Assembly: GCA_946408125.1 (NCBI GenBank)
Contig: CAMJQW010000011.1
Span: forward strand, 1 to 64,000
Length of the DNA stretch: 64,000 nucleotides
Origin: an uncultured Fibrobacter sp.
GTDB taxonomy: Bacteria; Fibrobacterota; Fibrobacteria; Fibrobacterales; Fibrobacteraceae
Direction of reading: 5' to 3'
The notes beneath the pieces are model-generated. The model had not been told where the DNA came from. It searched no databases and saw only the letters and a list, made by a program, of their open reading frames with translations. This document shows, piece after piece, positions 1-64,000 of the stretch. Position 1 is the first letter of the stretch. Every line of letters begins with the position of its first letter. Position numbers and translations under genes: made by a program.

Positions 1-23
1 TCCTGGAACTTGATCTTTTTCAT
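1..23 (-). CDS. 5' end of a gene running off the left edge
   Basis: The reverse strand has an ATG at 23-21 followed by an open frame reading MKKIKFQ up to the window edge. A Shine-Dalgarno-like AGGAAAA lies 7-8 bases before the ATG (CACAGGAAAACACT then ATG). The Met-Lys-Lys start may open a signal peptide, but seven codons do not allow identification. Confidence 0.45.
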
Positions 24-83
24 AGTGTTTTCCTGTGGGATAAATCCCTTGTTTTACTGTACAATAAAATACGGGGGGAAAAA

Positions 84-114
84 TAGTAAAAAATAAAGGG
101 GGAGGTCTCCCCCT
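84..114 (-). terminator. Rho-independent terminator of the thioredoxin/TPR gene
   Basis: Read on the minus strand, the near-perfect palindrome GGGGGAGACCTCCCCC (98-113) is followed by TTTATTTTTT. It lies about 60 bases past the stop codon of the minus-strand gene ending at 173. Placement and U-rich tail fit an intrinsic terminator. Confidence 0.7.
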
Positions 115-163
115 CGGTTAAGCCCATGGTCTTAACCTACCCCTTCGCCTAGGGGCATGCCCC
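98..163. repeat. Three consecutive palindromic hairpins
   Basis: Three inverted repeats sit side by side after the stop codon at 173: GGGGCATGCCCC at 152-163, GGTTAAG/CTTAACC at 116-122 and 131-137, and the terminator stem at 98-113. Together they would fold a compact three-stem 3' untranslated region. Confidence 0.55.
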
Positions 164-172
164 TAACACCCC

Positions 173-997
173 CTAAATGAACATCATGGTGTTGAGCTTG
201 GCCCGGTATTTCCAGGTGAGCTCGTGCTTGGGCCCGAGTACGCCGAACAGGGTGAGCATCGCCTTCTTGGCGGCGCCGTCGTTCCATTCGGGAGCCTCTA
301 CGAACAAATTAAGGAATGCCTGCAGGGCGCTTTCGAAGTCTTCGGCGCATGCCATCTTGCACGCTTCGTGGTACACGACGGCTTCCTTGCCCGTAACATC
401 CTTCTTGGCCGCTTCGGCATGGAAGTCGAGCAGTTCCAGCAGGGATTTCGCCTCGCGGTACTGGTCGTCGGCCTCGTTGAACTTGGAGAGGACTTCCTTC
501 GCCTTGTCGGTATCGCCCATGCTGAGGCTCGCCTTTGCCCACAGCAACTGCAGCTTCTTGTCGTCGGGAGTCTTCGCGAGGGCCTCGTTGAGCATCGGGA
601 GCGCCTGGTCGAAGTCTTTCCGGGCGATCGCATCTTCAAGTGCTATCTGGAACCGAGCCTCGTCGCTCACGAAGAACTTCTCGAGGCGCTTCTTCAGGTC
701 CGCTTCGGGCAACACGCCTGCGATGACGTCCGCAATTTCGCCCTTGTTCACCACGTGAACCTCGGGCACGGACTGCACGCGGAACGCCTGGATGAGCCTC
801 ATGTTTTCGCGGTCGTCGCAGCTCACGACGCCGAGGGTAAAGTCTAGGCTGGTGGAAAGCGATCCTAGCAATTGGGAGTAGGGGCCGCAGTCGGGGTATT
901 CTGCGGAGGAGAAAAGCACCGCGACGGCGCGGGTTTCGGAGGCCTGAATGACCTCGGTTTCAAAATTTTCAGCGGTTATCTGTACAACTTTTGCCAT
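173..997 (-). CDS. Thioredoxin-fold/TPR protein (CnoX/YbbN-like)
   Basis: A 274-residue cytoplasmic protein without a signal peptide. Residues 1-105 read as a thioredoxin fold, with a cis-proline in SVPEVH. The active-site loop is PDCGPYS, so the usual C-x-x-C is C37-x-x-Y40, with one cysteine retained and the second lost. Residues about 120-270 are helical and match tetratricopeptide-like repeats (DFDQALPMLNEALAKTP, then GDTDKAKEVL). This order is that of CnoX/YbbN chaperedoxins, which hold unfolded or oxidised clients rather than acting as reductases. That role is inferred here. The start at 997 is chosen over an upstream ATG at 1015 because TATATTTG ends 4 bases before it and no Shine-Dalgarno is present. 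It is divergent from the zinc-ribbon gene at 1052. Confidence 0.8.
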   Translation of the reverse strand: MAKVVQITAENFETEVIQASETRAVAVLFSSAEYPDCGPYSQLLGSLSTSLDFTLGVVSCDDRENMRLIQAFRVQSVPEVHVVNKGEIADVIAGVLPEADLKKRLEKFFVSDEARFQIALEDAIARKDFDQALPMLNEALAKTPDDKKLQLLWAKASLSMGDTDKAKEVLSKFNEADDQYREAKSLLELLDFHAEAAKKDVTGKEAVVYHEACKMACAEDFESALQAFLNLFVEAPEWNDGAAKKAMLTLFGVLGPKHELTWKYRAKLNTMMFI

Positions 998-1051
998 GCG
1001 CCAAATATAGAACATCTAAGTTCCGCTAACTAAAATACTATATTCAAAACC
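998..1051. promoter_or_regulatory. Divergent promoter region with two start-proximal TATATT boxes
   Basis: This 54-base gap between divergent genes holds TATATTTG on the minus strand (1002-1009, 4 bases before the ATG at 997) and TATATTCA on the plus strand (1039-1046, 5 bases before the ATG at 1052). Neither gene has a Shine-Dalgarno. The positions suggest -10/-7 elements firing at, or within a base or two of, the start codons. Confidence 0.6.
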
Positions 1052-1555
1052 ATGAGTACATGCCCATTCTGCAAAGCGGAAGTGGCCCAGATGAAAATCG
1101 GCCACCTCGACCTGTGTATCTGCCCGAAATGCTTTTCGGCATTCTTTCCCTGTAATCAGACGATGGCCCTGCGTAATGACCTGCCGGACCGTTCCCGCGA
1201 GATGTGGCTCGAAGCCCTCAAGGCGAAGAACGTCGCCGATCCCGACATGACGGGAGCCTGCTGCATCGACCACGGCGAACCTCTGGTTGACGGGAACATC
1301 CCGGATTACGGGATGCCCGGAAAGGTGACGACCTGCTGCAAAATGTTCCACCTGCCGCCTTCGCAGATGATGGCGATCCTCAAGCGTACCCTTGAATCGC
1401 CGTTCCATTCGACCGCATCTGAAAGAAAGCACCATTTCTTCTTTATCCGTGCGTTGGATTCGCTTGTCTCGAAGATGTTTGGAGAAAAAATGCCCGAGGT
1501 CGACCCTCTGGATGAACTGCCGTACAATCTCCACCTGAAGAAGATTTTCGAATAG
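1052..1555 (+). CDS. Zinc-ribbon protein of unknown function
   Basis: A 167-residue soluble protein. The N-terminus has two CPxC knuckles, CPFC at residues 4-7 and CPKC about 20 residues later followed by FSAFFP, the pattern of small TFIIB-like zinc ribbons. Further cysteines occur as GACC near residue 70 and TTCC near residue 93, so a second metal site is possible. I do not recognise the rest. It is the first gene of a packed unit: its stop is one base from the ATG at 1557. The co-transcribed genes encode membrane sensors and a permease, but no function follows from that. Confidence 0.75.
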   Translation: MSTCPFCKAEVAQMKIGHLDLCICPKCFSAFFPCNQTMALRNDLPDRSREMWLEALKAKNVADPDMTGACCIDHGEPLVDGNIPDYGMPGKVTTCCKMFHLPPSQMMAILKRTLESPFHSTASERKHHFFFIRALDSLVSKMFGEKMPEVDPLDELPYNLHLKKIFE

Positions 1556-1556
1556 A

Positions 1557-2288
1557 ATGAAAAAGACATATGCCATATTGGCAGCGATTGCCGCCGCGGT
1601 TTTGATAGTTTATTCCCTTTTGCCCGATTCGTATTTTACCGAATCCGTGTTCCCGCTCGAGGAGAACGTGACCGTCTTCGGCTACGACGACCTTGCGGAC
1701 GGCGGCGAATCTTCGGTCCGTACCGATATCGGGGATTCCGTGCTCTCGTTCAGCTGCCGCCTCGGAATGGATACCACGAAGGGCGCCTGGTGCGGCCTCC
1801 TGTGGAATACCGACCCGGACAGCGCCGGCGAATACCGCAACTGGACATTTGTCGATACCCTCGTGTTTGATATTGAATCGCACGGCACTAAAGAAGTCCT
1901 CGTGAAAGTCTGGGCATTCGATCCCGACGTTACCGATCCGAGCAAGCCCAAGACGTTCCGTCTCCTGATGAAGGAATTGCCCCTGCAGGAAGGCAGGCAT
2001 AGGGTGGCGCTGCCGTTTGAGCAGTTCTACACCCCGGATTTCTGGTATGAAGACGGGAAAATTGATAGAACGCTCAACCGGCGCCACCAGGAAACGGTTG
2101 CCCGCGTTGAAATCGCCCCCGGCTGGAACCAGCCGCGCGGCAAGGAATTCTCTCTCAAAATCTACGCCATCACGGCGGTGGGGGTGAGCAACTTCTACTT
2201 CGGTATCGTGTTAGGCGTATTCCTGTTATTGACCATCGTCGCGGTAGGTCGCCGCCACCATCTAAAAAATGATTCCGAAGAAAGCTAG
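1557..2288 (+). CDS. Membrane-anchored sensor-domain protein, no HTH (paralogue of the next gene)
   Basis: A 243-residue protein with a transmembrane segment at about residues 5-22, an extracytoplasmic beta-rich domain at 30-205, and a second transmembrane segment at about 210-231 followed by a short basic tail (RRHH). The outer domain has many Trp/Tyr and Asp residues and the shape of a jelly-roll, carbohydrate-binding-like sandwich; this is a fold guess, not a family match. The next gene has the same plan (N-terminal helix, outer domain with a matching VTLRLLTFDP / VLVKVWAFDP strand, C-terminal helix) plus a DNA-binding tail, so this one looks like the sensor half without its output. The start is one base after the previous stop and the end overlaps the next gene by 20 bases, so translation is probably coupled. 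Confidence 0.7.
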   Translation: MKKTYAILAAIAAAVLIVYSLLPDSYFTESVFPLEENVTVFGYDDLADGGESSVRTDIGDSVLSFSCRLGMDTTKGAWCGLLWNTDPDSAGEYRNWTFVDTLVFDIESHGTKEVLVKVWAFDPDVTDPSKPKTFRLLMKELPLQEGRHRVALPFEQFYTPDFWYEDGKIDRTLNRRHQETVARVEIAPGWNQPRGKEFSLKIYAITAVGVSNFYFGIVLGVFLLLTIVAVGRRHHLKNDSEES

Positions 2289-3177
2289 GATACTTGGAAT
2301 AGCTGCCTTTGCCGTGGCCATTGGTGCCTGCGTTGCGCTGCTTGTCACGTTCAGCAATAATGCGGGTGCGATTTTCCCTGCGGGCGGGTACGAGGTGTAC
2401 GCGCTTACGGATGTCGCTGCCGGCGGAGCATCCACTTCGGATCTGGATGTCCGTGATTCCATGATATCGGCGCACGTGAACATCCGCAGCGGCAAGGCGT
2501 ACCCGTATGCGGGTATCGGATTCAACCTCATGTCGCTCAACAGCAGGCCTGTCGGGTATTTCAATTTTTCCCGTTATGATTCGCTCGCGGTCATGGTCGA
2601 GACAGGGCGCATGCGTACGGTGACGCTTCGCCTATTGACATTCGATCCGACTTACTCTACGCAGGGGCAGTACCTGACCTACCGCCCGCTCGAAGCCGAA
2701 ATCGCGGCGACGGGTTCTGGCGAGGTGAAAGTTTCTCTCTCCGATTTCAAGAACAAGGAATGGTGGCTTGCTTCCCAGGGACTCGACAAGGATGACGGCC
2801 TCTCGTACTTCTTCATGACGGCGATGTTCGAAGTGTTCAATGGGGAAGGTGCCCTGCGCGGCATTCCCGACGACATCGTGCTGAAGGGTGTGCGCATGTG
2901 GGGCGAGGACAGGGATTTCAAGAAGGGCATGTATGCGGCCATCGGAGTCTTGCTGCTCTTTCTGGGGGCGTTCCTCTTCGCCGCTTTCAAAAAGCCGCGG
3001 GATGTGTCCGCGTTCGAAAAGCAGATGCAGGAGACCGCGCGCCTCCTCACGCAGACGGACAAGTCCGTCGCCGAAATCGCGATAGCCGTGGGTGCGAAGT
3101 CCGCCTCTCGCCTGGAACGCGATTTTTGTAGATTGTACGGAAAGAAACCTCTGGAATACAGGAAGAAGAATGTATAG
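2269..3177 (+). CDS. Transmembrane one-component regulator with AraC-type HTH
   Basis: A 302-residue protein with an N-terminal transmembrane helix (about 8-28), an extracytoplasmic domain (about 35-215), a second transmembrane helix (about 222-243) and a cytoplasmic tail. The tail contains SVAEIAIAVGAKSASRLERD followed by FCRLYGKKPLEYR, which matches the second helix-turn-helix and signature of AraC/XylS regulators (consensus: IA..vGf.s.s.F.r.Fk...G.tP..yR). Only about 50 residues are present, so the first HTH of a standard 100-residue AraC domain is missing. The layout predicts direct signal transfer across the membrane, with DNA binding needing a dimer or a partner. The ligand may be a sugar or polymer fragment (inference). 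It overlaps the upstream paralogue by 20 bases and the downstream permease by 8. Confidence 0.75.
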   Translation: MIPKKARILGIAAFAVAIGACVALLVTFSNNAGAIFPAGGYEVYALTDVAAGGASTSDLDVRDSMISAHVNIRSGKAYPYAGIGFNLMSLNSRPVGYFNFSRYDSLAVMVETGRMRTVTLRLLTFDPTYSTQGQYLTYRPLEAEIAATGSGEVKVSLSDFKNKEWWLASQGLDKDDGLSYFFMTAMFEVFNGEGALRGIPDDIVLKGVRMWGEDRDFKKGMYAAIGVLLLFLGAFLFAAFKKPRDVSAFEKQMQETARLLTQTDKSVAEIAIAVGAKSASRLERDFCRLYGKKPLEYRKKNV

Positions 3178-4297
3178 ACGCTGGACTCTCGATAGGGTAA
3201 TGCATTTTATCCTGATCGTGCTCGGGTCGGTCGTGGCCCTGTTGCTGGTAAACTACCTGCGTGGTGTGCTGTTCCCGTTCTTTGCCGCTTTCTTGCTGGC
3301 CTATATCGCCGACCCGCTCGTATCCAAGCTTACGGTGAAGGTGAAGCACCGCATCATCGCCGTAATCATTGTTCTTGCGGGAGCGATGCTCGTCGTGGGC
3401 GGAAGCTTGCGAATCTTCGTCCCGATGGTTGTCGATGAAGTGCGCAACCTCGGCGTGCTCATCTCGAAGATGTTCAGCGATTCCGAATGGTCCGCCCGCA
3501 TCGCTAACCTCATGCCGGGCGACCTGTACGAGACGATCCGCGGAATGATTTCGTGGGATCAGATTGCCGCCGCCATGCAGAGCCTCGACTTCTGGAACGA
3601 AGCGCAGAACGTTGCATCCAAGGTGCTGCCAGGTGCGTGGGGCGTCCTCTCGTATACGGGTTCCGTAGTCCTCTGGTTCTCGGGTGCCGCGATTATATTC
3701 ATGTACCTCGTGTTCATCATGCTCGACATGCCCAAGCTGCGTCGCGGCGTGCTTAGCCTTGTTCCTTACCGCCTCAAGAAAGAAGCGAGTTCATTTGCAG
3801 AAGAGACGGACAAGTTCATGGGCACGTATTTCCGTGCACAGTCTCTGGTCGCATTGACCGTCGGTATTTTGTACGCAATCGGTTTCGGCGTGATGGGGCT
3901 GCCCATGGGTGTCGCGTTCGGATTATTCTCTGGTGCGCTCAACATGATCCCCTACATGCAGCTCACGACCATCCCGCTTGCGCTGCTGCTCGCCTTGGCG
4001 TATTCCCTCAACACGGGCATGCCCTTCTGGGAAGTCGCCGTCATCATTGCCGCCATCTACCTCGTTATACAGGTAATCGAGGACTTTTTCCTGGTCCCGC
4101 GTATCGTCGGGAAGTCAATGAATTTGCCGCCTGTGGGCATTTTGCTGAGCATCTCTATATGGGGTAAGTTGTTGGGCTTCTTAGGGTTACTAGTCGCCAT
4201 CCCGTTCACTTGCTTGTGTTTGGTGTACATCGAGAAGCTCCAGCAGAGGGCTAGAGAAGCCCGAACCTCGAAGGCCGGACCGGCCCCCGAGGCTTGA
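3170..4297 (+). CDS. AI-2E family transporter (YdiK/PerM-like permease)
   Basis: A 375-residue polytopic membrane protein. It has two N-terminal helices (FILIVLGSVVALLLVNYL and an FPFFAAFLLAYIADPLVSKL segment), a central soluble stretch, and a C-terminal helical bundle containing the glycine- and proline-rich DFFLVPRIVGKSMNLPPVGI motif typical of the AI-2E/PerM exporter family. Substrates in this family vary (autoinducer-2, Na+/H+ antiport) and cannot be read from the sequence. The start at 3170 overlaps the regulator's stop by 8 bases. A longer frame to 3092 would lie inside the regulator gene and is rejected. It may be the target or output partner of the sensor pair upstream. Confidence 0.85.
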   Translation: MYRRWTLDRVMHFILIVLGSVVALLLVNYLRGVLFPFFAAFLLAYIADPLVSKLTVKVKHRIIAVIIVLAGAMLVVGGSLRIFVPMVVDEVRNLGVLISKMFSDSEWSARIANLMPGDLYETIRGMISWDQIAAAMQSLDFWNEAQNVASKVLPGAWGVLSYTGSVVLWFSGAAIIFMYLVFIMLDMPKLRRGVLSLVPYRLKKEASSFAEETDKFMGTYFRAQSLVALTVGILYAIGFGVMGLPMGVAFGLFSGALNMIPYMQLTTIPLALLLALAYSLNTGMPFWEVAVIIAAIYLVIQVIEDFFLVPRIVGKSMNLPPVGILLSISIWGKLLGFLGLLVAIPFTCLCLVYIEKLQQRAREARTSKAGPAPEA

Positions 4298-4358
4298 TTT
4301 TATAGGCTTTGAAGAAAATTTTTTTCAAAAAAGTTCTACCACATGCGAAAAAAAAAGG

Positions 4359-4364
4359 TATAAT
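4359..4364 (+). promoter_or_regulatory. -10 box of the HU gene
   Basis: A consensus TATAAT lies 41 bases before the HU start. No good -35 stands out at the expected spacing. This predicts a leader of about 35 bases that includes the AAGGAG ribosome-binding site at about 4394. Confidence 0.6.
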
Positions 4365-4405
4365 ATCACCATACAAAAACCTAACCTAACTCAAGGAGTT
4401 AAAAA

Positions 4406-4705
4406 ATGAATAAACAAGATCTCATCGAAGCCATCCTCGCCAACAAGGAAGCTGGTTTTGAATCCAAGGCCGCTGCTGGCCGCGCTGTTGATGCCGTTCT
4501 CGACGGTATCGCCGCTGGCATCAAGAAGGACGGCAACGTCCAGCTGATTGGTTTCGGTACTTTCGCTGTCAAGTCTCGCGCTGCCCGCACTGGCCGCAAC
4601 CCGCAGACTGGCGCTACCATCAAGATCAAGGCTTCCAAGACCGTCGGCTTCAAGGCCGGTGCTGCTCTCAAGGCCGACGCTGCCAAGTCCAAGGCCAAGA
4701 AGTAA
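4406..4705 (+). CDS. HU-family DNA-binding protein
   Basis: A 99-residue histone-like protein. The N-terminal helices (MNKQDLIEAI) and the VQLIGFGTFAVKSRAARTGR segment match the beta-arm entry of HU/IHF, and NPQTGATIKIKASKTVGFKA is the arm with the conserved Arg-Asn-Pro-x-Thr-Gly motif. An alanine/lysine-rich tail (ADAAKSKAKK) extends past the usual HU end. It should bend and compact DNA in the nucleoid. It has its own strong signals: TATAAT at 4359, AAGGAG 6 bases before ATG, and a terminator at 4734. Codon use is very biased, as expected for an abundant protein. Confidence 0.95.
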   Translation: MNKQDLIEAILANKEAGFESKAAAGRAVDAVLDGIAAGIKKDGNVQLIGFGTFAVKSRAARTGRNPQTGATIKIKASKTVGFKAGAALKADAAKSKAKK

Positions 4706-4733
4706 TTCTTACTTTGCTTGAAACGCAATTCAA

Positions 4734-4767
4734 GGAACCGTCCGCAAGGGCGGTTTCTTTTTTTTGC
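4734..4767 (+). terminator. Terminator of the HU gene
   Basis: GGAACCGTCC, loop GCAA, GGGCGGTTTC followed by a run of T residues, starting 29 bases after the HU stop codon. This is a classical intrinsic terminator. Confidence 0.9.
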
Positions 4768-4786
4768 CCTCCCTTGTTTCATAACG

Positions 4787-4816
4787 AAAAAGCCCCGCGA
4801 TGATGCGGGGCTTTTG
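4787..4816 (-). terminator. Terminator after tRNA-Val
   Basis: A perfect stem AAAAGCCCCGC / GCGGGGCTTTT with loop GATGAT, three bases past the tRNA 3' end on the minus strand. It has A/T arms on both sides and could also stop plus-strand readthrough from HU. Confidence 0.85.
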
Positions 4817-4818
4817 AG

Positions 4819-4892
4819 TGGTCGATACAGAACTCGAATCTGTGACCTCCACCATGTCAAGGTGGCGCTCTAACCAACTGAGCTAATCGACC
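4819..4892 (-). tRNA. tRNA-Val (anticodon GAC)
   Basis: The minus strand reads a full cloverleaf of 74 bases: acceptor GGTCGAT pairing with ATCGACC, D arm GCTC...GAGC with loop AGTTGGTTA, anticodon stem CCACC/GGTGG with loop TTGACAT (anticodon GAC, reading GUC/GUU valine codons), T arm with TTCGAGT, and discriminator A. The CCA tail is not encoded (next bases CTC), so it must be added after transcription. Confidence 0.93.
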
Positions 4893-4907
4893 ATTGGAGT
4901 ATGGCCA

Positions 4908-4936
4908 ATAGTAGAAACTTGCCGTGCTTTTGTCAA
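4908..4936 (-). promoter_or_regulatory. Sigma70-type promoter of tRNA-Val
   Basis: The minus strand has TTGACA (4936-4931), a 17-base spacer and TACTAT (4913-4908), ending 15 bases before the tRNA. This near-consensus vegetative promoter contrasts with the start-proximal TATATT boxes at many protein genes. Confidence 0.8.
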
Positions 4937-4953
4937 GGGTCTTTTTTGGCGAT

Positions 4954-5460
4954 TTAATCGTCGTCGTTGCCGATCCAGTAGCGGAATCGCCCCGTAACGT
5001 GCAATCGCGGCAGTGTATCGCTGCAAATCCCTTTCCGGCAATCCTGGATGTAGAAGTCGATGTCGGCCGTCCAGGTGGAATCGTCCATCTGGTCGAAACG
5101 CATGGTACTCTGGTCCCCGTAGATGATCCCGTTGGGGGATCCGTTCATGCTGAATCCGGAATATTGCTCGATAATGGCGTTCTCGCCGAGGTGGGGCTCG
5201 TAGACCATCGCCTCGATGACGTCCCCCTGGTCACTTTCCTCGTAGCGGGTCTTGAAATGGAAGTAGTGGCGGTGGTAGTTCGTCAGTTCCACGTCTTTTT
5301 TCCCGAGTTCTATCGTGTAGCTCTCGGAACCTTCGATTTGGTACTTGATGTAACCGCCGCCGTCGTTTTCCCAGCTGTGGTTGATGTCTCCGCATGCAAT
5401 GAACGCCAACGCCCCTGCGAGGGCTGTCGCAGCCATCGGGATTGTGGAGCGCTGGAGCAT
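4954..5460 (-). CDS. Small lipoprotein of unknown function
   Basis: A 168-residue protein. The N-terminus has a hydrophobic stretch (AATALAGALAFIAC) ending in a lipobox, with the acylated cysteine at about residue 23, so it should be a lipoprotein. The mature part is Tyr/Asp/His-rich with alternating polar and aromatic residues (YHRHYFHFKTRYEE), suggesting a beta-sandwich. One cysteine pair (DCRKGIC) may form a disulfide. It is last in an operon after the giant Ig lipoprotein and the DUF6941-like gene, 7 bases after the latter. No family recognised. Confidence 0.75.
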   Translation of the reverse strand: MLQRSTIPMAATALAGALAFIACGDINHSWENDGGGYIKYQIEGSESYTIELGKKDVELTNYHRHYFHFKTRYEESDQGDVIEAMVYEPHLGENAIIEQYSGFSMNGSPNGIIYGDQSTMRFDQMDDSTWTADIDFYIQDCRKGICSDTLPRLHVTGRFRYWIGNDDD

Positions 5461-5467
5461 TGTTCCG

Positions 5468-5914
5468 CTAGTTCCTCATTTCGCCGCTTGCATCCTGGTT
5501 GGCCTGCTTTGCACGCGGGTCTTCGAGGATGTAGAGCGGGAGGGTAGCGATTTCTTCGTCGTCGACGCTCAGGCGGACAATGTACTTGTCGGGTCTGGCA
5601 ATCTGCAGGCGCTGCATGTTGAGCACGATGTTCACTGCCGCGGTATCGAAACCGGTGGCGACAGGTTCAAGCGGGATTTCCGACTGCATGGGCGGCACGA
5701 TGGCGTGCCCGCAGACGTCCTCGATGGCGAGGGCAATCTTGTGGGCACCCGCTTCGGAACGCTGGTAGCGGATGCGGAAAGCCGCGGCGCACTGCGGGAT
5801 GATGAAGGGGAACTGTTGCGGGAACACTCTGTCGAAGGCCCCGAGGATATTCAAGCGGCCGCCCGCGCCGTTAGCGGTGGCGGCATCGCAGATAGATGCT
5901 ATTTCAATGTTCAT
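5468..5914 (-). CDS. DUF6941-like protein
   Basis: A 148-residue protein without signal peptide or membrane segment. The opening (EIASICDAATANGAGGRLNI followed by LGAFDRVF) and the middle (RSEAGAHKIALAIEDVCGH) resemble the DUF6941 family of small cytoplasmic beta proteins found widely in bacteria. The function of that family is unknown. Its ATG overlaps the stop of the upstream giant lipoprotein gene as TAATG, so it is translationally coupled to it, yet no export signal is visible. The pairing of a cytosolic DUF with a surface lipoprotein is unexplained. Confidence 0.65.
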   Translation of the reverse strand: MNIEIASICDAATANGAGGRLNILGAFDRVFPQQFPFIIPQCAAAFRIRYQRSEAGAHKIALAIEDVCGHAIVPPMQSEIPLEPVATGFDTAAVNIVLNMQRLQIARPDKYIVRLSVDDEEIATLPLYILEDPRAKQANQDASGEMRN

Positions 5915-8900
5915 TAATGTACCGTCCAGGTGTCAGCCACGTACTTCATCACGAGCGGACCGTAGTTGTCGCCTTCTATAGGCGTGTTGTTTTCGCCGAC
6001 ATGAGCGTTTTCCCAGGCGAGCATGCTGATGAACACCTTTCCATCGCTAGCGATGCTGATGTCAGGGGCGTACCCGCGCAGGTAGTAGTGGTGGCTATTG
6101 TAGAATGTGACCTTGAAGTAGGGCAGCTCGTTTTCGCCGTATACCTTCCAGGTGTTGCCGTCCAGGTGGAAGGCATGCGATTGCGAGAGTGCCACCCTGC
6201 TGTTGTCGTCGATGATGGCGAACACGTTCCCTTCTCTTGCCGCGACGCTCACGCCGTGGATGAGCTTGCCCTCGGTGAAGGACCTCGTGAACTGTGAGGC
6301 GCCATCGAAATCAATGCTCTTATTGTCGTTGCGGAGCGTACCCTTCTTGACAATGGGACCGTAGGATTCGGTGTCGCGGGACGAGAAGGCGATATAGATG
6401 TTGCCCACGTCAATCGCGATATCGACACCGCTCATGTTGGCGACGATAGTCTTGTCTTTCTCTATCGTACTGCCATCATATATCGCATAGTAGCCTTGGT
6501 AGTTGGAGGTGTTGCCGACATAGACGATGATGAGTTTTCCGTTAGAAGTGTAGGCACCCTTGATTTCGCGGGCGCCCTTGTCCGAGATCTTGGAGGATTT
6601 CCAGGAACTGTTGTTGAGGGTTGCGAGATACGGCTTGTTGTCCGCCTTGATGTAGAGCAGGACCGGATTCCCGGAATTGACGGCAATGTCTGCAAATTTA
6701 GCGTCTGTAACCTGGTCGCCGATGATTGACCAGGTCGAAGTCCCACTCGCGGACTTGTACGCGTTCAGCTTGCCACTCTTAGTGAGAACGGCAAGGTAGG
6801 CGTCCGACCCGTTGTTCGCTATTGCAATCTTCGTGATGGTGTCCCCGCTTGTAATTGAGATGTTGGACGCGTCGATGTTTACCCACCCCGTGCCGTTATG
6901 GTATTTCGAACCGATGACCGTAGCGCCTTTCATGTAGGCGATCAACGGATTCGTGCCGACGGTCGTGAGTACCGGCGGTACCGTGAACGTGGACTTCTCG
7001 ACGACCGTATCCGTGCCGGAGAGGTTTCGCCAGGCCTTGCGGAAGTATATGGTACGGCAGACTTCTTCGGCGCGGTGACGCAGGTAGAAGGCTTCGGTGA
7101 CGAGCGTGGTATTGCTGTCACGGAAGTCGAGGCAGATCTGCCTGGACGTCTCGTACATGCTGCGTTTGAACGCTTCATTGAACTGGAGCTTGCTCGTGTC
7201 GAGCGTACCGTCCTTGTTGCCTTCGTAATAGCCTTCGCCGACATTGCTGAACTGCCAGTTGAACTTGCGGTTGTTGATGTCGCCGATGGGACCCATCGTG
7301 GAGTTCATGCCGCCCCATTCGGGTGTGTAGAAGTAGAAGCCCTCGTTGGATACGGAGGAGTCTCCACTCCACAGGAATACGGTATCCGCAGCCGTGATGA
7401 CACCCTGCGGCGGATTTACGATAATCTTGATTTGAGTCGTGTCGCTGAAGACCGCTCCCGTGGAGATTTCTTCGGCGGAGACGACGCAGTAGATGTCCTT
7501 GCCCTTTCCGGTGTACGAGGAATCCTTGTACGCGTAGAACAGGATGGGATTGTTGTTGTCATCGTAGCGGATGTTGTCGTTGAAGCTGTAGAGCGGTTCG
7601 TCCTTGACGGACTTGTTGTCGCTTTTGTAATAGCACTGCCATTTGTACCAGCTCACGTTGCTGTTGGGCCAGACATCGTCATTCTTTGTTGCCGACAGCT
7701 CGAATTCCTGACCCGGCATCACGTAGATGAGTTCATCCTTGACCGTAATGACGGGCGTACCCGTGCTGTACAAGATTTGCGTCGTGTCGCGTGCGGTATT
7801 GCCGTCATCATCGGTCACCTGCACGATGCACATGTAGTTGAGCGTCGCGGCCGGGGCTTCCCAGGTGGTGTTCAAATCGTCGACGGTTTTCCAGTTGCCC
7901 TCAACAGTGGACGGGGTGCCGCAACTCCATTCGTTCTTGACGATGCTGCCGTAGCCGTCCGAAGCGGTAGCGTCGAGCAGGATGTTGAATCCCTGACGGA
8001 CCGTGATGCTTTCGCGCTTCACCGATACGGTCGGCGGATCGAGCAGCACGTTGATGTGGGCCGTGTCGCGTGCGGTATTGCCGTCATCATCAGTCACCTG
8101 CACAATGCAGAGGTAATTGTTGTCCGGCGTGTTCGGCATCGTTGCCGTATATTCGGGTGTAGTTGTCGAAGTGGATGTGAATGCGATTGCCGACCCGTTT
8201 GCCCCACAGCCCCATTCATACTTGGTGATATGGCCTTGCAGGAATATGGAATTGTATTGCGTCGAATCACGTGCGTCGGCATCGAGGTTGACGTTGTCCT
8301 TGATGGTGACGGTGGATGCGCCCATCACGGTAACGGTGGGGGATGCCCTAAGCACGTTGTAGGTCGCGGTATCGGTTGCGGTATTGCCGTCATCGTCGGT
8401 GACGCGGATGGCGCAGTAGAAGTTGCCCGGAGAATTCGGCATGGTGACCGTCGTGCTTCTGCCGAACGTGAGCCAGTCCTCGTTCAGGGACTCGATATTC
8501 TTGGAGCAGGTCTTTTCGTACTTGACCACCTGGCCGAGCGAATCCCCTGCCATGAACAGGAAGTCGGTTTCGTCGTTGATGGTGAGCGTCTGCTGCTTGA
8601 TGTTCAGGTGTACGAACGGCTTGTCGGCGACCACCTCGAAGGTGAGGGTGTCGCGGGCGGTTTCTTCGTCATCGTCGGTCGCCTCGAAGACGCAGTAGTA
8701 GCTGGTCTCTTCGCCGGGGAGCGTAATTGTGGCCGTCGTGGCATAGCTCTTGGTGGGCGGATCGATCGTAATCTTGTTGTCCGCGACAGCCTTGTCGAGC
8801 CCGTTCTTCTGGGCGCTGCAGCCCCAGGAAATCTTGTTGACCGTGCCAAGTTTGTCGCTGGCGGAAATGTTCACTTCGACCGAGGCTTTGATTTTCTGTC

Positions 8901-11307
8901 TCGGCTTACTGTCCGTCAGGGCGGAAATCTTCGGCGGATCGGAAACCACGTTCACGGTAATCGTGTCGCTGCTCTTCTTACCGTCGTCGTTGGTGATGTC
9001 CACGATGACGAGGTGCGTGCCCTTCGTTTTCCAGGAGAGGTCGCCCGACGTTGTGTTGGCATCGATGCAGGATACGGCGCCGCCGCAGTTCCAGGAGAGC
9101 GTGTACTTGTTGTTGGATGGGTCATCGTTGTTCGGGATGACTTCGAGGTTCACATGGATGACGTCATTCATGGAAATGGTCGTGTCGGCACCCGGTTCAA
9201 GGAAGAATGCGGCAGGCTTGTCGCTCAGGAAGCCGAAGCGTACGGTGTTGGAACTGCTGCTGCCCTTGCGGTCGGTCTGTGCGGTCATGGTGTAGAATGT
9301 CGCCGCCTTCATTTCGGCGGGGAAGTCTTGCTGCTTGAGCGAGATTTCGGCAGTGCTGTCGGCCTTGACCTTCACGGCGATGACCGACATCTTGTCCATG
9401 TTCGTCACGAAGAACAGCGAGTCGGGCATCGGGTGCGCGTCAACGATCTTCACCGTGAACTTGAGCGTCTCGGTATTCTTTTCCATGGCGGCGGCCTTGC
9501 CGTTCACGAGGAGCCTGATGGAGGATGCCATCACGAAGAATTCGTTGGTGAGCTTGGGCGACTTGAGGCCCGCGCTGTCGTTTGCGAGCACCTCGAAGGT
9601 GTGCTTGCCGTCGGTGAGGTCGTCGAGCTGTGCGCGCCAGGTCCACTTGTTCGTGAACTTGTTGTATCCGCCGAAGAAGGTGATTTCCTGCGGTTCACCG
9701 TCGAGCCATGCTTCGACGTTCTTGACCTGCGAACCGTAGTCTTCCGCCTTGCCCGAGAATTCATATGTTCTGCCGAATATCGTGTCGATGGGATTGTCGA
9801 GGATGATGTTCGGTTCAATCGGGTCCTTGATGACATGCTTGCCAAGGTTGATGGTCTGACCGACCTCGATATGGCGGTACGGGAGCGTGTCAGGTTTGTA
9901 GCCGTAGCCCGCGGTATCGCGTGCAATCATGCGGTACGAGCCGGAGGGCACGTTGACGCTGAAGTAGCCCTTGTCGTTGGTGACGGCGAGGTAGCTGTTC
10001 ACGGAATCCTTGAGTTCCACGAGGATGCCCGCATGGTTCGAGCGTCCCTGGTACTGCGCATAACCCATGAATACGCCGTAGGGGTTCTTGAGGTCGACCA
10101 GCAAGAAGGTGCGCGGACGCTTGGTGCCGTCCTTGTCCTTGATCTTGTCGGCATACACGGTGTCGTAGCCGTCGGTGACCCATACATCCCAGTAGATGCG
10201 ACCCGTAAGCTTGAGCTTGTTGTTGCCGTTTGCGTCGACGGCCACGAAGTAGGGTTCCTTGAGGTCTTCGGCGACCAGGTAGCGGTTCGTGAAGTTCGGG
10301 ACGAATTCCTCGATGCTCGTGTCACTCTGGATGGGATTCGCCGCACGGACGAAGTACCTCAGGGCGGCGGGATTGTCCGCATCGATGGCCTCGTAATGCA
10401 AAATCAGGCGTTCGCGCTCGTTCTGCGTGGAATTGTCTTCCGGGCTGATGAGCTTGAGTTTCGGCTTCTGGTTGAAGTGCAGGTTCACGCTGTCCTTCGT
10501 CTCGTTGCCGTCGTCGTCGATCGCGATGACGTAGATTTTCTGGTTCCCGATGGAATCGACCTTGGAGGAGTCGTACTTGATGGTCAGGGAGAGGGAATCT
10601 CCGCCCAGTTCCTTGAACTTCCACTTTTCGGGCTTGCCCTTGCCGCTGGCGTCGAGGTCGATCTTCAGGCTCTCGATGGTGCCGAAGGAGTCGAGCGCCA
10701 CGATGGTGAAGGTGATTTCGCCCTTGGCGCGCGTCCACAGCGTATCCTTCGGGACGCTCACGTAGGGAGGCGTGTTGATGACGCGCACGTACTGGCCGAT
10801 ACCGGCGGTGTCGCGGGCGTTGTTGCCGTCGATGGCGATAAAGAGCGGGCTATAGATACCGGTATCAGGATAGACGCGGAAATGCGGCATGGCGTTCGCA
10901 CTGCTTTCGGTCACGTAGTTGCAACCCTTGTCCGTCACGCCGTGGGAATAGAATTCGCAGTCCTTCTGGAGGGTGTCCTTGTTGTCCTTGCTGTAGGGTT
11001 CTTCGAAGTGCCAGATGTAGCGGTAGACCTTGTCGGAATTGTAGCGCAGGAATCCCATCAGGTACACGGTGTCGTTTACGGTGATAGTGAGCGTGTCGTA
11101 CACCAGCACGGAATCCGGATTGCTCAGGTTGATGATGGAATCCGCGAAGGCTTCGGCGTTCTCGAAAGGCTTGTTGAAGGCGAACACCACCGAGTGGTTG
11201 TTCCGCAGGTTCACGTTTTCCCGGATGGAGGATTCCCTGGAGCAGCCGAACAGGCATGCAAGGCCGAGGGCAAGAACGAGGAACAGGCGAAGTCTTCTAG
11301 AACGCAT
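5914..11307 (-). CDS. Giant Ig-repeat surface lipoprotein (1,797 aa)
   Basis: The N-terminus is a lipoprotein signal (LFLVLALGLACLFGC) with the lipidated cysteine near residue 22. Residues about 60-400 are beta-rich domains. About 410-495 resemble a carboxypeptidase regulatory-like (Ig) domain with SYLAVTNDKGYFSVNVPSGS. About 600-1350 carry Ig/PKD-like repeats of 90-100 residues, six of which contain a (V)TDDDGNTAxDT-type strand ending. About 1450-1797 have short repeated blades (NPLIAYMKG, VLLYIKADN, LIIVYVGN) suggestive of a beta-propeller. It probably projects from the cell surface as a binding protein or adhesin; no catalytic motif is seen. The ATG at 11307 is preferred to a TTG at 11313 because AGGA lies 6 bases upstream. 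First gene of a three-gene minus-strand operon. Confidence 0.8.
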   Translation of the reverse strand: MRSRRLRLFLVLALGLACLFGCSRESSIRENVNLRNNHSVVFAFNKPFENAEAFADSIINLSNPDSVLVYDTLTITVNDTVYLMGFLRYNSDKVYRYIWHFEEPYSKDNKDTLQKDCEFYSHGVTDKGCNYVTESSANAMPHFRVYPDTGIYSPLFIAIDGNNARDTAGIGQYVRVINTPPYVSVPKDTLWTRAKGEITFTIVALDSFGTIESLKIDLDASGKGKPEKWKFKELGGDSLSLTIKYDSSKVDSIGNQKIYVIAIDDDGNETKDSVNLHFNQKPKLKLISPEDNSTQNERERLILHYEAIDADNPAALRYFVRAANPIQSDTSIEEFVPNFTNRYLVAEDLKEPYFVAVDANGNNKLKLTGRIYWDVWVTDGYDTVYADKIKDKDGTKRPRTFLLVDLKNPYGVFMGYAQYQGRSNHAGILVELKDSVNSYLAVTNDKGYFSVNVPSGSYRMIARDTAGYGYKPDTLPYRHIEVGQTINLGKHVIKDPIEPNIILDNPIDTIFGRTYEFSGKAEDYGSQVKNVEAWLDGEPQEITFFGGYNKFTNKWTWRAQLDDLTDGKHTFEVLANDSAGLKSPKLTNEFFVMASSIRLLVNGKAAAMEKNTETLKFTVKIVDAHPMPDSLFFVTNMDKMSVIAVKVKADSTAEISLKQQDFPAEMKAATFYTMTAQTDRKGSSSSNTVRFGFLSDKPAAFFLEPGADTTISMNDVIHVNLEVIPNNDDPSNNKYTLSWNCGGAVSCIDANTTSGDLSWKTKGTHLVIVDITNDDGKKSSDTITVNVVSDPPKISALTDSKPRQKIKASVEVNISASDKLGTVNKISWGCSAQKNGLDKAVADNKITIDPPTKSYATTATITLPGEETSYYCVFEATDDDEETARDTLTFEVVADKPFVHLNIKQQTLTINDETDFLFMAGDSLGQVVKYEKTCSKNIESLNEDWLTFGRSTTVTMPNSPGNFYCAIRVTDDDGNTATDTATYNVLRASPTVTVMGASTVTIKDNVNLDADARDSTQYNSIFLQGHITKYEWGCGANGSAIAFTSTSTTTPEYTATMPNTPDNNYLCIVQVTDDDGNTARDTAHINVLLDPPTVSVKRESITVRQGFNILLDATASDGYGSIVKNEWSCGTPSTVEGNWKTVDDLNTTWEAPAATLNYMCIVQVTDDDGNTARDTTQILYSTGTPVITVKDELIYVMPGQEFELSATKNDDVWPNSNVSWYKWQCYYKSDNKSVKDEPLYSFNDNIRYDDNNNPILFYAYKDSSYTGKGKDIYCVVSAEEISTGAVFSDTTQIKIIVNPPQGVITAADTVFLWSGDSSVSNEGFYFYTPEWGGMNSTMGPIGDINNRKFNWQFSNVGEGYYEGNKDGTLDTSKLQFNEAFKRSMYETSRQICLDFRDSNTTLVTEAFYLRHRAEEVCRTIYFRKAWRNLSGTDTVVEKSTFTVPPVLTTVGTNPLIAYMKGATVIGSKYHNGTGWVNIDASNISITSGDTITKIAIANNGSDAYLAVLTKSGKLNAYKSASGTSTWSIIGDQVTDAKFADIAVNSGNPVLLYIKADNKPYLATLNNSSWKSSKISDKGAREIKGAYTSNGKLIIVYVGNTSNYQGYYAIYDGSTIEKDKTIVANMSGVDIAIDVGNIYIAFSSRDTESYGPIVKKGTLRNDNKSIDFDGASQFTRSFTEGKLIHGVSVAAREGNVFAIIDDNSRVALSQSHAFHLDGNTWKVYGENELPYFKVTFYNSHHYYLRGYAPDISIASDGKVFISMLAWENAHVGENNTPIEGDNYGPLVMKYVADTWTVH
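7783..8413. repeat. Direct DNA repeats encoding Ig-strand motif
   Basis: A segment of about 48 bases (core GCGGTATTGCCGTCATC) recurs at 7783-7830, 8062-8109 and 8367-8413. The first two differ at only a few positions. Each encodes the VTDDDGNTARDT-type end of an Ig-like module, so the copies reflect recent module duplication or gene conversion. Repeat units inside a coding frame, not a CRISPR. Confidence 0.7.
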
Positions 11308-11445
11308 ATCCAATCCTTTTTTTGATGCACAATAACAGGGCCCTTTGCGGGGGCTCTATGGAATTAAATTTATCTTTTTAATTGGAAAAACAAACATTAT
11401 ATTAATGTTTATATATTCCCGAATGTACCACTTTTTGAGGTTTTT

Positions 11446-12300
11446 ATGGAAGAAATCCCCCTTTGGTATTGGTTGGCCGTGTTTTTTGCCCTTGGCGCGT
11501 GCGTCGGGAGCTTCTACAATGTCATCGTGTACCGCATGCCACGCGGGATTTCGCTTATCAACCCGCCTAGCCACTGTCCGCTCTGCAAAAAGCGGATTCC
11601 CATCCGGTACAACCTGCCCATCGTGGGTTGGCTCTGGCTCCGCGGAAAGAGCGCCTGCTGCCACCAGCCGATAAGCGTGATTTATCCCATCGGCGAAAGC
11701 CTTTGCGGGCTGCTCGGTGCGCTTGCGCTGTTTTCTTCGGTCGTAGTTGTCGGCGGTGCGCCTCTGAATGCCGCTCTTTTCTCCGCTCCGGTGCACGACC
11801 CTGCCGTATGGGCCGGGGCGCTTGCGATGGCCTGGCTCCTGCTGGGGGCCTACCCGGTGTGCGCCGTGGACTGCAAGTACAAGCTGATACCCGATTCCAT
11901 CTCGGTGGGCGGGATTGTTGCGGGCATATTGATTTCTTTGGTACCCGGCGGATTATCCCCGTTTGAAAGCCTGCTCGGCGCGGGTGTGGCAGGCGGAGGC
12001 CTTTATCTGGTGGGCTTTGTCGCGTCGAAGATTCTGAAGAAGGATGCGATGGGCTTCGGTGACGTGAAGCTTTTGGCGGGTTACGGTGCGCTGATGGGTC
12101 TCACCGGCGCTGTCGAGACGCTGATTGTTGCCGCCCTGCTGGGCATTCTCGTGATGGTGCCTTACGGCAAGCTGCGCCGCTCCGAAGACGGCTCGGGCCA
12201 GATTCCTTTCGGGCCGTTCCTCGCGGTCGCGGCGCCTTTCATGTTCCTCTGGGGCGAGACGCTTTTCAACCTGTACGTAACGTTCGTTCTCGGGGAATAA
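11446..12300 (+). CDS. pilD: Type IV prepilin peptidase / N-methyltransferase (A24 family)
   Basis: A 284-residue polytopic membrane protease that cleaves and methylates type IV pilin and pseudopilin leaders. The N-terminal methyltransferase-type domain has GACVGSFYNVIVYRMP and the zinc loop CPLC...; the second knuckle reads GKSACCHQPIS, so one cysteine of the usual C-x-x-C/C-R-x-C set is shifted. Catalytic aspartates are in CAVDCKYKLIPD and in the GxGD motif MGFGDVKLLAG. GAGG-like TTGAGG lies 7 bases before the ATG. Its gene ends 8 bases from the convergent pectin esterase gene. No pilin genes are nearby. Confidence 0.9.
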   Translation: MEEIPLWYWLAVFFALGACVGSFYNVIVYRMPRGISLINPPSHCPLCKKRIPIRYNLPIVGWLWLRGKSACCHQPISVIYPIGESLCGLLGALALFSSVVVVGGAPLNAALFSAPVHDPAVWAGALAMAWLLLGAYPVCAVDCKYKLIPDSISVGGIVAGILISLVPGGLSPFESLLGAGVAGGGLYLVGFVASKILKKDAMGFGDVKLLAGYGALMGLTGAVETLIVAALLGILVMVPYGKLRRSEDGSGQIPFGPFLAVAAPFMFLWGETLFNLYVTFVLGE

Positions 12301-12308
12301 ACCCGAGA

Positions 12309-14414
12309 TTACTTCACGCGGATGGTCTTCTGGGCGCTGTGTCCGGGAGCGGTCATCTGCAGTATGTAGACTCCGCGGGGGAGGCCTGCCGTGCTGACGG
12401 CATTCCCGGAGCTTTCACGCAACAGCTTGCCTGTCATGCTGAACAGGCGGACGCGCGTTGCAGTAGTGTTCATGGAAACTCCCGCAATCTCGATGCTTGT
12501 TTTGCTTGTATCGGGTAGCGTGACTTTTACCGCAGTCAGTTCCAGCTGGTCCAAATTAGGGCCGTCGTTCCCGCCGACGGTGGCGAACGTGATGGTACTT
12601 GCGCCCAGCGGGAGAGTCACGGGAATATCCTTCGTTTCGTAAGTGGTCCAGTTTGCGGTCGTCGCGAATTCCAGTTCCTGCGCTTCACCGCTCCCTACCT
12701 TGACAGATAAGCTTCGGACGGCATTGCTTCCGTTCGCGTATGTCATGGTGAGTTTGTATTCGCCGGCGGCGTCGGCATAGACCGGCACCTTCACGGTCGA
12801 TGTGCCCGTACCGAAGTTGATGTAACCCGTGCCGGCGAATCCCGCGTTGGTGCTCTCGTTGATGGCGTTTTCAATGATTCCGTCTTCGGCCTGGAACTTG
12901 TTGGTGCCGTCGCCGATGAACGATGCGCCAAGTTCGATATCGCACTCGGCAGTAATTTCGAGAGTGTCCTTGCTTTCGTCAAGGTCCAAATCCGCGGTGC
13001 TCTTTCCGCTTTTGCCTACAAAAATCCAGCTATCGAATTTCCATCCCGAGTTGGGAACCGCCGTGAAAATAGCCTTCTTGCCTTCCATGACCTTGTCGCC
13101 CGCGAGGTTTGTCACGACCTTGCCGCCGATAGTTTTGATGATCATTACGTTATAGTAAGTCGCGTTCGCTTCGAGAGTCGTGACTTCGTTGGAACTGTTC
13201 CCGAGGCCGCCCATGCTGTTGGCGGCACGTACCGTAATCTTCGAGCCGGTCGCGATTCCTTCGAGTGAGAAGCTCGGCGTAGTCACGTTCGCCTTGTACT
13301 TGCCGTCCACGAAGATTACCCAGCAACGGGCGTTGTCGTCGTTGTTCCAAGTGATTTCGGCGCCTTCCTGTGCAATCTTCGGCGCGTTCACCTGGGCGGT
13401 CAGTTTGGTCGGATCCCAGTTGTCGCTACCCTTGAGCACGTTTGCAAGCGTGTACTTTGCGGCGTCGTTTGCGTCCCACACCGTCTTGAGCGTTGTCGAG
13501 TTGTCGAAGCTGGTGCGGCGTTGGCTTGTGTTGACCGGGTTCCCGTTGCCGTCCTTGCTGTTGTATTCACCGAAGACGACTGGCGGCGTATTTATGCTTT
13601 TCTGGAACCAGCCTTCCGGAGCGGGTTGGGCCACCATCTTGGTGTTCAAGAAGACTGTCTTCGCATTGTTCCAGGAACGTCCGAGGTAGAATGTCCCGTT
13701 GAAGCTTTTGTCGCTTACTTCAATGATTGCGTTGTTGAAAACGTAGCCCCAGTCCGGGCTGTTCTGGGCGGCCGTGATGTATCCGCCGCTGCGTGTCATT
13801 ACAATCTTGGTTCCCTCGAAGAAAACGTCGCCACCACCGCAGATGAAGTCCACCGTGCCGTCGATTTCACCGCCTTCCCAGTAGGTGCGTCCCTTCTTGG
13901 TGTAGTAGGTGTCCTGCCCGCTCCAAAGGCGTACGTTCTTGTAGACGTACTTGTCGCCTTCGTTCTGCTGCAGGGCGACTTGGCGTGCCGCGCTGGAGGT
14001 CTTGAAGGAGCTCTTGTTCCTGAGCGTGATGTCCTGCATGTACATCTCGTTGTTCTTCGGGAAGTAGATAGTCGCCGTGAGACCGATGCCTTCGGTGTCG
14101 GTCGTGTTCGCGATGATGGTCTTTTCGAGACTTTGCCCGATAATCGAGAGGTACGAAGCACTCACGGTCGATTTTCCGTGACTGTCGCCTGTAAGCTTGG
14201 TGATGTCGTATTCGCCGTCGGGCAAAAAAATCACAAAGCGGTTGCTTGCGGATGCGCCCGAGCTGCCGGCCTTCGAAATGGCCGCCTTGAAGTCGCCGTC
14301 CACGCCCACGACGAAGTCGATCTTCTTTTTATCGACGGCCGATGCGTTTACCGCGAGAGCCAATACGATTCCCGTCAGTGGAGCCAGAAGCGTGATTTTT
14401 TTAAGATAGCCCAT
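12309..14414 (-). CDS. Secreted pectin methylesterase (CE8) with CBM and sorting domain
   Basis: A 701-residue modular enzyme. After a signal peptide (LTGIVLALAVNASA) comes the CE8 right-handed helix (about 30-330): GQDTYYTKKG, DGTVDFICGGGDVFFEG with the catalytic aspartates, and YLGRSW with the conserved Arg/Trp. An Ig-like linker (345-420), an InlB-like module (about 425-510, FTAVPNSGWKFDSW) and a CBM6/35-like domain (about 515-635, starting FQAEDG) follow. The last 70 residues (LFSMTGKLLRES...GVYILQM...KTIRVK) match type IX secretion-type C-terminal sorting domains. It removes methyl groups from pectin, probably at the cell surface. GAGGATGT precedes the ATG. Confidence 0.9.
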   Translation of the reverse strand: MGYLKKITLLAPLTGIVLALAVNASAVDKKKIDFVVGVDGDFKAAISKAGSSGASASNRFVIFLPDGEYDITKLTGDSHGKSTVSASYLSIIGQSLEKTIIANTTDTEGIGLTATIYFPKNNEMYMQDITLRNKSSFKTSSAARQVALQQNEGDKYVYKNVRLWSGQDTYYTKKGRTYWEGGEIDGTVDFICGGGDVFFEGTKIVMTRSGGYITAAQNSPDWGYVFNNAIIEVSDKSFNGTFYLGRSWNNAKTVFLNTKMVAQPAPEGWFQKSINTPPVVFGEYNSKDGNGNPVNTSQRRTSFDNSTTLKTVWDANDAAKYTLANVLKGSDNWDPTKLTAQVNAPKIAQEGAEITWNNDDNARCWVIFVDGKYKANVTTPSFSLEGIATGSKITVRAANSMGGLGNSSNEVTTLEANATYYNVMIIKTIGGKVVTNLAGDKVMEGKKAIFTAVPNSGWKFDSWIFVGKSGKSTADLDLDESKDTLEITAECDIELGASFIGDGTNKFQAEDGIIENAINESTNAGFAGTGYINFGTGTSTVKVPVYADAAGEYKLTMTYANGSNAVRSLSVKVGSGEAQELEFATTANWTTYETKDIPVTLPLGASTITFATVGGNDGPNLDQLELTAVKVTLPDTSKTSIEIAGVSMNTTATRVRLFSMTGKLLRESSGNAVSTAGLPRGVYILQMTAPGHSAQKTIRVK

Positions 14415-14469
14415 ACATCCTCATTCCTAAAGAAAATTCCCTCACTTTTAATTTAACATAATAAATGCC

Positions 14470-14495
14470 AAAAACGCCCTCCCGGGGGCGTTTTT
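14470..14495. terminator. Bidirectional terminator
   Basis: The inverted repeat AAAAACGCCC / GGGGGCGTTTTT lies between the MacA-like gene (ends 14545, minus) and the start region of the pectin esterase gene (minus). On the minus strand it would end the adaptor transcript before the esterase promoter. Confidence 0.75.
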
Positions 14496-14544
14496 CCATA
14501 TACATGTTGTCCATGGGACAACGTGAAAATTTGCAGGACTGACG

Positions 14545-15828
14545 CTATTTCTTCTTTTTCTTGCCCGGAGGACCAGGCATGAAGGGGCTCGAAGCCTCGG
14601 ATTTTCCGGATTTCGCCTCTTCGACCGTTTCCTGGCTTATGACCACGGAATCGCCCACGGAGAGTCCCTTCAAGATTTGGATGTTCACGCCGTCGCTGAT
14701 GCCGGTCTTGACCGGGCGCGGTGCGGCCTTGCCGTCGATGCTTATCCAGACCATGTTGCCGCTCGGCTTCTTGCCGTCGGCGCGCTTCTTGAATGTGCTC
14801 GGCGGCCCGAACTTTCCCGGAGGCGGAAAATCTCCCTTCGCGAATTCGCCGCCCTCGGGGCGCGGCGGGCGCGGCATGCCTTTCGGGTCAGCCATCGGGG
14901 TTCCGTCGGCAGGCGTGAACTTGAGTGCCTTCACGGGAATCGCGACGGCGTCCTCGACTTCCTGCGTCACGATGGTGCAGGTGGCGGTCATGCCGGGGAG
15001 CAGCTTCTGTTCCGGATTTTCCGCGGTAATCACGACGGTGTAGGTCACGACGTTGCTCGTTGTGGTCGGGTTCAGGCGCACCTCCTGCACGGAACCGTTG
15101 AATGTGTCTTCCTGGAAGGCGTCGACGGTGAACTTGACTTTCTGGCCGGCTTTCACCTGGCCGATGTCGGCTTCATCGACGGCGGCCATCACCTTCATCT
15201 GGCTCAGGTCCTTCGCGATTACGAATAAAGTCGGCGTGCTCATGGAGGCGGCCACGGTCTGTCCGACTTCCACCGCGCGCTTCAGCACGACGCCGTCGAT
15301 GGGACTCTTGATGGTCGCGTAGCTCAGGTTGAGCCTCGCCTGGCTCACTTCGTTCTTGCTGCGTTCCATGGAAAGCTTCGCGGAGTTCATGTTGTATTCG
15401 GCGGTCTCGAGCTCCACGGAACTGGCCGCGTTGCTTTCGGAAAGTTTCTTGACGCGGTTGTACGTCGATTCCTTGTACTTGAAGTCCGTTTCGGCGGACT
15501 TGTAGGCGATTTCGGCCTGGGTGAGGGTCGCCTTGAGCTTGGACTTGTCGAGTTCTGCGATGACCTGGCCCTTCTTGACCTTGGTATTGAAGTCGACGTA
15601 GATTTTCGCGATGTCGCCCGAAACCTGCGTACCCACTTCCACCTGGTCTACCGGCTCGAGCGTGCCCGTTGCCGAGATGGTGGTGGAAATGGCCGCCAAA
15701 ACTACCTGAGTGCTTACCAGCGGCCCCGCGGCGGCATTCGCCTTCTCCGTAAAGAAGAAGGTCTTCACCCCGTAGGCAATCGCTCCCAGAATGGCGAGCA
15801 CGATGACGATTTTCAAGAGTTTCTTCAT
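14545..15828 (-). CDS. MacA/HlyD-type periplasmic adaptor
   Basis: A 427-residue membrane fusion protein. An N-terminal transmembrane anchor (IVIVLAILGAIAYGV) is followed by the lipoyl half-motif GTLEPVDQVEVGTQVSGDIA, a coiled-coil hairpin (about 95-185), the second lipoyl half (ATIKSPIDGVVLKRAVEVGQ), a beta-barrel and a membrane-proximal domain. The tail is unusual: a Pro/Gly/Phe-rich insert at about 305-350 and a C-terminal run of lysines. Adaptors of this type bridge an inner-membrane ABC or RND pump to an outer-membrane channel, but neither MacB nor TolC homologues are adjacent. The gene is separated from the esterase by a terminator. Divergent from the CDF transporter. Confidence 0.85.
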   Translation of the reverse strand: MKKLLKIVIVLAILGAIAYGVKTFFFTEKANAAAGPLVSTQVVLAAISTTISATGTLEPVDQVEVGTQVSGDIAKIYVDFNTKVKKGQVIAELDKSKLKATLTQAEIAYKSAETDFKYKESTYNRVKKLSESNAASSVELETAEYNMNSAKLSMERSKNEVSQARLNLSYATIKSPIDGVVLKRAVEVGQTVAASMSTPTLFVIAKDLSQMKVMAAVDEADIGQVKAGQKVKFTVDAFQEDTFNGSVQEVRLNPTTTSNVVTYTVVITAENPEQKLLPGMTATCTIVTQEVEDAVAIPVKALKFTPADGTPMADPKGMPRPPRPEGGEFAKGDFPPPGKFGPPSTFKKRADGKKPSGNMVWISIDGKAAPRPVKTGISDGVNIQILKGLSVGDSVVISQETVEEAKSGKSEASSPFMPGPPGKKKKK

Positions 15829-15908
15829 AAAGTTGGCCTAAAAATAGAAACGTTTATCCTTTTTTCGGTTATTTAGATGTATCAATTGCACGTTAGGTTG
15901 CACAATTT

Positions 15909-15916
15909 TATATTTC
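15909..15916 (+). promoter_or_regulatory. Start-proximal TATATTTC box (CDF gene)
   Basis: TATATTTC ends 5 bases before the ATG at 15922 and no Shine-Dalgarno is present. If it is the -10/-7 element, the mRNA starts at or next to the ATG, which also rules out the in-frame ATG at 15877. Confidence 0.55.
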
Positions 15917-15921
15917 AACGC

Positions 15922-16851
15922 ATGACCCGCATCGCCAAAAAAGATGATTCTTGCGAAGTCCGCCATGTTACGTGGGTGGGACTCGGCTGGAACGCCGCGC
16001 TTTCGGCGGGCAAGTTCTTCGCGGGCTTTTTTGGCGGATCGCAGGCGCTTGTCGCCGACGCTATCCACAGCGCATCGGATTTCATTACCGATATCGCGAT
16101 CATCGTCGGTTCCAAGTTCTGGAACTTGCCGCCCGACGAGCAGCACCCTTACGGGCACAGGCGTTTCGAGACGCTCATTTCGGTGGGCATCGGGCTTGCC
16201 GTGTGCGCGGTGGGCATAGGACTCGGCTACAATGCGGTGCGTGCGCTCATTAACGGCGAACAATCGCACCCTGAATGGATTGCGGCTATCATGGCGGCGG
16301 TATCCATCGTCGTGAAAGAAATTCTTTTCCGCTACACGCGCGCCAAGGGGCGCGCCATCCGGAGCGAGGCGGTGGAGGCCAACGCGTGGCACCACCGGAG
16401 CGATGCCTACAGTTCCATCCCGGTGCTTGTCGCGGTTCTTTTCGGGATCCTTTTCCCGACGCTCTGGTTCGCGGACTCGGTCGGCGCCATCATCGTGTCG
16501 GTATTCATCCTCCATTCGGGTTTCGAGATTGCCTGGCCGGGAATCCACCGCGTGGCCGACGAAGGCGCGAGCGAAGAGGTGGCGCGGAAGCTCAAGGACA
16601 TCGCGCTTGCCTGCCCGAACGTTATCAGCATCCACGGGTTCCGCACGCGTTACGTGGGTTCGGACCTGCATGTAGATTTGCATGTGGTCGTGCCTGCCGA
16701 TATGAGCCTCCTTGCGGCTCATGACCTCGCCGAAGAGGTGGAAAAGCGCCTTATCGATGCCGGCGAGAACGTGGTCGACGCGCTTGTGCATATCGACCCG
16801 TACAGCGAAGAGCGTGTAAGGCGCGGCGATATCAAGACTCTGGAACGCTAG
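15922..16851 (+). CDS. Cation diffusion facilitator family transporter
   Basis: A 309-residue inner-membrane metal/proton antiporter. It carries the CDF metal-site pairs HSASD (helix 2) and HHRSD (helix 5) and the cytoplasmic domain with its DLHVDLHVVV beta strand and closing DALVHIDP. The expected substrates are Zn2+, Fe2+ or Mn2+; helix 2 HxxxD and helix 5 HxxxD fit a Zn/Cd-type site, but specificity is not certain. The start at 15922 is chosen because of the TATATTTC box 5 bases upstream; a 15-residue longer form is less likely. It stands alone, divergent from the adaptor gene. Confidence 0.9.
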   Translation: MTRIAKKDDSCEVRHVTWVGLGWNAALSAGKFFAGFFGGSQALVADAIHSASDFITDIAIIVGSKFWNLPPDEQHPYGHRRFETLISVGIGLAVCAVGIGLGYNAVRALINGEQSHPEWIAAIMAAVSIVVKEILFRYTRAKGRAIRSEAVEANAWHHRSDAYSSIPVLVAVLFGILFPTLWFADSVGAIIVSVFILHSGFEIAWPGIHRVADEGASEEVARKLKDIALACPNVISIHGFRTRYVGSDLHVDLHVVVPADMSLLAAHDLAEEVEKRLIDAGENVVDALVHIDPYSEERVRRGDIKTLER

Positions 16852-16874
16852 TCCGCGTCCTATCTTGTACTATT

Positions 16875-16906
16875 CCAAGATGGTACTAATCCAAGATGGT
16901 ACTAAT
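16875..16906 (+). repeat. Perfect tandem 16-base repeat
   Basis: CCAAGATGGTACTAAT occurs twice head to tail (16875-16890, 16891-16906), with a degenerate partial copy (TCTTGTACTATT) just before. It lies in the 120-base gap upstream of the aldo/keto reductase gene and could be a pair of operator sites or simple slippage. Confidence 0.6.
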
Positions 16907-16971
16907 CGGAGTGCGCTTTTGCGCCTTTACAAGGTTATATTGAATGTAATGCGCAAAAAAGGAGCGTCCCT

Positions 16972-17802
16972 ATGATAGTCGACGAGCGTTACAAACTGAA
17001 TAATGGCCAGAGGATTCCGAAGGTTGCCTTGGGAACTTGGCAGGTGAGCGATGACGAGGCGGAAGCAGTTGTCGAGTCTTCGATTGCTGCCGGCTATAGG
17101 CATATCGATACGGCTATCGCCTACGGGAACGAGGCTGGCGTCGGGCGTGGTATTCGAGCGGCCATGGAAACGCAGGGACTGCACCGTGAAAGCATTTTTG
17201 TCACGTCCAAGATTCCCGCCGAAGTCAAGACGCACGATGGCACGGTCGCCTGCATCCAGGAATCGATGGAACGCCTGGATTGCTTCCATACCGACATGAT
17301 GCTCATTCACGCGCCCAAGCCGTGGGACGAGATGTGGAAACCGGGCCATAATTATTTTGCCGAAAATCTCGAAGTGTGGAAGGCCCTCGAAGAAGCTTAT
17401 GCGGCGGGCAAGTTCCGCGCCATCGGCGTGTCGAATTTTGATGTCGACGACCTGAAGAACATCATGGACGAATGTACCGTGATGCCCGCGGTGAACCAGG
17501 TGCGCGTACATATCGGGCATATCCCTTACGAGCTCATCGAGTTCTGCGAACAGAACGGAATCCTGGTGGAGGCGTATTCGCCGAATGCCCACGGGAACCT
17601 CGCGAACGTGCCCGCGATATGCTCGATGGCCGCGAAATACGACGTGTCCGTCCCGCAGCTTGCGAGCCGCTTTATCCTGCAGCTCGGACTGTTGCCGCTC
17701 CCAAAGTCGACGCACGAGGAGCGCATATTGCAGAACGCCGACCTCGATTTCGAGATTCTGCCTGCCGACATGGCGGAACTTTTGGAAATCGACGGATTGT
17801 AG
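16972..17802 (+). CDS. Aldo/keto reductase
   Basis: A 276-residue cytoplasmic NADPH-dependent oxidoreductase of the 2,5-diketo-gluconate reductase type. The catalytic tetrad is visible: Asp in HIDTAIAYGNE with its Tyr, Lys in VTSKIPAE, and His in MLIHAPKPW. The cofactor region includes AIGVSNFDVDDL and LPLPKSTHEERI. The length is normal. It has a canonical AAGGAG 7 bases before ATG and a TATATT about 35 bases upstream, so it belongs to the leadered class. The physiological substrate cannot be inferred. It precedes the M16 peptidase by 26 bases, but that gene has its own start-proximal box. Confidence 0.9.
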   Translation: MIVDERYKLNNGQRIPKVALGTWQVSDDEAEAVVESSIAAGYRHIDTAIAYGNEAGVGRGIRAAMETQGLHRESIFVTSKIPAEVKTHDGTVACIQESMERLDCFHTDMMLIHAPKPWDEMWKPGHNYFAENLEVWKALEEAYAAGKFRAIGVSNFDVDDLKNIMDECTVMPAVNQVRVHIGHIPYELIEFCEQNGILVEAYSPNAHGNLANVPAICSMAAKYDVSVPQLASRFILQLGLLPLPKSTHEERILQNADLDFEILPADMAELLEIDGL

Positions 17803-17816
17803 TTCCCGGAAAAGTG

Positions 17817-17824
17817 TAAATTTA
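17817..17824 (+). promoter_or_regulatory. Start-proximal TAAATTTA box (M16 peptidase gene)
   Basis: TAAATTTA ends 4 bases before the ATG at 17829 (spacer GGGC). No Shine-Dalgarno is present. Confidence 0.5.
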
Positions 17825-17828
17825 GGGC

Positions 17829-19304
17829 ATGAGTTTATTGAATCGTGCTTTTGCGAAAGCCGCCGCGGTCTCTACGGTGGCGCTCCTGCTTTGCGGGATT
17901 TCTTACGCCGAGGTGAACCTGGCCGTCCACAAGGAAGTTCTGCCCAACGGTCTTACGGTGCTCTTGCACCCGAACAAGCAGGCCCCGACGGTGAGTTGCC
18001 GCCTTTTTTACGTGACGGGTTCCGTACACGAGGTCCCGGGCAAGTCGGGGCTTGCGCACATCCTGGAACATGAACTCTTCAAGGGTACCCACAAGGTGGG
18101 CATCCAGGACAGCGTCGCCGATGCGCGCTTCATGGCCGTGCAGGATAGCCTGCAGGCGCTTATCCGTCCTGCGAAACTCGCGGGCGATACCGCGACCGTC
18201 AAGAAGCTTACCGCCGAACACGATTCCGTGCTGAACGAGCACCGCAAGATTTTCGTGAAGGACGAACTGTGGGGCGCCTACCAGGCCGCGGGCGGCACGG
18301 GCCTCAATGCTTTCACGACCGACCTCATGACGGCCTACATCGTGACGCTCCCCAAGAACAAGGTCGAGCTGTTCATGTGGCTTGAATCTGACCGCATGCA
18401 GAATGCGGTGCTCCGCGAATTTTATTCCGAACGCGACGTGGTGCGCGAAGAGCGCCGCATGCGCTACGACGACAAGCCGACGGGCCGCTACTACGAGACG
18501 CTGAACTCGCTCATATACGAAGCTTTCCCGTACCGTGTGCCGACTATCGGCTGGCCGAGCGACATCGCGAACCTGACCCGCGAAATGGCCGACGAACATT
18601 ACCGCAAGTATTACAAGCCGCGCAACGCCATCCTCGTGCTGGCGGGCGATCTCGATACTACCGCGACGATGCAGATGGTCAAGAAGTACTTCGGGCCGAT
18701 TCCCGCGGGCGAGGCATTTCCGCCGCTCACGGTGCGCGACCCCGAACAGGTGGGCGAGAAGCGCTTTACGCAGGTGCGCCCCGACGCGCCGAACCTCTAC
18801 ACGCTCGTGTTCAAGACACCGGAAGTCGGCGACCCTGAAATCTATGCGCTCGACATCGCCGAAGGCGTGCTGAACGGCCGCTCGGGCCGCCTCTACAAGC
18901 GCCTGGTGGAACAGGAAAAGCTGGCGGTGAGTGTGAGTGCGGGCAACAGCCCGAACAAGTACGTTTCCGAATTCTCCGTGCGGGTGAACATGCGCCCCGA
19001 TGCGGACCCAGCCAAGGTCGAAAAGATCGTGTGGGAAGAACTCGAGAAACTCAAGAACGAACCCGTGAGCGAACGCGAATTCCAGAAAGTCAAGAACCAC
19101 GCCTATGCAGGCCTGGTGCGTAGCTTTACCGACATGGAAAATGTCGCGACGATGCTTGCGTGGTACGAGATGTACGGAGACTACCACATCTTCTTGAACT
19201 GGGCCGGGGAACTCGAGAAGGTTTCCGCGGCGCAGGTGCAGGAAGCCGCCAAGCGCACCTTCCTGCGTGAAAAGAGCGTCGCCGGGTTCCTGCTGAAGAA
19301 GTAG
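17829..19304 (+). CDS. Secreted M16 family zinc peptidase
   Basis: A 491-residue protein with an N-terminal signal peptide (VALLLCGISYA). The zinc-binding HxxEH motif is intact in GLAHILEHELFKGT, and an acidic stretch about 75-110 residues later (ERDVVREERRMRYDDKP) fits the third metal ligand and family signature. The C-terminal half is the second, inactive M16 domain (from about residue 270). A typical insert of about 60 residues after the HxxEH is rich in charged residues. The predicted location is periplasm or surface. A single two-domain half like this usually works as a homodimer or with an inactive partner gene; none is adjacent. Convergent with the aldolase-family gene, 17 bases apart. 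Confidence 0.88.
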   Translation: MSLLNRAFAKAAAVSTVALLLCGISYAEVNLAVHKEVLPNGLTVLLHPNKQAPTVSCRLFYVTGSVHEVPGKSGLAHILEHELFKGTHKVGIQDSVADARFMAVQDSLQALIRPAKLAGDTATVKKLTAEHDSVLNEHRKIFVKDELWGAYQAAGGTGLNAFTTDLMTAYIVTLPKNKVELFMWLESDRMQNAVLREFYSERDVVREERRMRYDDKPTGRYYETLNSLIYEAFPYRVPTIGWPSDIANLTREMADEHYRKYYKPRNAILVLAGDLDTTATMQMVKKYFGPIPAGEAFPPLTVRDPEQVGEKRFTQVRPDAPNLYTLVFKTPEVGDPEIYALDIAEGVLNGRSGRLYKRLVEQEKLAVSVSAGNSPNKYVSEFSVRVNMRPDADPAKVEKIVWEELEKLKNEPVSEREFQKVKNHAYAGLVRSFTDMENVATMLAWYEMYGDYHIFLNWAGELEKVSAAQVQEAAKRTFLREKSVAGFLLKK

Positions 19305-19321
19305 GCTCGGCGCCGCGCTCC

Positions 19322-20263
19322 TTAATCGTTAATCATCCGTTCGTAGAACTTGCGGTACATGTCCTTCTCGTCGGTCTTGCGGACGGCGATGGCGTCCTGC
19401 GGGTGACGGTTGAGCATGCCCGTGATCATCTGCGGGATGATGTAGCCCCATTCATACTTGCTGTGCAGCGGCAGGAACAGTTCCTGGATGGCGTCGAGAA
19501 CCGGACGCAGGTCGTACTTCGGGTTCTTGAGGAAGGAGAGGAGCAGTTCGGTGGTGCAGTTGCCTGCGCCGCGTCCCATGCCCGACACGGAACCGTCGAG
19601 GTAGTCGACGTGGTTGATGATGGCCTGGATCGTGTTGGAGAAGGCGAGCTGCTGGTTGTTGTGGCCGTGGAAGCCGAACTTCTTGCCCTTCACGATTCCC
19701 TTGTAACGGTTGAGTTCCTTGTCGATGTCTTCCTGGTAGAACGCGCCGAAACTGTCGACGAGGTAGAGCACGTCGGCCTTGCATTCTTCCTGCACCTGGT
19801 GGAGCGCTTCGTCGAGTTCCGGACCGCGGTCGCGGCTCACGGCCATGATGTTGAGCGTCGTCTCGTAGCCCATGTCGTGGAAGGCGTTCACCATGCTGAT
19901 GCCCTTGTCGATGTTCTTCACGTAGCTTGCCACGCGGAACATCTGGTACGGGCTTTCGGAGGCGGGCTTCACGGCGTCCATGTTCACGCGGCCCACGTCG
20001 GCCATCACGGCCATCTTCATCTTGGAATCGATGCCGTCCTTCACTTTCCACAGGAGGTCGTCGTCGCAGAACTTCCACGGACCGTATTCCTTGGGGTCGA
20101 AAAGTTCGGGGGAGTTCTTGTATCCCATTTCCATGTAGTCGATGCCGGCTGCGGTGAGGAGTGTATAGAGGCGGCGGACGAATTCCAGGGAGAAGTCGTG
20201 CTTGTTGACGAGGCCGCCGTCGCGGATGGTGCAGTCGAGGACTTTGATGCTTTCGTAGTACAT
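19322..20263 (-). CDS. DRE-TIM aldolase-family protein (HMGL-like)
   Basis: A 313-residue cytoplasmic TIM-barrel enzyme. The opening LDCTIRDGGLVN carries the Asp/Arg of the DRE-TIM metallolyase signature (isopropylmalate synthase, HMG-CoA lyase, 4-hydroxy-2-oxovalerate aldolase). GFHGHNNQQLAFSNT gives the two metal-binding histidines and Asn. It is shorter than LeuA and lacks a regulatory domain, so it resembles the aldolase branch found in nucleotide-sugar or secondary-metabolite loci. The exact reaction is not assignable. AAGGAATT lies before the ATG, with a TATGTTTG box 24 bases upstream, so it has a leader. An upstream in-frame ATG at 20311 is rejected. Confidence 0.8.
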   Translation of the reverse strand: MYYESIKVLDCTIRDGGLVNKHDFSLEFVRRLYTLLTAAGIDYMEMGYKNSPELFDPKEYGPWKFCDDDLLWKVKDGIDSKMKMAVMADVGRVNMDAVKPASESPYQMFRVASYVKNIDKGISMVNAFHDMGYETTLNIMAVSRDRGPELDEALHQVQEECKADVLYLVDSFGAFYQEDIDKELNRYKGIVKGKKFGFHGHNNQQLAFSNTIQAIINHVDYLDGSVSGMGRGAGNCTTELLLSFLKNPKYDLRPVLDAIQELFLPLHSKYEWGYIIPQMITGMLNRHPQDAIAVRKTDEKDMYRKFYERMIND

Positions 20264-20350
20264 GGTTAATTCCTTTTGTTGTGCAGCCAAACATAGATTC
20301 TGCGGATACATTGGTCAAGTGGGTGTGAAAGCGAAATTTCAAAAATGTGG

Positions 20351-20375
20351 TTAATTAACGCAAATTTAGCGTAGA
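20351..20375. promoter_or_regulatory. Candidate operator, distal copy
   Basis: The 25-base site is TTAATTA followed by the palindrome ACGC-AAATTTA-GCGT and AGA. It matches the site at 20521 at 21 of 25 positions, the differences being confined to the central spacer of the palindrome. Confidence 0.6.
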
Positions 20376-20520
20376 AAACAGAAAGATTGCTTAAATTGAT
20401 GTAATTTTGAAGTGCTGTTTTTGAAAAATCTGGTGGAAACGATCGCCTTTGGCAGCCTGAAAGGGGAAGCGGGGGCTTTCGTACCGGCGTAACCGTATGG
20501 TGGAATTTATAGGCTGTTCT

Positions 20521-20545
20521 TTAATTAACGCAAAATATGCGTAGA
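20521..20545. promoter_or_regulatory. Candidate operator, proximal copy
   Basis: The same 25-base element, with palindrome ACGC-AAAATAT-GCGT (arms extend to ACGCA/TGCGT), exactly 170 bases from the distal copy and about 60 bases before the GH9 start-proximal box. The arrangement suits a dimeric regulator, possibly looping DNA. Confidence 0.6.
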
Positions 20546-20605
20546 TTAAAATCACGTAATTCGGTTCAGTTTCTTACCGTCTATCCGCTTTTTATTCCAT
20601 TAATA

Positions 20606-20613
20606 TAGATTTG
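20606..20613 (+). promoter_or_regulatory. Start-proximal TAGATTTG box (GH9 gene)
   Basis: TAGATTTG, an exact TAnnTTTG, ends 4 bases before the ATG at 20618 (spacer GAGC). The GGAG overlapping its end is too close to the ATG for a normal Shine-Dalgarno. Confidence 0.5.
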
Positions 20614-20617
20614 GAGC

Positions 20618-22702
20618 ATGAAAAACAAATTAATTCTCGCCTCCTCCCTGTTGGCCCTCGCTGTAGGCAGCGCCTGGTCCAATTCGTTCTTCTACTTCAA
20701 CCAGGTCGGCTACGATGCCGGCAAGCCCATCAGCATCATCGTCAAGAGCGATAGCGAGCTCGAAGGCGCCGAATTCAAGCTGATGTCTAGCGGCAATGCC
20801 GTCCAGACGGGTAAGCTCTCGAAGGGTACCAATCCGGACAACTGGGTAAACAACGGCAAGTTCTATGTCGCGACTCTCGAAAGGGGCGTTGCCGCAGGTT
20901 CCTACACGCTGCAGATTACCGAGAACGGACAGCCGGTCAATTCGGGTGAATTCAAGGTGGCGGAAAATGCGCTTGCGACGGCGACGCTCGGCGCGGTGCT
21001 CGACTACTTCTACGACGACCGCGCGGTGAACTCGACCATCGTGGGGTGGGATTCGAAGCTTCCGGTGTACAACGGCGGCGGCAAGTCTCTCGACGTGCAT
21101 GGCGGCTGGTACGATGCGAGCGGTGACGTGAGCAAGTACCTCTCTCACCTTTCCTACGCGAACTACCTGAACCCGCAGCAGATCCCGCTGACGGCATGGG
21201 TGCTTGCCCATACGGCGGAGCACATCCCGACACTGCTCGGCAAGACGACGAGCAAGGCGAAGACAGCCGAAGAGGCTGCTTTCGGTGCGGACTTCTTGGT
21301 GCGCATGCTCGACGAGCAGGGATTCTTCTACATGACCGTGTTTGATGTGTGGGGTAACCCTCTGTCCAGCCGTGAAATCTGCGCGTTCACTGGCGAAGAC
21401 GGAAAGAAGACTACCGATTACCAGACGGCCTTCCGCGAAGGCGGCGGCATGGCGATTGCGGCTCTGGCCCGCGTCTCGATGCTCCGCGTGAATGGCGACT
21501 TTACTTCGGAACAGTATTTGGAAGCAGCCAAGAAGGGCTATGCCCACTTGTCCGAAAAACAGAGCATCGGCGGAAACTGTGCCTACTGCGACGACGGCAA
21601 GGAAAACATCATCGACGACTACACGGCACTCCTTGCCGCCACGGAACTCTATGCGGCGACGGGCGAAGACAAGTATAAGACGGATGCGGACAAGCGCGCC
21701 GCAAGCCTCACGGGACGCCTGAGCACTGATGGCTACTTCTGGAGCGACGACGCCAAGACCCGTCCGTTCTGGCATGCGAGCGATGCCGGCCTTCCGCTCA
21801 TCGCGCTCATCCGGTATGCTGAAGTCGAATTGAGCCGCTGTACCGGAGGATGCAGCAGTACCGTGGATGTGAACGATGCTGTTAAGAAGCATTACAACTG
21901 GCTCTTGTCGATTACGAACAAGGTGGACAATCCGTTCGGCTATGCCCGCCAGACGTTCAAGACCGGGGGCAACATCAAGGACGGCTTCTTCATTCCGCAC
22001 GACAACGAGAGCAACTACTGGTGGCAGGGCGAAGACGCCCGCCTGGCAAGCCTTGCCGCGGCTGCCGTTTATGCTTTCAACGCTTTGGACCTGGACGGCT
22101 CCGAGGGCGTGGACAAGTATGCGACTGACCAGCTCGACTGGATTTTGGGAAAGAACCCGTATGCCACGTGCATGATGTACGGCTTCGGCACGAAGGTTCC
22201 CGAAAAGTATGACGGCCAGTCCGAATTCGATGCGACGCTCAAGGGCGGCATCGCGAACGGCATTACCGGCAAGAATACTGACGGTTCGGGCATCGCCTGG
22301 GACGATGACGGCGTTACTGCGGTGGGATTCCCCTACGATGAACCCTGGCATAACTGGCGCTGGATTGAACAGTGGCTCCCGCATAGCACCTGGTACCTGA
22401 TGGCGCTTGCGACTCGTTACGACGAGAAAAATGTGTCGATTTTGCCGACGACGTCTGTCCCGCACAAGACAGTCGCATCGGCAGGTGTGCTGAATGTGCG
22501 CTTGCAAGGGCGACTCCTTTCGATTGATGCGTCGGGTGCGCAAGCCGATGCCGGCATCTCGGTTGTCGGCATGAACGGTGCGAAGGTCGCATCGGGTGCG
22601 CTCCATGACGGTCGCGCGACGGTAAGCCTGGAATCCGTGAAGAGCGGTATCTACATGGTCAAGGTCGCAGGCCTTGGTGCAAGGAAGATTGTGGTCCGCT
22701 AA
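20618..22702 (+). CDS. Secreted GH9 endoglucanase with sorting domain
   Basis: A 694-residue enzyme. After a signal peptide (LLALAVGSAWS) there is a cellulase N-terminal Ig-like domain (about 22-112, FFYFNQVGYDAGKP) and a GH9 alpha6/alpha6 barrel (about 120-605). Family motifs are VHGGWYDASGD with the catalytic aspartate region, LDWILGKNPYATCMMYGFG, and PWHNWRWIEQWLPHSTW, whose glutamate is the likely proton donor. The C-terminal 70 residues (ISVVGMNGAKVASG...GIYMVKVAGLGARKIVVR) form the type IX-like sorting domain shared with other secreted enzymes here. It cleaves beta-1,4-glucan outside the cell. Regulation is suggested by the paired operators upstream. The protease gene starts 17 bases downstream, so both may be co-transcribed. 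Confidence 0.9.
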   Translation: MKNKLILASSLLALAVGSAWSNSFFYFNQVGYDAGKPISIIVKSDSELEGAEFKLMSSGNAVQTGKLSKGTNPDNWVNNGKFYVATLERGVAAGSYTLQITENGQPVNSGEFKVAENALATATLGAVLDYFYDDRAVNSTIVGWDSKLPVYNGGGKSLDVHGGWYDASGDVSKYLSHLSYANYLNPQQIPLTAWVLAHTAEHIPTLLGKTTSKAKTAEEAAFGADFLVRMLDEQGFFYMTVFDVWGNPLSSREICAFTGEDGKKTTDYQTAFREGGGMAIAALARVSMLRVNGDFTSEQYLEAAKKGYAHLSEKQSIGGNCAYCDDGKENIIDDYTALLAATELYAATGEDKYKTDADKRAASLTGRLSTDGYFWSDDAKTRPFWHASDAGLPLIALIRYAEVELSRCTGGCSSTVDVNDAVKKHYNWLLSITNKVDNPFGYARQTFKTGGNIKDGFFIPHDNESNYWWQGEDARLASLAAAAVYAFNALDLDGSEGVDKYATDQLDWILGKNPYATCMMYGFGTKVPEKYDGQSEFDATLKGGIANGITGKNTDGSGIAWDDDGVTAVGFPYDEPWHNWRWIEQWLPHSTWYLMALATRYDEKNVSILPTTSVPHKTVASAGVLNVRLQGRLLSIDASGAQADAGISVVGMNGAKVASGALHDGRATVSLESVKSGIYMVKVAGLGARKIVVR

Positions 22703-22719
22703 AAAAGCGGGGGAGTGAA

Positions 22720-24840
22720 ATGGGAAAATCGTGGATGCTTGCGGGCCTTCTGCTGCCCGCGGCATTGTATGCTTCACCTCTGGATCCGGATGCCCGCCGT
22801 GTTTTCATCAACGGCGGCGATACGCTCGTGTTGCAGGATCTGGGCGATGAACATTACAGCGAGACGCGTACGGATGACGGCTTCCTGGTTGTCGGTGATG
22901 GCAAGGGAACGCTCTATTACGCGGGTGAAGACGGCAAGCCCTCGAAATTCAAGGCGAAGGGTGCGCACAAGCGCAGTTCCGCTGAAAGGGCTTTCCTGAA
23001 CGGACTCGACCGCGACAAGGTATTCAAGACACACCGGAAAAAGAATCTCGTTCGGGACGGCATCGCCGAATCCGGAGACGAACCGCGGGAGGCGCGTGCA
23101 CCGTGGGTGCCGACGCTGTCTGCCCCGAGGCCGTCCGTGTTGCCCGCTTCGCATCATTCGTCCGGGGAACTCTATTTCCCGATTGTGCTCGTGGCGGGCG
23201 AAGCGGACAACCGGGAGAATCTGGATTCTGCCGGCATGTATGCGCGACTGAACCAGGAAGGCTATACCGAAGACGATTACCTGGGTTCCGTGAGGGATTA
23301 CTTTATCGACCAGTCTTCCGGAGTGTTCAAGCCGCACTTTGACGTGTTCTTGGTGAGCGAGAGCGAACCCTTCGAGAGCTATATCGGGAAAAAGGAAGCC
23401 CAGCTGATGAAGAGGGCCCTCCTCTCGATGCTCGAGAAGTATCCGGAGTTCGATGCATCGAAATATGATTCGGACAAGGATGGCGAAGTCGATGCATTCG
23501 GCGTGCTCTATGCGGGAGAACGCTACTATTCGAAAAACGATGCGAGCCAGCATCTGGGCGGCTTCAAGACGACCTTGAAAAAATACAGTGCGGTCGTGGA
23601 GGCGAACGACGGGATCATATTCAACACGTGTTTCATTATCGACCAGGGTAAGAGCCATATCTCGCAGTTTCTTCACGAATTCAGCCATACGATGGGGCTC
23701 AAGGACCATTACTGCGTGTGGGCGAGTTGGTGTACGGCAAGCTTTTCCGACAGCTCCTACCAGGCTCCGGGTACGCATGCGTGGGACGTGATGGCGACGG
23801 GCCTGTACAACGGCAATTACAGGAAACCGCCCAACTACAGCGCGTTCGAACGCAACTTCATGGGATGGCTTAATTATACCGATATGGAAGACGATGATCA
23901 AGTGAAAGTCCTGCCGCCGCTGGGGTCTGACAATTTTGCGTTGATGTCGAAAGTGAACGACAACGAATGGTACGTGTTCGAGAACCGCCAGATGGAGAAG
24001 TGGGATTCGGGACTCCCGAACCACGGGATGCTCGTATGGCATATCGATTTCAAGCTGAGCGTATGGAATGCCGATTCCCTGAACGACCATGCGGGCCATC
24101 AGCGCGTGGATATCGTCGAGGCGGGCCCCTATTGGGTGCTTTCGCAAAACGGGGGATACTACACTACCAACGGTAATGGCGCGAGGATGAAGGATGACCC
24201 GTTCCCCGGAAGCCAGAACGTGACGGAGCTTTCGCCGGTGTCCGCGTGGGACGGCTCCGCGGTGCTCGACGGGCTGTTCAATATCGTCGAAAAAGATTAC
24301 AATGTGTGCTTTGCCGTGAAGGAAGGCATCGTGGTGAGGGAATGTGAATTCGTTCCGCCGCCATCGAGCAGCTCGGCTTCCGAGTCTTCGAGCAGCGCGG
24401 AATCGGAATCTTCGAGCAGTTCGGAGCCGGAGTCCAGTTCGGCGCTCGCGCCGTCTAGCAGTTCCGCTCTCGAATTGTCGAGCAGTTCGAAACCGGAGTC
24501 TTCGAACAGTTCGGAACCGCAGTCCTCGAACAGCTCTTTGCCGGAGTCCAGCTCGTCGGAAGAGTCCAGTTCTTCGATGACGATTGCCTTGCGCGGTGCG
24601 TCGGTGGTACCCGCGTTCCGGGTCACGATGGAGGGGAACATGCTCTTCGTGAATTCGCCTGAATCCGGCATGAAGACGCTCCGCGTGTTCGACATGCAGG
24701 GCCATGCGCTCGTATTCACGAAATTCGCGTCCCGTGCGTTCAGGCTGGACCTCGGGGCTATCGTCCGCGGTACCCCGCTGGTCATTCGCCTGGAATCGGA
24801 CCGCGGCATTGTCGGGCATTTCAAGGTTCTGCCGAAATAA
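22720..24840 (+). CDS. Secreted M6-like metalloprotease 1 with Ser-rich linker
   Basis: A 706-residue protein with a signal peptide (LAGLLLPAALYA), a propeptide-like region to about 135, and a peptidase domain with HEFSHTMGLKDHYC (zinc HExxH at H319-H323) and downstream PGTHAWDVMATGLYNG, as in the immune inhibitor A/M6 family. AWYVFENRQ-like strands follow. Residues about 548-620 form a serine-rich linker of SSS-E/P units. The last 65 residues (LRVFDMQGHALVFT...) are the shared C-terminal sorting-type domain. It should degrade proteins outside the cell. GGGGAGTG precedes the ATG. It is a tandem paralogue of the next gene with long identical stretches such as the metal site. Confidence 0.85.
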   Translation: MGKSWMLAGLLLPAALYASPLDPDARRVFINGGDTLVLQDLGDEHYSETRTDDGFLVVGDGKGTLYYAGEDGKPSKFKAKGAHKRSSAERAFLNGLDRDKVFKTHRKKNLVRDGIAESGDEPREARAPWVPTLSAPRPSVLPASHHSSGELYFPIVLVAGEADNRENLDSAGMYARLNQEGYTEDDYLGSVRDYFIDQSSGVFKPHFDVFLVSESEPFESYIGKKEAQLMKRALLSMLEKYPEFDASKYDSDKDGEVDAFGVLYAGERYYSKNDASQHLGGFKTTLKKYSAVVEANDGIIFNTCFIIDQGKSHISQFLHEFSHTMGLKDHYCVWASWCTASFSDSSYQAPGTHAWDVMATGLYNGNYRKPPNYSAFERNFMGWLNYTDMEDDDQVKVLPPLGSDNFALMSKVNDNEWYVFENRQMEKWDSGLPNHGMLVWHIDFKLSVWNADSLNDHAGHQRVDIVEAGPYWVLSQNGGYYTTNGNGARMKDDPFPGSQNVTELSPVSAWDGSAVLDGLFNIVEKDYNVCFAVKEGIVVRECEFVPPPSSSSASESSSSAESESSSSSEPESSSALAPSSSSALELSSSSKPESSNSSEPQSSNSSLPESSSSEESSSSMTIALRGASVVPAFRVTMEGNMLFVNSPESGMKTLRVFDMQGHALVFTKFASRAFRLDLGAIVRGTPLVIRLESDRGIVGHFKVLPK

Positions 24841-24897
24841 ACCGCTTTTTACACGTTTTTTGCGTTGCCCCCGTTTTGTTTTTCGGGTGTTCGGGGG

Positions 24898-24905
24898 TAT
24901 ATTTA
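24898..24905 (+). promoter_or_regulatory. TATATTTA box upstream of second protease gene
   Basis: TATATTTA ends 14 bases before the ATG at 24920, with AGAGG in between, so this gene would have a short leader rather than none. It suggests an own promoter inside the cluster. Confidence 0.4.
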
Positions 24906-24919
24906 GAAAGAGGTTTGTT

Positions 24920-27073
24920 ATGAGATTGGAGTACTGTCCCAAGTCGTTTGCGCTGGCAATTTGCATTGCCGGATTTTTTTCTGTAGGTTCGTTCGCCTAT
25001 CCCGAAAATCCCCTCCCGTATTCCATCGATAACGGGGGCGACTCCCTTACGGTTCGTAAAGGGGGCGACGAGCATTTCAGATTCACGCAGACCGAGGACG
25101 GTATTCTCGTAGTGGCCGGTGAAGACGGGCTGTACTACTATGCCGACGAGAATGGCGCGGCGAGCAAGTTCAAGGCGAAAAATGCGGACAGGCGTTCCGC
25201 CAGCGAAAAGGCCTTCTTGAAAAAAATCGATAGGAACAAGGCCTTTAATGGACACCGTTCAAGGCACGGGTATAACCACCGCCGTCCCGATGGTGAAAAC
25301 CGCAAGCGTGCGGCGTGGGTCCCCACCGCTCCGGCGGAGCCGGCTCCCGAAGATGCTCCGCCCGTACTGCGTCTGCCCGATCCGAAAGCGCATGCGAACG
25401 GGACGAACCGTATTCCGGTGATCCTGGTGGAAAACAACTACGAGAAGAATCTCGATTCCGCCATGGTCGACTCTATCCTGAACCGTGAAAACTACACGGC
25501 CAAGTCGTACAGGGGCTCTGTCAGGGATTACTTCGTCGACCAGTCGCATGGACTTTTCGTGCCGACGTTCGACTTGTACTTCGTGAAGGTGGAAAACCCC
25601 TTCGTGGACTATGTCGACAAGGATTACGTACTGATACAGGAAGCGATAGAGGCCTTGAAAAGCAAGTATGCGTCTTTCGACGCACGCCCCTACGACTCGG
25701 ACAACGATGGCGAGGTCGATGCCTTTGCATTGCTGTTCGCGGGTGACGACGCCGAGAAGACGATCAATGGCTCGACTAAGCACCTGGGCGGATTCCAGTA
25801 CGAACTTCAGTGGAATCCCTGCCGCCGCATCGATGCGGGTAACGGCAAGAAGTTCAACAACTATTTCATCATCAAGCAGGCACGCTACCTGTTCCCGACA
25901 TTCATCCATGAGTTCAGCCACACGATGGGCCTCAAGGACCATTACTGCGTTTGGTCTAGTGCTTGCAACGCGAGCTACACCAATTCGAGCCAGCAGTCTC
26001 CGGGCGTGCATTCCTGGGACGTGATGGCGACGGGCATGTACAACGGGACCAACTGTCCGCCGAATTACAGCGCTTTCGAACGCAATTTCATGGGTTGGCT
26101 CGAATACGATTCCCTGGCAGTGTCTGATTGGACAATCGTGATTCCGCCGCTCTGGAAAGAGAATGTGGCATACAAGGTGGGCATCAGCAAGGACGAATGG
26201 TATGTTCTCGAAAACCGCCAGAAGGCCAACTGGGATGCGCCTTTTGCGAACAGCGGGATGCTCATCTGGCATATCGATTTCAACCAGAGGGTCTGGGACC
26301 GCGATTCGCTGAACGACGTGCCGGACCACCAGCGCATAGACGTGGTGGAAGCGGGCAATGTGCGCGTGCCGAGTTACGGCGGCGGGTTCTTGAGCCAGGG
26401 GGGCGCACAGTACATGAAGGACGACCCGTATCCGGGTTCGCAGAAGATTACCGAATTCGGTCCGTTCGTTTCGTGGTACGGTTCCGGAGTGGATATGCAC
26501 CTCTACTCGATTACCGAGAAGGATAGCAACATCTGCTTTGCAAACAAGTCCGGAGTCACCGTGACGGATTGCAAGTACGAAGTCAGTTCGAGCAGCGCCG
26601 CGGTAAGCTCCAGCTCGCAGGCCGCAATGAGCTCGCAGGCAGCAATGAGTTCGAGTGAGGCTGCTGGGGTGTCAAGTTCTTCGAATAGTGCGTTGTCCAG
26701 TTCGGCGGTGACGAGGTCTTCGAGTTCCTGGCGTCCGAGGTCTTCAAGCTCTGCGGTAGTGATGAGCAGCACCGTAGTGTCCAGCAGCAGTTTCGGATTT
26801 TCTTCTTCGACGGAGAGGATTCTTTCCGGGCGTGCGTTGCAGCATGGCTTGCGCATGGAAGTTTCTGGTCGCCTGTTGACGGTGACCGCCGCGACGGCGG
26901 CATCCCGGACTTTGCGCGTGTTCGATGCGCAGGGAAATATGCTTGCACACGAGATATACCAGGGTAAAAACATCTCGTTCGATCTGGACGCATTTGCGGG
27001 CCGGGGCGTTCTCGTGGTGCAGGTGATTGGTAATGGAATGTTGGAGGGCGCCTTCCGCGTCGCTGTAAGATAA
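24920..27073 (+). CDS. Secreted M6-like metalloprotease 2 with Ser-rich linker
   Basis: A 717-residue paralogue of the preceding protease: signal peptide (FALAICIAGFFSVGSFA), N-terminal region with the same SLTVRKGGDEHFRFTQTEDG strand layout, and an M6-like domain with HEFSHTMGLKDHYCVW (H330-H334) and HSWDVMATGMYNG. A serine/alanine-rich linker covers about 554-630, and the C-terminal domain (LRVFDAQGNMLAHEI...) is the shared sorting type. The start at 24920 gives a proper signal peptide; the frame stays open upstream to 24704 but that part overlaps the previous gene. The differing linkers contrast with the conserved catalytic cores and point to an older duplication. Confidence 0.85.
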   Translation: MRLEYCPKSFALAICIAGFFSVGSFAYPENPLPYSIDNGGDSLTVRKGGDEHFRFTQTEDGILVVAGEDGLYYYADENGAASKFKAKNADRRSASEKAFLKKIDRNKAFNGHRSRHGYNHRRPDGENRKRAAWVPTAPAEPAPEDAPPVLRLPDPKAHANGTNRIPVILVENNYEKNLDSAMVDSILNRENYTAKSYRGSVRDYFVDQSHGLFVPTFDLYFVKVENPFVDYVDKDYVLIQEAIEALKSKYASFDARPYDSDNDGEVDAFALLFAGDDAEKTINGSTKHLGGFQYELQWNPCRRIDAGNGKKFNNYFIIKQARYLFPTFIHEFSHTMGLKDHYCVWSSACNASYTNSSQQSPGVHSWDVMATGMYNGTNCPPNYSAFERNFMGWLEYDSLAVSDWTIVIPPLWKENVAYKVGISKDEWYVLENRQKANWDAPFANSGMLIWHIDFNQRVWDRDSLNDVPDHQRIDVVEAGNVRVPSYGGGFLSQGGAQYMKDDPYPGSQKITEFGPFVSWYGSGVDMHLYSITEKDSNICFANKSGVTVTDCKYEVSSSSAAVSSSSQAAMSSQAAMSSSEAAGVSSSSNSALSSSAVTRSSSSWRPRSSSSAVVMSSTVVSSSSFGFSSSTERILSGRALQHGLRMEVSGRLLTVTAATAASRTLRVFDAQGNMLAHEIYQGKNISFDLDAFAGRGVLVVQVIGNGMLEGAFRVAVR

Positions 27074-27080
27074 AAGCTGT

Positions 27081-28952
27081 ATGAATCATTTGTTCAAAGT
27101 TCAAAAAGTGGCGTTTCTGGCGTTGCCGGTTGCGCTGTGGTGCTGTTCTGGCGAAAATTCGGCCGAGGTGGATGTCGAGGAGGGCTCCGAAAATTCGGAA
27201 GTGACCTCTTCGGAATCTTCCGATCCTTCGACTCCGAAATCTTCGAGTTCGGTTATCGCCAAGGATATGGGACTCCCTCCGGCGGGTTTTTACGAATCGT
27301 TTGTTCTCGAGTCTCCCGTGGCGACACAGGGAGGGGTTCTTCGCTGTACGTTCGACGGTTCCGAACCCACGACTACGACGCCCGATGCCGAATTCCCGCG
27401 GACGATAGCTGCGAATACGGTGGTTCGCTGTGCCGAATTCACGGATGCGGGTGTGGTCGCGAAGCAGACAGAAACTTATTTCGTTGGAGAAAGGAAGGTC
27501 GGCATGCCGGTGGTCGCCTTGAGTGTCGCACCCATGTTCTTCTCGGATTACGTTGCCGCTTCTCCTTGCAAACCCGATCCCTGCAAGAACGCGACTTTCT
27601 GGGATGACGTGGAATTCCCGGTGCACGTGGAATACTTTGCCGACGGGAGTTCTTCGCAGGCCAAGGCGTTCGAGATCGATGCGGGCATTTCCATTATGGG
27701 CGGCTATAGCCGTAACCAGGTGAAAAAATCCGTGTCCGTCGTGATGCGCAAGCAGTATCAGGATGGGCGTCTCAAGTACCCACTCTTTGAGACGCGTCCC
27801 GAAGCCAAGAAGTTCAAGGGATTCATCCTGCGCAATAACGGCAACCGTTTCGTGAGTGACTATTTCGCAGATCCGATGGCCGTGAGCCTGCTGGAAGGGA
27901 CTACTGTCGATTACCAGAGGAGCCGCCAGGTGGTTGTGTATTACAATGGCCAGTATTATGGCATTCACGATATGCGTGAAAAGCTGAACGAACATTTCGT
28001 GGAGACGAATTACAAGATTGATTCCAAGGAAGTCGACTTCGTCAAGCACATCAACCTGGATATCAAGGAAGCCAACGGCTCGTCGGCTTCGTATATCGAA
28101 ATGCTCCAGTATGCTTCGACGGCGGATTTCAGCAATCCTGACGGCGACGCGATTGAAAAAATCGGGAAGATGCTGGACGTGTATAACTATGCCGATTACA
28201 TGGCGGCCGAAATCTACTTCCATAACGGGGACTGGCCGAACAACAACGTGCGTGCCTGGCATACGGCATCGCAGCCCTGGCACTTTATCGCCTACGATAT
28301 CGACCATGGCATCGGTTGGACCTGGAACGTGAAGGGCTTTTCGGAAAAGGTCAGCATGTTTGACTGGATAGAAACCGGTGGTAGCGGGACTTGCAGCAAG
28401 TCGTCCGATCCGCTGTGCTTCCACAATCTTTTCAAGAGCATCATCAAGAGTCCCGTGTTCCAGCGCATTTTCATCAACAGGGCTTCGGTCCTGTATGGTT
28501 TGAACCTGAATGCCGCGAAGGTTGCCGAAAAGACGGATGCAATGTATGCGTCGATGACGGTTCAGGAAATCAGCAGGGACATGATCGCTTTCCCGCGCGA
28601 TGATTATTGGTATTCCAACTATTGCGGGGGCGGATTCGATCCGGATGGCGCCTGCTTTAGCGAATGGGCCGCCGACCGCGATGTGAAAGTCAGGGAAGAA
28701 TTCCGCACCTACTTCGGGCTGGGAGAAGACGTGACTATGAACATCTCGTCACAGGGCGGCGGCTATGTCGCCGTGGAAGGTTTCCGCCTGCCTTCGAGCT
28801 ATTCCGGAGTGTTCTTCGGCGGAATGCCGATGGTGCTCAACGCGGTTCCGACGGGCGGTGGCTCGTTTGTGGCGTGGGAAGATGGTTCCACGGATAATCC
28901 GCGTATAGTCTCGACTGCTGACGGGGCCGAATTCAAGGCCACGTTCAAGTAG
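27081..28952 (+). CDS. CotH-kinase-like lipoprotein
   Basis: A 623-residue protein with a hydrophobic N-terminus ending in ALWCC, a likely lipobox, then an acidic Ser-rich tether (about 28-60). Residues about 68-155 match the chitobiase/hexosaminidase C-terminal-like module (CTFDGSEPTTTTPDAE). About 160-545 fit the CotH atypical kinase fold: SVVMRKQYQ, FILRNNGNRFVSDYF, VVVYYNGQYYGIHDMREKLN, and HFIAYDIDHGIGW with the metal-binding aspartates. The C-terminus (about 555-623) resembles an InlB-like repeat. CotH of Bacillus spores phosphorylates Ser-rich proteins; the substrate here is unknown. It starts 7 bases after protease 2 and abuts the convergent minus-strand gene stop to stop. Confidence 0.8.
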   Translation: MNHLFKVQKVAFLALPVALWCCSGENSAEVDVEEGSENSEVTSSESSDPSTPKSSSSVIAKDMGLPPAGFYESFVLESPVATQGGVLRCTFDGSEPTTTTPDAEFPRTIAANTVVRCAEFTDAGVVAKQTETYFVGERKVGMPVVALSVAPMFFSDYVAASPCKPDPCKNATFWDDVEFPVHVEYFADGSSSQAKAFEIDAGISIMGGYSRNQVKKSVSVVMRKQYQDGRLKYPLFETRPEAKKFKGFILRNNGNRFVSDYFADPMAVSLLEGTTVDYQRSRQVVVYYNGQYYGIHDMREKLNEHFVETNYKIDSKEVDFVKHINLDIKEANGSSASYIEMLQYASTADFSNPDGDAIEKIGKMLDVYNYADYMAAEIYFHNGDWPNNNVRAWHTASQPWHFIAYDIDHGIGWTWNVKGFSEKVSMFDWIETGGSGTCSKSSDPLCFHNLFKSIIKSPVFQRIFINRASVLYGLNLNAAKVAEKTDAMYASMTVQEISRDMIAFPRDDYWYSNYCGGGFDPDGACFSEWAADRDVKVREEFRTYFGLGEDVTMNISSQGGGYVAVEGFRLPSSYSGVFFGGMPMVLNAVPTGGGSFVAWEDGSTDNPRIVSTADGAEFKATFK

Positions 28953-29441
28953 TTATTTCTTGGAATCCTCTTCGTCGAGCGTCGGGATGATCTTGTCGTC
29001 CTGGCAGAGGTCTTCTTCGCGTATCTTGAACGTGAAGTCGACGAGGTTGTTCTCGAACATCTTCTGGTAGGGCTTCTTGTTCTGCACGCTCTGCAGGGCG
29101 CATGTGCAGTAGTTGATTCTCTGCACGAGCTTTGCTTCGTTTCCGGGAATGCCCTTCGCGAAGATGCATTCGTGCATGATGGCGTATTCCATCGGGCGGT
29201 CGTAGCGACCCTTGCACTTGTTTTTCAGGTCGGGCTGGGCGGCAACTTTCTCGATGATGCCTTCGGTAGGCACGTTGTTGATGACGCTGTTCGTGATGAA
29301 CCCGGCGAAAAAGAATACGAGACAGAACGCGCCCTTGATGAGCATGCGCTTCCGGCGGCTGATCTTGTTGTAGCTGCGTTCGACAGCCTCGAACGCACGG
29401 GTGGCGTGTAGCCTCGCGTCATCGAAATCGTTATTTGCCAT
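28953..29441 (-). CDS. Single-pass membrane protein of unknown function
   Basis: A 162-residue protein with a cytoplasmic acidic/basic N-terminus, a transmembrane helix at about 34-55 (GAFCLVFFFAGFITNSVI) and an extracytoplasmic domain with six cysteines (NKCKG, MHEC, YCTC, LCQDD), probably disulfide-linked. Its ATG lies 11 bases inside the end of the upstream phosphoribosyltransferase gene, so it is translated from the same mRNA. No family recognised. Confidence 0.75.
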   Translation of the reverse strand: MANNDFDDARLHATRAFEAVERSYNKISRRKRMLIKGAFCLVFFFAGFITNSVINNVPTEGIIEKVAAQPDLKNKCKGRYDRPMEYAIMHECIFAKGIPGNEAKLVQRINYCTCALQSVQNKKPYQKMFENNLVDFTFKIREEDLCQDDKIIPTLDEEDSKK

Positions 29442-29961
29442 CTGTCTCCCTCACTGTCCAAATTTCAGGATAACTGCGGAACATGTTTGCGTAATCCAGG
29501 CCGTACCCGACCACGAATTCGTTCTCGATGGTGAATCCGACGAAATCGGCCTCGAAATCCACCTCGCGGCGGCCCTTCTTGTCGAGGAACACGCAGGTCT
29601 TGATTTCACGGGGGCCGAGCGCGAGGAGCGTCTTCTTCATCTTGGACATGGTGTTGCCCGTGTCGAGAATATCGTCGATGAGCAGGACTTTCTTGCCCTG
29701 GATGTTGAGTCCTTCGAACCCGCTGATTTCCACGTCGCCGCTCGTTTCGGTGCGGTCGCCGTAACTCGATGCGCGGATGAATTCGATTTCGAGCTTGCTG
29801 CTCGCGATATTGCGGCAGAGGTCGGCGGTGAACATGAACCCGCCGGTCAGCGTCGATAAGAACATGTCGAAGTTTTCCGCCTTGATGCTCTCGGCGAGTT
29901 CCTTGAGGCGTTCGTCTATCTGCGGCCTCGTGATGAGAGGCTCTTCGGAAAGGCTATACAT
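29431..29961 (-). CDS. hpt: Hypoxanthine phosphoribosyltransferase
   Basis: A 176-residue type I phosphoribosyltransferase. The PRPP-binding motif VLLIDDILDTGNTM is intact, preceded by the flexible loop region RASSYGDRTET and followed by the base-binding YGLDYANMFRSYPEIW end, as in hypoxanthine/guanine salvage enzymes. It converts hypoxanthine or guanine plus PRPP to IMP or GMP in the cytoplasm. The start at 29961 gives the normal length and overlaps the GH57 stop by 8 bases; the longer frame to 30051 lies inside GH57 and is rejected. It is embedded in an unusual operon between a glucan enzyme and a membrane protein. Confidence 0.9.
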   Translation of the reverse strand: MYSLSEEPLITRPQIDERLKELAESIKAENFDMFLSTLTGGFMFTADLCRNIASSKLEIEFIRASSYGDRTETSGDVEISGFEGLNIQGKKVLLIDDILDTGNTMSKMKKTLLALGPREIKTCVFLDKKGRREVDFEADFVGFTIENEFVVGYGLDYANMFRSYPEIWTVRETDGK

Positions 29962-32377
29962 TCTCGACCTCGAAGTTGAGCCAGCCGAACATGGGCTTGA
30001 GGGCCGAAAGCTTGCCCTCGGGATTTTCCTTGAATTGCTTGTAGATGGCAAACACCTTGTTTTCGAGGTTCGTCTTGTCGATGCCGAGGCTCAGCCAATC
30101 GGCCACGGTAATGAGGTCCGTGATGTACTTGACGGTCGCTTCGTCGTAATTCGCGGAGACGGCGTCGATGAGCGTGTTCAGCTTGCGGAAGAACATGCGG
30201 CCTGTACCGCCGAAACTCGGATTCGTGTCGAGCGCATTCGCTTCGCCCATCAGGTCCTTGATCTCGGCGACCAGCTTGTCGTCCGGGCCTTCGAGCAGCT
30301 TGAGGGCGGCGTGGTGGATGCGCGCGTTGATTTCGAGCGAAAGGATCTTGCGCATCGTATCCGGCAACGTGTGGTCGGGATCGGCCAGGTTGTCTATGGA
30401 AATGCCGTGGTTCAGCGCGAAGCTCGAGAAGGCCTCGGTGATTTCGGTCAGGTGCTTCTTGGTGGTAATCTGGTTGATGCGCTTGAGCGAATCGCTCATG
30501 AGGTTACGCATGCGCACCACATAAGCCGTAGGATAGGCGTCTTGCAGTTCCTGCGTCGTCATGTTCGGGTTTTCCACGAACTTGAGGGCATTCTGCTCGT
30601 TTTCGCCGTCGGCGACTACCAGGTTGATGCGCCCGAGCATGTCGGTGATGGCGAGTACCGTCGCGATGCGGCGTTCGCTGATGTGCTTGTCGAAGTATTC
30701 TGTACGCACGAGCGTCTGGCGCCTGCGCGAAGCGATCTTTGTCGCGACAATCTTCTTGGCCTGTTCGTTTTCGTCGTCGAGGCCCAAGTGGAATATTGCC
30801 GCTTGCTCCGCCATTTCCTTCACTACTACCGGGACTTTTTCTTCGGCATAGCGCGTAAAGACTTCCGCGCCGTTCCACTTGTGTTCGTTGCTGGTGGCGC
30901 GGGCGAGAATGCTGATGACTTCGCTCTTGATGTTGTGGCCGTAGGGCAGGAACGGTTCCAGGAGTTCCATGGCCCTGAGCGCGTAACGCATGTTCTGCAC
31001 GGGTTCGAGGCCTTCGATATCGTTGAAGAACCACCCGCAGCTCGTGAAACTGAACAGGCAGAACTTCTGGATTTCCAGGAGGCGGATGGCCTTTGCGCAC
31101 ATGTCCGCGTCGCTTGGATCCTTGACCGTCTTTTCCAGGAACGACTTGATGCGGGATTCGTCTTCGGGCGCGACAAGCGTTTCCACGTAGTTGTTGCGGG
31201 CGTCCCACGGATTGATGTCCGAGACTTTTTCGAATTCGCGCACGAACACGTCGTCGGCGAGTTTTTTCAGGTGATTGAACGCGTCGCGGAGCGGTCCGCG
31301 CCATTTCTGGTTCCAGTCCGGGCCACCGCCTGTCGAGCATCCGCAATCGCGGTACCAGCGGCCAACGCCGTGGGCGCAGCTCCAGGCGCACCCTTCGCCG
31401 TGGAAATTCTTGAGCAATACTTCGTGTTGCGGCGGGAACTGTTCCAGGAACCAGCCGTAGTTCACCGGGACCATGTCGTGGTCGGGGGCGTAGTGGTTGT
31501 AGAGCCAGGCGGCGCACATGTCGCCGAACGGTTCGTGGTGGCCGTAGCTTTCGCCGTCGGTGCCGATGCTCACGAGCTGCGGGTCTTCGCGGTTCGCGTC
31601 CCAGGCGTCCTTGATGCGGTTGCCAAAGGTGTCCGCGTTGCGCAGCAGGTGTTCGAAGCCGACCGCCGAAGAGAGCCACGGGTTATAGAAAAATACGTCG
31701 AGGTATCCGTCGCATACGAGGTTGCCTTCCTTGTCGCGCGGGTAGATGCGGTAGGGGCGTGTCGTGTCGATGTCGGTATTGCTGCATCCGGTCCATTCCT
31801 CGTCGCCGAATTTGCGGAAGCTGTCCGCCTGCGTGGGCGAAAGGATGGTGAACTTGATGCCCGCCTTGATGAGTTCCACTACCGTTTCCAGGTTGATGGC
31901 GGTCTCGGCGAGCCACATGGCCTCGGGCATGCGTCCGAAGTGGAACTTGAAATCTTCGATGCCCCAGCGGATTTGCGTACGCTTGTCGTGCTCGCTCGCG
32001 AGCGGCATAATGATATGGTTATACACTTGGGCAATCGCATTGCCGTGGCCATTCAGCCGCTCTTGGCTTCGCCTGTCCGCTTCCTGGATGCGCTTGTAGG
32101 TTGCGGGAGCGTTTACGCGGATCCAACCCATCAGGGTAGGGCCCATGTTGAAGCTCATGAAGTCGTAATTGTTGACGATGTCGACGATATGCCCGTGCGG
32201 GCTCAGGATTCGGCTCGCGGAATTCGGGCTGTAGCATTCGCTCGCGATACGGTCGTTCCAGTCGTGAAAGGGGCGTGCGCTCGGCTGGTTCTCGATAACG
32301 CCCGTCCACGGGTTTTCGCGGGGCGGCTGGTAAAAGTGACCATGTATCGTAAAATAGAGGGGATGCTTCTTTTCCAT
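29954..32377 (-). CDS. GH57 family alpha-glucan enzyme
   Basis: An 807-residue protein without signal peptide. The N-terminal GH57 (beta/alpha)7 barrel begins LYFTIHGHFYQPPREN, the HGHFYQP start typical of the family. EAMWLAETAI holds the probable nucleophile glutamate (family WLxE). GTDGESYGHHEPFGDM is a late catalytic-loop region. The C-terminal half (from about 420) is helical and resembles the DUF3536-type extension of large GH57 proteins. Likely substrates are glycogen or maltodextrins in the cytoplasm, either hydrolysis or transglycosylation. The ATG at 32377 is preferred to the TTG at 32386, with TATCTTGT ending 5 bases before it. First gene of an overlapping unit with hpt. Confidence 0.85.
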   Translation of the reverse strand: MEKKHPLYFTIHGHFYQPPRENPWTGVIENQPSARPFHDWNDRIASECYSPNSASRILSPHGHIVDIVNNYDFMSFNMGPTLMGWIRVNAPATYKRIQEADRRSQERLNGHGNAIAQVYNHIIMPLASEHDKRTQIRWGIEDFKFHFGRMPEAMWLAETAINLETVVELIKAGIKFTILSPTQADSFRKFGDEEWTGCSNTDIDTTRPYRIYPRDKEGNLVCDGYLDVFFYNPWLSSAVGFEHLLRNADTFGNRIKDAWDANREDPQLVSIGTDGESYGHHEPFGDMCAAWLYNHYAPDHDMVPVNYGWFLEQFPPQHEVLLKNFHGEGCAWSCAHGVGRWYRDCGCSTGGGPDWNQKWRGPLRDAFNHLKKLADDVFVREFEKVSDINPWDARNNYVETLVAPEDESRIKSFLEKTVKDPSDADMCAKAIRLLEIQKFCLFSFTSCGWFFNDIEGLEPVQNMRYALRAMELLEPFLPYGHNIKSEVISILARATSNEHKWNGAEVFTRYAEEKVPVVVKEMAEQAAIFHLGLDDENEQAKKIVATKIASRRRQTLVRTEYFDKHISERRIATVLAITDMLGRINLVVADGENEQNALKFVENPNMTTQELQDAYPTAYVVRMRNLMSDSLKRINQITTKKHLTEITEAFSSFALNHGISIDNLADPDHTLPDTMRKILSLEINARIHHAALKLLEGPDDKLVAEIKDLMGEANALDTNPSFGGTGRMFFRKLNTLIDAVSANYDEATVKYITDLITVADWLSLGIDKTNLENKVFAIYKQFKENPEGKLSALKPMFGWLNFEVENV

Positions 32378-32382
32378 AATAA

Positions 32383-32390
32383 ACAAGATA
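32383..32390 (-). promoter_or_regulatory. Start-proximal TATCTTGT box (GH57 gene)
   Basis: On the minus strand TATCTTGT ends 5 bases (TTATT) before the ATG at 32377. It is an imperfect TAnnTTTG match at the usual distance, with no Shine-Dalgarno. Confidence 0.4.
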
Positions 32391-32405
32391 GCAAAGTGCC
32401 TATCA

Positions 32406-32442
32406 AAAAAAACAGGCTCTCCTTTTGGGGAGAGCCTGTTTT
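32406..32442 (-). terminator. Terminator of the polysaccharide deacetylase gene
   Basis: The minus strand shows AACAGGCTCTCC, loop CCAAAA, GGAGAGCCTGTT followed by TTTTTT. This 12-pair stem with U tail starts about 20 bases after the deacetylase stop and isolates it from the GH57 operon. Confidence 0.9.
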
Positions 32443-32462
32443 GTCGTTATAGGAGAGATTTG

Positions 32463-33872
32463 TTAGAGAGATACTTTGAATGTCTTGCCGCCGACCTTCA
32501 CGAGGTACATGCCCTTGGCGCCGGTGTACACCTTTTGGAGGATGCCGAGACCGCGCGTGGTGCGGACGACCTGTCCGAGGGAGTTCGTGACGGTGATTGC
32601 CATGCCCTGGGCTCCCGTGACGACGATGTAGTTGTCGGAAGACCTGTAGACGGCAACGTGGAAGAGGCTTGCCTGTTCAGCAGGCAGGGCTTCCGTGGAG
32701 GAAGAGCTGAAGCCGAACGATGCCGAGGAACGTACCACGGTGGAGCTGGAAGAGCGGCCGGGGCGGGAGCTGGAGGAACGTCCCACGTGAGAACTGGAAG
32801 AACCCACGGCAGAGTTGGAGGATTGATTGACGACGGAGCTGGAGGATTCCGGAGTGGATCCGCCTTCGCCCGCGATGACGATGTCGCCTGCGTTCGGGAC
32901 GGCATCGAAGTACACGTAGCCACCGTCAATCTTGGATTCGAGCTTGGCGCCCGCCTGCGTCACGTTGGCAGTGGAGCCGCTGTACTTGACGCGGATGGAA
33001 AGCGGGTAGTCGTAGTTGGAAATGTTGTCCTTGATGTTGTGCGTGAGCTTGAAGGTCATGGAACCGGCGGCACCGCCGTCCTGCGCTTCGATCTTCGAGG
33101 CATTACGTTCCTTGATGTACATCGCGACATAGCCCATCGGAGCGACCCAGATGTCCTTGTCGTTCTGCTGGGCCCACTTGAGAGCGCCTTCGATTGCATT
33201 GGCGTCTGTCGGGGAGTAATCGGCCCAGCCGTTTGCACCGGTGGTGAAACCATGAGTTAAGAACATTACCCAGCCGCCTTTGTTGACGGCTTGTTGCATG
33301 GCGCCAGTAAAGGCGTTCGTGTTGTTGTATTGTCCAGTGGATCCGGTCATATAGGCAGGAACTTTGAACCAGTCGCCAGGACCATCCTTGCTCATCACTT
33401 CCTGTCCATTACCACAAATACGACCTGCGATATAGTTCTGTTTAAGAGCGTTTACGTCAGGAACATTGCAGTTAGGATAGGCAACGGTAATGACGCCGTA
33501 CTGCTGCTTAATTTTGTCATTAATAGCCTTTTTTGAGGAAGCTTCTTCGCCGCTCATATTCTGGCCGTGGCTATTGCTGTGGCTTGCGATTTCGTGACCG
33601 GCATCGGCCAATTTTTGAACATCGCTCCAGCCAATCATTCCTTGTGAAGGTTGGTTCGCCCAGTTAACGACAATGTTAAAGGTGGCGTTGTAGCCATAAG
33701 TTTTGAACATGGGGAGGCACTTATCAACGTTGTTTTGAGGGCCATCGTCGAAAGTGAATGATGTGGCGCCCTTGCGGAAGCCTGCCCAGGTGCCGATTTC
33801 GGCTGTTTGAGCGAACGCGGACGTTGCCGCGAACAATCCTGCCGCGGAGGCGGCAAAGAGAATTTTTTTCAT
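32463..33872 (-). CDS. Secreted polysaccharide deacetylase (CE4-like) with sorting domain
   Basis: A 469-residue protein. After a signal peptide (FAASAAGLFAATSAFA) comes a NodB-type domain: SFTFDDGP with the catalytic and metal-binding Asp42/Asp43, ASHSNSHG with metal His98/His102, and LTHGF with the late histidine. A beta domain (about 245-350), a serine/arginine-rich linker (about 350-405) and the shared C-terminal sorting-type domain (ITVTNSLGQVVRTT...GMYLVKVGGKTFKVSL) follow. It probably deacetylates xylan or chitin-like polymers. The start at 33872 is chosen over 33887 because GGAGTG lies 8 bases before it. An ACGC-N7-GCGT palindrome sits about 100 bases upstream. Confidence 0.87.
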   Translation of the reverse strand: MKKILFAASAAGLFAATSAFAQTAEIGTWAGFRKGATSFTFDDGPQNNVDKCLPMFKTYGYNATFNIVVNWANQPSQGMIGWSDVQKLADAGHEIASHSNSHGQNMSGEEASSKKAINDKIKQQYGVITVAYPNCNVPDVNALKQNYIAGRICGNGQEVMSKDGPGDWFKVPAYMTGSTGQYNNTNAFTGAMQQAVNKGGWVMFLTHGFTTGANGWADYSPTDANAIEGALKWAQQNDKDIWVAPMGYVAMYIKERNASKIEAQDGGAAGSMTFKLTHNIKDNISNYDYPLSIRVKYSGSTANVTQAGAKLESKIDGGYVYFDAVPNAGDIVIAGEGGSTPESSSSVVNQSSNSAVGSSSSHVGRSSSSRPGRSSSSTVVRSSASFGFSSSSTEALPAEQASLFHVAVYRSSDNYIVVTGAQGMAITVTNSLGQVVRTTRGLGILQKVYTGAKGMYLVKVGGKTFKVSL

Positions 33873-33970
33873 AAGAATGCACTCCATAATACTTGTTATA
33901 TATCACTAAATTAAGTTTTTAAGGGTAGGAATGCAAATGGGGGCTTGCGTTTTCGTTGTATAGGTTTGCA

Positions 33971-33985
33971 ACGCAAAAATGGCGT
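33971..33985. promoter_or_regulatory. ACGC-N7-GCGT palindrome upstream of deacetylase gene
   Basis: ACGC-AAAAATG-GCGT has the same arms and 7-base A-rich spacer as the two sites before the GH9 gene, though without the TTAATTA flank. It could be a shared operator or coincidence. Confidence 0.4.
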
Positions 33986-34005
33986 TTTTGAACTAAAAAC
34001 GGCAT

Positions 34006-34036
34006 TTTAGATTCCGGGTCAAGCCCGGAATGACGT
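34006..34036 (+). repeat. Flank-conserved hairpin repeat, copy A
   Basis: TTTAGAT, then stem-loop TCCGGGTCAAGCCCGGA, then ATGACGT. The family outline is TCTAGAT-hairpin-ATGACGT; other copies are at 34084, 43093 and 55833. Confidence 0.65.
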
Positions 34037-34044
34037 AAAACGAG

Positions 34045-34083
34045 CGTCATGGCTCTACTAACGTCATGGCGGCCTCACTATTA
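34045..34083 (-). repeat. Partial hairpin-repeat copies
   Basis: Two truncated units start with (A/G)CGTCATGGC (34045 and 34061), each followed by a CTA-rich end, leading into the full copy at 34084. They look like decayed or incompletely copied repeats. Confidence 0.5.
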
Positions 34084-34115
34084 ACGTCATGGCGGGCTAC
34101 GACCCGCCATCTAGA
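34084..34115 (-). repeat. Flank-conserved hairpin repeat, copy B
   Basis: On the plus strand ACGTCAT, stem-loop GGCGGGCTACGACCCGCC, ATCTAGA; this is the reverse orientation of the family. The 32 bases match copy C at all but one position (T for C in the loop). Confidence 0.7.
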
Positions 34116-34119
34116 ATTC

Positions 34120-34127
34120 TATCATTG
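34120..34127 (+). promoter_or_regulatory. Start-proximal TATCATTG box (AHCY-like gene)
   Basis: TATCATTG ends 5 bases (TCAAC) before the ATG at 34133, one mismatch to TAnnTTTG. It follows directly after hairpin repeat copy B. Confidence 0.4.
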
Positions 34128-34132
34128 TCAAC

Positions 34133-35215
34133 ATGCTTTTCGACGAAATCCTGAATGACGTCTACGAGGAACGCGAATATCCGGCCCTCTTGGCCCTGAC
34201 CCGAGAATGGGCGCAGGTGCGGCCTTTCGAGGGGTTGCGGGTGTTGGCGGCGACGCCGGTGTTCCGGAATACGCTGTTGCAGTACCGCGCTCTCCTGGCG
34301 GGCGGTGCCGATCTCGTCGTGGGCGTGGCCGGCGGGATGCCCTGCGACTCCGGTATCGTTGATTTTTTACGCGAAAACGGAATTCGCGTGGTCGGGTTGC
34401 AGGAAGCGCAAAAGCTTGCCTTTGATCTGATATTGGATTGCGCGGGCCAGTTTTCGGCGTGCCATCCGCGCTTCGGGTTCGTGGAGCTTACGCGGAGCGG
34501 CGTGCAGTTTTATGAGAATAGCGAACATCCGGTTTATGTGGCCGACAGCGGGATCGTGAAGCGCATCGAGACTTGCCTCGGGACGGGAGAAGGTTACGTG
34601 CGCGCACTCGCACAGCTTGGGCACGATTTTGACGACGGAAAAAAGTTCGTCGTGTTCGGGAGTGGCAAGGTGGGGCAGGGTATCGTACTGCAACTGCTGC
34701 GCTCCGGTGCAAACGTGCAGGTGGTGACGGATTGTTCGCGCGGCTCCAGCCCATTCTTAGATGCGAACGACGTGCCGGTCACGGACTGCAACGATTTGGA
34801 TGCTGTCGCCGCATTGGTGCGCGATGCCGATTTCGTGGTGACGGCGACAGGCGTGAAGGGAGCGCTTGACCGCCCGCAGGTGGTGGAAGCCCTGCTCGGC
34901 TCGCACGCGGTGCTTGCCAATATGGGCGTGGAAGACGAATACGGTCCAAGTATCCCGTCAACCCGTGTGCTCGCCGAAAAGAAACCTTTGAATTTTATCC
35001 TAGAAGAACCGACGCACCTCAAGTACATTGATGCGTCGCTCGCATTGCATGCCGCGCTCGGCGAATTGCTCGTGCGCGAAGCCGCGGATGGTCTCACCGC
35101 AAATAAAAAGGCGGGCCCGCTAGACCCGCCAAGTGAATTGGAACAGCGCATCCTCTCGATGACGATGCAGGATGGCCTCATCGGCCCCGAAATCGCCGAG
35201 ATGATGGGCTGGTAA
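34133..35215 (+). CDS. S-adenosylhomocysteine hydrolase-like NAD-binding protein
   Basis: A 360-residue protein whose layout follows adenosylhomocysteinase: an N-terminal substrate-domain echo (FEGLRVLAATPVFRNT ... GMPCDSGIVDFLRENGIRVV), VADSGIVKRIETCLGTGEGYVRAL in place of the NDSVTK region, then the NAD Rossmann fold KKFVVFGSGKVGQG and VTATGVKGAL. The usual EETTTG stretch and the Cys/His catalytic residues are not evident, and it is about 70 residues short. It may act on a different nucleoside-type substrate or be a regulatory relative. TATCATTG ends 5 bases before the ATG. Its stop abuts the convergent symporter stop. Confidence 0.6.
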   Translation: MLFDEILNDVYEEREYPALLALTREWAQVRPFEGLRVLAATPVFRNTLLQYRALLAGGADLVVGVAGGMPCDSGIVDFLRENGIRVVGLQEAQKLAFDLILDCAGQFSACHPRFGFVELTRSGVQFYENSEHPVYVADSGIVKRIETCLGTGEGYVRALAQLGHDFDDGKKFVVFGSGKVGQGIVLQLLRSGANVQVVTDCSRGSSPFLDANDVPVTDCNDLDAVAALVRDADFVVTATGVKGALDRPQVVEALLGSHAVLANMGVEDEYGPSIPSTRVLAEKKPLNFILEEPTHLKYIDASLALHAALGELLVREAADGLTANKKAGPLDPPSELEQRILSMTMQDGLIGPEIAEMMGW

Positions 35216-36649
35216 TTATTCCTTCGTTCCCTCGAGCTTCACGAAGAACTTCTTCGTCTCGCGGGCGACAATGCCGGAAAGCAAAATCAGCGCCACGAGG
35301 TTCGGGAAGGCCATGAGCCCGTTGAAGATGTCGGCGCTCGTCCACACGGCGCTCACCGTGAGGTAGGGACCGATGAACACGGCCGCCACGTAGAGCCAGC
35401 GGAAGGCGAGGATCGCGTTTTTCTTGCCGCGTCCGATAAGGTATTCCAGGCAGCGCTCGGAGTAGTAGGCCCAGCCGAGGACGGTGGTGAATGCGAAGAA
35501 CACGAGCGCCACGGTAAGGACGTAGGGAGCGATGCTTGCGCCGGCGGGGAGGTTCGAAAGTCCGCGGGTGAACGCTTCCATGGTGATGTTTACGCCCTGG
35601 AGCCCGAGTTCCGGAGTCCATGCGCCGGTGACCACGATGGCGAGGCCCGTCATGGAGCAGATGACAATTGTATCGATGAAGGTTCCCGTCATGCATACAA
35701 GACCCTGGCGAACCGGTTCCTTTGTCTTGGCTGCTGCGGCGGCAATCGGGGCCGAACCGAGGCCAGCCTCGTTACTGAAGATGCCGCGTGCGATACCCTT
35801 CTGCATCGCGATGAAGATGGTGCCTACCACGCCGCCCGTGACGGCGCTCGGGTTGAACGCCGCGCGGATGATGGTCTCGATGGCGGTCGAGATGTTCGAG
35901 AAGTTGAATCCGAGAATCAGCAGGCAGAAGATGATGTAGAAGATGGCCATGAACGGCACGATGTAGAGCGCGACCTTCGCGATGCGTTTTAAGCCACCGA
36001 TGATGACGCTCGCGGTGAACGCGGCGCAGAGCAGGCCCGCGATGGCGGTGGAGTACGAGACGGAGTTGCCGCCGATGTTCACGAATTCGCCGGTGGGGAT
36101 GACTGTCGCGACGGCCGAGGTAATGCCGTTCACCTGCGTGATGGTTCCGATGCCGAGCAGACCCGCGAGTACGCCGAACACGGCGAACAGCACGGCGAGC
36201 CACTTGAGGTTGAGCCCGAAGCGCTCCTTGATGCCGGTCTCGATGTAGTAGAAGGGGCCGCCCAATACTTTGCCGTCGCTTGCAACTTTGCGGTACTTGA
36301 CCGCGAGCAGGCCTTCGGAGTACTTGGTGGCCATGCCGAAGAAGGCGGCGACTTCCATCCAGAAGAGCGCGCCCGGGCCGCCCGTGCCGATGGCGGTCGC
36401 GACGCCCACGATGTTACCCGTGCCGACGGTCGCTGCGAGCGCGGTGCAGAGAGCCGCGAAGCTCGAGACTTCGCCTTCGCCTTCCTTTTCGCTGTGGAGC
36501 ATGTAGCGAAGCGCGTTGCCGAGGTTTGTCACCTGCAAGACGCCGAGGCGGCTCGTGAGCAGGATGCCTACGAAGAGGACGATGCCGATGAGGGGAATGC
36601 CCCACACGTAACCGTCGATAGTATCGAGAAATGCGTTTAAAGCTTCCAT
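35216..36649 (-). CDS. Sodium:alanine/glycine symporter (AGCS family)
   Basis: A 477-residue inner-membrane transporter with about 11 helices. Family hallmarks are ALAATVGTGNIVGVATAI in helix 2-3, GPGALFWMEVAAFFGMATKYSE, and FSNEAGLGSAPIAAAAAKTKEPVRQGL. It imports alanine or glycine with Na+. A clear AAGGA lies 8 bases before the ATG and GTTATCTTTTTG lies further upstream. Divergent from gltX. Confidence 0.93.
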   Translation of the reverse strand: MEALNAFLDTIDGYVWGIPLIGIVLFVGILLTSRLGVLQVTNLGNALRYMLHSEKEGEGEVSSFAALCTALAATVGTGNIVGVATAIGTGGPGALFWMEVAAFFGMATKYSEGLLAVKYRKVASDGKVLGGPFYYIETGIKERFGLNLKWLAVLFAVFGVLAGLLGIGTITQVNGITSAVATVIPTGEFVNIGGNSVSYSTAIAGLLCAAFTASVIIGGLKRIAKVALYIVPFMAIFYIIFCLLILGFNFSNISTAIETIIRAAFNPSAVTGGVVGTIFIAMQKGIARGIFSNEAGLGSAPIAAAAAKTKEPVRQGLVCMTGTFIDTIVICSMTGLAIVVTGAWTPELGLQGVNITMEAFTRGLSNLPAGASIAPYVLTVALVFFAFTTVLGWAYYSERCLEYLIGRGKKNAILAFRWLYVAAVFIGPYLTVSAVWTSADIFNGLMAFPNLVALILLSGIVARETKKFFVKLEGTKE

Positions 36650-36797
36650 TTTGAAGTCCTTGTAACTCGTTGATGGACAAAAAGATAACTAAACTACGGC
36701 CGCGTTTTCTTGAATTTGGGGCAAAATGAGCGGAAAAAAAGGATGTTTGCCCGAAAATTGCTATTTTTTGACACGAAAAAAACAAAAAGAGGATTCT

Positions 36798-38267
36798 ATG
36801 AGCGAAAATTCTGCTACCCGTCCTGTCCGCGTGCGTTTTGCCCCGAGCCCGACGGGCTACTTGCATGTGGGCGGTGCGCGCACGGCTATTTACAACTATT
36901 TCTTTGCCAAGCACATGGGCGGTACGTTCTACCTGCGCATCGAAGATACCGACCGCAAGCGCTATAACGAGACGGCGCTGCACGATTTGATGCGCGACCT
37001 CAAGTGGTTGGGACTCCAGTGGGACGAAGGTCCGGGTTGCGAAGGCGACTGCGGTCCGTACTTCCAGAGCGAACGCCTGGACATCTACCACCGCGAAATC
37101 AAGAAACTTCTGGATGCGGGTTGCGCCTACTACTGCTTCTGCACCGAGGAACGCTTGCAGGAAGTCCGTGCCGAACAGGAAAAGACTCATGTACCGGTTA
37201 CGGGTTACGATCGTCATTGCCGTAATATTTCCCGCGAAGAAGCCGAAGCCCGCATTGCCGCCGGCGAAAAGGCCGTGATCCGTTTCAAGGTTCCCGAAAC
37301 CGGCGTGACTGAATTCGACGACATGATCCGTGGCCATATCAGCTACCAGAACGAACTTTTGGACGACCTCGTGCTCATCAAGCGCGACGGTTACCCGACT
37401 TACCACTTTGCAAGCGTCGTCGATGACCACCTGATGGGAACGACGCACGTGCTCCGTGGCGATGAATGGATTAGCTCCACGCCCAAGCACGAACTCCTTT
37501 ACAAGGCCTTTGGCTGGCAGCCGCCCGTATGGTGCCACCTGCCGGTGATTCTCGACAAGAACGGCGGGAAGCTCAGTAAGCGCAAGGGTGCCGCCTCTGT
37601 GGGTGACTTCCGCGACCTCGGCTACCTGCCCGAAACGCTCGTGAACTACCTCGCGCTCCTCGGCTGGAACCCGGGCGACGACCGCGAAGTCATGACCATC
37701 AAGGAAATGGTCGAAAGCTTCACGCTCGAACGCATCAACCCGAAGTCCGCCAGTTTCGACGAGAAGAAGTTGCAGTGGATGAACGGCCAGCACATCCACA
37801 TGTGCGACGACGCGTTCCTCAAGGGAATCATGAAGGAAGGCCTTGCCGCAAAGGGTATCGACCTCTCCAACGAACCGGAAGCCCGCCTCGACGAAATTGT
37901 GAAGCAACTCAAGCCGCGTGCCCACTTCGTGCAGGACTTGGCCGAGATGGCTGTGTACTTCTTCGTGGCTCCGACGACCTACGACGAAAAGGGTGCCAAG
38001 AAGCACTTCGGTGAAGGCTCCAAGGAAGTCGCGACACTCGTGCGCGATATGCTCGCCTCTATCGAAGACTTCAAGACCCCGGTGATCGAGAAGGGTTTCT
38101 ACGACCTCGCTGAACGTTGCGGTCACAAGGTCGGTGAACTCGTCGGTGCTCCGCGCCTCGCTGTTTCTGGCGTTACCGCTGGCCCTGGCCTCTGGGAAAT
38201 GTTCGAAATCATCGGCAAGGAAGAAGTGCTCCGCCGCATCGACGTGGCAATGCCGTTGATGAAATAA
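36798..38267 (+). CDS. gltX: Glutamyl-tRNA synthetase
   Basis: A 489-residue class I aminoacyl-tRNA synthetase that charges tRNA-Glu. The nucleotide-binding HIGH-type motif is SPTGYLHVGGARTAIYNY, followed by RIEDTDRKR. The KMSKS-type loop is GKLSKRKGAASV. The anticodon-binding helical domain follows residue about 320. Length is typical. A longer frame back to 36726 has no family homology; the ATG at 36798 has GAGGA 5-9 bases upstream. The next gene starts 12 bases downstream, so gltX probably heads a plus-strand operon reaching queA. Confidence 0.96.
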   Translation: MSENSATRPVRVRFAPSPTGYLHVGGARTAIYNYFFAKHMGGTFYLRIEDTDRKRYNETALHDLMRDLKWLGLQWDEGPGCEGDCGPYFQSERLDIYHREIKKLLDAGCAYYCFCTEERLQEVRAEQEKTHVPVTGYDRHCRNISREEAEARIAAGEKAVIRFKVPETGVTEFDDMIRGHISYQNELLDDLVLIKRDGYPTYHFASVVDDHLMGTTHVLRGDEWISSTPKHELLYKAFGWQPPVWCHLPVILDKNGGKLSKRKGAASVGDFRDLGYLPETLVNYLALLGWNPGDDREVMTIKEMVESFTLERINPKSASFDEKKLQWMNGQHIHMCDDAFLKGIMKEGLAAKGIDLSNEPEARLDEIVKQLKPRAHFVQDLAEMAVYFFVAPTTYDEKGAKKHFGEGSKEVATLVRDMLASIEDFKTPVIEKGFYDLAERCGHKVGELVGAPRLAVSGVTAGPGLWEMFEIIGKEEVLRRIDVAMPLMK

Positions 38268-38279
38268 CACGCAAGAAAA

Positions 38280-39521
38280 ATGCGCAACCAGTTCCCACAT
38301 AGGCTATATACGCAGAAGCTTTTCTGCCGGCGCTGCCGCCGGGTGACGTATCATGGCCTGTTCGCGAAGGAACCGTATTCGACATACGGCGGCATGGCGC
38401 CGCATATCCCGCTGTTGTGCAGTTGCGACGACTGCGGCACGACCTTCGTTGCTTTCTCACAGGAATTTTCCATTGGTAACGGAAACAAGGGAACGGAATA
38501 CACGAAAATTTACGGGAAGAACAGGATTGTTCCCGGGAACTGGCTGTATTTCAAGGACAAGCTCAAACCGGGGGTTGTCAAGAGCTGTTTCCAGAGCGAG
38601 GACAAGGAAGTCTTTCTGGTGAGCTACGACGGTGCCCCTCCCGAAAAGATCGAATGTCCCAAGATCGTTATCCAGAACGAGGAAGCTCCGGAAGGCTATA
38701 GGCTCGTTCCCGCGCAGACAGCGCATGTGCTTATCGGCGACCACGTGTACCATGCCATCCGCGAGCAGTTCGGCATCGCGGTCGGGCTGGTGAGCGACGG
38801 TGGCAAGGACAAGCTTGCGATATTGCTGGACGACAACTCGCTCCTGTTCATCACGATTCCGCAATCCATGCAGAACGTTCCCAATGCGCAGCTTTCCGAG
38901 GCGGTGCGCCAGAAGCTCGCGTCGCTGTTTCCGGAAGATTCGCGCCGCGTACTCGTGACGGTGGGGCAGGGAATCATCTACCTGGACGGCATCGTGCGTA
39001 GCCTCGCGGTAAAGCGTGCCTTGTGCGCGTGCGTCAACAGCATGCCCCGCGTGCGCGGCTGCGTAGACTTTATGCGCGTGCAGATGGAAACCTACATTTC
39101 GGACGAACGGCTCGAAAACTCCATCTGGCGCATCCTCGATACGCCCGCGTTCAAGATTTTTGATTACAGTGCCGAAGTGAAGGACAGCAAGGCCGTCGTG
39201 AAGGCGAGCTGCTTCGATTCGAACTTCCCGAAGGATTTGGAAAACCGCATCGCCGACTTGCCCGGGCTGCAGGAGCTTTCGATGCAGATGAGTCCCGTAC
39301 CGGAAAGCTCTTCGGACATCCAGGTGACTTGCCGCGTCATCGAGAAGGAACTTGCGGGCAATTCGCGTTTGGGCGGCACCGTGATTCGTTTGAACTATTT
39401 CAACAACAAGTACGTGATGGAAGGGCGCGTCTCGAACGCTTTCCAGAAGCAGTGGGCGCTGATTAACGCTGTGAAGATGGTGAGAAGCGCATCGATAGAG
39501 AACAGGCTCAGGGTTTGTTGA
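38280..39521 (+). CDS. Zinc-ribbon protein with BON-like domains
   Basis: A 413-residue soluble protein. The N-terminus has two cysteine knuckles, FCRRC and CSCDDC, spaced about 30 residues apart, as in a zinc ribbon. A central part (about 60-200) is unassigned. About 220-268 fits a BON domain (VLVTVGQGIIYLDGIVRSLA ... VRGCVDFMRV), and the last about 60 residues (IRLNYFNNKYVMEGRVSNAF) look like a second one. BON domains usually bind lipid or ligands at the envelope, but there is no signal peptide here. Located between gltX and a WYL regulator on the same strand. Function unknown. Confidence 0.6.
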   Translation: MRNQFPHRLYTQKLFCRRCRRVTYHGLFAKEPYSTYGGMAPHIPLLCSCDDCGTTFVAFSQEFSIGNGNKGTEYTKIYGKNRIVPGNWLYFKDKLKPGVVKSCFQSEDKEVFLVSYDGAPPEKIECPKIVIQNEEAPEGYRLVPAQTAHVLIGDHVYHAIREQFGIAVGLVSDGGKDKLAILLDDNSLLFITIPQSMQNVPNAQLSEAVRQKLASLFPEDSRRVLVTVGQGIIYLDGIVRSLAVKRALCACVNSMPRVRGCVDFMRVQMETYISDERLENSIWRILDTPAFKIFDYSAEVKDSKAVVKASCFDSNFPKDLENRIADLPGLQELSMQMSPVPESSSDIQVTCRVIEKELAGNSRLGGTVIRLNYFNNKYVMEGRVSNAFQKQWALINAVKMVRSASIENRLRVC

Positions 39522-39537
39522 CCCAAAAGGAGAAGCT

Positions 39538-40509
39538 ATGGCCGGATACGAAAAGATAAGTACGGTGAAGGACCTGCTGAAACAGGAAATGACGGTGAGC
39601 CAGCTCGCTGTCGCGCTTGGCCGTGGCCCGCGAACGGTGTTCCGCTATCTGGAACTGCTCCGCAACGAAAATTGCGGACTCCGTAGCCACAAGAAGAATG
39701 GCGAGACAGTTTGGGTTATCCAGTCCGAAGAGAAGACGAACTTCAATCAGGAAATCGTGAAGCAGCTGGAAAAAGTCAAGAAGAACATCTCCGACGATTC
39801 TCCGACCGAAATGAAGAACCGCAAGCTTCTGGACAAGCTGATCAATGTGATGCAGGTAACTGACCCGGATGAATTCAAGCCCGAGGCGATTACCACGGAC
39901 CGTGACCTCGTCCTGGATTATGGCCCCTTCTGCGACAACAAGATTCAGGATGCGATGGTGAACAAGATTTTGGACGCCATCCACAAGAAACTCAAACTGC
40001 GCATGACCTATACGCATGTTGGTGACGAAAGCAAGAAGGAATCCATCGAGGTGAGCCCGGTCAAGGTCGTTATGCGTATTGACACCGTTTACTTGATTGC
40101 GGCCGACGATTCGTTTGAGAAGACGGGTGTGTTCAAGAACTACATGATGGAAAATATTTCCAACGTGATGATGACGAACAAGCCGGTAGAAAAGGATCTC
40201 GTTTTTGACGCGGCGATTCATTACAAGTACACGTACGGCAAGTACACTACGACGGAAGCGCCGCAGGACGTTGTGCTGATCATCAAGGAAAACTGGCTCA
40301 AGAAGCAGTTCGAAAAATCGCATTTCAATCCGCCGGTCCACCTGCGCAAGGACCGCAACAAGCAGGACGTGGTGGAAATGAAGATCCGCCTGACGCCCGA
40401 GTTCAAGACTTGGCTCTTCGGGATACTGCCGAGCGTGCAGATTCAGAAACCCGAAAGCCTCAAGGCCGAAATGAAGGCCCTGCTGAAGAAAACTCTGGAA
40501 GAGATGTAA
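39538..40509 (+). CDS. WYL-domain transcriptional regulator
   Basis: A 323-residue protein. The N-terminal winged HTH (about 1-60: TVSQLAVALGRGPRTVFRYL) is of the HTH_11/DeoR-like type. The middle (about 130-225) fits a WYL ligand-binding domain (KLKLRMTYTHVGDESKKESI, VSPVKVVMRIDTVYLIAAD), and the C-terminal part (VVLIIKENWLKKQFEKSHF) the WCX extension. Such proteins sense nucleic acid or nucleotide ligands, often in stress or defence contexts. No defence genes are adjacent; neighbours are tRNA genes. AAAAGGAG lies 6 bases before ATG, and queA starts 5 bases after its stop. Confidence 0.8.
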   Translation: MAGYEKISTVKDLLKQEMTVSQLAVALGRGPRTVFRYLELLRNENCGLRSHKKNGETVWVIQSEEKTNFNQEIVKQLEKVKKNISDDSPTEMKNRKLLDKLINVMQVTDPDEFKPEAITTDRDLVLDYGPFCDNKIQDAMVNKILDAIHKKLKLRMTYTHVGDESKKESIEVSPVKVVMRIDTVYLIAADDSFEKTGVFKNYMMENISNVMMTNKPVEKDLVFDAAIHYKYTYGKYTTTEAPQDVVLIIKENWLKKQFEKSHFNPPVHLRKDRNKQDVVEMKIRLTPEFKTWLFGILPSVQIQKPESLKAEMKALLKKTLEEM

Positions 40510-40514
40510 TCGTC

Positions 40515-41558
40515 ATGGAACATTCACTTTCTGATTACACCTTCGAATTCCCGAAGGAACTGATAGCGAGCCGCACGGCCGGCAAGGGCAAGACGCGCAT
40601 TCTGCATTGCCCCAAGGACGGCGGCGAGCGGCACATCATGAAGGCTCCCGAAATCGTCGAGCTTTTCCGTCCGGGAGACTGCCTGGTGGTGAACAACACG
40701 AAGGTGATTCCCGCGAGGCTTTTCGGACACACGCTGCATGGCGGCGAGGTCGAGACGCTGCTCGTGCAATCCCTGATTCCCGCGGAATCGGGTGAGGCGC
40801 GCTACGAGGCGCAGGTCCGGCCCGGAAAGGCTTTTAAGATTGGCCGAGAACTTGAGATAGCGGGTGTGAAAGCCATCGTGGAAGATATCAGGGAAGACGG
40901 TGCCCGCGTACTCCGGTTTGCCGCGACCCCGGTGGAACTCGAGGCGGTCATGAACCGCGAAGGTCACGTTCCTCTGCCGCCCTACATCAACCGCCCCGAT
41001 GACGAGGACGACAAGAAGGCGTACCAGACGATTTTTGCGAAGTATTCCGGTGCGGTGGCCGCGCCGACGGCGAGCCTGCACTTTAGCGAAGAAATGCTCG
41101 ACGCCCTGAAGGCGAAGGGCGTGCACGTGGCCGAAGTCACGCTTCACGTGGGGCCGGGCACGTTCCAGAACATCTCGGTCGAGGACTTTACGCAGCACAA
41201 GATGCACGGCGAGCATTACGAGCTTACGCAGGAAAACGCCGACATCATCAACAAGGCGAAGGCGGCGGGCGGGCGTATCGTGACCGTAGGGACGACATCT
41301 ACCCGCGTGGTCGAAACGATTGCCGACGAGAATGGGATCGTGAAGGCCCAGGCGGGCGTCACGCACGCGTTTTTCTATCCGGGATACCGCTACAAGATCG
41401 TGGACGGCCTGCTGACCAACTTCCATTGGCCCAAAAGTTCGCTCATTTTGCTCGTTTCGGCCTTCTATGGCCGCGAAAATACCCTCGAAGCCTACAGGAT
41501 GGCCGTCGAAAACAAGATGAAGCTGTTCAGTTACGGCGACGGTATGCTTATCCTCTAA
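40515..41558 (+). CDS. queA: S-adenosylmethionine:tRNA ribosyltransferase-isomerase
   Basis: A 347-residue enzyme that transfers the ribosyl moiety of SAM to preQ1-tRNA to make epoxyqueuosine. The family opening SLSDYTFEFPKELIA, the VVNNTKVIPARLFG strand, GHVPLPPYI and the GAVAAPTASLHFSEEML and HVGPGTFQ motifs are all present. Ending LTNFHWPKSSLILLVSAFYG is typical. The start at 40515 gives the family N-terminus; an upstream ATG at 40410 lies inside the WYL gene. Only 5 bases separate it from that gene. Confidence 0.95.
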   Translation: MEHSLSDYTFEFPKELIASRTAGKGKTRILHCPKDGGERHIMKAPEIVELFRPGDCLVVNNTKVIPARLFGHTLHGGEVETLLVQSLIPAESGEARYEAQVRPGKAFKIGRELEIAGVKAIVEDIREDGARVLRFAATPVELEAVMNREGHVPLPPYINRPDDEDDKKAYQTIFAKYSGAVAAPTASLHFSEEMLDALKAKGVHVAEVTLHVGPGTFQNISVEDFTQHKMHGEHYELTQENADIINKAKAAGGRIVTVGTTSTRVVETIADENGIVKAQAGVTHAFFYPGYRYKIVDGLLTNFHWPKSSLILLVSAFYGRENTLEAYRMAVENKMKLFSYGDGMLIL

Positions 41559-41566
41559 TTAGTATA

Positions 41567-41574
41567 TATATTTC
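41567..41574 (+). promoter_or_regulatory. Start-proximal TATATTTC box
   Basis: TATATTTC ends 5 bases (TTTAC) before the ATG at 41580. No Shine-Dalgarno. It suggests an own promoter for the membrane/TPR gene even though queA ends only 21 bases upstream. Confidence 0.5.
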
Positions 41575-41579
41575 TTTAC

Positions 41580-43034
41580 ATGAATGCTGTAAAGAAATTC
41601 CTTCGCGGACTCATGGTCCGCCACTATGTCGTGTTCGCTCTGGTGCTGGGCATCGGCGTGTTCAATGCCGTTACGGCGCTTTCGCCCACCATGAAGCAGC
41701 AGAAGCGCGAGCGTAATATCGAGAAGACTTTCGAGAAGTGGTGGGAAGAGGAAGGTGCGGCCCAGTTCATAGTGGTCGGGCTCAAGGCCGACGAGAAGAC
41801 GAAGGCCGAGGAATTCGAACAGTTCCGCGAACGCTACCTGAAGCAGAACCACACCTTCGTGGTCGAAGACCGCATCGTCGAGATGAAGAAGGAATTCCGC
41901 GAATGGTGGGAAATTGGCGGCGGCAAGGAACAGTATATCCAGGAACACAAGATTTATCCCGACGAGCGGCATTTCAAGGCCGAATGCGATGCGTGGATAA
42001 AGAAGTACACGGACAAGCAACCGCGTTACGGCCTCGCGTTTGTACCGAAGTATGCTGAATACGACCGCCTGTTCACCAGCTGGCTTTTGATGCCAGGCAT
42101 TCTGAGCTTTATCCTGTTTGCGGCGATTTTCCCGTTCGCGTTCTTCCGACTTGCGGAGCGCTGGGGAATCTGGGTGGCGGCCGGCCTCGCGGCGCTCGCG
42201 TTGCTTGCGGGCGGGGTAGTGGTCGACGCGCTTGCCTCGACGAGCTTCTTTGATCATTACGCGGTCGACCGCTACATGGGTGCGAGCGCCGCGGTCGCGT
42301 TTCTCGCGGGGGCGGCGGCGTTCGGCCGCCGCCGGGCCGGCGAACCCGCGTGGGTGCGCTCCGTGTGCATTGGGGGAGCCGTACTCGACGTGCTCGTGAA
42401 CATCTTTGCGAACGGGGGCATTTACGGGGCGGTGGCGCTTTCTTCGCTCGCGTTCTTCGGGGCGGGAGTCGCCGCCGGCAAGAACGTTCCGAACCGCAAG
42501 AAGAGCATTGCCGAACTGCGTCAGGAAGTCCTCGCGGAACGGCTTCGCAAGAATGCTCAGAGCAACACGCAGTCCGAACGCCGCAAGAAGACTCGCAACC
42601 TGATCAACGAGGGCTTCCAGGAAGCCTCGCGCGGGAGCTTCCCCGCGGCCCGTGCGCTCCTTGAACAGGCGATGTCCGCGCTTTTGCAGGAAACCCCGCT
42701 CGATGACGACACGACATGCAAGCTTGCCGAGAGGATGGCGAGCCCGAACCTATATATAGATGTACCCAGCGAGCAGTGGCTCGAATGGGGTGAGACCGCC
42801 CGCAACCGCAAGTGCTTCGTGGCCGCGGTGACCTTGCTCGAGAAGGGCCTCACTACCGAAAAGAATGTGTCGCTTGCTCGCAGGGCGCTTTTCAGCGTCG
42901 GCGAAATCCGCATCGGCAAGAACATGGATCCCGAGGAGGGCGCGAAGCGCCTGAAGAAGGTCGTCGAGCTGAATGGCGACGACATCCTCGCGAAGCAGGC
43001 CAAGAAGATGCTCGAGGCGTACAAACCCTCGTAA
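41580..43034 (+). CDS. Multi-pass membrane protein with C-terminal TPR-like helices
   Basis: A 484-residue protein. An N-terminal helix (VVFALVLGIGVFNAVTAL) is followed by a long charged, Trp-rich extracytoplasmic segment (about 38-160, KTFEKWWEEEG, EFREWWEIGG). Five or six transmembrane helices come next (about 163-300: WLLMPGILSFILFAAIFPFAF and others), then a cytoplasmic helical domain (about 310-480) with repeated helix pairs like tetratricopeptides (SFPAARALLEQAMSALLQ, KCFVAAVTLLEKGL). I do not recognise a family; the membrane core recalls rhomboid-size bundles but no Ser/His catalytic motif is seen. Confidence 0.65.
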   Translation: MNAVKKFLRGLMVRHYVVFALVLGIGVFNAVTALSPTMKQQKRERNIEKTFEKWWEEEGAAQFIVVGLKADEKTKAEEFEQFRERYLKQNHTFVVEDRIVEMKKEFREWWEIGGGKEQYIQEHKIYPDERHFKAECDAWIKKYTDKQPRYGLAFVPKYAEYDRLFTSWLLMPGILSFILFAAIFPFAFFRLAERWGIWVAAGLAALALLAGGVVVDALASTSFFDHYAVDRYMGASAAVAFLAGAAAFGRRRAGEPAWVRSVCIGGAVLDVLVNIFANGGIYGAVALSSLAFFGAGVAAGKNVPNRKKSIAELRQEVLAERLRKNAQSNTQSERRKKTRNLINEGFQEASRGSFPAARALLEQAMSALLQETPLDDDTTCKLAERMASPNLYIDVPSEQWLEWGETARNRKCFVAAVTLLEKGLTTEKNVSLARRALFSVGEIRIGKNMDPEEGAKRLKKVVELNGDDILAKQAKKMLEAYKPS

Positions 43035-43092
43035 AAGGCGTTTGCTTTCAAACCATCTTAACAAAATACAAAGAAGCCTATCGGAAAACCAC

Positions 43093-43124
43093 ACGTCATG
43101 GCGGGCCACGACCCGCCATCTAGA
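43093..43124 (-). repeat. Flank-conserved hairpin repeat, copy C
   Basis: On the plus strand ACGTCAT, stem-loop GGCGGGCCACGACCCGCC, ATCTAGA. It is nearly identical to copy B and in the same orientation, about 60 bases after the membrane/TPR gene. Confidence 0.7.
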
Positions 43125-43193
43125 CTGATTCTGTAAACAAAAGCTTACATACAGAAAGGCAAATAGACGAAAATACGTGAGCTAGAACATCGA

Positions 43194-43219
43194 AAAACGG
43201 CTGAAAAAGCCGTTTTTTT
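43194..43219 (+). terminator. Terminator downstream of membrane/TPR gene
   Basis: AAAACGGCT, loop, AGCCGTTTT followed by T residues. The A-rich left arm makes it potentially bidirectional. Confidence 0.8.
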
Positions 43220-43340
43220 ACGTTGTACTGAAATTTAGACCAAATTTTCACGTTTGTACGAAAATTCTAGTCAAGAAATAATGTGATATTCATCATATTT
43301 TTCTATGTTTGCCCTAAAATTTTTTTACAGGAGAATCTCG

Positions 43341-46300
43341 ATGAAAAAGGGTTTCCTTGCCCTCGCCATTTTAAGCGGGGCAACCGCCTTGGTTCTGTCC
43401 GCCTGTGCGGACGATGTGATAGACGTCACAAACCAGGAAAAATACGCCATCGTCGATGAGCTGGATTCTGGTGCTTGTACCGAAGAGATGGAAGGTGCCA
43501 TGCAGCTCGTGAAGAGCGAGGGCCTGCTTTACGCCTGTTCCGACGGAGAATGGTTCGTGGTGAACCCCGACGAGGCGGTGGACTACCGGTGCAAGTCCGA
43601 GCCGCTGAAGGACTCTACCGGCTACCGCATTTTCTGTGACGGCGAAGAAATCGGCGTCATCCAGGGTGGCAAGGACGGCAAGGACGCCTCCAAGTCCGAC
43701 AACGGTTCCGACGGCAAGAGCGCCTACGAAATCGCGAAGGATAACGGCTACACGGGCTCCGAAGAAGACTGGAAGAAGCTCCAGAACGGCGCCGACGGCA
43801 AGAGCGCCTACGAAATCGCGAAGGAAAATGGTTACTCGGGCTCCGAAGAAGACTGGGAGAAGCTCCAGAACGGTTCCGACGGCAAGAACGGCAAAACCCT
43901 TTATGAGATTGCGAAGGAAAACGGCTTCACGGGCACCGAAGAGGAATTCCTCAAGAGCCTCGACGGCAAGGATGCCAAGACGGTCGACGGCGACAGCGTC
44001 TCGGGCGACATTGAAGGCGACATCACGCAGCCTGTCACGGACAGCCTCAAGTGCAAGATCGACACGACCAGCGTCGACACCGAGAAGTCCGAAATCAAGG
44101 TGAAGGTCACCTGCGGCAACGGCTCGAGCGAACTCACGCTGCCCATCCTCGTCCCGAACAAGAACCTTAGCACGCACTACAAGAAGCACGTGGTGGTGAG
44201 GATTCCGGTGGGCGGAAAGCTGGAAGAAGACGCTGATGATGATAATAATCCTGACTGGCTTTTGCATACGTTCAACCAGTTGTGGTCTGAATTGCAAATC
44301 GGCCAGTTCGCCGAGCTTACCGTGAGGGAAGTCGACGAAAAGTTCGACCAGACCGGCAAGCGCTATATCGCAGATCTCGCCGCCTCTAGCGAAAAGCTCA
44401 TGGTCTCCGTGGATGAAATGACCGCGAACACCCTGAACTACCATGTGGTGCGCCTCGAGGGCGATATCGACGTGACGAACCTGATGAACTCCTATGCGCA
44501 GCTCCGCGTGAGCCTGGACTTTACCCGTGTTCCGCGGAACAACCCGTTCTCCTCTACGAACACGCAGGTGGCTTTCAACGCCTTCGTCGACTTTGACGAA
44601 TCCGACACCGTCGTAATCGACTTCTTGACCGACTACAAGGCTGCTCGCGTCAAGGAACTCCTCAAGAGCAAGGATTTTGTGGCCGCGGGTAAGCAAGCAA
44701 ATGCCGACCTCGTGAAGGCGCTGCACATCTCTGACGACGCCTCGAAATACCCGGCGTTCGAGCATTACCTGCCCACCGAAGTTGGCAACAACGAACAGTT
44801 CGCGAGCACGCTTTGGCTTGCCGCCCTGCTTAGCAGCGACACGCAGAACTTCAATACCGTGTATGCCGATTACCGTGCATTGTTCGCGAAGGATGGCAAC
44901 TTCAATACCGCCCTCAAGGAAACGTTTAACGGCAAGGAACGTTCGATGTTCCTAGTGGACTTTGAGGTGATGCTCTTGAATGCTTACAGGGAAGGCTGTG
45001 ATAAGAGTGAAGAATGTTCAATCTATGATTCTCCGAAATTTAAGGCCGTGCAGGCGGGCCTCAGGGATGCATACGAGCTTCCTGAAGCATCCAAGGATAC
45101 GTTTGTTGAACCGAAAGTCGGCTATTTCAAGTACATCGTGTATGATTCTGTGAGAAAAAATTGGTACCCGGTGACGCGTCAGGATTTGCTGAACTGGAAT
45201 GCGGAAACTCTTCTGAACATTATCGCCGGCATTGACGAGTGCAATGAGAACCATCTTAGAGCGACAGCGAAACTCACTTTCGAAGGCGTCGATTATGTGA
45301 TGGAGTGCGATGGCGAAAGAGACTATTTCGATTGGACTTTTAGCGCGGCGTACAAGGCTTGTGCAGGGAAAGATGATGGAACCTATATATTGTTGAATAA
45401 GGGAGATGAAGACGAATACTACCGTTGCTTCGAAGTGCAAGGACAGGATGGTAAAACGGTAATGACGGCTACGTCCGTTTCTGCGATGGATTATTATGCC
45501 GGAAAATCCTGCAATCTGGATGCGGAAGATGCCCTCTATACGCTGCCGTCGAGCTCCAACAGCAATGGCGGATCTAGCAACTCCCAATTCTTCCACTGCT
45601 ATAAGGCTTCGCATACGGTGACGATTGAAAGTTCTCCTTCTACCGTTGACGATTCGGAGTACGAAATATTGGATCCTTCGAACATCTATGATTTCAATGT
45701 TATTGTCGCTTTGCAGAAGGGCACATGTACGTCTGAAAATGTGAACAAAAATTCGATGGTGTCCGTATTCGATAGGCCGGGCCACAGCGTCTGGGCTGAA
45801 TGCGATGCCAACTTGTGGACTGATCCTGTAACGTATAGGTGGAAGCGTCTTGATGCTCTCAATGCCGCAGCGACTGCAGCCGAGGGCGCCTGTGACGAAG
45901 AGAAAATGGGACAACACGGAGTGTACTCGGTCGACGTGGCTGAATGGGATATTTCCACCCTTACGCAACACATGAATGTCAAGTGTGATTGTGAAAAAGA
46001 AGATGAATATACTCAGTATTGTGACTGGATGGCCGCGGATGCCCTCGATGTGAAAATTGGTGAGGCCTGTGACTTTGCCTCTCACGAAGATCCCGAATTT
46101 GCCGAGATGGATGATGACATCTATGTATGTGATGTAATATTTAGCGGCTCTTCGACAGCCGAATGGAAAGAATCGTGGACATCGAAATATTGCGAATACA
46201 AATACGAAGAACTGAAGCCCCTTGAAGGAACGACTTCTGAGCTATACAAGTGCAATTATAAGGGAATAACTTACGTGAGCTCCTCTCAATATGGTGAATG

Positions 46301-46664
46301 GCGTGATTTCGATAGCTACTGCACACACTTTGTTGGAAGGTGCAATGAAAATATGACAAGTAGCATGCAAAGTGTCTGTATGTTCATGGAAGGCTTTGTG
46401 GGCGAGACGCCTTACAAGTGCAATCGAACAGAGGGAAAATGGGAAGAAATTACAGTCGTCGAGGATTATTGCGAAAATGCAAATCCCTGGGAATTGAATA
46501 ATGGCAACTGTGGGCCGATCAATTCTGGATTACATTGCCTTTACGCCAATAACACGCATTACGCATGCTGTGAAACCGCGGCGGCAAATGGTGAAACATC
46601 TGCGAAATATGGCTGGGTCCCTGTTGAAGGCGCGAATGGCACCTGCCCGGCATCTGAAGATTAA
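43341..46664 (+). CDS. Giant cysteine-rich lipoprotein 1 with SAYEIA repeats
   Basis: A 1,107-residue protein. A lipoprotein signal ends at LSGATALVLSAC (Cys near 22), followed by VIDVTNQE. Residues about 95-210 contain collagen-like Gly-Lys-Asp spacers and three 26-31-residue repeats of the GKSAYEIAKxNGYxGSEEDW type. About 225-560 is a large conserved domain (CKIDT..., PNKNLSTHYKKHVVVRIPVG, VVRLEGDIDVTN, FLTDYKAARVKELL). The C-terminal half (about 600-1107) is rich in paired cysteines and Tyr/Trp, in modules ending in W-x-x-C patterns. Predicted surface-exposed, disulfide-stabilised, probably binding. The start at 43341 has AGGAGA upstream; the frame to 43305 is rejected. Confidence 0.75.
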   Translation: MKKGFLALAILSGATALVLSACADDVIDVTNQEKYAIVDELDSGACTEEMEGAMQLVKSEGLLYACSDGEWFVVNPDEAVDYRCKSEPLKDSTGYRIFCDGEEIGVIQGGKDGKDASKSDNGSDGKSAYEIAKDNGYTGSEEDWKKLQNGADGKSAYEIAKENGYSGSEEDWEKLQNGSDGKNGKTLYEIAKENGFTGTEEEFLKSLDGKDAKTVDGDSVSGDIEGDITQPVTDSLKCKIDTTSVDTEKSEIKVKVTCGNGSSELTLPILVPNKNLSTHYKKHVVVRIPVGGKLEEDADDDNNPDWLLHTFNQLWSELQIGQFAELTVREVDEKFDQTGKRYIADLAASSEKLMVSVDEMTANTLNYHVVRLEGDIDVTNLMNSYAQLRVSLDFTRVPRNNPFSSTNTQVAFNAFVDFDESDTVVIDFLTDYKAARVKELLKSKDFVAAGKQANADLVKALHISDDASKYPAFEHYLPTEVGNNEQFASTLWLAALLSSDTQNFNTVYADYRALFAKDGNFNTALKETFNGKERSMFLVDFEVMLLNAYREGCDKSEECSIYDSPKFKAVQAGLRDAYELPEASKDTFVEPKVGYFKYIVYDSVRKNWYPVTRQDLLNWNAETLLNIIAGIDECNENHLRATAKLTFEGVDYVMECDGERDYFDWTFSAAYKACAGKDDGTYILLNKGDEDEYYRCFEVQGQDGKTVMTATSVSAMDYYAGKSCNLDAEDALYTLPSSSNSNGGSSNSQFFHCYKASHTVTIESSPSTVDDSEYEILDPSNIYDFNVIVALQKGTCTSENVNKNSMVSVFDRPGHSVWAECDANLWTDPVTYRWKRLDALNAAATAAEGACDEEKMGQHGVYSVDVAEWDISTLTQHMNVKCDCEKEDEYTQYCDWMAADALDVKIGEACDFASHEDPEFAEMDDDIYVCDVIFSGSSTAEWKESWTSKYCEYKYEELKPLEGTTSELYKCNYKGITYVSSSQYGEWRDFDSYCTHFVGRCNENMTSSMQSVCMFMEGFVGETPYKCNRTEGKWEEITVVEDYCENANPWELNNGNCGPINSGLHCLYANNTHYACCETAAANGETSAKYGWVPVEGANGTCPASED

Positions 46665-46700
46665 ACCCGAAACAAGTTTTATAATAAAAAGGAGCAATCC

Positions 46701-49700
46701 ATGAAAAGAACAACCCTAGCCCTTGCAGCCCTCGGTGGGGCACTTGTGACGGGCCTGACTGCTTGCGGTGATGATGTCATCAACGTAACCAACGAAGACG
46801 TGTATTCCATTGTCGACTCGCTCGACAGCACGGACTGTAACAAGGACAACGAAGGGGAGATGGCCCTCGTGAAGACCACGGGCAAGCTCTATACCTGTAA
46901 GGATGGCGAATGGACCGCGGTGAACGCGGCCGAGGCCATCCAGCTGCGTTGCAAGTCCGAACCGCTTAAGGATTCCACGGGCTACCGCATTTTCTGCGAC
47001 GACGAAGAAATCGGTGTCGTGTACAACGGCAAGGACGGAAGCAAGGGCTCGAGCGGCAAGTCCGCTTACGAGCTCGCCAAGGAAGCCGGTTTTGAGGGCT
47101 CCGTCGAGGAATGGCTCAAGACCCTTCAGGGCAAGGACGGCAAGTCCGCCTACGAAGAAGCTAAGGCGAAGGGTTTCGAGGGCTCCGAAGAGGACTGGCT
47201 CAAGATCCTCAAGGGCGAAGACGGTAAGGACGGCAAGTCCGCCTACGAACTCGCGAAGGATGCCGGTTTCAAGGGTACCGAAGAGGAATGGCTCAAGATC
47301 CTCAAGGGCAAGGACGGCAAGGACGTGAACGTCGACAGCCTCGCGAAGGCGATTGCCGGCGACGTGACCGGTGTCTTGGTCGATAGCCTCAAGTGCAAGA
47401 TCGACACGAATTGGACGGACGAGAAGAAGGGTGAAATTAACGTGCAGGTGACCTGCGGCGACGATGTCAGCGTCATCACGCTTCCGAAGCTCATCCCGAA
47501 CAAGAACCTCACGAACCATTACAAGAAGCATGTGGTGGTGCGCTTCCCGGTGAGCAGTCAAGTTACCGATGGTGAGAATATCTACGAAGAAATGTGGTCG
47601 AACGTGCAGGGCAACAATTTTGCCGAACTCGTCGTGATGGAAGTAGATTCTAGCTTCGACCAGACCGGCAAGGCTTTTGTCGCCGAAATGATTGCAGCGA
47701 ATGGCAAACCGTTCGTGACCGTCGAAGACGTGAACGCGAATACCGTGAATTACAAAGTCGTGCGTCTGGAAGGCGATATCGACGTGACGAACCTGATCAG
47801 CTCCCTTGCACAGCTCCGTGTGAGCCTCGATCTGAAGGCCAATATGTTTAGCGGAAATTCGCAGGTCGCTTTCAATGCATTTGTCGATCTCGATGAAGAA
47901 GGCGATATCGTAATCGACTTCTTGACCGACTACAAGGCGGCCCGCGTTAAGGAACTCCTGAAGGAAATGAAGTTTGCTGCGGCAAGTGCCCAGGCGAACG
48001 AGGAACTCGTGAAAGCCTTCTACATCAGTGACGATGCTGAAAACTTCCAGGCTTTCGAACACTACCTGCCTTCCGAAATCAACCTCAATGAACAGTTTGC
48101 AAGTGTTGTATGGCCGGTGGCTCTGCTCGACCAGTCCGGTTCGCAGAACTTCAATACGGTCTATGCCGACTTCCGCACTCTCTTCGCGAAGGAAGGTTCT
48201 TTCAAGAAGACTGTCGAAGTGACATACAACGACGAGCTTCGCTCGATGTTCCTCGTGGATGTCGTGGCGATGCTCATGAAAAAGAATTTTGCCGATTACT
48301 GTAAGGGTCGTGGTTTTAGCGGCGATTGTCGGATAAGAGACACGATCGATGCCATGTACAATGTGGCAAAATACAAGTTCGTCCAAGCTGCGTTCAAGGA
48401 AGCCTATAAGCTTCCGGATGTCAAGAAGGATGCTGCGGTTGCTGTCAGTGGCGGTTTCTTTGATTACTTCGTGTATTCTGCAGATGCCAAACTCTGGTGG
48501 CCGATGAAACTTGACATATTCGAAAAGTTGACGAGAAACAACAATTATCTTGGCGATGGTCAATTTGACGGCAATGCGTTTGATCAGGACAAGTTTACGT
48601 CGCTCTTGAACGATAATGGCAAGTGTGATAAGGAAAATGCGGGTGAGCAAGTCTCTTTCCTTTTTGAGGGGAAAATAGTTCTTATGAAGTGCTATTATTC
48701 GGAACGTGAAGCTGGGTATTGGTACCAGGAAGAATACCTGAACGACGCTCTCTGTGAAGGCAAGAAGGAAAATGATTATGGCGTTATGGTAGACCCCTGG
48801 AACTATTCTAGATATTTCCGTTGCGACAAGAACCCGAAGGAAGGTGGAACGGGCTTGATTGCTAAGGATGTTTACTATTCGGAATACGCCATCGGCAAGC
48901 CCTGTAACTCGAAATCCGAAGACAAACTCTATGAAGCCGGGCTTGAAGAGAATTACTTCATGTGCGCCGATACGAGCGGCGAACATGACGGTACGGGGTA
49001 TGGGTACGTCGAGTTGTATCCGTCTGAAGATGGCGATTTCAATGTTATCGTTGATATGCAGGCCGGTGATTGTGCCGAAGCACAGCAGGGCAATGTCGTG
49101 AAGATCAACAAGGACCCGAAGCACAAGACCAAGGCTGTCTGTGACGGTGGAACATGGAAACATCTTGGAATCAATGATGGCAACGCCGTTGAAGAAGAGC
49201 TCGGTGTCTGTAACGAAACGGTGATGAAGCTGAACAAGGTCTACCATGTCGATATAGAGGAAATTTATCTTTCCACGACCACTGGTCATGACTATGTCAA
49301 GTGCGATTGTGACTTTGTCGCTGGTGAAACTCAAGGAACGGGATCCTTTGAAGATTGTCAGTGGGCTTATGCTACCAACAGGGATATCAAATTGGATTTG
49401 GCCTGTAATGCGGGCAATCAGGACGCGAATGCCACAGCGGATGGGGAAGCGCTCTTCTGCAGTGAAACCGAATATGGTCATGATTGGGCGGATTTGGATG
49501 TAGAATCTAACTGCCCGGTAATCGCCGCTCCGGATGGTGGTAAGCCTTGGGTGGATGGCGAACCTTGCGAATATCCCTGTAATTATGCCGGCAATACCTA
49601 CTATTACAGCCAGAAGGATAAAAAATGGATTACGCTCGATGCTGGCAAGAGCTGCGTCAGCGTGGCTGAATATTGTGCTGCGAATAAACAGGATCTCACA

Positions 49701-50480
49701 AAAGAAGTATGTATTTCTAGAGGGAGCACCGGAACGGATGATTGCAATACGGAAACCGCCACCGTATGCCTTGTCAAGGATGCAATCCACAAGGAAACTC
49801 TGATGGAAGAAATCGAATATCCTTATAATAGTTCTACTTCTACGGCATTCCGAACAGACGAGGAACTTTGCGAAGCTGCGGCGAATGGTTCGAGTGATGC
49901 TTCCTATCAGAGTGAAAACATGGGTCTTTTGGAAAATGATGGCTACGCCATATTCCTAGACGGATATGCTATGGAAGGAGTCGTGTTGCCGGAGGTCTTC
50001 AAGGTTGTGCCTACGCGTGCGGTGCAGAGTTTCAATTGCACGAAGGTTACCGACATCCAAGCCATTTGCTCGGTGTTGCAAAGTGATTTCATAAACTATA
50101 GTGATGGTGAAACGTCCTGTGAGCACCCGTGCGTGTATGGAGGGGAAACATATTATTACAACTTCCAACACAAAAATAACGACGGTACATATGGCAAGTG
50201 GATGACTCTTGCCGAAATGGGGTTGACGGAGTGCCCGAGCATGGGAGATTTCTGCGACGAACATAATACCCTGAATATGGAGTGCTCGGCCATGCAAAGC
50301 TGTAGCGAATGCACGGAAGAATGCATTGAAGAGGACGAGGACGGAGCATGTATTGAATATGGTCCTTGTACGGAATGTATAGACGATAATGATTACTATA
50401 GCTGGACTTGCATTGATTATCCCTTCTCTCAAATAAGTAGTCCGTACTGCATGGATGGCACTTGGACGACCCAAAACTAA
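46701..50480 (+). CDS. Giant cysteine-rich lipoprotein 2 (tandem paralogue)
   Basis: A 1,259-residue paralogue of the preceding gene: lipobox in LVTGLTAC, then DVINVTNEDVYSIVDSLDS as in copy 1 (DVIDVTNQEKYAIVDELDS). Three SAYEIA-type repeats with Glu-Glu-Trp ends cover about 110-215. The same large domain follows (PNKNLTNHYKKHVVVRFPV, VVRLEGDIDVTNLISSLAQL, FLTDYKAARVKELLKEM). The C-terminal cysteine-rich half is longer, with modules such as EPCEYPCNYAGNTYYYSQKD and CEHPCVYGGETYYYNFQH, and divergent from copy 1. AAGGAG lies 6 bases before ATG. The conserved N-terminal and central parts against a divergent C-terminus suggest changing ligand specificity on a fixed scaffold. Confidence 0.75.
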   Translation: MKRTTLALAALGGALVTGLTACGDDVINVTNEDVYSIVDSLDSTDCNKDNEGEMALVKTTGKLYTCKDGEWTAVNAAEAIQLRCKSEPLKDSTGYRIFCDDEEIGVVYNGKDGSKGSSGKSAYELAKEAGFEGSVEEWLKTLQGKDGKSAYEEAKAKGFEGSEEDWLKILKGEDGKDGKSAYELAKDAGFKGTEEEWLKILKGKDGKDVNVDSLAKAIAGDVTGVLVDSLKCKIDTNWTDEKKGEINVQVTCGDDVSVITLPKLIPNKNLTNHYKKHVVVRFPVSSQVTDGENIYEEMWSNVQGNNFAELVVMEVDSSFDQTGKAFVAEMIAANGKPFVTVEDVNANTVNYKVVRLEGDIDVTNLISSLAQLRVSLDLKANMFSGNSQVAFNAFVDLDEEGDIVIDFLTDYKAARVKELLKEMKFAAASAQANEELVKAFYISDDAENFQAFEHYLPSEINLNEQFASVVWPVALLDQSGSQNFNTVYADFRTLFAKEGSFKKTVEVTYNDELRSMFLVDVVAMLMKKNFADYCKGRGFSGDCRIRDTIDAMYNVAKYKFVQAAFKEAYKLPDVKKDAAVAVSGGFFDYFVYSADAKLWWPMKLDIFEKLTRNNNYLGDGQFDGNAFDQDKFTSLLNDNGKCDKENAGEQVSFLFEGKIVLMKCYYSEREAGYWYQEEYLNDALCEGKKENDYGVMVDPWNYSRYFRCDKNPKEGGTGLIAKDVYYSEYAIGKPCNSKSEDKLYEAGLEENYFMCADTSGEHDGTGYGYVELYPSEDGDFNVIVDMQAGDCAEAQQGNVVKINKDPKHKTKAVCDGGTWKHLGINDGNAVEEELGVCNETVMKLNKVYHVDIEEIYLSTTTGHDYVKCDCDFVAGETQGTGSFEDCQWAYATNRDIKLDLACNAGNQDANATADGEALFCSETEYGHDWADLDVESNCPVIAAPDGGKPWVDGEPCEYPCNYAGNTYYYSQKDKKWITLDAGKSCVSVAEYCAANKQDLTKEVCISRGSTGTDDCNTETATVCLVKDAIHKETLMEEIEYPYNSSTSTAFRTDEELCEAAANGSSDASYQSENMGLLENDGYAIFLDGYAMEGVVLPEVFKVVPTRAVQSFNCTKVTDIQAICSVLQSDFINYSDGETSCEHPCVYGGETYYYNFQHKNNDGTYGKWMTLAEMGLTECPSMGDFCDEHNTLNMECSAMQSCSECTEECIEEDEDGACIEYGPCTECIDDNDYYSWTCIDYPFSQISSPYCMDGTWTTQN

Positions 50481-50511
50481 GGCAAGTGGGGAATAGAGAG
50501 TATATACCAGT

Positions 50512-52593
50512 ATGAAAAGATTATTTATTATCCTGCTCCTCCTGCAGGCTACGGCCTCCTTTGCGCAAACGGGCCTGCTAGGCGGAAAAACCGGCTTGCA
50601 TCAGCAAGACGCGAACACTCTCGGGTTCTTCCGTTTCCGTGCCGGAACGGGCGGAACCATCGCTACCGACAACTGGGGCTACACCCGCGCGGGCAAGTTC
50701 GTCGACCCCTACGGCCACTGGCAACAGTTCGACGTGTGGGATGCCGACATGGAAGAAGGAAGAATTGACGGTGCACTTGCCGGTAACTTCAACTTCGCCA
50801 TGGGCGTCACCGACGACATCGACGTGGGCATCAGCTTGCCCATCTACTACGACCACGCCAAGGACTACACCGGCGAAGCCGCGTGGGCCGGCATGATCGA
50901 AGGCGGTCTCGGCGATATCCAGCTGTACGGCAAGTACCGTACCAAGCACTTCGGCCCCGAAATCCTCCGTACCGCGGTGGTGCTCGACATGTGGCTCCCC
51001 ACCGGTTGGGAGAACGTGGGTATGCGCCCTCGCCACGCCTGGTTCCTGAATGGCAACGGCGGCAACACTTACGCCTATACGGCCGATGCGTTTGTCCTGG
51101 GCCTCACGGGCGTCGCCGAGGTGGACTACACCAAGAAGGGTAAGCCCATCCTCTGGAATTCGAGCCTCGGTTTCGTCGCTGTGTTCGGTGACGGTTCCAA
51201 CACGCTCGTCTATAGCACTGCAGTGAACTTCATGATCAACAAGTGGGTTCAACCCTTCTTGGAATTCTCGGGTGAAATGCGTATCGGTAGCAACGACTAC
51301 CCGATCAGCCCGATTGACGACCCGATGCTCCTGACGCCGGGCTTCAACCTGAAGGTTCCGTTCCTCGACTTCCTCGGCGACATCAACTTCGCCGGCGGTA
51401 TCGACATCGGCGTGCGCAACCTGCTCAACGCGGGCTACGACGTGGACGACGAAATGGACGGCTGCGACGACCTGATGCTCGAATACAAGGGCAAGAACGG
51501 CAAGACGCTCCACTACTGCTATGTGCCGCACCCGCTCATCGCGGGTATCGCGAAGCTCACCTGGACCTTCGGCCACAAGCCGGTCGGCGACGACGACGAA
51601 GACGGCGTCAAGAACGACAAGGACAAGTGCCCGCATACGCCGAAGCCCATCGTGGTCGATTCCGTGGGTTGCGGGATCGATACCGACAAGGACAAGGTGT
51701 TTGATGGTCTTGACAAGTGCCCGAATACTCCGGAAGGCGTAGTGGTCAATGTTGAAGGTTGCCCGCTCGATACTGACGAAGACGGCGTTTATGACTATAA
51801 GGATCAGTGCCCGGATACCCCGAAGGGTGTGCAGGTCGATACGGTCGGTTGCCCGCTCGATACCGACAAGGACAAGGTCCCGGATTTCAAGGACCAGTGC
51901 CCGAACACTCCGGAAGGAGCCCCGGTCGATACGCTTGGCTGCCCGCTCGATACCGACAAGGACAAGGTGCCGGATTACAAGGACCAGTGCCCGGATACTC
52001 CGGAAGGCGCCCCGGTCGATACGCTCGGCTGCCCGCTCGATACCGACAAGGACGGCGTGCCCGACTATAAGGACGAATGCCCGAACACCATCCAGGGTGT
52101 CGCAGTCGATACGGTCGGTTGTCCGCTCGAGAAGAAGCATGACCTTGACCAGCTCAAGAAGGGTATCAACTTCGAGTTCAATTCTTCGAAGCTCACCAAG
52201 AACAGCTACCCGACCCTTGACGCCATTGCCGACCTCATGAAGGAATTCACCGAGGCGAACCTGGAAGTGCAGGGCCATACGGATATTGTGGGTACGGAAG
52301 ACTACAACCAGAGGCTTTCGGAAGCCCGTGCCCGCACCGTGACGGATTACCTGCTCACGAAGGGTATCGAGGCCGACCGCCTGCGCGCCGTGGGCTTCGG
52401 TACCAGAAGGCCGCTTGCCGACAACGAGACGGACGAAGGCCGTGCGCTGAACCGCCGTGTGGAACTCGTCCCGTTCGAGAAGGACGGTGATACCGGATTC
52501 GTCGACGCGATCAACGAGAGCGTGGATTTGGCTCCGAAGACCGAGCCCGCTCCGGCTCCGGCGCCCGCCCCGGCTGCCAAGCCGGCGCAGTAA
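50512..52593 (+). CDS. OmpA-family outer-membrane protein with TSP3 repeats
   Basis: A 693-residue protein. Signal peptide (FIILLLLQATASFA), then a beta-barrel-type region (about 20-355) with alternating aromatic strands. Six 30-residue calcium-binding thrombospondin type 3 repeats (about 359-540: DTDKDKVPDYKDQCPDTPEG) follow, then an OmpA C-terminal peptidoglycan-binding domain (about 545-655: INFEFNSSKL, QGHTDIVGTEDYNQRLSEAR, GFGTRRPLADNETDEGRALN with NRRVEL). The tail is Pro/Ala-rich. It anchors outer membrane to cell wall. It starts 31 bases after the second giant lipoprotein and ends with its own terminator, so it may share their transcript. Confidence 0.9.
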   Translation: MKRLFIILLLLQATASFAQTGLLGGKTGLHQQDANTLGFFRFRAGTGGTIATDNWGYTRAGKFVDPYGHWQQFDVWDADMEEGRIDGALAGNFNFAMGVTDDIDVGISLPIYYDHAKDYTGEAAWAGMIEGGLGDIQLYGKYRTKHFGPEILRTAVVLDMWLPTGWENVGMRPRHAWFLNGNGGNTYAYTADAFVLGLTGVAEVDYTKKGKPILWNSSLGFVAVFGDGSNTLVYSTAVNFMINKWVQPFLEFSGEMRIGSNDYPISPIDDPMLLTPGFNLKVPFLDFLGDINFAGGIDIGVRNLLNAGYDVDDEMDGCDDLMLEYKGKNGKTLHYCYVPHPLIAGIAKLTWTFGHKPVGDDDEDGVKNDKDKCPHTPKPIVVDSVGCGIDTDKDKVFDGLDKCPNTPEGVVVNVEGCPLDTDEDGVYDYKDQCPDTPKGVQVDTVGCPLDTDKDKVPDFKDQCPNTPEGAPVDTLGCPLDTDKDKVPDYKDQCPDTPEGAPVDTLGCPLDTDKDGVPDYKDECPNTIQGVAVDTVGCPLEKKHDLDQLKKGINFEFNSSKLTKNSYPTLDAIADLMKEFTEANLEVQGHTDIVGTEDYNQRLSEARARTVTDYLLTKGIEADRLRAVGFGTRRPLADNETDEGRALNRRVELVPFEKDGDTGFVDAINESVDLAPKTEPAPAPAPAPAAKPAQ
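51588..52136 (+). repeat. Six 90-base repeats encoding TSP3 units
   Basis: Repeats 3-6 are most alike, sharing long stretches such as TGCCCGCTCGATACCGACAA. Each encodes Asp-rich calcium loops ending in a conserved Cys pair. The DNA similarity points to recent tandem amplification. Confidence 0.8.
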
Positions 52594-52611
52594 TACGCCC
52601 TAGAGAATGCA

Positions 52612-52641
52612 TAAGCCCGGTCATCTGACCGGGCTTTTTTA
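52612..52641 (+). terminator. Terminator of the ompA-like gene
   Basis: AAGCCCGGTC, loop ATCT, GACCGGGCTT followed by TTTT, about 20 bases past the stop. A/T arms on both sides allow use by the convergent kinase gene. Confidence 0.9.
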
Positions 52642-52654
52642 GTGAAAAATTTTT

Positions 52655-53755
52655 TTACCGCTTCCCGTATTCGCGTAACTGGTTCCACAGGAAGTCGGTG
52701 TTCACGTCGCGGTACCCCTGCGCGTTTACACGCTCGCGCAACCTGTGCGCAATGTCGAACAGGTTCGGGCAGTTCTGCATGCGTTCGAAACTGTCGAATA
52801 TCGTGAGGTTGTCTATCCACTGCGCAATCTCGGGGAACCTGGAATCGCTGAAGCGGTTCTCGCGCCCCTTCTTGATGTATTCGAGGTAGCGGTCGGTAAT
52901 CCGGTGCCCGTCTTCTGCGAAGATGTCCATCGCCTTCGGGAACAGCTTGTATCCCGTGAGGTATTCGTGCATGATGATGCCGAAGCTGAAGTAGTCCACG
53001 GAGTAGGAGAGGTTCTCTCCCATGATGGCCTGCTCGGGAGCGCTGTAGCAGGGCGTGAGCTGCCCTCCGTATTCGTTCACCGTCTCGCGGAGCTTCGCCT
53101 GTGCGTAGCCGAAATCGCAGATGAGGATCTTGTGGTTGTTCTTGTGCAGCGGGTTCTGGCACAGCAGCAGGTTCTTGGGCTTCAAATCCTTGTGGATGAC
53201 CTGGTAGTAGTGCAGCTGGCTTATGGTGTTCGCGAGGTAGGCGAGCTTTGCCACGCGATGCAGCACCTCGTCATCCGAGAGGTTCGTCTTGAAAGTCCTG
53301 TCTAGGGAGCATCCCTTGATGAATTCCAGCTTGAGGTACGGGTGCCTGCCCGCGATGCCGCCGCCGTAGCTCTGGACCACGCCCTCGATGTTCGTGGCGC
53401 GCACCAGGTTGTTGATGCGGATCTCGTCCTGGAATGCGCTGAGCAGCATGTTCAGGCGGTGCAGCCTGTTCTTGCCGGGCTTCGCCCAGAACTTGCATAT
53501 CTTCACGACGATTTCGCGCTCGGCGTAGTGGCGTTCGTCATTCGGGTGCTTTATCCAGATGTTCGCACGGTACAGGTTGTTCGTGCCTTCGAGCGTGAGC
53601 GGCTCGATGAGGTCGATCTTCTCGATGTTCCCGTTATGCAGGAATTCCGGGTTCTGGTCGAACCAGCGCTGGTATTCCTCCATGCTGTAATGCGGGCGCA
53701 ACGCGAGGTCGCGCGACACGCGGTCAAGTGCTTCTGCTAAGATGTTCCTGAGCAT
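52655..53755 (-). CDS. Eukaryotic-type Ser/Thr protein kinase-like protein
   Basis: A 366-residue cytoplasmic protein with a kinase fold: glycine-poor N-lobe, ATP lysine region EIVVKICKFW (about 86), VIHKDLKPKNLLL as catalytic loop (HKD in place of HRD, with the Asp and Asn present), LICDFGYA with the metal-binding Asp, and CYSAPEQAIM as the APE motif. All core residues except the HRD arginine are present, so it is likely active. No PASTA, transmembrane or forkhead-type partner is seen. TATATTTG ends 5 bases before the ATG at 53755, which excludes the in-frame GTG at 53761 that lies at the box itself. Confidence 0.85.
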   Translation of the reverse strand: MLRNILAEALDRVSRDLALRPHYSMEEYQRWFDQNPEFLHNGNIEKIDLIEPLTLEGTNNLYRANIWIKHPNDERHYAEREIVVKICKFWAKPGKNRLHRLNMLLSAFQDEIRINNLVRATNIEGVVQSYGGGIAGRHPYLKLEFIKGCSLDRTFKTNLSDDEVLHRVAKLAYLANTISQLHYYQVIHKDLKPKNLLLCQNPLHKNNHKILICDFGYAQAKLRETVNEYGGQLTPCYSAPEQAIMGENLSYSVDYFSFGIIMHEYLTGYKLFPKAMDIFAEDGHRITDRYLEYIKKGRENRFSDSRFPEIAQWIDNLTIFDSFERMQNCPNLFDIAHRLRERVNAQGYRDVNTDFLWNQLREYGKR

Positions 53756-53760
53756 GGGCA

Positions 53761-53768
53761 CAAATATA
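53761..53768 (-). promoter_or_regulatory. Start-proximal TATATTTG box (kinase gene)
   Basis: On the minus strand TATATTTG is followed by TGCCC and the ATG at 53755. An exact TAnnTTTG with no Shine-Dalgarno. Confidence 0.55.
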
Positions 53769-53779
53769 GGTTTTTGGAA

Positions 53780-54574
53780 CTACTTCATCGTCTTTTCGAG
53801 CGACTTGGTGATGACGTCGTACGCTTCGTCGACGGTGTCGCAGAAATGGAACAGCTTGATGTCGTCCTTGTCGATCATTCCCGTCTCGGCGAGGTAGTTC
53901 CAGTTTACGACCTTGTTCCAGAACTTGGTGCCGAAGATGACGACGGGCATCTTGTCGGCGTACTTCTTGGTCTGGATGAGCGTGAGCACTTCGAACATCT
54001 CGTCGAACGTGCCGAACCCGCCCGGGAACACCACGAGGGCGCGGGCCATCTTCAGGAACCAGTACTTGCGGATGAAGAAGTAGCGGAACTGCAGGTTCAG
54101 CTCGTCGTCGATGTAGGGGTTCGGGTGCTGCTCGAAGGGGAGCTTGATGTTCAGGCCGATGGACGATGTGCCCACGTCGTTCGCGCCGCGGTTGCCCGCT
54201 TCCATGATGCCGGGACCGCCGCCCGTCATGAGGGCGAAGCCTTCGTGCTGCTTGTTGGCCCAGCGGCCGAGCTTGGCGCCCAGCTCGCGCGCGGCGTCAT
54301 AGTATTCGGCGACAGCCTCCAGGTGCTTGAGCCGCGCGAGTTCCTTCTTGTTCTTGCACCCCTTCATGCGCTTCTTGATTTCGCTCATGGGGAGCGTGCG
54401 TGCAGACCCGAAGAACACTATGGTATTCTTAATGCCTTCCTGCCGGAAAATCTGGTAGGGGCCCATGAATTCCGAGAGGATACGGATGGGGCGGCCGACA
54501 TCGCTGTCGATAAATTCCATGTTGTGGTAAATCATCTTGCCGGGGGTCAGTTTGATTGCTTTTTTCGTAGCCAT
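53780..54574 (-). CDS. LOG-family nucleotide hydrolase (TIGR00730-like)
   Basis: A 264-residue cytoplasmic protein. The Rossmann-type core carries MTGGGPGIMEAGNRGA and the signature PGGFGTFDEMFE, the PGGxGTxxE motif of LOG cytokinin-activating enzymes and related proteins formerly called lysine decarboxylases. FFGSARTLP near the N-terminus also fits. In bacteria such enzymes remove ribose-5-phosphate from nucleoside monophosphates. It has a longer N-terminal extension than minimal LOGs. AAAGGACT precedes the ATG. Co-oriented with the kinase gene, which follows 24 bases later but has its own start-proximal box. Confidence 0.85.
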   Translation of the reverse strand: MATKKAIKLTPGKMIYHNMEFIDSDVGRPIRILSEFMGPYQIFRQEGIKNTIVFFGSARTLPMSEIKKRMKGCKNKKELARLKHLEAVAEYYDAARELGAKLGRWANKQHEGFALMTGGGPGIMEAGNRGANDVGTSSIGLNIKLPFEQHPNPYIDDELNLQFRYFFIRKYWFLKMARALVVFPGGFGTFDEMFEVLTLIQTKKYADKMPVVIFGTKFWNKVVNWNYLAETGMIDKDDIKLFHFCDTVDEAYDVITKSLEKTMK

Positions 54575-54671
54575 AGTGAGTCCTTTTTGATATCCTGATA
54601 TAATATATGTTCCATTTTGTAAAAATGCGCCAAAAAAAAGATGCGGAACATCTTATTTGGAATAAAAACGT

Positions 54672-54679
54672 TATATTTA
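54672..54679 (+). promoter_or_regulatory. Start-proximal TATATTTA box
   Basis: TATATTTA ends 4 bases (GGGC) before the ATG at 54684, with the same spacer as at 17817. No Shine-Dalgarno. Confidence 0.55.
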
Positions 54680-54683
54680 GGGC

Positions 54684-54896
54684 ATGCTAGTAAAAATTTG
54701 GACCGACAGCTTTATCATCACGGGCGAAATCGACACGCTCCGCGACGAACGACTCACCGACTATATCCGCGAGAACAAGGACTTCATCGCCGTCACGCAG
54801 GTGAAGGTCAGCGACCGCTCCGAGAAGGACCTCTTCCGGACGCACTTCCTGAACGTGAGTACCAACCACATCGAGATTATCCTGCCCGCCGAGTAG
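54684..54896 (+). CDS. 70-residue protein of unknown function
   Basis: A small soluble protein with alternating hydrophobic strands (VKIWTDSFIITGEI, FIAVTQVKVSD, HIEIILPAE) and a charged helix between (DTLRDERLTDYIRENKD), suggesting a beta-alpha-beta fold. It has its own start-proximal TATATTTA box and lies alone between a divergent LOG gene and a terminator. Codon use follows the neighbouring genes. No family recognised. Confidence 0.65.
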   Translation: MLVKIWTDSFIITGEIDTLRDERLTDYIRENKDFIAVTQVKVSDRSEKDLFRTHFLNVSTNHIEIILPAE

Positions 54897-54941
54897 TCCT
54901 TCGGCTGGGTTCTTTGCCCCCGGTTACGCGGGGGTCGAAAA

Positions 54942-54976
54942 AAAAGACCGCCCCTTGAGGAGCGGTCTGAATTTTT
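54942..54976. terminator. Bidirectional terminator
   Basis: AGACCGCCCC, loop TTGA, GGAGCGGTCT with T residues on the right and eight A residues on the left. The better U tail is on the minus strand, serving the barrel gene ending at 54990; the plus strand serves the 70-residue gene. A GCCCCCG/CGGGGGT hairpin lies just before it. Confidence 0.88.
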
Positions 54977-54989
54977 TTCTGCAATCCGA

Positions 54990-55760
54990 TTACATGAAGA
55001 ACCAGCCGAAGCTGATGCCGGCCTTGATACCGATGTCGGTACGGCTCGTTTCAGTCTTGGTGGTCGTTGCATCGCCGAGGCCTTCGTTGACGGAGGTGTC
55101 TTCGGTGGACGGCATTTCAATGCCGAGGCCTACGCTACCGGTGATGAAGAAGCTTTCGGTAACGGGAGCGTGGGCGTTGAACATGATGTCGATCAGGATG
55201 GCACTTGCGCTAGACTTGTCGCCGTCCTGATTGGTGGTTTCGCCGGCGCTTGCGTACATGAAGCCTGCGCTGATGGAGGTCGGCATGAGCGGGGTGGCAA
55301 AGAAGTAGTCGAACTGGGCGCCAATCAGCAGGGAGGTGAAATCGTCACCACCGTCGATTTCCGGCAAGTCGGTGATTTCGACGGAGGTTTCGCCGTGGTG
55401 GGCAAAGCCGAACTTGGCGGTGACCATCATTTCCGGGGTAATCTTGAACATGATGCCCATGTAGTTGTAGGAACCGATGAAGAACTGCGGTTCGAAGTCG
55501 ATAATGTTGTTCTGGTCGAGACCGACGGAAATACCGAGGAAGCCCGTGCCGTCGCCGGAGGACTTCTTGGCCTTCTTCTTGGCCTTCTTGGTTTCCTTCT
55601 TGGCCGGAGCCGGAGCTTCTTCCTCTTCTTCTTCAACTGCCGGAGCCGGAGCCACGGATTCGGTGGATTCTTCTTCTTCGTATTCGTCTTCGTCGTCCTG
55701 GGCGTAGCCATAGCTGCAAAGGGCGAGTGCCGTAACGGCGGCGAGGAATATCTTCTTCAT
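54990..55760 (-). CDS. Outer-membrane beta-barrel protein with acidic/lysine linker
   Basis: A 256-residue protein: signal peptide (LAAVTALALCSYGYA), an acidic stretch (about 20-48) with runs of Glu, then a Lys/Ala-rich stretch (about 50-68, KKETKKAKKKAKK), then a barrel-like domain (about 72-256) with alternating Gly/aromatic strands and a C-terminal aromatic ending GISFGWFFM typical of outer-membrane insertion. The function is unknown; a size of about 8 strands fits OmpW/OmpX-like barrels. The start at 55760 is chosen over 55766 because AAGGAG sits 7 bases upstream of it. Confidence 0.75.
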   Translation of the reverse strand: MKKIFLAAVTALALCSYGYAQDDEDEYEEEESTESVAPAPAVEEEEEEAPAPAKKETKKAKKKAKKSSGDGTGFLGISVGLDQNNIIDFEPQFFIGSYNYMGIMFKITPEMMVTAKFGFAHHGETSVEITDLPEIDGGDDFTSLLIGAQFDYFFATPLMPTSISAGFMYASAGETTNQDGDKSSASAILIDIMFNAHAPVTESFFITGSVGLGIEMPSTEDTSVNEGLGDATTTKTETSRTDIGIKAGISFGWFFM

Positions 55761-55832
55761 AGTCATTCTCCTTGAGGGATATTTAAAGTGTATATGATGG
55801 AAATATAAACTATATCCGGCGATTTGTCTAAT

Positions 55833-55864
55833 TCTAGATTCCGGCGCGGTGGCCGGAATGACGT
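55833..55864 (+). repeat. Flank-conserved hairpin repeat, copy D
   Basis: TCTAGAT, stem-loop TCCGGCGCGGTGGCCGGA, ATGACGT. It lies between the barrel gene and the end of the radical SAM gene. The stem differs from copies A-C but still pairs, while the flanks are identical. Confidence 0.7.
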
Positions 55865-55888
55865 TTTTCAGCTAGAAAGCTATTCCAG

Positions 55889-58462
55889 TTAGAATTCTAC
55901 GGCGATTTTCGCAATCAGGAACCGGCGGGACACCTCGTCGAGCTTCGCGGGATCGATTTTGAACCCGAGGAGCCCCGCGTAAATCACGAACGGGCTTGCC
56001 GTGCACCCCTGGTCGTTGCACTTCACCTTCACGAAGAGGGCGTCGTCCCGTATGTCGATGCCGACCACGTGTTCGTTTAGGTCGATTTCCTGGCCGCGGT
56101 GGTTCGTGACGACGGGTAGCGTTTTCGCGTTGAACCTCTCCACGAGGTCGGCGGGAATGCTCTCGGGTGTATGGCGGTACACCATCGACTTCGGGAAGTG
56201 CTTGCTGAGCTTTTCCTTCAGGGGCTCGATGTTCACGATTTCCATGCCCCGCGGGAACGGGGTGGAGAGCTGCGCCATGAGTCCGGGCAGGTTTTCGGGC
56301 GAGAGGTCGAGCTTCTGCAGCAGGTCCACGCTGATGATTTCGCAGTAGGTCTCGAGCCCGAGGGGGAGCGCGCCCATGTTCGAGATGCGCGGTTTGGGGC
56401 TGAAGCCCTCGCTGAACTTGACGGGGATGCCCGCGCACAGGAACGTGCGTTCGAAGAAGCTGAGCATGTTCTGGTGGGGCAGGAAGCGGCTGAGGCCGGT
56501 CTTCTTGAAGGTAATCTTGTAGCTGAAGCTTTCCGTCTTTTTGGGGCGGCGTTCCGCGACGAGTTTCTTGATCTCTTCGGGGGTGCGGCTCGGTGCCTTG
56601 TGGCGCACCGGGTCGTCGGCGAGCTTGATTTCGGCGCCGAATCCGGGGATGCCGCATTTCTGGCAGTCGCCCCACTTGCAGTTGGGCACGGGGGCGCTGT
56701 TCGGGTCGAACGCCTTCTCCCACTCGCGCCTCAGGTACTGCTTGGTGGTGCCCGCGTGGATGAAGTCCCACGGGAACACCTCGTCCTTTTCGCGTTCGCG
56801 GTAGACCCAGGAGGTGTCGTAGCCGCATTTTTCCCATACAGCGAGCCACTTGTTGAAGTCAAAGCGGTAGGCGTCGCTCTCGAAGATGATGCCCTGCTTG
56901 TAGGCTTCGTAGATGACGGGGGCGAGGCTGCGGTCGCCGCGGCTGTAGATGGCTTCGAGGAAGCTCGTTTCCCAGCTGGCCCAGTTGATTTTCACGTTCG
57001 GGTGCTTGAAGAACTTCTCGCGTACGTAGCGGATGTGCTTGAGGGCGGTCTCCTTGTCCATGAACGGCGCCCACTGCAGCCCGGTAAACGACTTCGGGAT
57101 GAGGATGCCGATGGAGACCGCAATCTGGATGCCGCGGTTGTACTTGCGCCCGATATGCACGAGGTTGAAGATGAGGTCGCAGAAGGCCTGCATGTCGGCC
57201 TCGTTCTCGGTCGGGAACCCGATCATCGTGTAGAGCTTGATCTTGTTGAACCCGCTGGAGAACGCGTGTTCGGCGGCATCGTACATGTCCTGGTCGCTGA
57301 TGGTCTTGTTGATCATCTTGCGGATGCGCTCGGAACCTGTCTCCGGTGCGAACGTGGCGCTGCGGCCGCCTTTCAGGGCGGCAATTTTCCCGGCTAGGGT
57401 CTGCCCGAAGCTGTTCACGCGGATGCTCGGGAGGCTCACGTCGACGGTGTCGAAGAACGGGTCGTCGATGATGGAGTCGGTGAGGGCTTCGACCGGCTTG
57501 TAGTCGGCGGTAGAAAGCGAGAGAAGCCCGAGTTCGCGCTCGCCGGTCGCCTGGATGCCAGCCTTCGCGATGTCCAGCACGTCGTCGGGATTGAGTTCGC
57601 GGCAGGGACGGTACCAGATGCCCGCCTGACAGAAGCGGCAGCCCTGCGCGCAGCCGCGCATCACTTCCACGCTGAAGCGGTTATGCACGAGCTGCATGTT
57701 CGCGATGAGGTTCTTGACGGGATAATCCTTCGGGTCCATCACGGGGATGAACAGGCGGCGAACCCCGTTCGTGGTGGCGTAGGCGCCGGTGGCGGGTTCC
57801 GCCGGCACAATCGCGCCGAATTTATTCGTGACTACCGGGCGGAGGCTCGGAACGTACACGCCGTCGATTTTAGACAAGTTTGTAAGTATTTCGGCGCGAG
57901 TGAGGCCCGCTTTGCGGCCTTCGCCTACGCACCGCAGAAAGTCAATCATGACTTTCTCCCCGTCGCCTATCATGAAAGCGTCGAAAAAGTCGGCGACGGG
58001 CTCGGGGTTCGCCATCGCGGGGCCTCCCGCGACAACGATCGGGTCGTTTTCCTGGCGGTCCTTCTGCCACGCCGGAACGCGTGCAAGTTCCAGCACGTAG
58101 GGCACATTCGTGAAGTTGAGTTCCGTCTGGAGCGTCATGCCGAGCACCTCGAAATCGCGTACCGGCGTGTAGGTCGCATAGCTGTACAGCGGGATGTCGT
58201 ACTTCTTCATCTCCGCGGCCATGTCGTCCCACGGGGCGAACGAGACTTCACACAGGAGGTCCGGTTCCCTGTTAATCACGTGGTACAAGATGCGGATGCC
58301 GTTGTTGCTCATGCCGATTTCGTAGGTGTCCGGGAAAACGAACGCCATGCGGGCGAGCATCTGGCTATGGTCCTTTACGACGCTGTTCGCCTCGCCGCCC
58401 ATATAGCGGGCGGGGCTTTCGACAGCGGGGAGGGCAAGCGCAATCTTTTCGAGGATGGTCAT
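55889..58462 (-). CDS. B12-binding-type radical SAM protein fused to DUF2344
   Basis: An 857-residue cytoplasmic protein. The N-terminal part (about 1-240) is the B12-binding-like region of the TIGR03960 family (MAFVFPDTYEIGMSNNGIRI). The radical SAM core carries GCAQGCRFCQAG (C-x3-C-x2-C, cluster-binding), followed by TFAPETGSERIRKMINK. A C-terminal DUF2344 (TIGR03936) domain starts near residue 625 (YKITFKKTGLSRFLPHQNML). This fusion exists in other bacteria; the reaction is not known. The start at 58462 follows a TAAATTTA box by 5 bases and gives the family N-terminus, excluding a frame that continues through the divergent gene to 59836. Confidence 0.88.
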   Translation of the reverse strand: MTILEKIALALPAVESPARYMGGEANSVVKDHSQMLARMAFVFPDTYEIGMSNNGIRILYHVINREPDLLCEVSFAPWDDMAAEMKKYDIPLYSYATYTPVRDFEVLGMTLQTELNFTNVPYVLELARVPAWQKDRQENDPIVVAGGPAMANPEPVADFFDAFMIGDGEKVMIDFLRCVGEGRKAGLTRAEILTNLSKIDGVYVPSLRPVVTNKFGAIVPAEPATGAYATTNGVRRLFIPVMDPKDYPVKNLIANMQLVHNRFSVEVMRGCAQGCRFCQAGIWYRPCRELNPDDVLDIAKAGIQATGERELGLLSLSTADYKPVEALTDSIIDDPFFDTVDVSLPSIRVNSFGQTLAGKIAALKGGRSATFAPETGSERIRKMINKTISDQDMYDAAEHAFSSGFNKIKLYTMIGFPTENEADMQAFCDLIFNLVHIGRKYNRGIQIAVSIGILIPKSFTGLQWAPFMDKETALKHIRYVREKFFKHPNVKINWASWETSFLEAIYSRGDRSLAPVIYEAYKQGIIFESDAYRFDFNKWLAVWEKCGYDTSWVYREREKDEVFPWDFIHAGTTKQYLRREWEKAFDPNSAPVPNCKWGDCQKCGIPGFGAEIKLADDPVRHKAPSRTPEEIKKLVAERRPKKTESFSYKITFKKTGLSRFLPHQNMLSFFERTFLCAGIPVKFSEGFSPKPRISNMGALPLGLETYCEIISVDLLQKLDLSPENLPGLMAQLSTPFPRGMEIVNIEPLKEKLSKHFPKSMVYRHTPESIPADLVERFNAKTLPVVTNHRGQEIDLNEHVVGIDIRDDALFVKVKCNDQGCTASPFVIYAGLLGFKIDPAKLDEVSRRFLIAKIAVEF

Positions 58463-58467
58463 GCGGG

Positions 58468-58475
58468 TAAATTTA
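58468..58475 (-). promoter_or_regulatory. Start-proximal TAAATTTA box (radical SAM gene)
   Basis: On the minus strand TAAATTTA is followed by CCCGC and the ATG at 58462. Confidence 0.45.
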
Positions 58476-58548
58476 GAAAATTCCGTTTCGGGGCGGAATT
58501 TGGTGCAAAAAGACCGGCAACAAGGAACAAGTAACAGGCAACTATAAC

Positions 58549-58556
58549 TACATTTA
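58549..58556 (+). promoter_or_regulatory. Start-proximal TACATTTA box (GGDEF-like gene)
   Basis: TACATTTA is followed by TTTAC and the ATG at 58562. Together with 58468 it makes a second divergent pair of such boxes in this window. Confidence 0.45.
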
Positions 58557-58561
58557 TTTAC

Positions 58562-59944
58562 ATGAGTATGTTTTCTTATATCGTCTGGCTGTTCTTCTTC
58601 TGCGGCGGCGTCGTGGGAGCGTATTTCATTCCCGATGCGAAGATTCCGCTGGAAGGCAAGTTCGCGTTTGTCGGGGCCTGGGGCGCAGTTCTCGGGTTCA
58701 TCTACTACAGCATCGCCAAGCGGCGAGCGCAACAGGCGGAGGCCGACTTTGCGGAGGCCCTGAACGAAAGCAAGGAAGCCCCGCGCACCCAGTACGTCCC
58801 GGTGGTCCCGACGGTAGCCGCCGACGAGCACAAGGTGGATTCCCCGATCCCTCCGGTGCGCAACCCTTTTGAAAGTATCCTCCCGCCGGGAGCCGTTCCC
58901 GCGAGCGAGGCCCTCGCCGCCGCGGCCAAGCCGGCGGTACGTCCCGCTTTTCCGCTCCAGGAATGGAATGTATTCTGCAAGGAAATTCTCAAGAACCGCC
59001 CGTTCCCCGAAGTGGTCGAGGCGCTTGAAAAGGTGCTGCCGAGCCTGTTCCCCAAGGCTGCGGGCATCCTCTATATGTATGGCGACGTGCAATCCGAACT
59101 CTGCAAGATTTTCTCGTTCGGCGATTATGTCATCAGCGACGACAGGATCATGCCGATGGAATGCGCGAGCTTCAACAAGGGCGATATCGTCGTGACCGAC
59201 TACAAGTCCGGCAAGTTCAACGGCGGTTGTACGCACCTGCACCATCATCCGCAAGGCATCTCTTTCTGCGCGCCGATCGAGGGCCTGGAAGAACATTTCG
59301 GTATCCTGACCATCCAGACGGACGAACTGCCCGAAGGCGAAGACCTTGAATTCTGGAAGGCGAAGGTGAGCATCGTGGCCGCGACGTTCGGGCTCTATGT
59401 GGCAAACCAGAACCTGAACATCCGCTTCCAGCAGCATAGCATCCGCGACGGCCTTACTGGACTCTTCAACAAGCGATACATGGAAGAATCCCTCCGTCGT
59501 GAAATCTTTGCCGCGGTTCGCCACAAGAATCCCATCGGCATCATCATGATGTATCCGGACAATGTGCAGCAGATCCAGTCGGCCCGCGGCCGTCATGCCG
59601 TGGACCAGCTTCTCTGGGAACTCGGCCAGCGTCTGCCGAACTTCATCCGCAACGAGGATATCCCGTGCCGTTACGAGGGCGACGTACTTTGCGTCATTAT
59701 GCCCGGTGCGGAACTCAAGATTACGCGTGCCCGTGCCGAAAAGATCCGCAACGAGATTTCGCAGTTGCAGATTTCGTACGGCGATGCGGTGCTTTCGACG
59801 ACGCTCAGTGTCGGCGTATCCGTTTTGCCGGTGCATGCGGGCGATGTCGAATCGCTTATCTACGCCGCGGAAGCGTCCATGCAGATGGCGTCAAACAACG
59901 GCGGAAACCGGGTGGTGCTGGCCGATGCCTTGCAGCAGCGCTAA
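58562..59944 (+). CDS. Membrane GAF and degenerate GGDEF protein
   Basis: A 460-residue protein with two N-terminal transmembrane helices (VWLFFFCGGVVGAYFI and FAFVGAWGAVLGFIYYSIA), a linker, a GAF-like sensor (about 140-290) and a GGDEF-family domain (about 298-455: RDGLTGLFNKRYMEESLRRE). The active-site loop reads RYEGDVL where GGDEF is expected, so it has lost the key first glycine and last residues; it is probably not a diguanylate cyclase. It may bind c-di-GMP or act as a scaffold. It is followed 32 bases later by an RND exporter gene, a possible partner. Confidence 0.82.
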   Translation: MSMFSYIVWLFFFCGGVVGAYFIPDAKIPLEGKFAFVGAWGAVLGFIYYSIAKRRAQQAEADFAEALNESKEAPRTQYVPVVPTVAADEHKVDSPIPPVRNPFESILPPGAVPASEALAAAAKPAVRPAFPLQEWNVFCKEILKNRPFPEVVEALEKVLPSLFPKAAGILYMYGDVQSELCKIFSFGDYVISDDRIMPMECASFNKGDIVVTDYKSGKFNGGCTHLHHHPQGISFCAPIEGLEEHFGILTIQTDELPEGEDLEFWKAKVSIVAATFGLYVANQNLNIRFQQHSIRDGLTGLFNKRYMEESLRREIFAAVRHKNPIGIIMMYPDNVQQIQSARGRHAVDQLLWELGQRLPNFIRNEDIPCRYEGDVLCVIMPGAELKITRARAEKIRNEISQLQISYGDAVLSTTLSVGVSVLPVHAGDVESLIYAAEASMQMASNNGGNRVVLADALQQR

Positions 59945-59976
59945 CCGGCAGTTCAGTTTTTAGAAATGGATAGACA

Positions 59977-62547
59977 ATGAACCAAGAAAAGATAGAACGC
60001 TTTGCGGCGCGATATGTGAATTTTGTAGAGAGGAACAAGTGGAAGGCCTTCCTGGTCATCCTCGTGATTTTCGTCCTGAGTCTCGTGCCGACCGTATTGA
60101 AACTGCAGATCCATACGGACCTCGCGACGCTTTTGCCCGAAGGCACGCCGAGCGTGATCGCCCTCGAGGAATCCTACCACCGCTTCGGCAGCACGGACCG
60201 CTTCATGATTGCCATCCAGGCGAAGGATCCGTACCTGGTCGCGCGCCTGCAGGACAGTATCCAGGAATACATCAACGCGAACTGGCAAGACGACATCATC
60301 AGCAAGCCGCAGGTAAAAAACGATAACGCCTTCTTCACGAAGAATGCGCTCATCTACCTGCCGGTCGAACACCTGGAACGCATCCGCGACAATCTTGAGG
60401 ACATCCAGCTTGAAATCGGCCGCAAGAACGGCCCGCTCGTCGTGGACCTCCTGGCTGATTCTTCGAGCGGGGCGCAGGCTCCCAAAAAAGAACGCGTCTG
60501 GTTCGATGCGAACCTGCCCCAGGCACTGGGGCTGCCCGACGAGGCGGCCGACGCGTTCGAATCCTTCTTCAAGAAGCGCGATGCCGAAGGTTCGGAAGTC
60601 GCGAAGGAAGAAGGCCCCAAGCGTAACCTGCCCAAGGAACTCAAGACGCGCCTGATTGGGGAGGACAAGCATGATTCTACGCTCTTTAACGGTGTCGTGC
60701 AGTGCAAGCTTGTCCGACCGTCCACCGATGTCGACTTTGTAAAGCATATCCTACTTCGTTCCGATACGCTCCTCGCGAAATTCAACGCGGTGGATTACGG
60801 TCAGCCGGTGCTTATGACGGTCGAAGGTTCCTACGAAGGTCTGAACGAAGTGAACGACATCATGAGCGACAGTACCATCTCGATGGTCATCGCGGTCATC
60901 CTCATCTTCCTGATTGTCGCGGTGTTCTTCCGCAGCCCCATCAAGGCCCCGCTCCTGATGCTTGCGCAGGTGTTGCTCGCCTGCTCGCTCGCCATGTGCT
61001 TCACCACGCTCTACTACGGTGCGCTGAACCCGTTCACCGTGCTGGTGACGAGCATTATCCTCGGCATGGGCGTCGACTATTCCATCCACTTCATGGGAAC
61101 GTGCCAGCGTTGCTTTACGGCATGCGGTGACTTGAAACTCGCCATGGAACAGACTGTCGCGAAACTCTTGCGCCCGATGTTCCTTGCGGCCCTCACGACG
61201 ATTGCGGGCCTCCTCTCGCTGCTCATCGCGAAGTTCGTGGGCTTCTATGAGTTCGGCGTGATTTCGGCGGTCGGCATCCTCTTCAGTTTCCTCACGGCTA
61301 TCTTTGCGATGCCCGTGTTCATCTTTATTGCGGGTGGTCTTCCGCCGCGTCCGCGCAATTCGTTCTTCCCCAAGGCTTGGAGCGACGAGAAGATTGTCGG
61401 ATTCTTCAAGCGTGCCGCCGTTGTCGGCCTCGTGTTCTCGGTCGTCATGGCCTTCTTCTGCCCGAATCTTGAATTCGAGTACAACTTCAAGAACCTGCGC
61501 CGCCCGCCCAAGGAGAACGTGGAACAGGTCAAGAAGTCCATCAGTACGGGCAACGCGCTCGCGAGCAACCGCAAGAGTTCTACGCCTGCGGCCGTGATGG
61601 CGACGCGTGCGGAGCTGCTCGATTCGCTTTATGATACTTTGATGGTGCGCATGCATACCGAACATGATTCGACGTTGCGCAGCTTCCTTACGCTCAAGAC
61701 GTTCCTGCCGTCGCAGGCGGACCAGCAGGCCCGTATGGAAGTCATCGACGAAATCAAGGAACTTGCCGAAGCCCGAGTGTTTGACAAGGCTACGGGCGAG
61801 GACAGCGTGAACATCGCCACGCTCCGTAACCTTGCCGAGGAGGTTTCTCCGTTCACCGTGGACTCCCTGCCGGAATGGGCGGTGGACCTGCTCCGCGAAA
61901 AGGACGGCAGTGTCGGAAAGATCGGCTTCATCTACGGGCGCTACAACAGTTCCGATGCGCGCGAAGCCGCGGAATGGCAGGACCGTTTCGGTCACTGGGA
62001 ATTCGGTGGCGAAAAGCTCAAGGTGTTCAGTAGCCAGTTTATATTGGCCGATGTCGTGCGTGCGGTCAAGTACGATTCCATGCGCATGGCGTTCGTCGTG
62101 ATTCTCGTGATCATCGCCATCCTCGCGCTGTCGCTTCGCAAGCCCAAGCTGGTCATGATATCCGCAGCGTCGCTGTTGATTGGCCTCCTGTGGAGTGCGG
62201 GGCTGCTCGGCCTCATGAACGTGGTGATCGGTCTTGGCCACATCGGTATCTACAACGTGGTGGTGATTCCCGCGGTGCTCGGCCTCGCCATCGACTCCAC
62301 GATTCATTTGTTGGTAGGCTGGACGCAGGATCCGACGTTCACGCCGCGTACGCTCGTGGATAACGTGGGCCGCCTGGTGATGGCGAGCTCCGTGACGACG
62401 GCTGCGGGATTTGCGGGCGCCCTCGGTGTCGAACATAAGGGCCTCCGCACCATCGGCGAACTCGCGACGACTTCGATTCTCGCGTTCCTGCTCGCGTCCC
62501 TCATTTTTACGGTATTCTTCGCCGTCGTGTTCCTGAAACGGAAGTAA
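59977..62547 (+). CDS. RND superfamily (MMPL-type) exporter
   Basis: An 856-residue protein with two repeats, each of one leading helix, a large periplasmic loop and five helices (about helices at 20-45, 300-460, 485-505 and 700-855). The first membrane domain has GMGVDYSIHFMGTCQR, the second GLAIDSTIHLLVGWTQD, equivalent positions carrying the proton-relay acidic residues of MMPL/HpnN-type transporters. Such proteins export lipids or hydrophobic compounds, for example hopanoids; the substrate is not inferable. A terminator at 62583 follows. Confidence 0.88.
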   Translation: MNQEKIERFAARYVNFVERNKWKAFLVILVIFVLSLVPTVLKLQIHTDLATLLPEGTPSVIALEESYHRFGSTDRFMIAIQAKDPYLVARLQDSIQEYINANWQDDIISKPQVKNDNAFFTKNALIYLPVEHLERIRDNLEDIQLEIGRKNGPLVVDLLADSSSGAQAPKKERVWFDANLPQALGLPDEAADAFESFFKKRDAEGSEVAKEEGPKRNLPKELKTRLIGEDKHDSTLFNGVVQCKLVRPSTDVDFVKHILLRSDTLLAKFNAVDYGQPVLMTVEGSYEGLNEVNDIMSDSTISMVIAVILIFLIVAVFFRSPIKAPLLMLAQVLLACSLAMCFTTLYYGALNPFTVLVTSIILGMGVDYSIHFMGTCQRCFTACGDLKLAMEQTVAKLLRPMFLAALTTIAGLLSLLIAKFVGFYEFGVISAVGILFSFLTAIFAMPVFIFIAGGLPPRPRNSFFPKAWSDEKIVGFFKRAAVVGLVFSVVMAFFCPNLEFEYNFKNLRRPPKENVEQVKKSISTGNALASNRKSSTPAAVMATRAELLDSLYDTLMVRMHTEHDSTLRSFLTLKTFLPSQADQQARMEVIDEIKELAEARVFDKATGEDSVNIATLRNLAEEVSPFTVDSLPEWAVDLLREKDGSVGKIGFIYGRYNSSDAREAAEWQDRFGHWEFGGEKLKVFSSQFILADVVRAVKYDSMRMAFVVILVIIAILALSLRKPKLVMISAASLLIGLLWSAGLLGLMNVVIGLGHIGIYNVVVIPAVLGLAIDSTIHLLVGWTQDPTFTPRTLVDNVGRLVMASSVTTAAGFAGALGVEHKGLRTIGELATTSILAFLLASLIFTVFFAVVFLKRK

Positions 62548-62582
62548 ATGTCAGGAACAATTCGCGAAAGCTCTGAAATGGA

Positions 62583-62615
62583 AAAATCCCCTGGCCTTAG
62601 CGCTAGGGGATTTTA
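62583..62615 (+). terminator. Terminator of the RND exporter gene
   Basis: AAAATCCCCT, loop region, AGGGGATTTT followed by ATTT, 35 bases past the stop. Confidence 0.85.
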
Positions 62616-62850
62616 TTTGGGGGTTAGGAGGAGAACAAAGAGTTCTTGAACATTAAGATAGCATTTTTTTTGAGGAAAGGACAGAAATTTGTGTTAAAAA
62701 TTTTTAAAGTGTTGAGTGTTTCGCAATGAGAAATTAACGAATTTGAGCCGTTTTTTAAGAGTGTTGTGTCGAAAGTGTGTAAAATTTTTTCGGAATGCCG
62801 AAAAATCCGCGTTGGGGCGGCCCTTTTGGATGCCTAATCGCGTTTTTTTC

Positions 62851-62858
62851 TACATTTT
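62851..62858 (+). promoter_or_regulatory. Start-proximal TACATTTT box
   Basis: TACATTTT ends 7 bases (GGCGCAT) before the ATG at 62866. No Shine-Dalgarno. Confidence 0.4.
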
Positions 62859-62865
62859 GGCGCAT

Positions 62866-63789
62866 ATGAAGAAGTTTGCCGCTCCCGTAATTCTACTTAT
62901 CTTGGCTGCAGGTGTCGTTGCGTATCTGTTTATGGATTTGTCTAGGGGCAAGTCTTCCTTTGATGCCGAAGCATACTTGCGCACCCGCGCCCAAATAGAC
63001 TCCTTGGAAATTGTTCTCTGGGAATCGGCGGACAAGCCCGATTTGCAGCTTTCCATCCGCAAGGAACTCGAATCTTCGTGGGAGACGCTGAATTCGATGC
63101 GTGCGGTCCCGTCTTCCGAAACGACGGATGGCGATTCTGGACTTTCGGGTGAAAGCAAGATGTGGATCGCCATCGGCGCGGCTCTCGTTCTCGTTTGCAT
63201 CATCCTGTTGCTCGCGCTCAGCCACCGCAAGAAGGTCCTGACGCGCAAGATGGAAGCGCTCAAGGCGGAACAGCGTTTCAAGGAACCGAAGAACGGTTTC
63301 GAAAACGACCCGACGATTCTCGCTCCGCGTCCGCACCCGCAAAAGAAATCCATCATCGACGAGGTGGTTGGCGAACCTACGATGTCGCCCGAGCCGAAGA
63401 TTGCGTTCGAAGATGAAAACGGCATTCCCGAGAACAAGATCCTCTCGGAAGATCCGGACGGAAAGCCGACGCTCAGGCCTACCGCCAAGGAAAGGATTAC
63501 ATCCGCGATGCAGTCGCTTTCCGACGTGCTCCGCGCTCCGCGCGGCCTTGCGCGTGACCATACGATGAAGATCCGCGCACAGAGCCACAACACGACGGGC
63601 GATCCGAACCTGCAGAAGAAGCCGAGCCCGCTCAAGACGAGCCGCTTCGACCGCGAGTTCACGGCGAAGAGCAAGATTTTGCAGATGTCGCGTCGCGGTT
63701 TCCCCGCGTCCGCAATCGCAACCCAGCTCGGGATTGCGCAGGACCAGGTGGAAGCGGTCATCAGGGAAGCCCAGGATTCCGGGAACTAA
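62866..63789 (+). CDS. Membrane protein with C-terminal HTH-like segment
   Basis: A 307-residue protein. An N-terminal helix (VILLILAAGVVAYLF) and a second at about 104-122 (MWIAIGAALVLVCIILLLAL) flank a short extracytoplasmic part (about 25-100). The cytoplasmic part is disordered-looking and charged (about 125-270), ending in MSRRGFPASAIATQLGIAQD QVEAVI, which reads like a helix-turn-helix of the kind that senses repeats or DNA. No family recognised. A longer frame to 62716 lacks sense. truA starts 6 bases after its stop. Confidence 0.65.
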   Translation: MKKFAAPVILLILAAGVVAYLFMDLSRGKSSFDAEAYLRTRAQIDSLEIVLWESADKPDLQLSIRKELESSWETLNSMRAVPSSETTDGDSGLSGESKMWIAIGAALVLVCIILLLALSHRKKVLTRKMEALKAEQRFKEPKNGFENDPTILAPRPHPQKKSIIDEVVGEPTMSPEPKIAFEDENGIPENKILSEDPDGKPTLRPTAKERITSAMQSLSDVLRAPRGLARDHTMKIRAQSHNTTGDPNLQKKPSPLKTSRFDREFTAKSKILQMSRRGFPASAIATQLGIAQDQVEAVIREAQDSGN

Positions 63790-63795
63790 GACGTT

Positions 63796-64000
63796 ATGCG
63801 TTACCGCTTCCGCTGCGAATACCTCGGCAGCGCCTTCTACGGCTGGCAGGAACAGAACGAGGCGGGCAAGACAAAATTTGTGACGGTGCAGTCCGCACTG
63901 GAAGAAGCGCTCGGCATAGCGCTGCGTGCTCCCGTGCGCATCACGGGTTCCGGACGTACGGATACGGGTGTGCATGCCCGCGGGCAGTGCGTCCATTTTG
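63796..64000 (+). CDS. truA: tRNA pseudouridine synthase A (5' part, cut by window edge)
   Basis: An open frame from the ATG at 63796 to the edge encodes 68 residues starting [20 protein letters not shown], with the family GWQxQ motif, and containing [18 protein letters not shown], in which the catalytic aspartate lies in the SGRTDxGVHA signature. TruA modifies U38-40 in tRNA anticodon arms. It begins 6 bases after the previous stop, so it is probably co-transcribed. Confidence 0.95.

Follow-up and report, generated by a model that had tools for sequence, protein, structure and literature searches.

A CotH-family protein with a conserved active site beside Ser-linker M6-type proteases in Fibrobacter, and where its substrates may lie

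Does a CotH-family protein encoded directly behind two proteases with long Ser-rich linkers act on those linkers, or on something else? The locus that raises this question lies in a stretch of 64,000 nucleotides (the window) from a genome of the genus Fibrobacter (2.49 Mb, 81% complete), and the relatives closest to the window CotH in the named collection are all Fibrobacter or Fibrobacteraceae records. Four genes on the same (+) strand encode a GH9 glycoside hydrolase, the M6-type proteases a and b and the CotH protein, and are followed by a gene for a 162-aa protein on the opposite strand (Table 1). The arrangement from which a preliminary description had started, two Ser-linker proteases with a CotH-like gene 7 bases further on, is indeed present: the open reading frames lie on the + strand, and 7 bases separate the stop of protease b (27073) from the ATG of the CotH gene (27081). 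A search of the locus against an anti-phage defence library gave no match.

Table 1 Features of the GH9-M6-CotH cluster in the window
Feature	Coordinates	Strand	Basis
GH9 glycoside hydrolase, first of the same-strand cluster	20618..22702	+	Pfam PF00759, E 1e-26
M6-type metalloprotease a	22720..24840 (alternative start 22735)	+	TIGR03296, E 5e-28; HEFSH
Ser-rich linker of protease a, acidic	24331..24612	+	46% Ser, 14% D/E, 3% K/R
C-terminal beta tail of protease a, T9SS type A-like	24613..24837	+	TIGR04183, E 0.028
M6-type metalloprotease b	24920..27073	+	TIGR03296, E 1e-29; HEFSH
Ser-rich linker of protease b, near neutral	26555..26842	+	41% Ser, 6% K/R, 4% D/E
Sorting tail of protease b, T9SS type A-like	26843..27070	+	TIGR04183, E 0.0035
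CotH-family kinase-like protein, probable lipoprotein	27081..28952	+	PF08757, E 2e-28, 100.3 bits
Ser/Glu-rich disordered arm of CotH, behind the signal peptide	27171..27275	+	31% Ser
CHB_HEX_C_1-like Ig domain of CotH	27276..27455	+	PF13290, E 2e-4, 21.8 bits (cut-off 22)
CotH active-site residues K215, E300, N382, D384, D406, D408	27723..28304 (first to last)	+	Alignment with B. cereus CotH
C-terminal all-beta domain of CotH	28728..28949	+	Model strands, residues 550-622

The CotH protein passes the curated PF08757 cut-off of 23.8 bits, and a profile built from the Fibrobacter CotH proteins recovers B. cereus CotH (5JD9/5JDA) at E 5e-14; a single-sequence search of the solved structures returned a chance match only. 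Each of the six active-site residues pairs with a residue of B. cereus CotH (5JD9), and the set K, E, N, D, D, D is invariant across 44 Fibrobacter CotH proteins, down to 41% identity. D384 and D406 are 22 residues apart, compared with 23 for the equivalent aspartates of B. cereus CotH and for D228 and D251 of the B. subtilis protein, to which they correspond by position and spacing; D251 we take to be the second tested residue of B. subtilis CotH. Substitution of D228 kills that enzyme (PMC7821199). Loss of the ATP/Mg-binding residues had been named beforehand as an outcome that would refute phosphorylation of the linkers, and such a loss is ruled out by the alignment and by the invariance in 44 proteins, all of the aligned active-site residues being kept.

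The AlphaFold2 model of the window CotH (pLDDT 86; residues 1-56 under 50) aligns with B. cereus CotH (5jd9) at Z 25.7 and an rmsd of 2.8 over 334 residues, with the next fold at Z 10.6. Taken together, alignment and model point to a member of the CotH family whose active site is intact and which has the appearance of a catalytically competent kinase. Its own lipobox is atypical (LWCCSG), and FWACSG is found in its two orthologues. The preliminary description of a lipid-anchored CotH-like kinase is therefore borne out in profile, residues and fold, while the anchor itself is likely, judging from the lipoboxes of the orthologues. An anchored protein of this kind would face outwards from the inner membrane.

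The explanation that we favour, at somewhat better than even probability, is that the same-strand cluster encodes exported proteins, namely a GH9 enzyme, two M6-type surface proteases and a CotH-family lipoprotein, and that the last of these would be a kinase on the outer face of the inner membrane with a broad range of exported targets rather than one dedicated to the M6 proteases. Its most likely substrates would be Ser/Thr residues in disordered regions of exported proteins, among them its own Ser-rich arm. The Ser-rich linkers of the proteases would serve as flexible spacers that join the protease domain to a type IX-like sorting tail. Autophosphorylation and activity on disordered Ser-rich stretches have been described for B. 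subtilis CotH (PMC7821199).

Both proteases carry the zinc motif HEFSH (HEXXH; residues 319-323 in protease a and 330-334 in protease b) and score slightly below the curated TIGR03296 cut-off of 110.8 bits (98.8 and 104.2 bits, respectively). Each linker is about 95 residues long and is placed just before the C-terminal beta tail. The two window tails also score below the curated TIGR04183 cut-off; among homologous M6 tails, 11/28 match this model at E<=0.01 (best 3e-7). The GH9 protein carries a weak T9SS-type tail (TIGR04183 E 1e-4, just below the cut-off), which is one of 45 tails of this type in the source genome, as is that of a Ser-linker protein encoded at 32463-33887. A general pairing of such tails with Ser-linkers is not borne out, since only two of the ten tailed genes in sampled DNA of the source genome have a Ser-linker. 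The SprA_N profile, for the T9SS core gene SprA, had no match in the genome, but it had none in the control genomes either. T9SS export and surface attachment have been proposed for F. succinogenes cellulases (PMC6851124), and in enzymes of Saccharophagus and Cellvibrio the domains are known to be spaced by polyserine linkers (PMC2386152). Because the M6 linker directly precedes a type IX-like sorting tail, a T9SS-type spacer role would account for the M6 linkers without phosphorylation.

The main competitor, which we consider unlikely, is that CotH serves specifically the Ser-linker protein encoded just upstream and adds many phosphates to the M6 linkers, in the periplasm or at the cell surface. 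The parallel would be CotH acting on CotB and CotG in Bacillus spores, and the modification would alter linker charge, stability or surface attachment. The intact active site of CotH and the 7-base gap on the same strand are consistent with this idea. The composition of the linkers is not: K/R residues stand at +-2/3 for only 9% and 21% of the serines in the linkers of proteases a and b, respectively, and linkers so poor in K/R do not match the Ser/Lys/Arg-rich repeat type of substrate represented by CotB and CotG.

Comparison across the genus bears on the same point from both sides. The M6b-CotH order recurs in three species, with gaps of 7 bases in the window and of 46 and 47 bases in genome G012 (locus L051) and F. 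succinogenes RUG11357 (locus L101), and the CotH proteins of the three loci form one supported clade. On the other hand, M6 homologues occur in 37/37 genus genomes searched, and in the 1.5-kb flanks of 29 homologues outside the window a CotH gene was seen only in G012 (at one of the 29 loci, in G015, the contig ends just behind the M6 pair); M6 homologues that have no CotH neighbour carry linkers as Ser-rich as those of the window. Three loci (L079, L080 and L088) hold GH9-M6 with an M16 gene or the 162-aa gene and without CotH, and CotH is therefore most likely a later addition to an older GH9-M6 locus, gained in one lineage and retained there.

How unusual the neighbourhood is depends on how common Ser-linkers are. 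With a Ser-linker defined as 11 or more Ser within 20 residues, random DNA yielded 13/325 genes in the source genome and 7/309 in its relative G005; the linker is thus a genus-wide trait of 2-4% of sampled genes, and roughly 80 such genes are expected in the whole source genome from the random-DNA rate. Two Ser-linker genes adjoining each other and a CotH gene are uncommon. Of the 11 CotH genes of the source genome, two have a Ser-linker neighbour, against a background of 20/634 genes (Fisher p = 0.05). Over 107 CotH loci, a few of which are the same place counted twice, 15 of the 77 same-strand neighbours within 150 bases have a Ser-linker, compared with 21/905 genes three or more away, and none was present among 20 neighbours of other Ser-linker genes. 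All 15 come from just two families, M6 proteases on the one hand and a PKD-domain lipoprotein on the other, and the raw enrichment was set aside as strong evidence for this reason. Counted by family, 2/17 CotH-adjacent families have a Ser-linker, which gives p = 0.10 against the genome rate for all genes and p = 0.52 against a rough assumed rate of about 10% of secreted proteins.

The other CotH-adjacent families include UbiE-type methyltransferases, MetH, MatE and GH10, found at many CotH genes, and Ser-linkers do not go with CotH genes as a whole, most of which have other neighbours. Adjacency of CotH and Ser-linker genes is by itself weak evidence. To the question raised earlier, whether CotH genes elsewhere in Fibrobacter neighbour Ser-linker proteins, the answer is yes for the M6 and PKD families and no for most CotH genes. 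Across the phylum, small samples of DNA from four CotH-free genomes contained no Ser-linkers, nor did small samples from G040 (no CotH) and from G042, and the latter encodes seven CotH proteins; at this sample size no link between the two traits is shown.

The second family deserves separate attention. The PKD-domain lipoprotein is unrelated to the M6 proteases and has a Ser/Lys linker, in which 67% of the serines have K/R at +-2/3 in the source-genome protein. In 10/10 checked genomes, the source genome included, the gene coordinates place a long PKD homologue immediately upstream of a CotH gene, with gaps of 2-19 bases in several loci; a further copy (G015:C172) runs to the contig end. The CotH proteins paired in this way carry Ser-rich arms of their own. 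Since the PKD linker is rich in K/R and the window M6 linkers are acidic or near neutral and K/R-poor, the PKD-CotH pair resembles CotB/CotH more closely than the window M6-CotH pair does, and it would be the better place to pursue a linker-substrate idea.

It is the M6-CotH pair in three species and the tie of the PKD family to CotH that keep a dedicated substrate under consideration. Of the proposal in the preliminary description that the kinase could phosphorylate the linkers, the kinase half is supported by residues and fold. The substrate half lacks specific support, because M6 linkers are alike where CotH is missing, the window linkers are K/R-poor, a spacer role explains them and a Ser-linker neighbour is missing at most CotH genes. 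Neither phosphorylation data nor a phosphoproteome turned up in the literature. The wider claim that lipid-anchored CotH kinases phosphorylate exported Ser-linkers outside the inner membrane, with M6-CotH and PKD-CotH as dedicated gene pairs, seems to us improbable.

A different possibility, to which we give low credence, is that the CotH-fold protein performs some other extracellular chemistry, such as glycan, lipid or other group transfer, and that its adjacency to the M6 genes is functionally meaningless. No ATP source is known outside the inner membrane, and the want of a phosphate donor there would trouble any extracytoplasmic CotH, the kinase favoured here included. The CHB_HEX_C-like domain of the protein also fits such a role, and the 11 CotH copies in the source genome, together with arrays of copies in other genomes, suggest varied roles. 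The model fold aligns with lipid kinases and Fam20 as well, but far more weakly, and these lesser matches reflect the general kinase fold and say nothing of function; the best match by far is to the protein kinase CotH, whose active-site residues are kept. That the protein is a non-catalytic structural or binding relative, with all features of the locus being chance neighbours, is very improbable, for although the literature found reports no activity measurement on a Fibrobacter CotH, the invariance of its six active-site residues over such divergent proteins is not expected of a dead enzyme.

Hardly any kinases are known that act outside the cytoplasm on exported bacterial proteins, and the literature found does not describe what the numerous extracellular CotH proteins in gut bacteria do. 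If the wider claim of dedicated kinase-linker pairs were true, an extracytoplasmic protein-phosphorylation system would operate in a Gram-negative fibre degrader. The tight PKD lipoprotein-CotH pairing offers a concrete candidate substrate. Phosphorylation of the linkers of surface enzymes, if it occurs, would alter the picture of how Fibrobacter arranges the enzymes on its cell surface.

Several known systems share parts of this arrangement. The M6 proteases resemble T9SS type A cargo in their order of signal peptide, catalytic domain, spacer and C-terminal beta tail, although their tails fall short of the curated cut-off. Their linkers recall the polyserine linkers of Saccharophagus, Cellvibrio and Teredinibacter, which are Ser-rich interdomain spacers of exported polysaccharide-degrading enzymes, whereas the window linker precedes the T9SS-like tail of proteases. 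Like the Fam20C kinases of the secretory pathway, the window CotH may act on exported proteins and has a distantly related fold (hydra Fam20, 5xoo, Z 8.4); Fam20C kinases are, however, eukaryotic Golgi enzymes, and the likeness is one of fold, with no sequence membership shown. CotH has been described as a distant relative of Fam20C (PMC7821199). The closest parallel is the spore-coat CotH of Bacillus (PF08757; 5JD9 and 5JDA; substrates CotB and CotG), with which the window protein shares the kinase fold, the active-site residues and an adjoining gene for a Ser-rich protein. In contrast to that mother-cell enzyme, the window CotH is probably extracytoplasmic, adds a signal peptide with lipobox, a CHB_HEX_C-like domain and a C-terminal beta domain, and has as its neighbours M6 proteases with Lys/Arg-poor linkers.

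A Ser-rich linker (at least 11 Ser in 20 residues) followed by a T9SS-like C-terminal tail was observed in a polysaccharide deacetylase-like protein, labelled on the basis of its TFDDGP motif, whose gene lies close to the window CotH on the opposite strand. Elsewhere in the window, two adjoining long putative lipoproteins (1107 and 1244 aa) share a similar start (ACADDVIDVTN / ACGDDVINVTN) and are located where the GC content of the window is lowest.

In three loci of relatives (L079, L080 and L088), the GH9-M6 locus is present and CotH is absent; adjoining it is either the gene of an M16 protease or that of the 162-aa protein. At 31 loci of the largest CotH clade, L049, L062 and L119 among them, the gene just 3' of CotH belongs to one neighbour family, whose members include UbiE/MenG-type methyltransferases. 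CotH is directly preceded in locus L048 by a PKD lipoprotein gene encoding a Ser/Lys-rich linker, and this CotH carries a Ser-rich arm of its own; the lipoprotein-CotH pair was found again in approximately ten Fibrobacter genomes.

Locations of the features described (G, genome; C, contig; L, locus)
Feature	Location	Strand
Deacetylase-like protein	window 32463-33887	-
Putative lipoprotein pair	window 43341-50480	
PKD lipoprotein-CotH pair	L048:8865-14232 (G000:C24)	
Tandem CotH array	G019:C2:57425-69801	
Tandem CotH array	G006:C111:50348-60812	
Tandem CotH array	G033:C1:198930-206111	
Tandem CotH array	G008:C10:308491-315894	

Several relatives carry CotH genes in tandem, with four to eight per array, and these copies are apparently of a kind nearer to Bacillus CotH.
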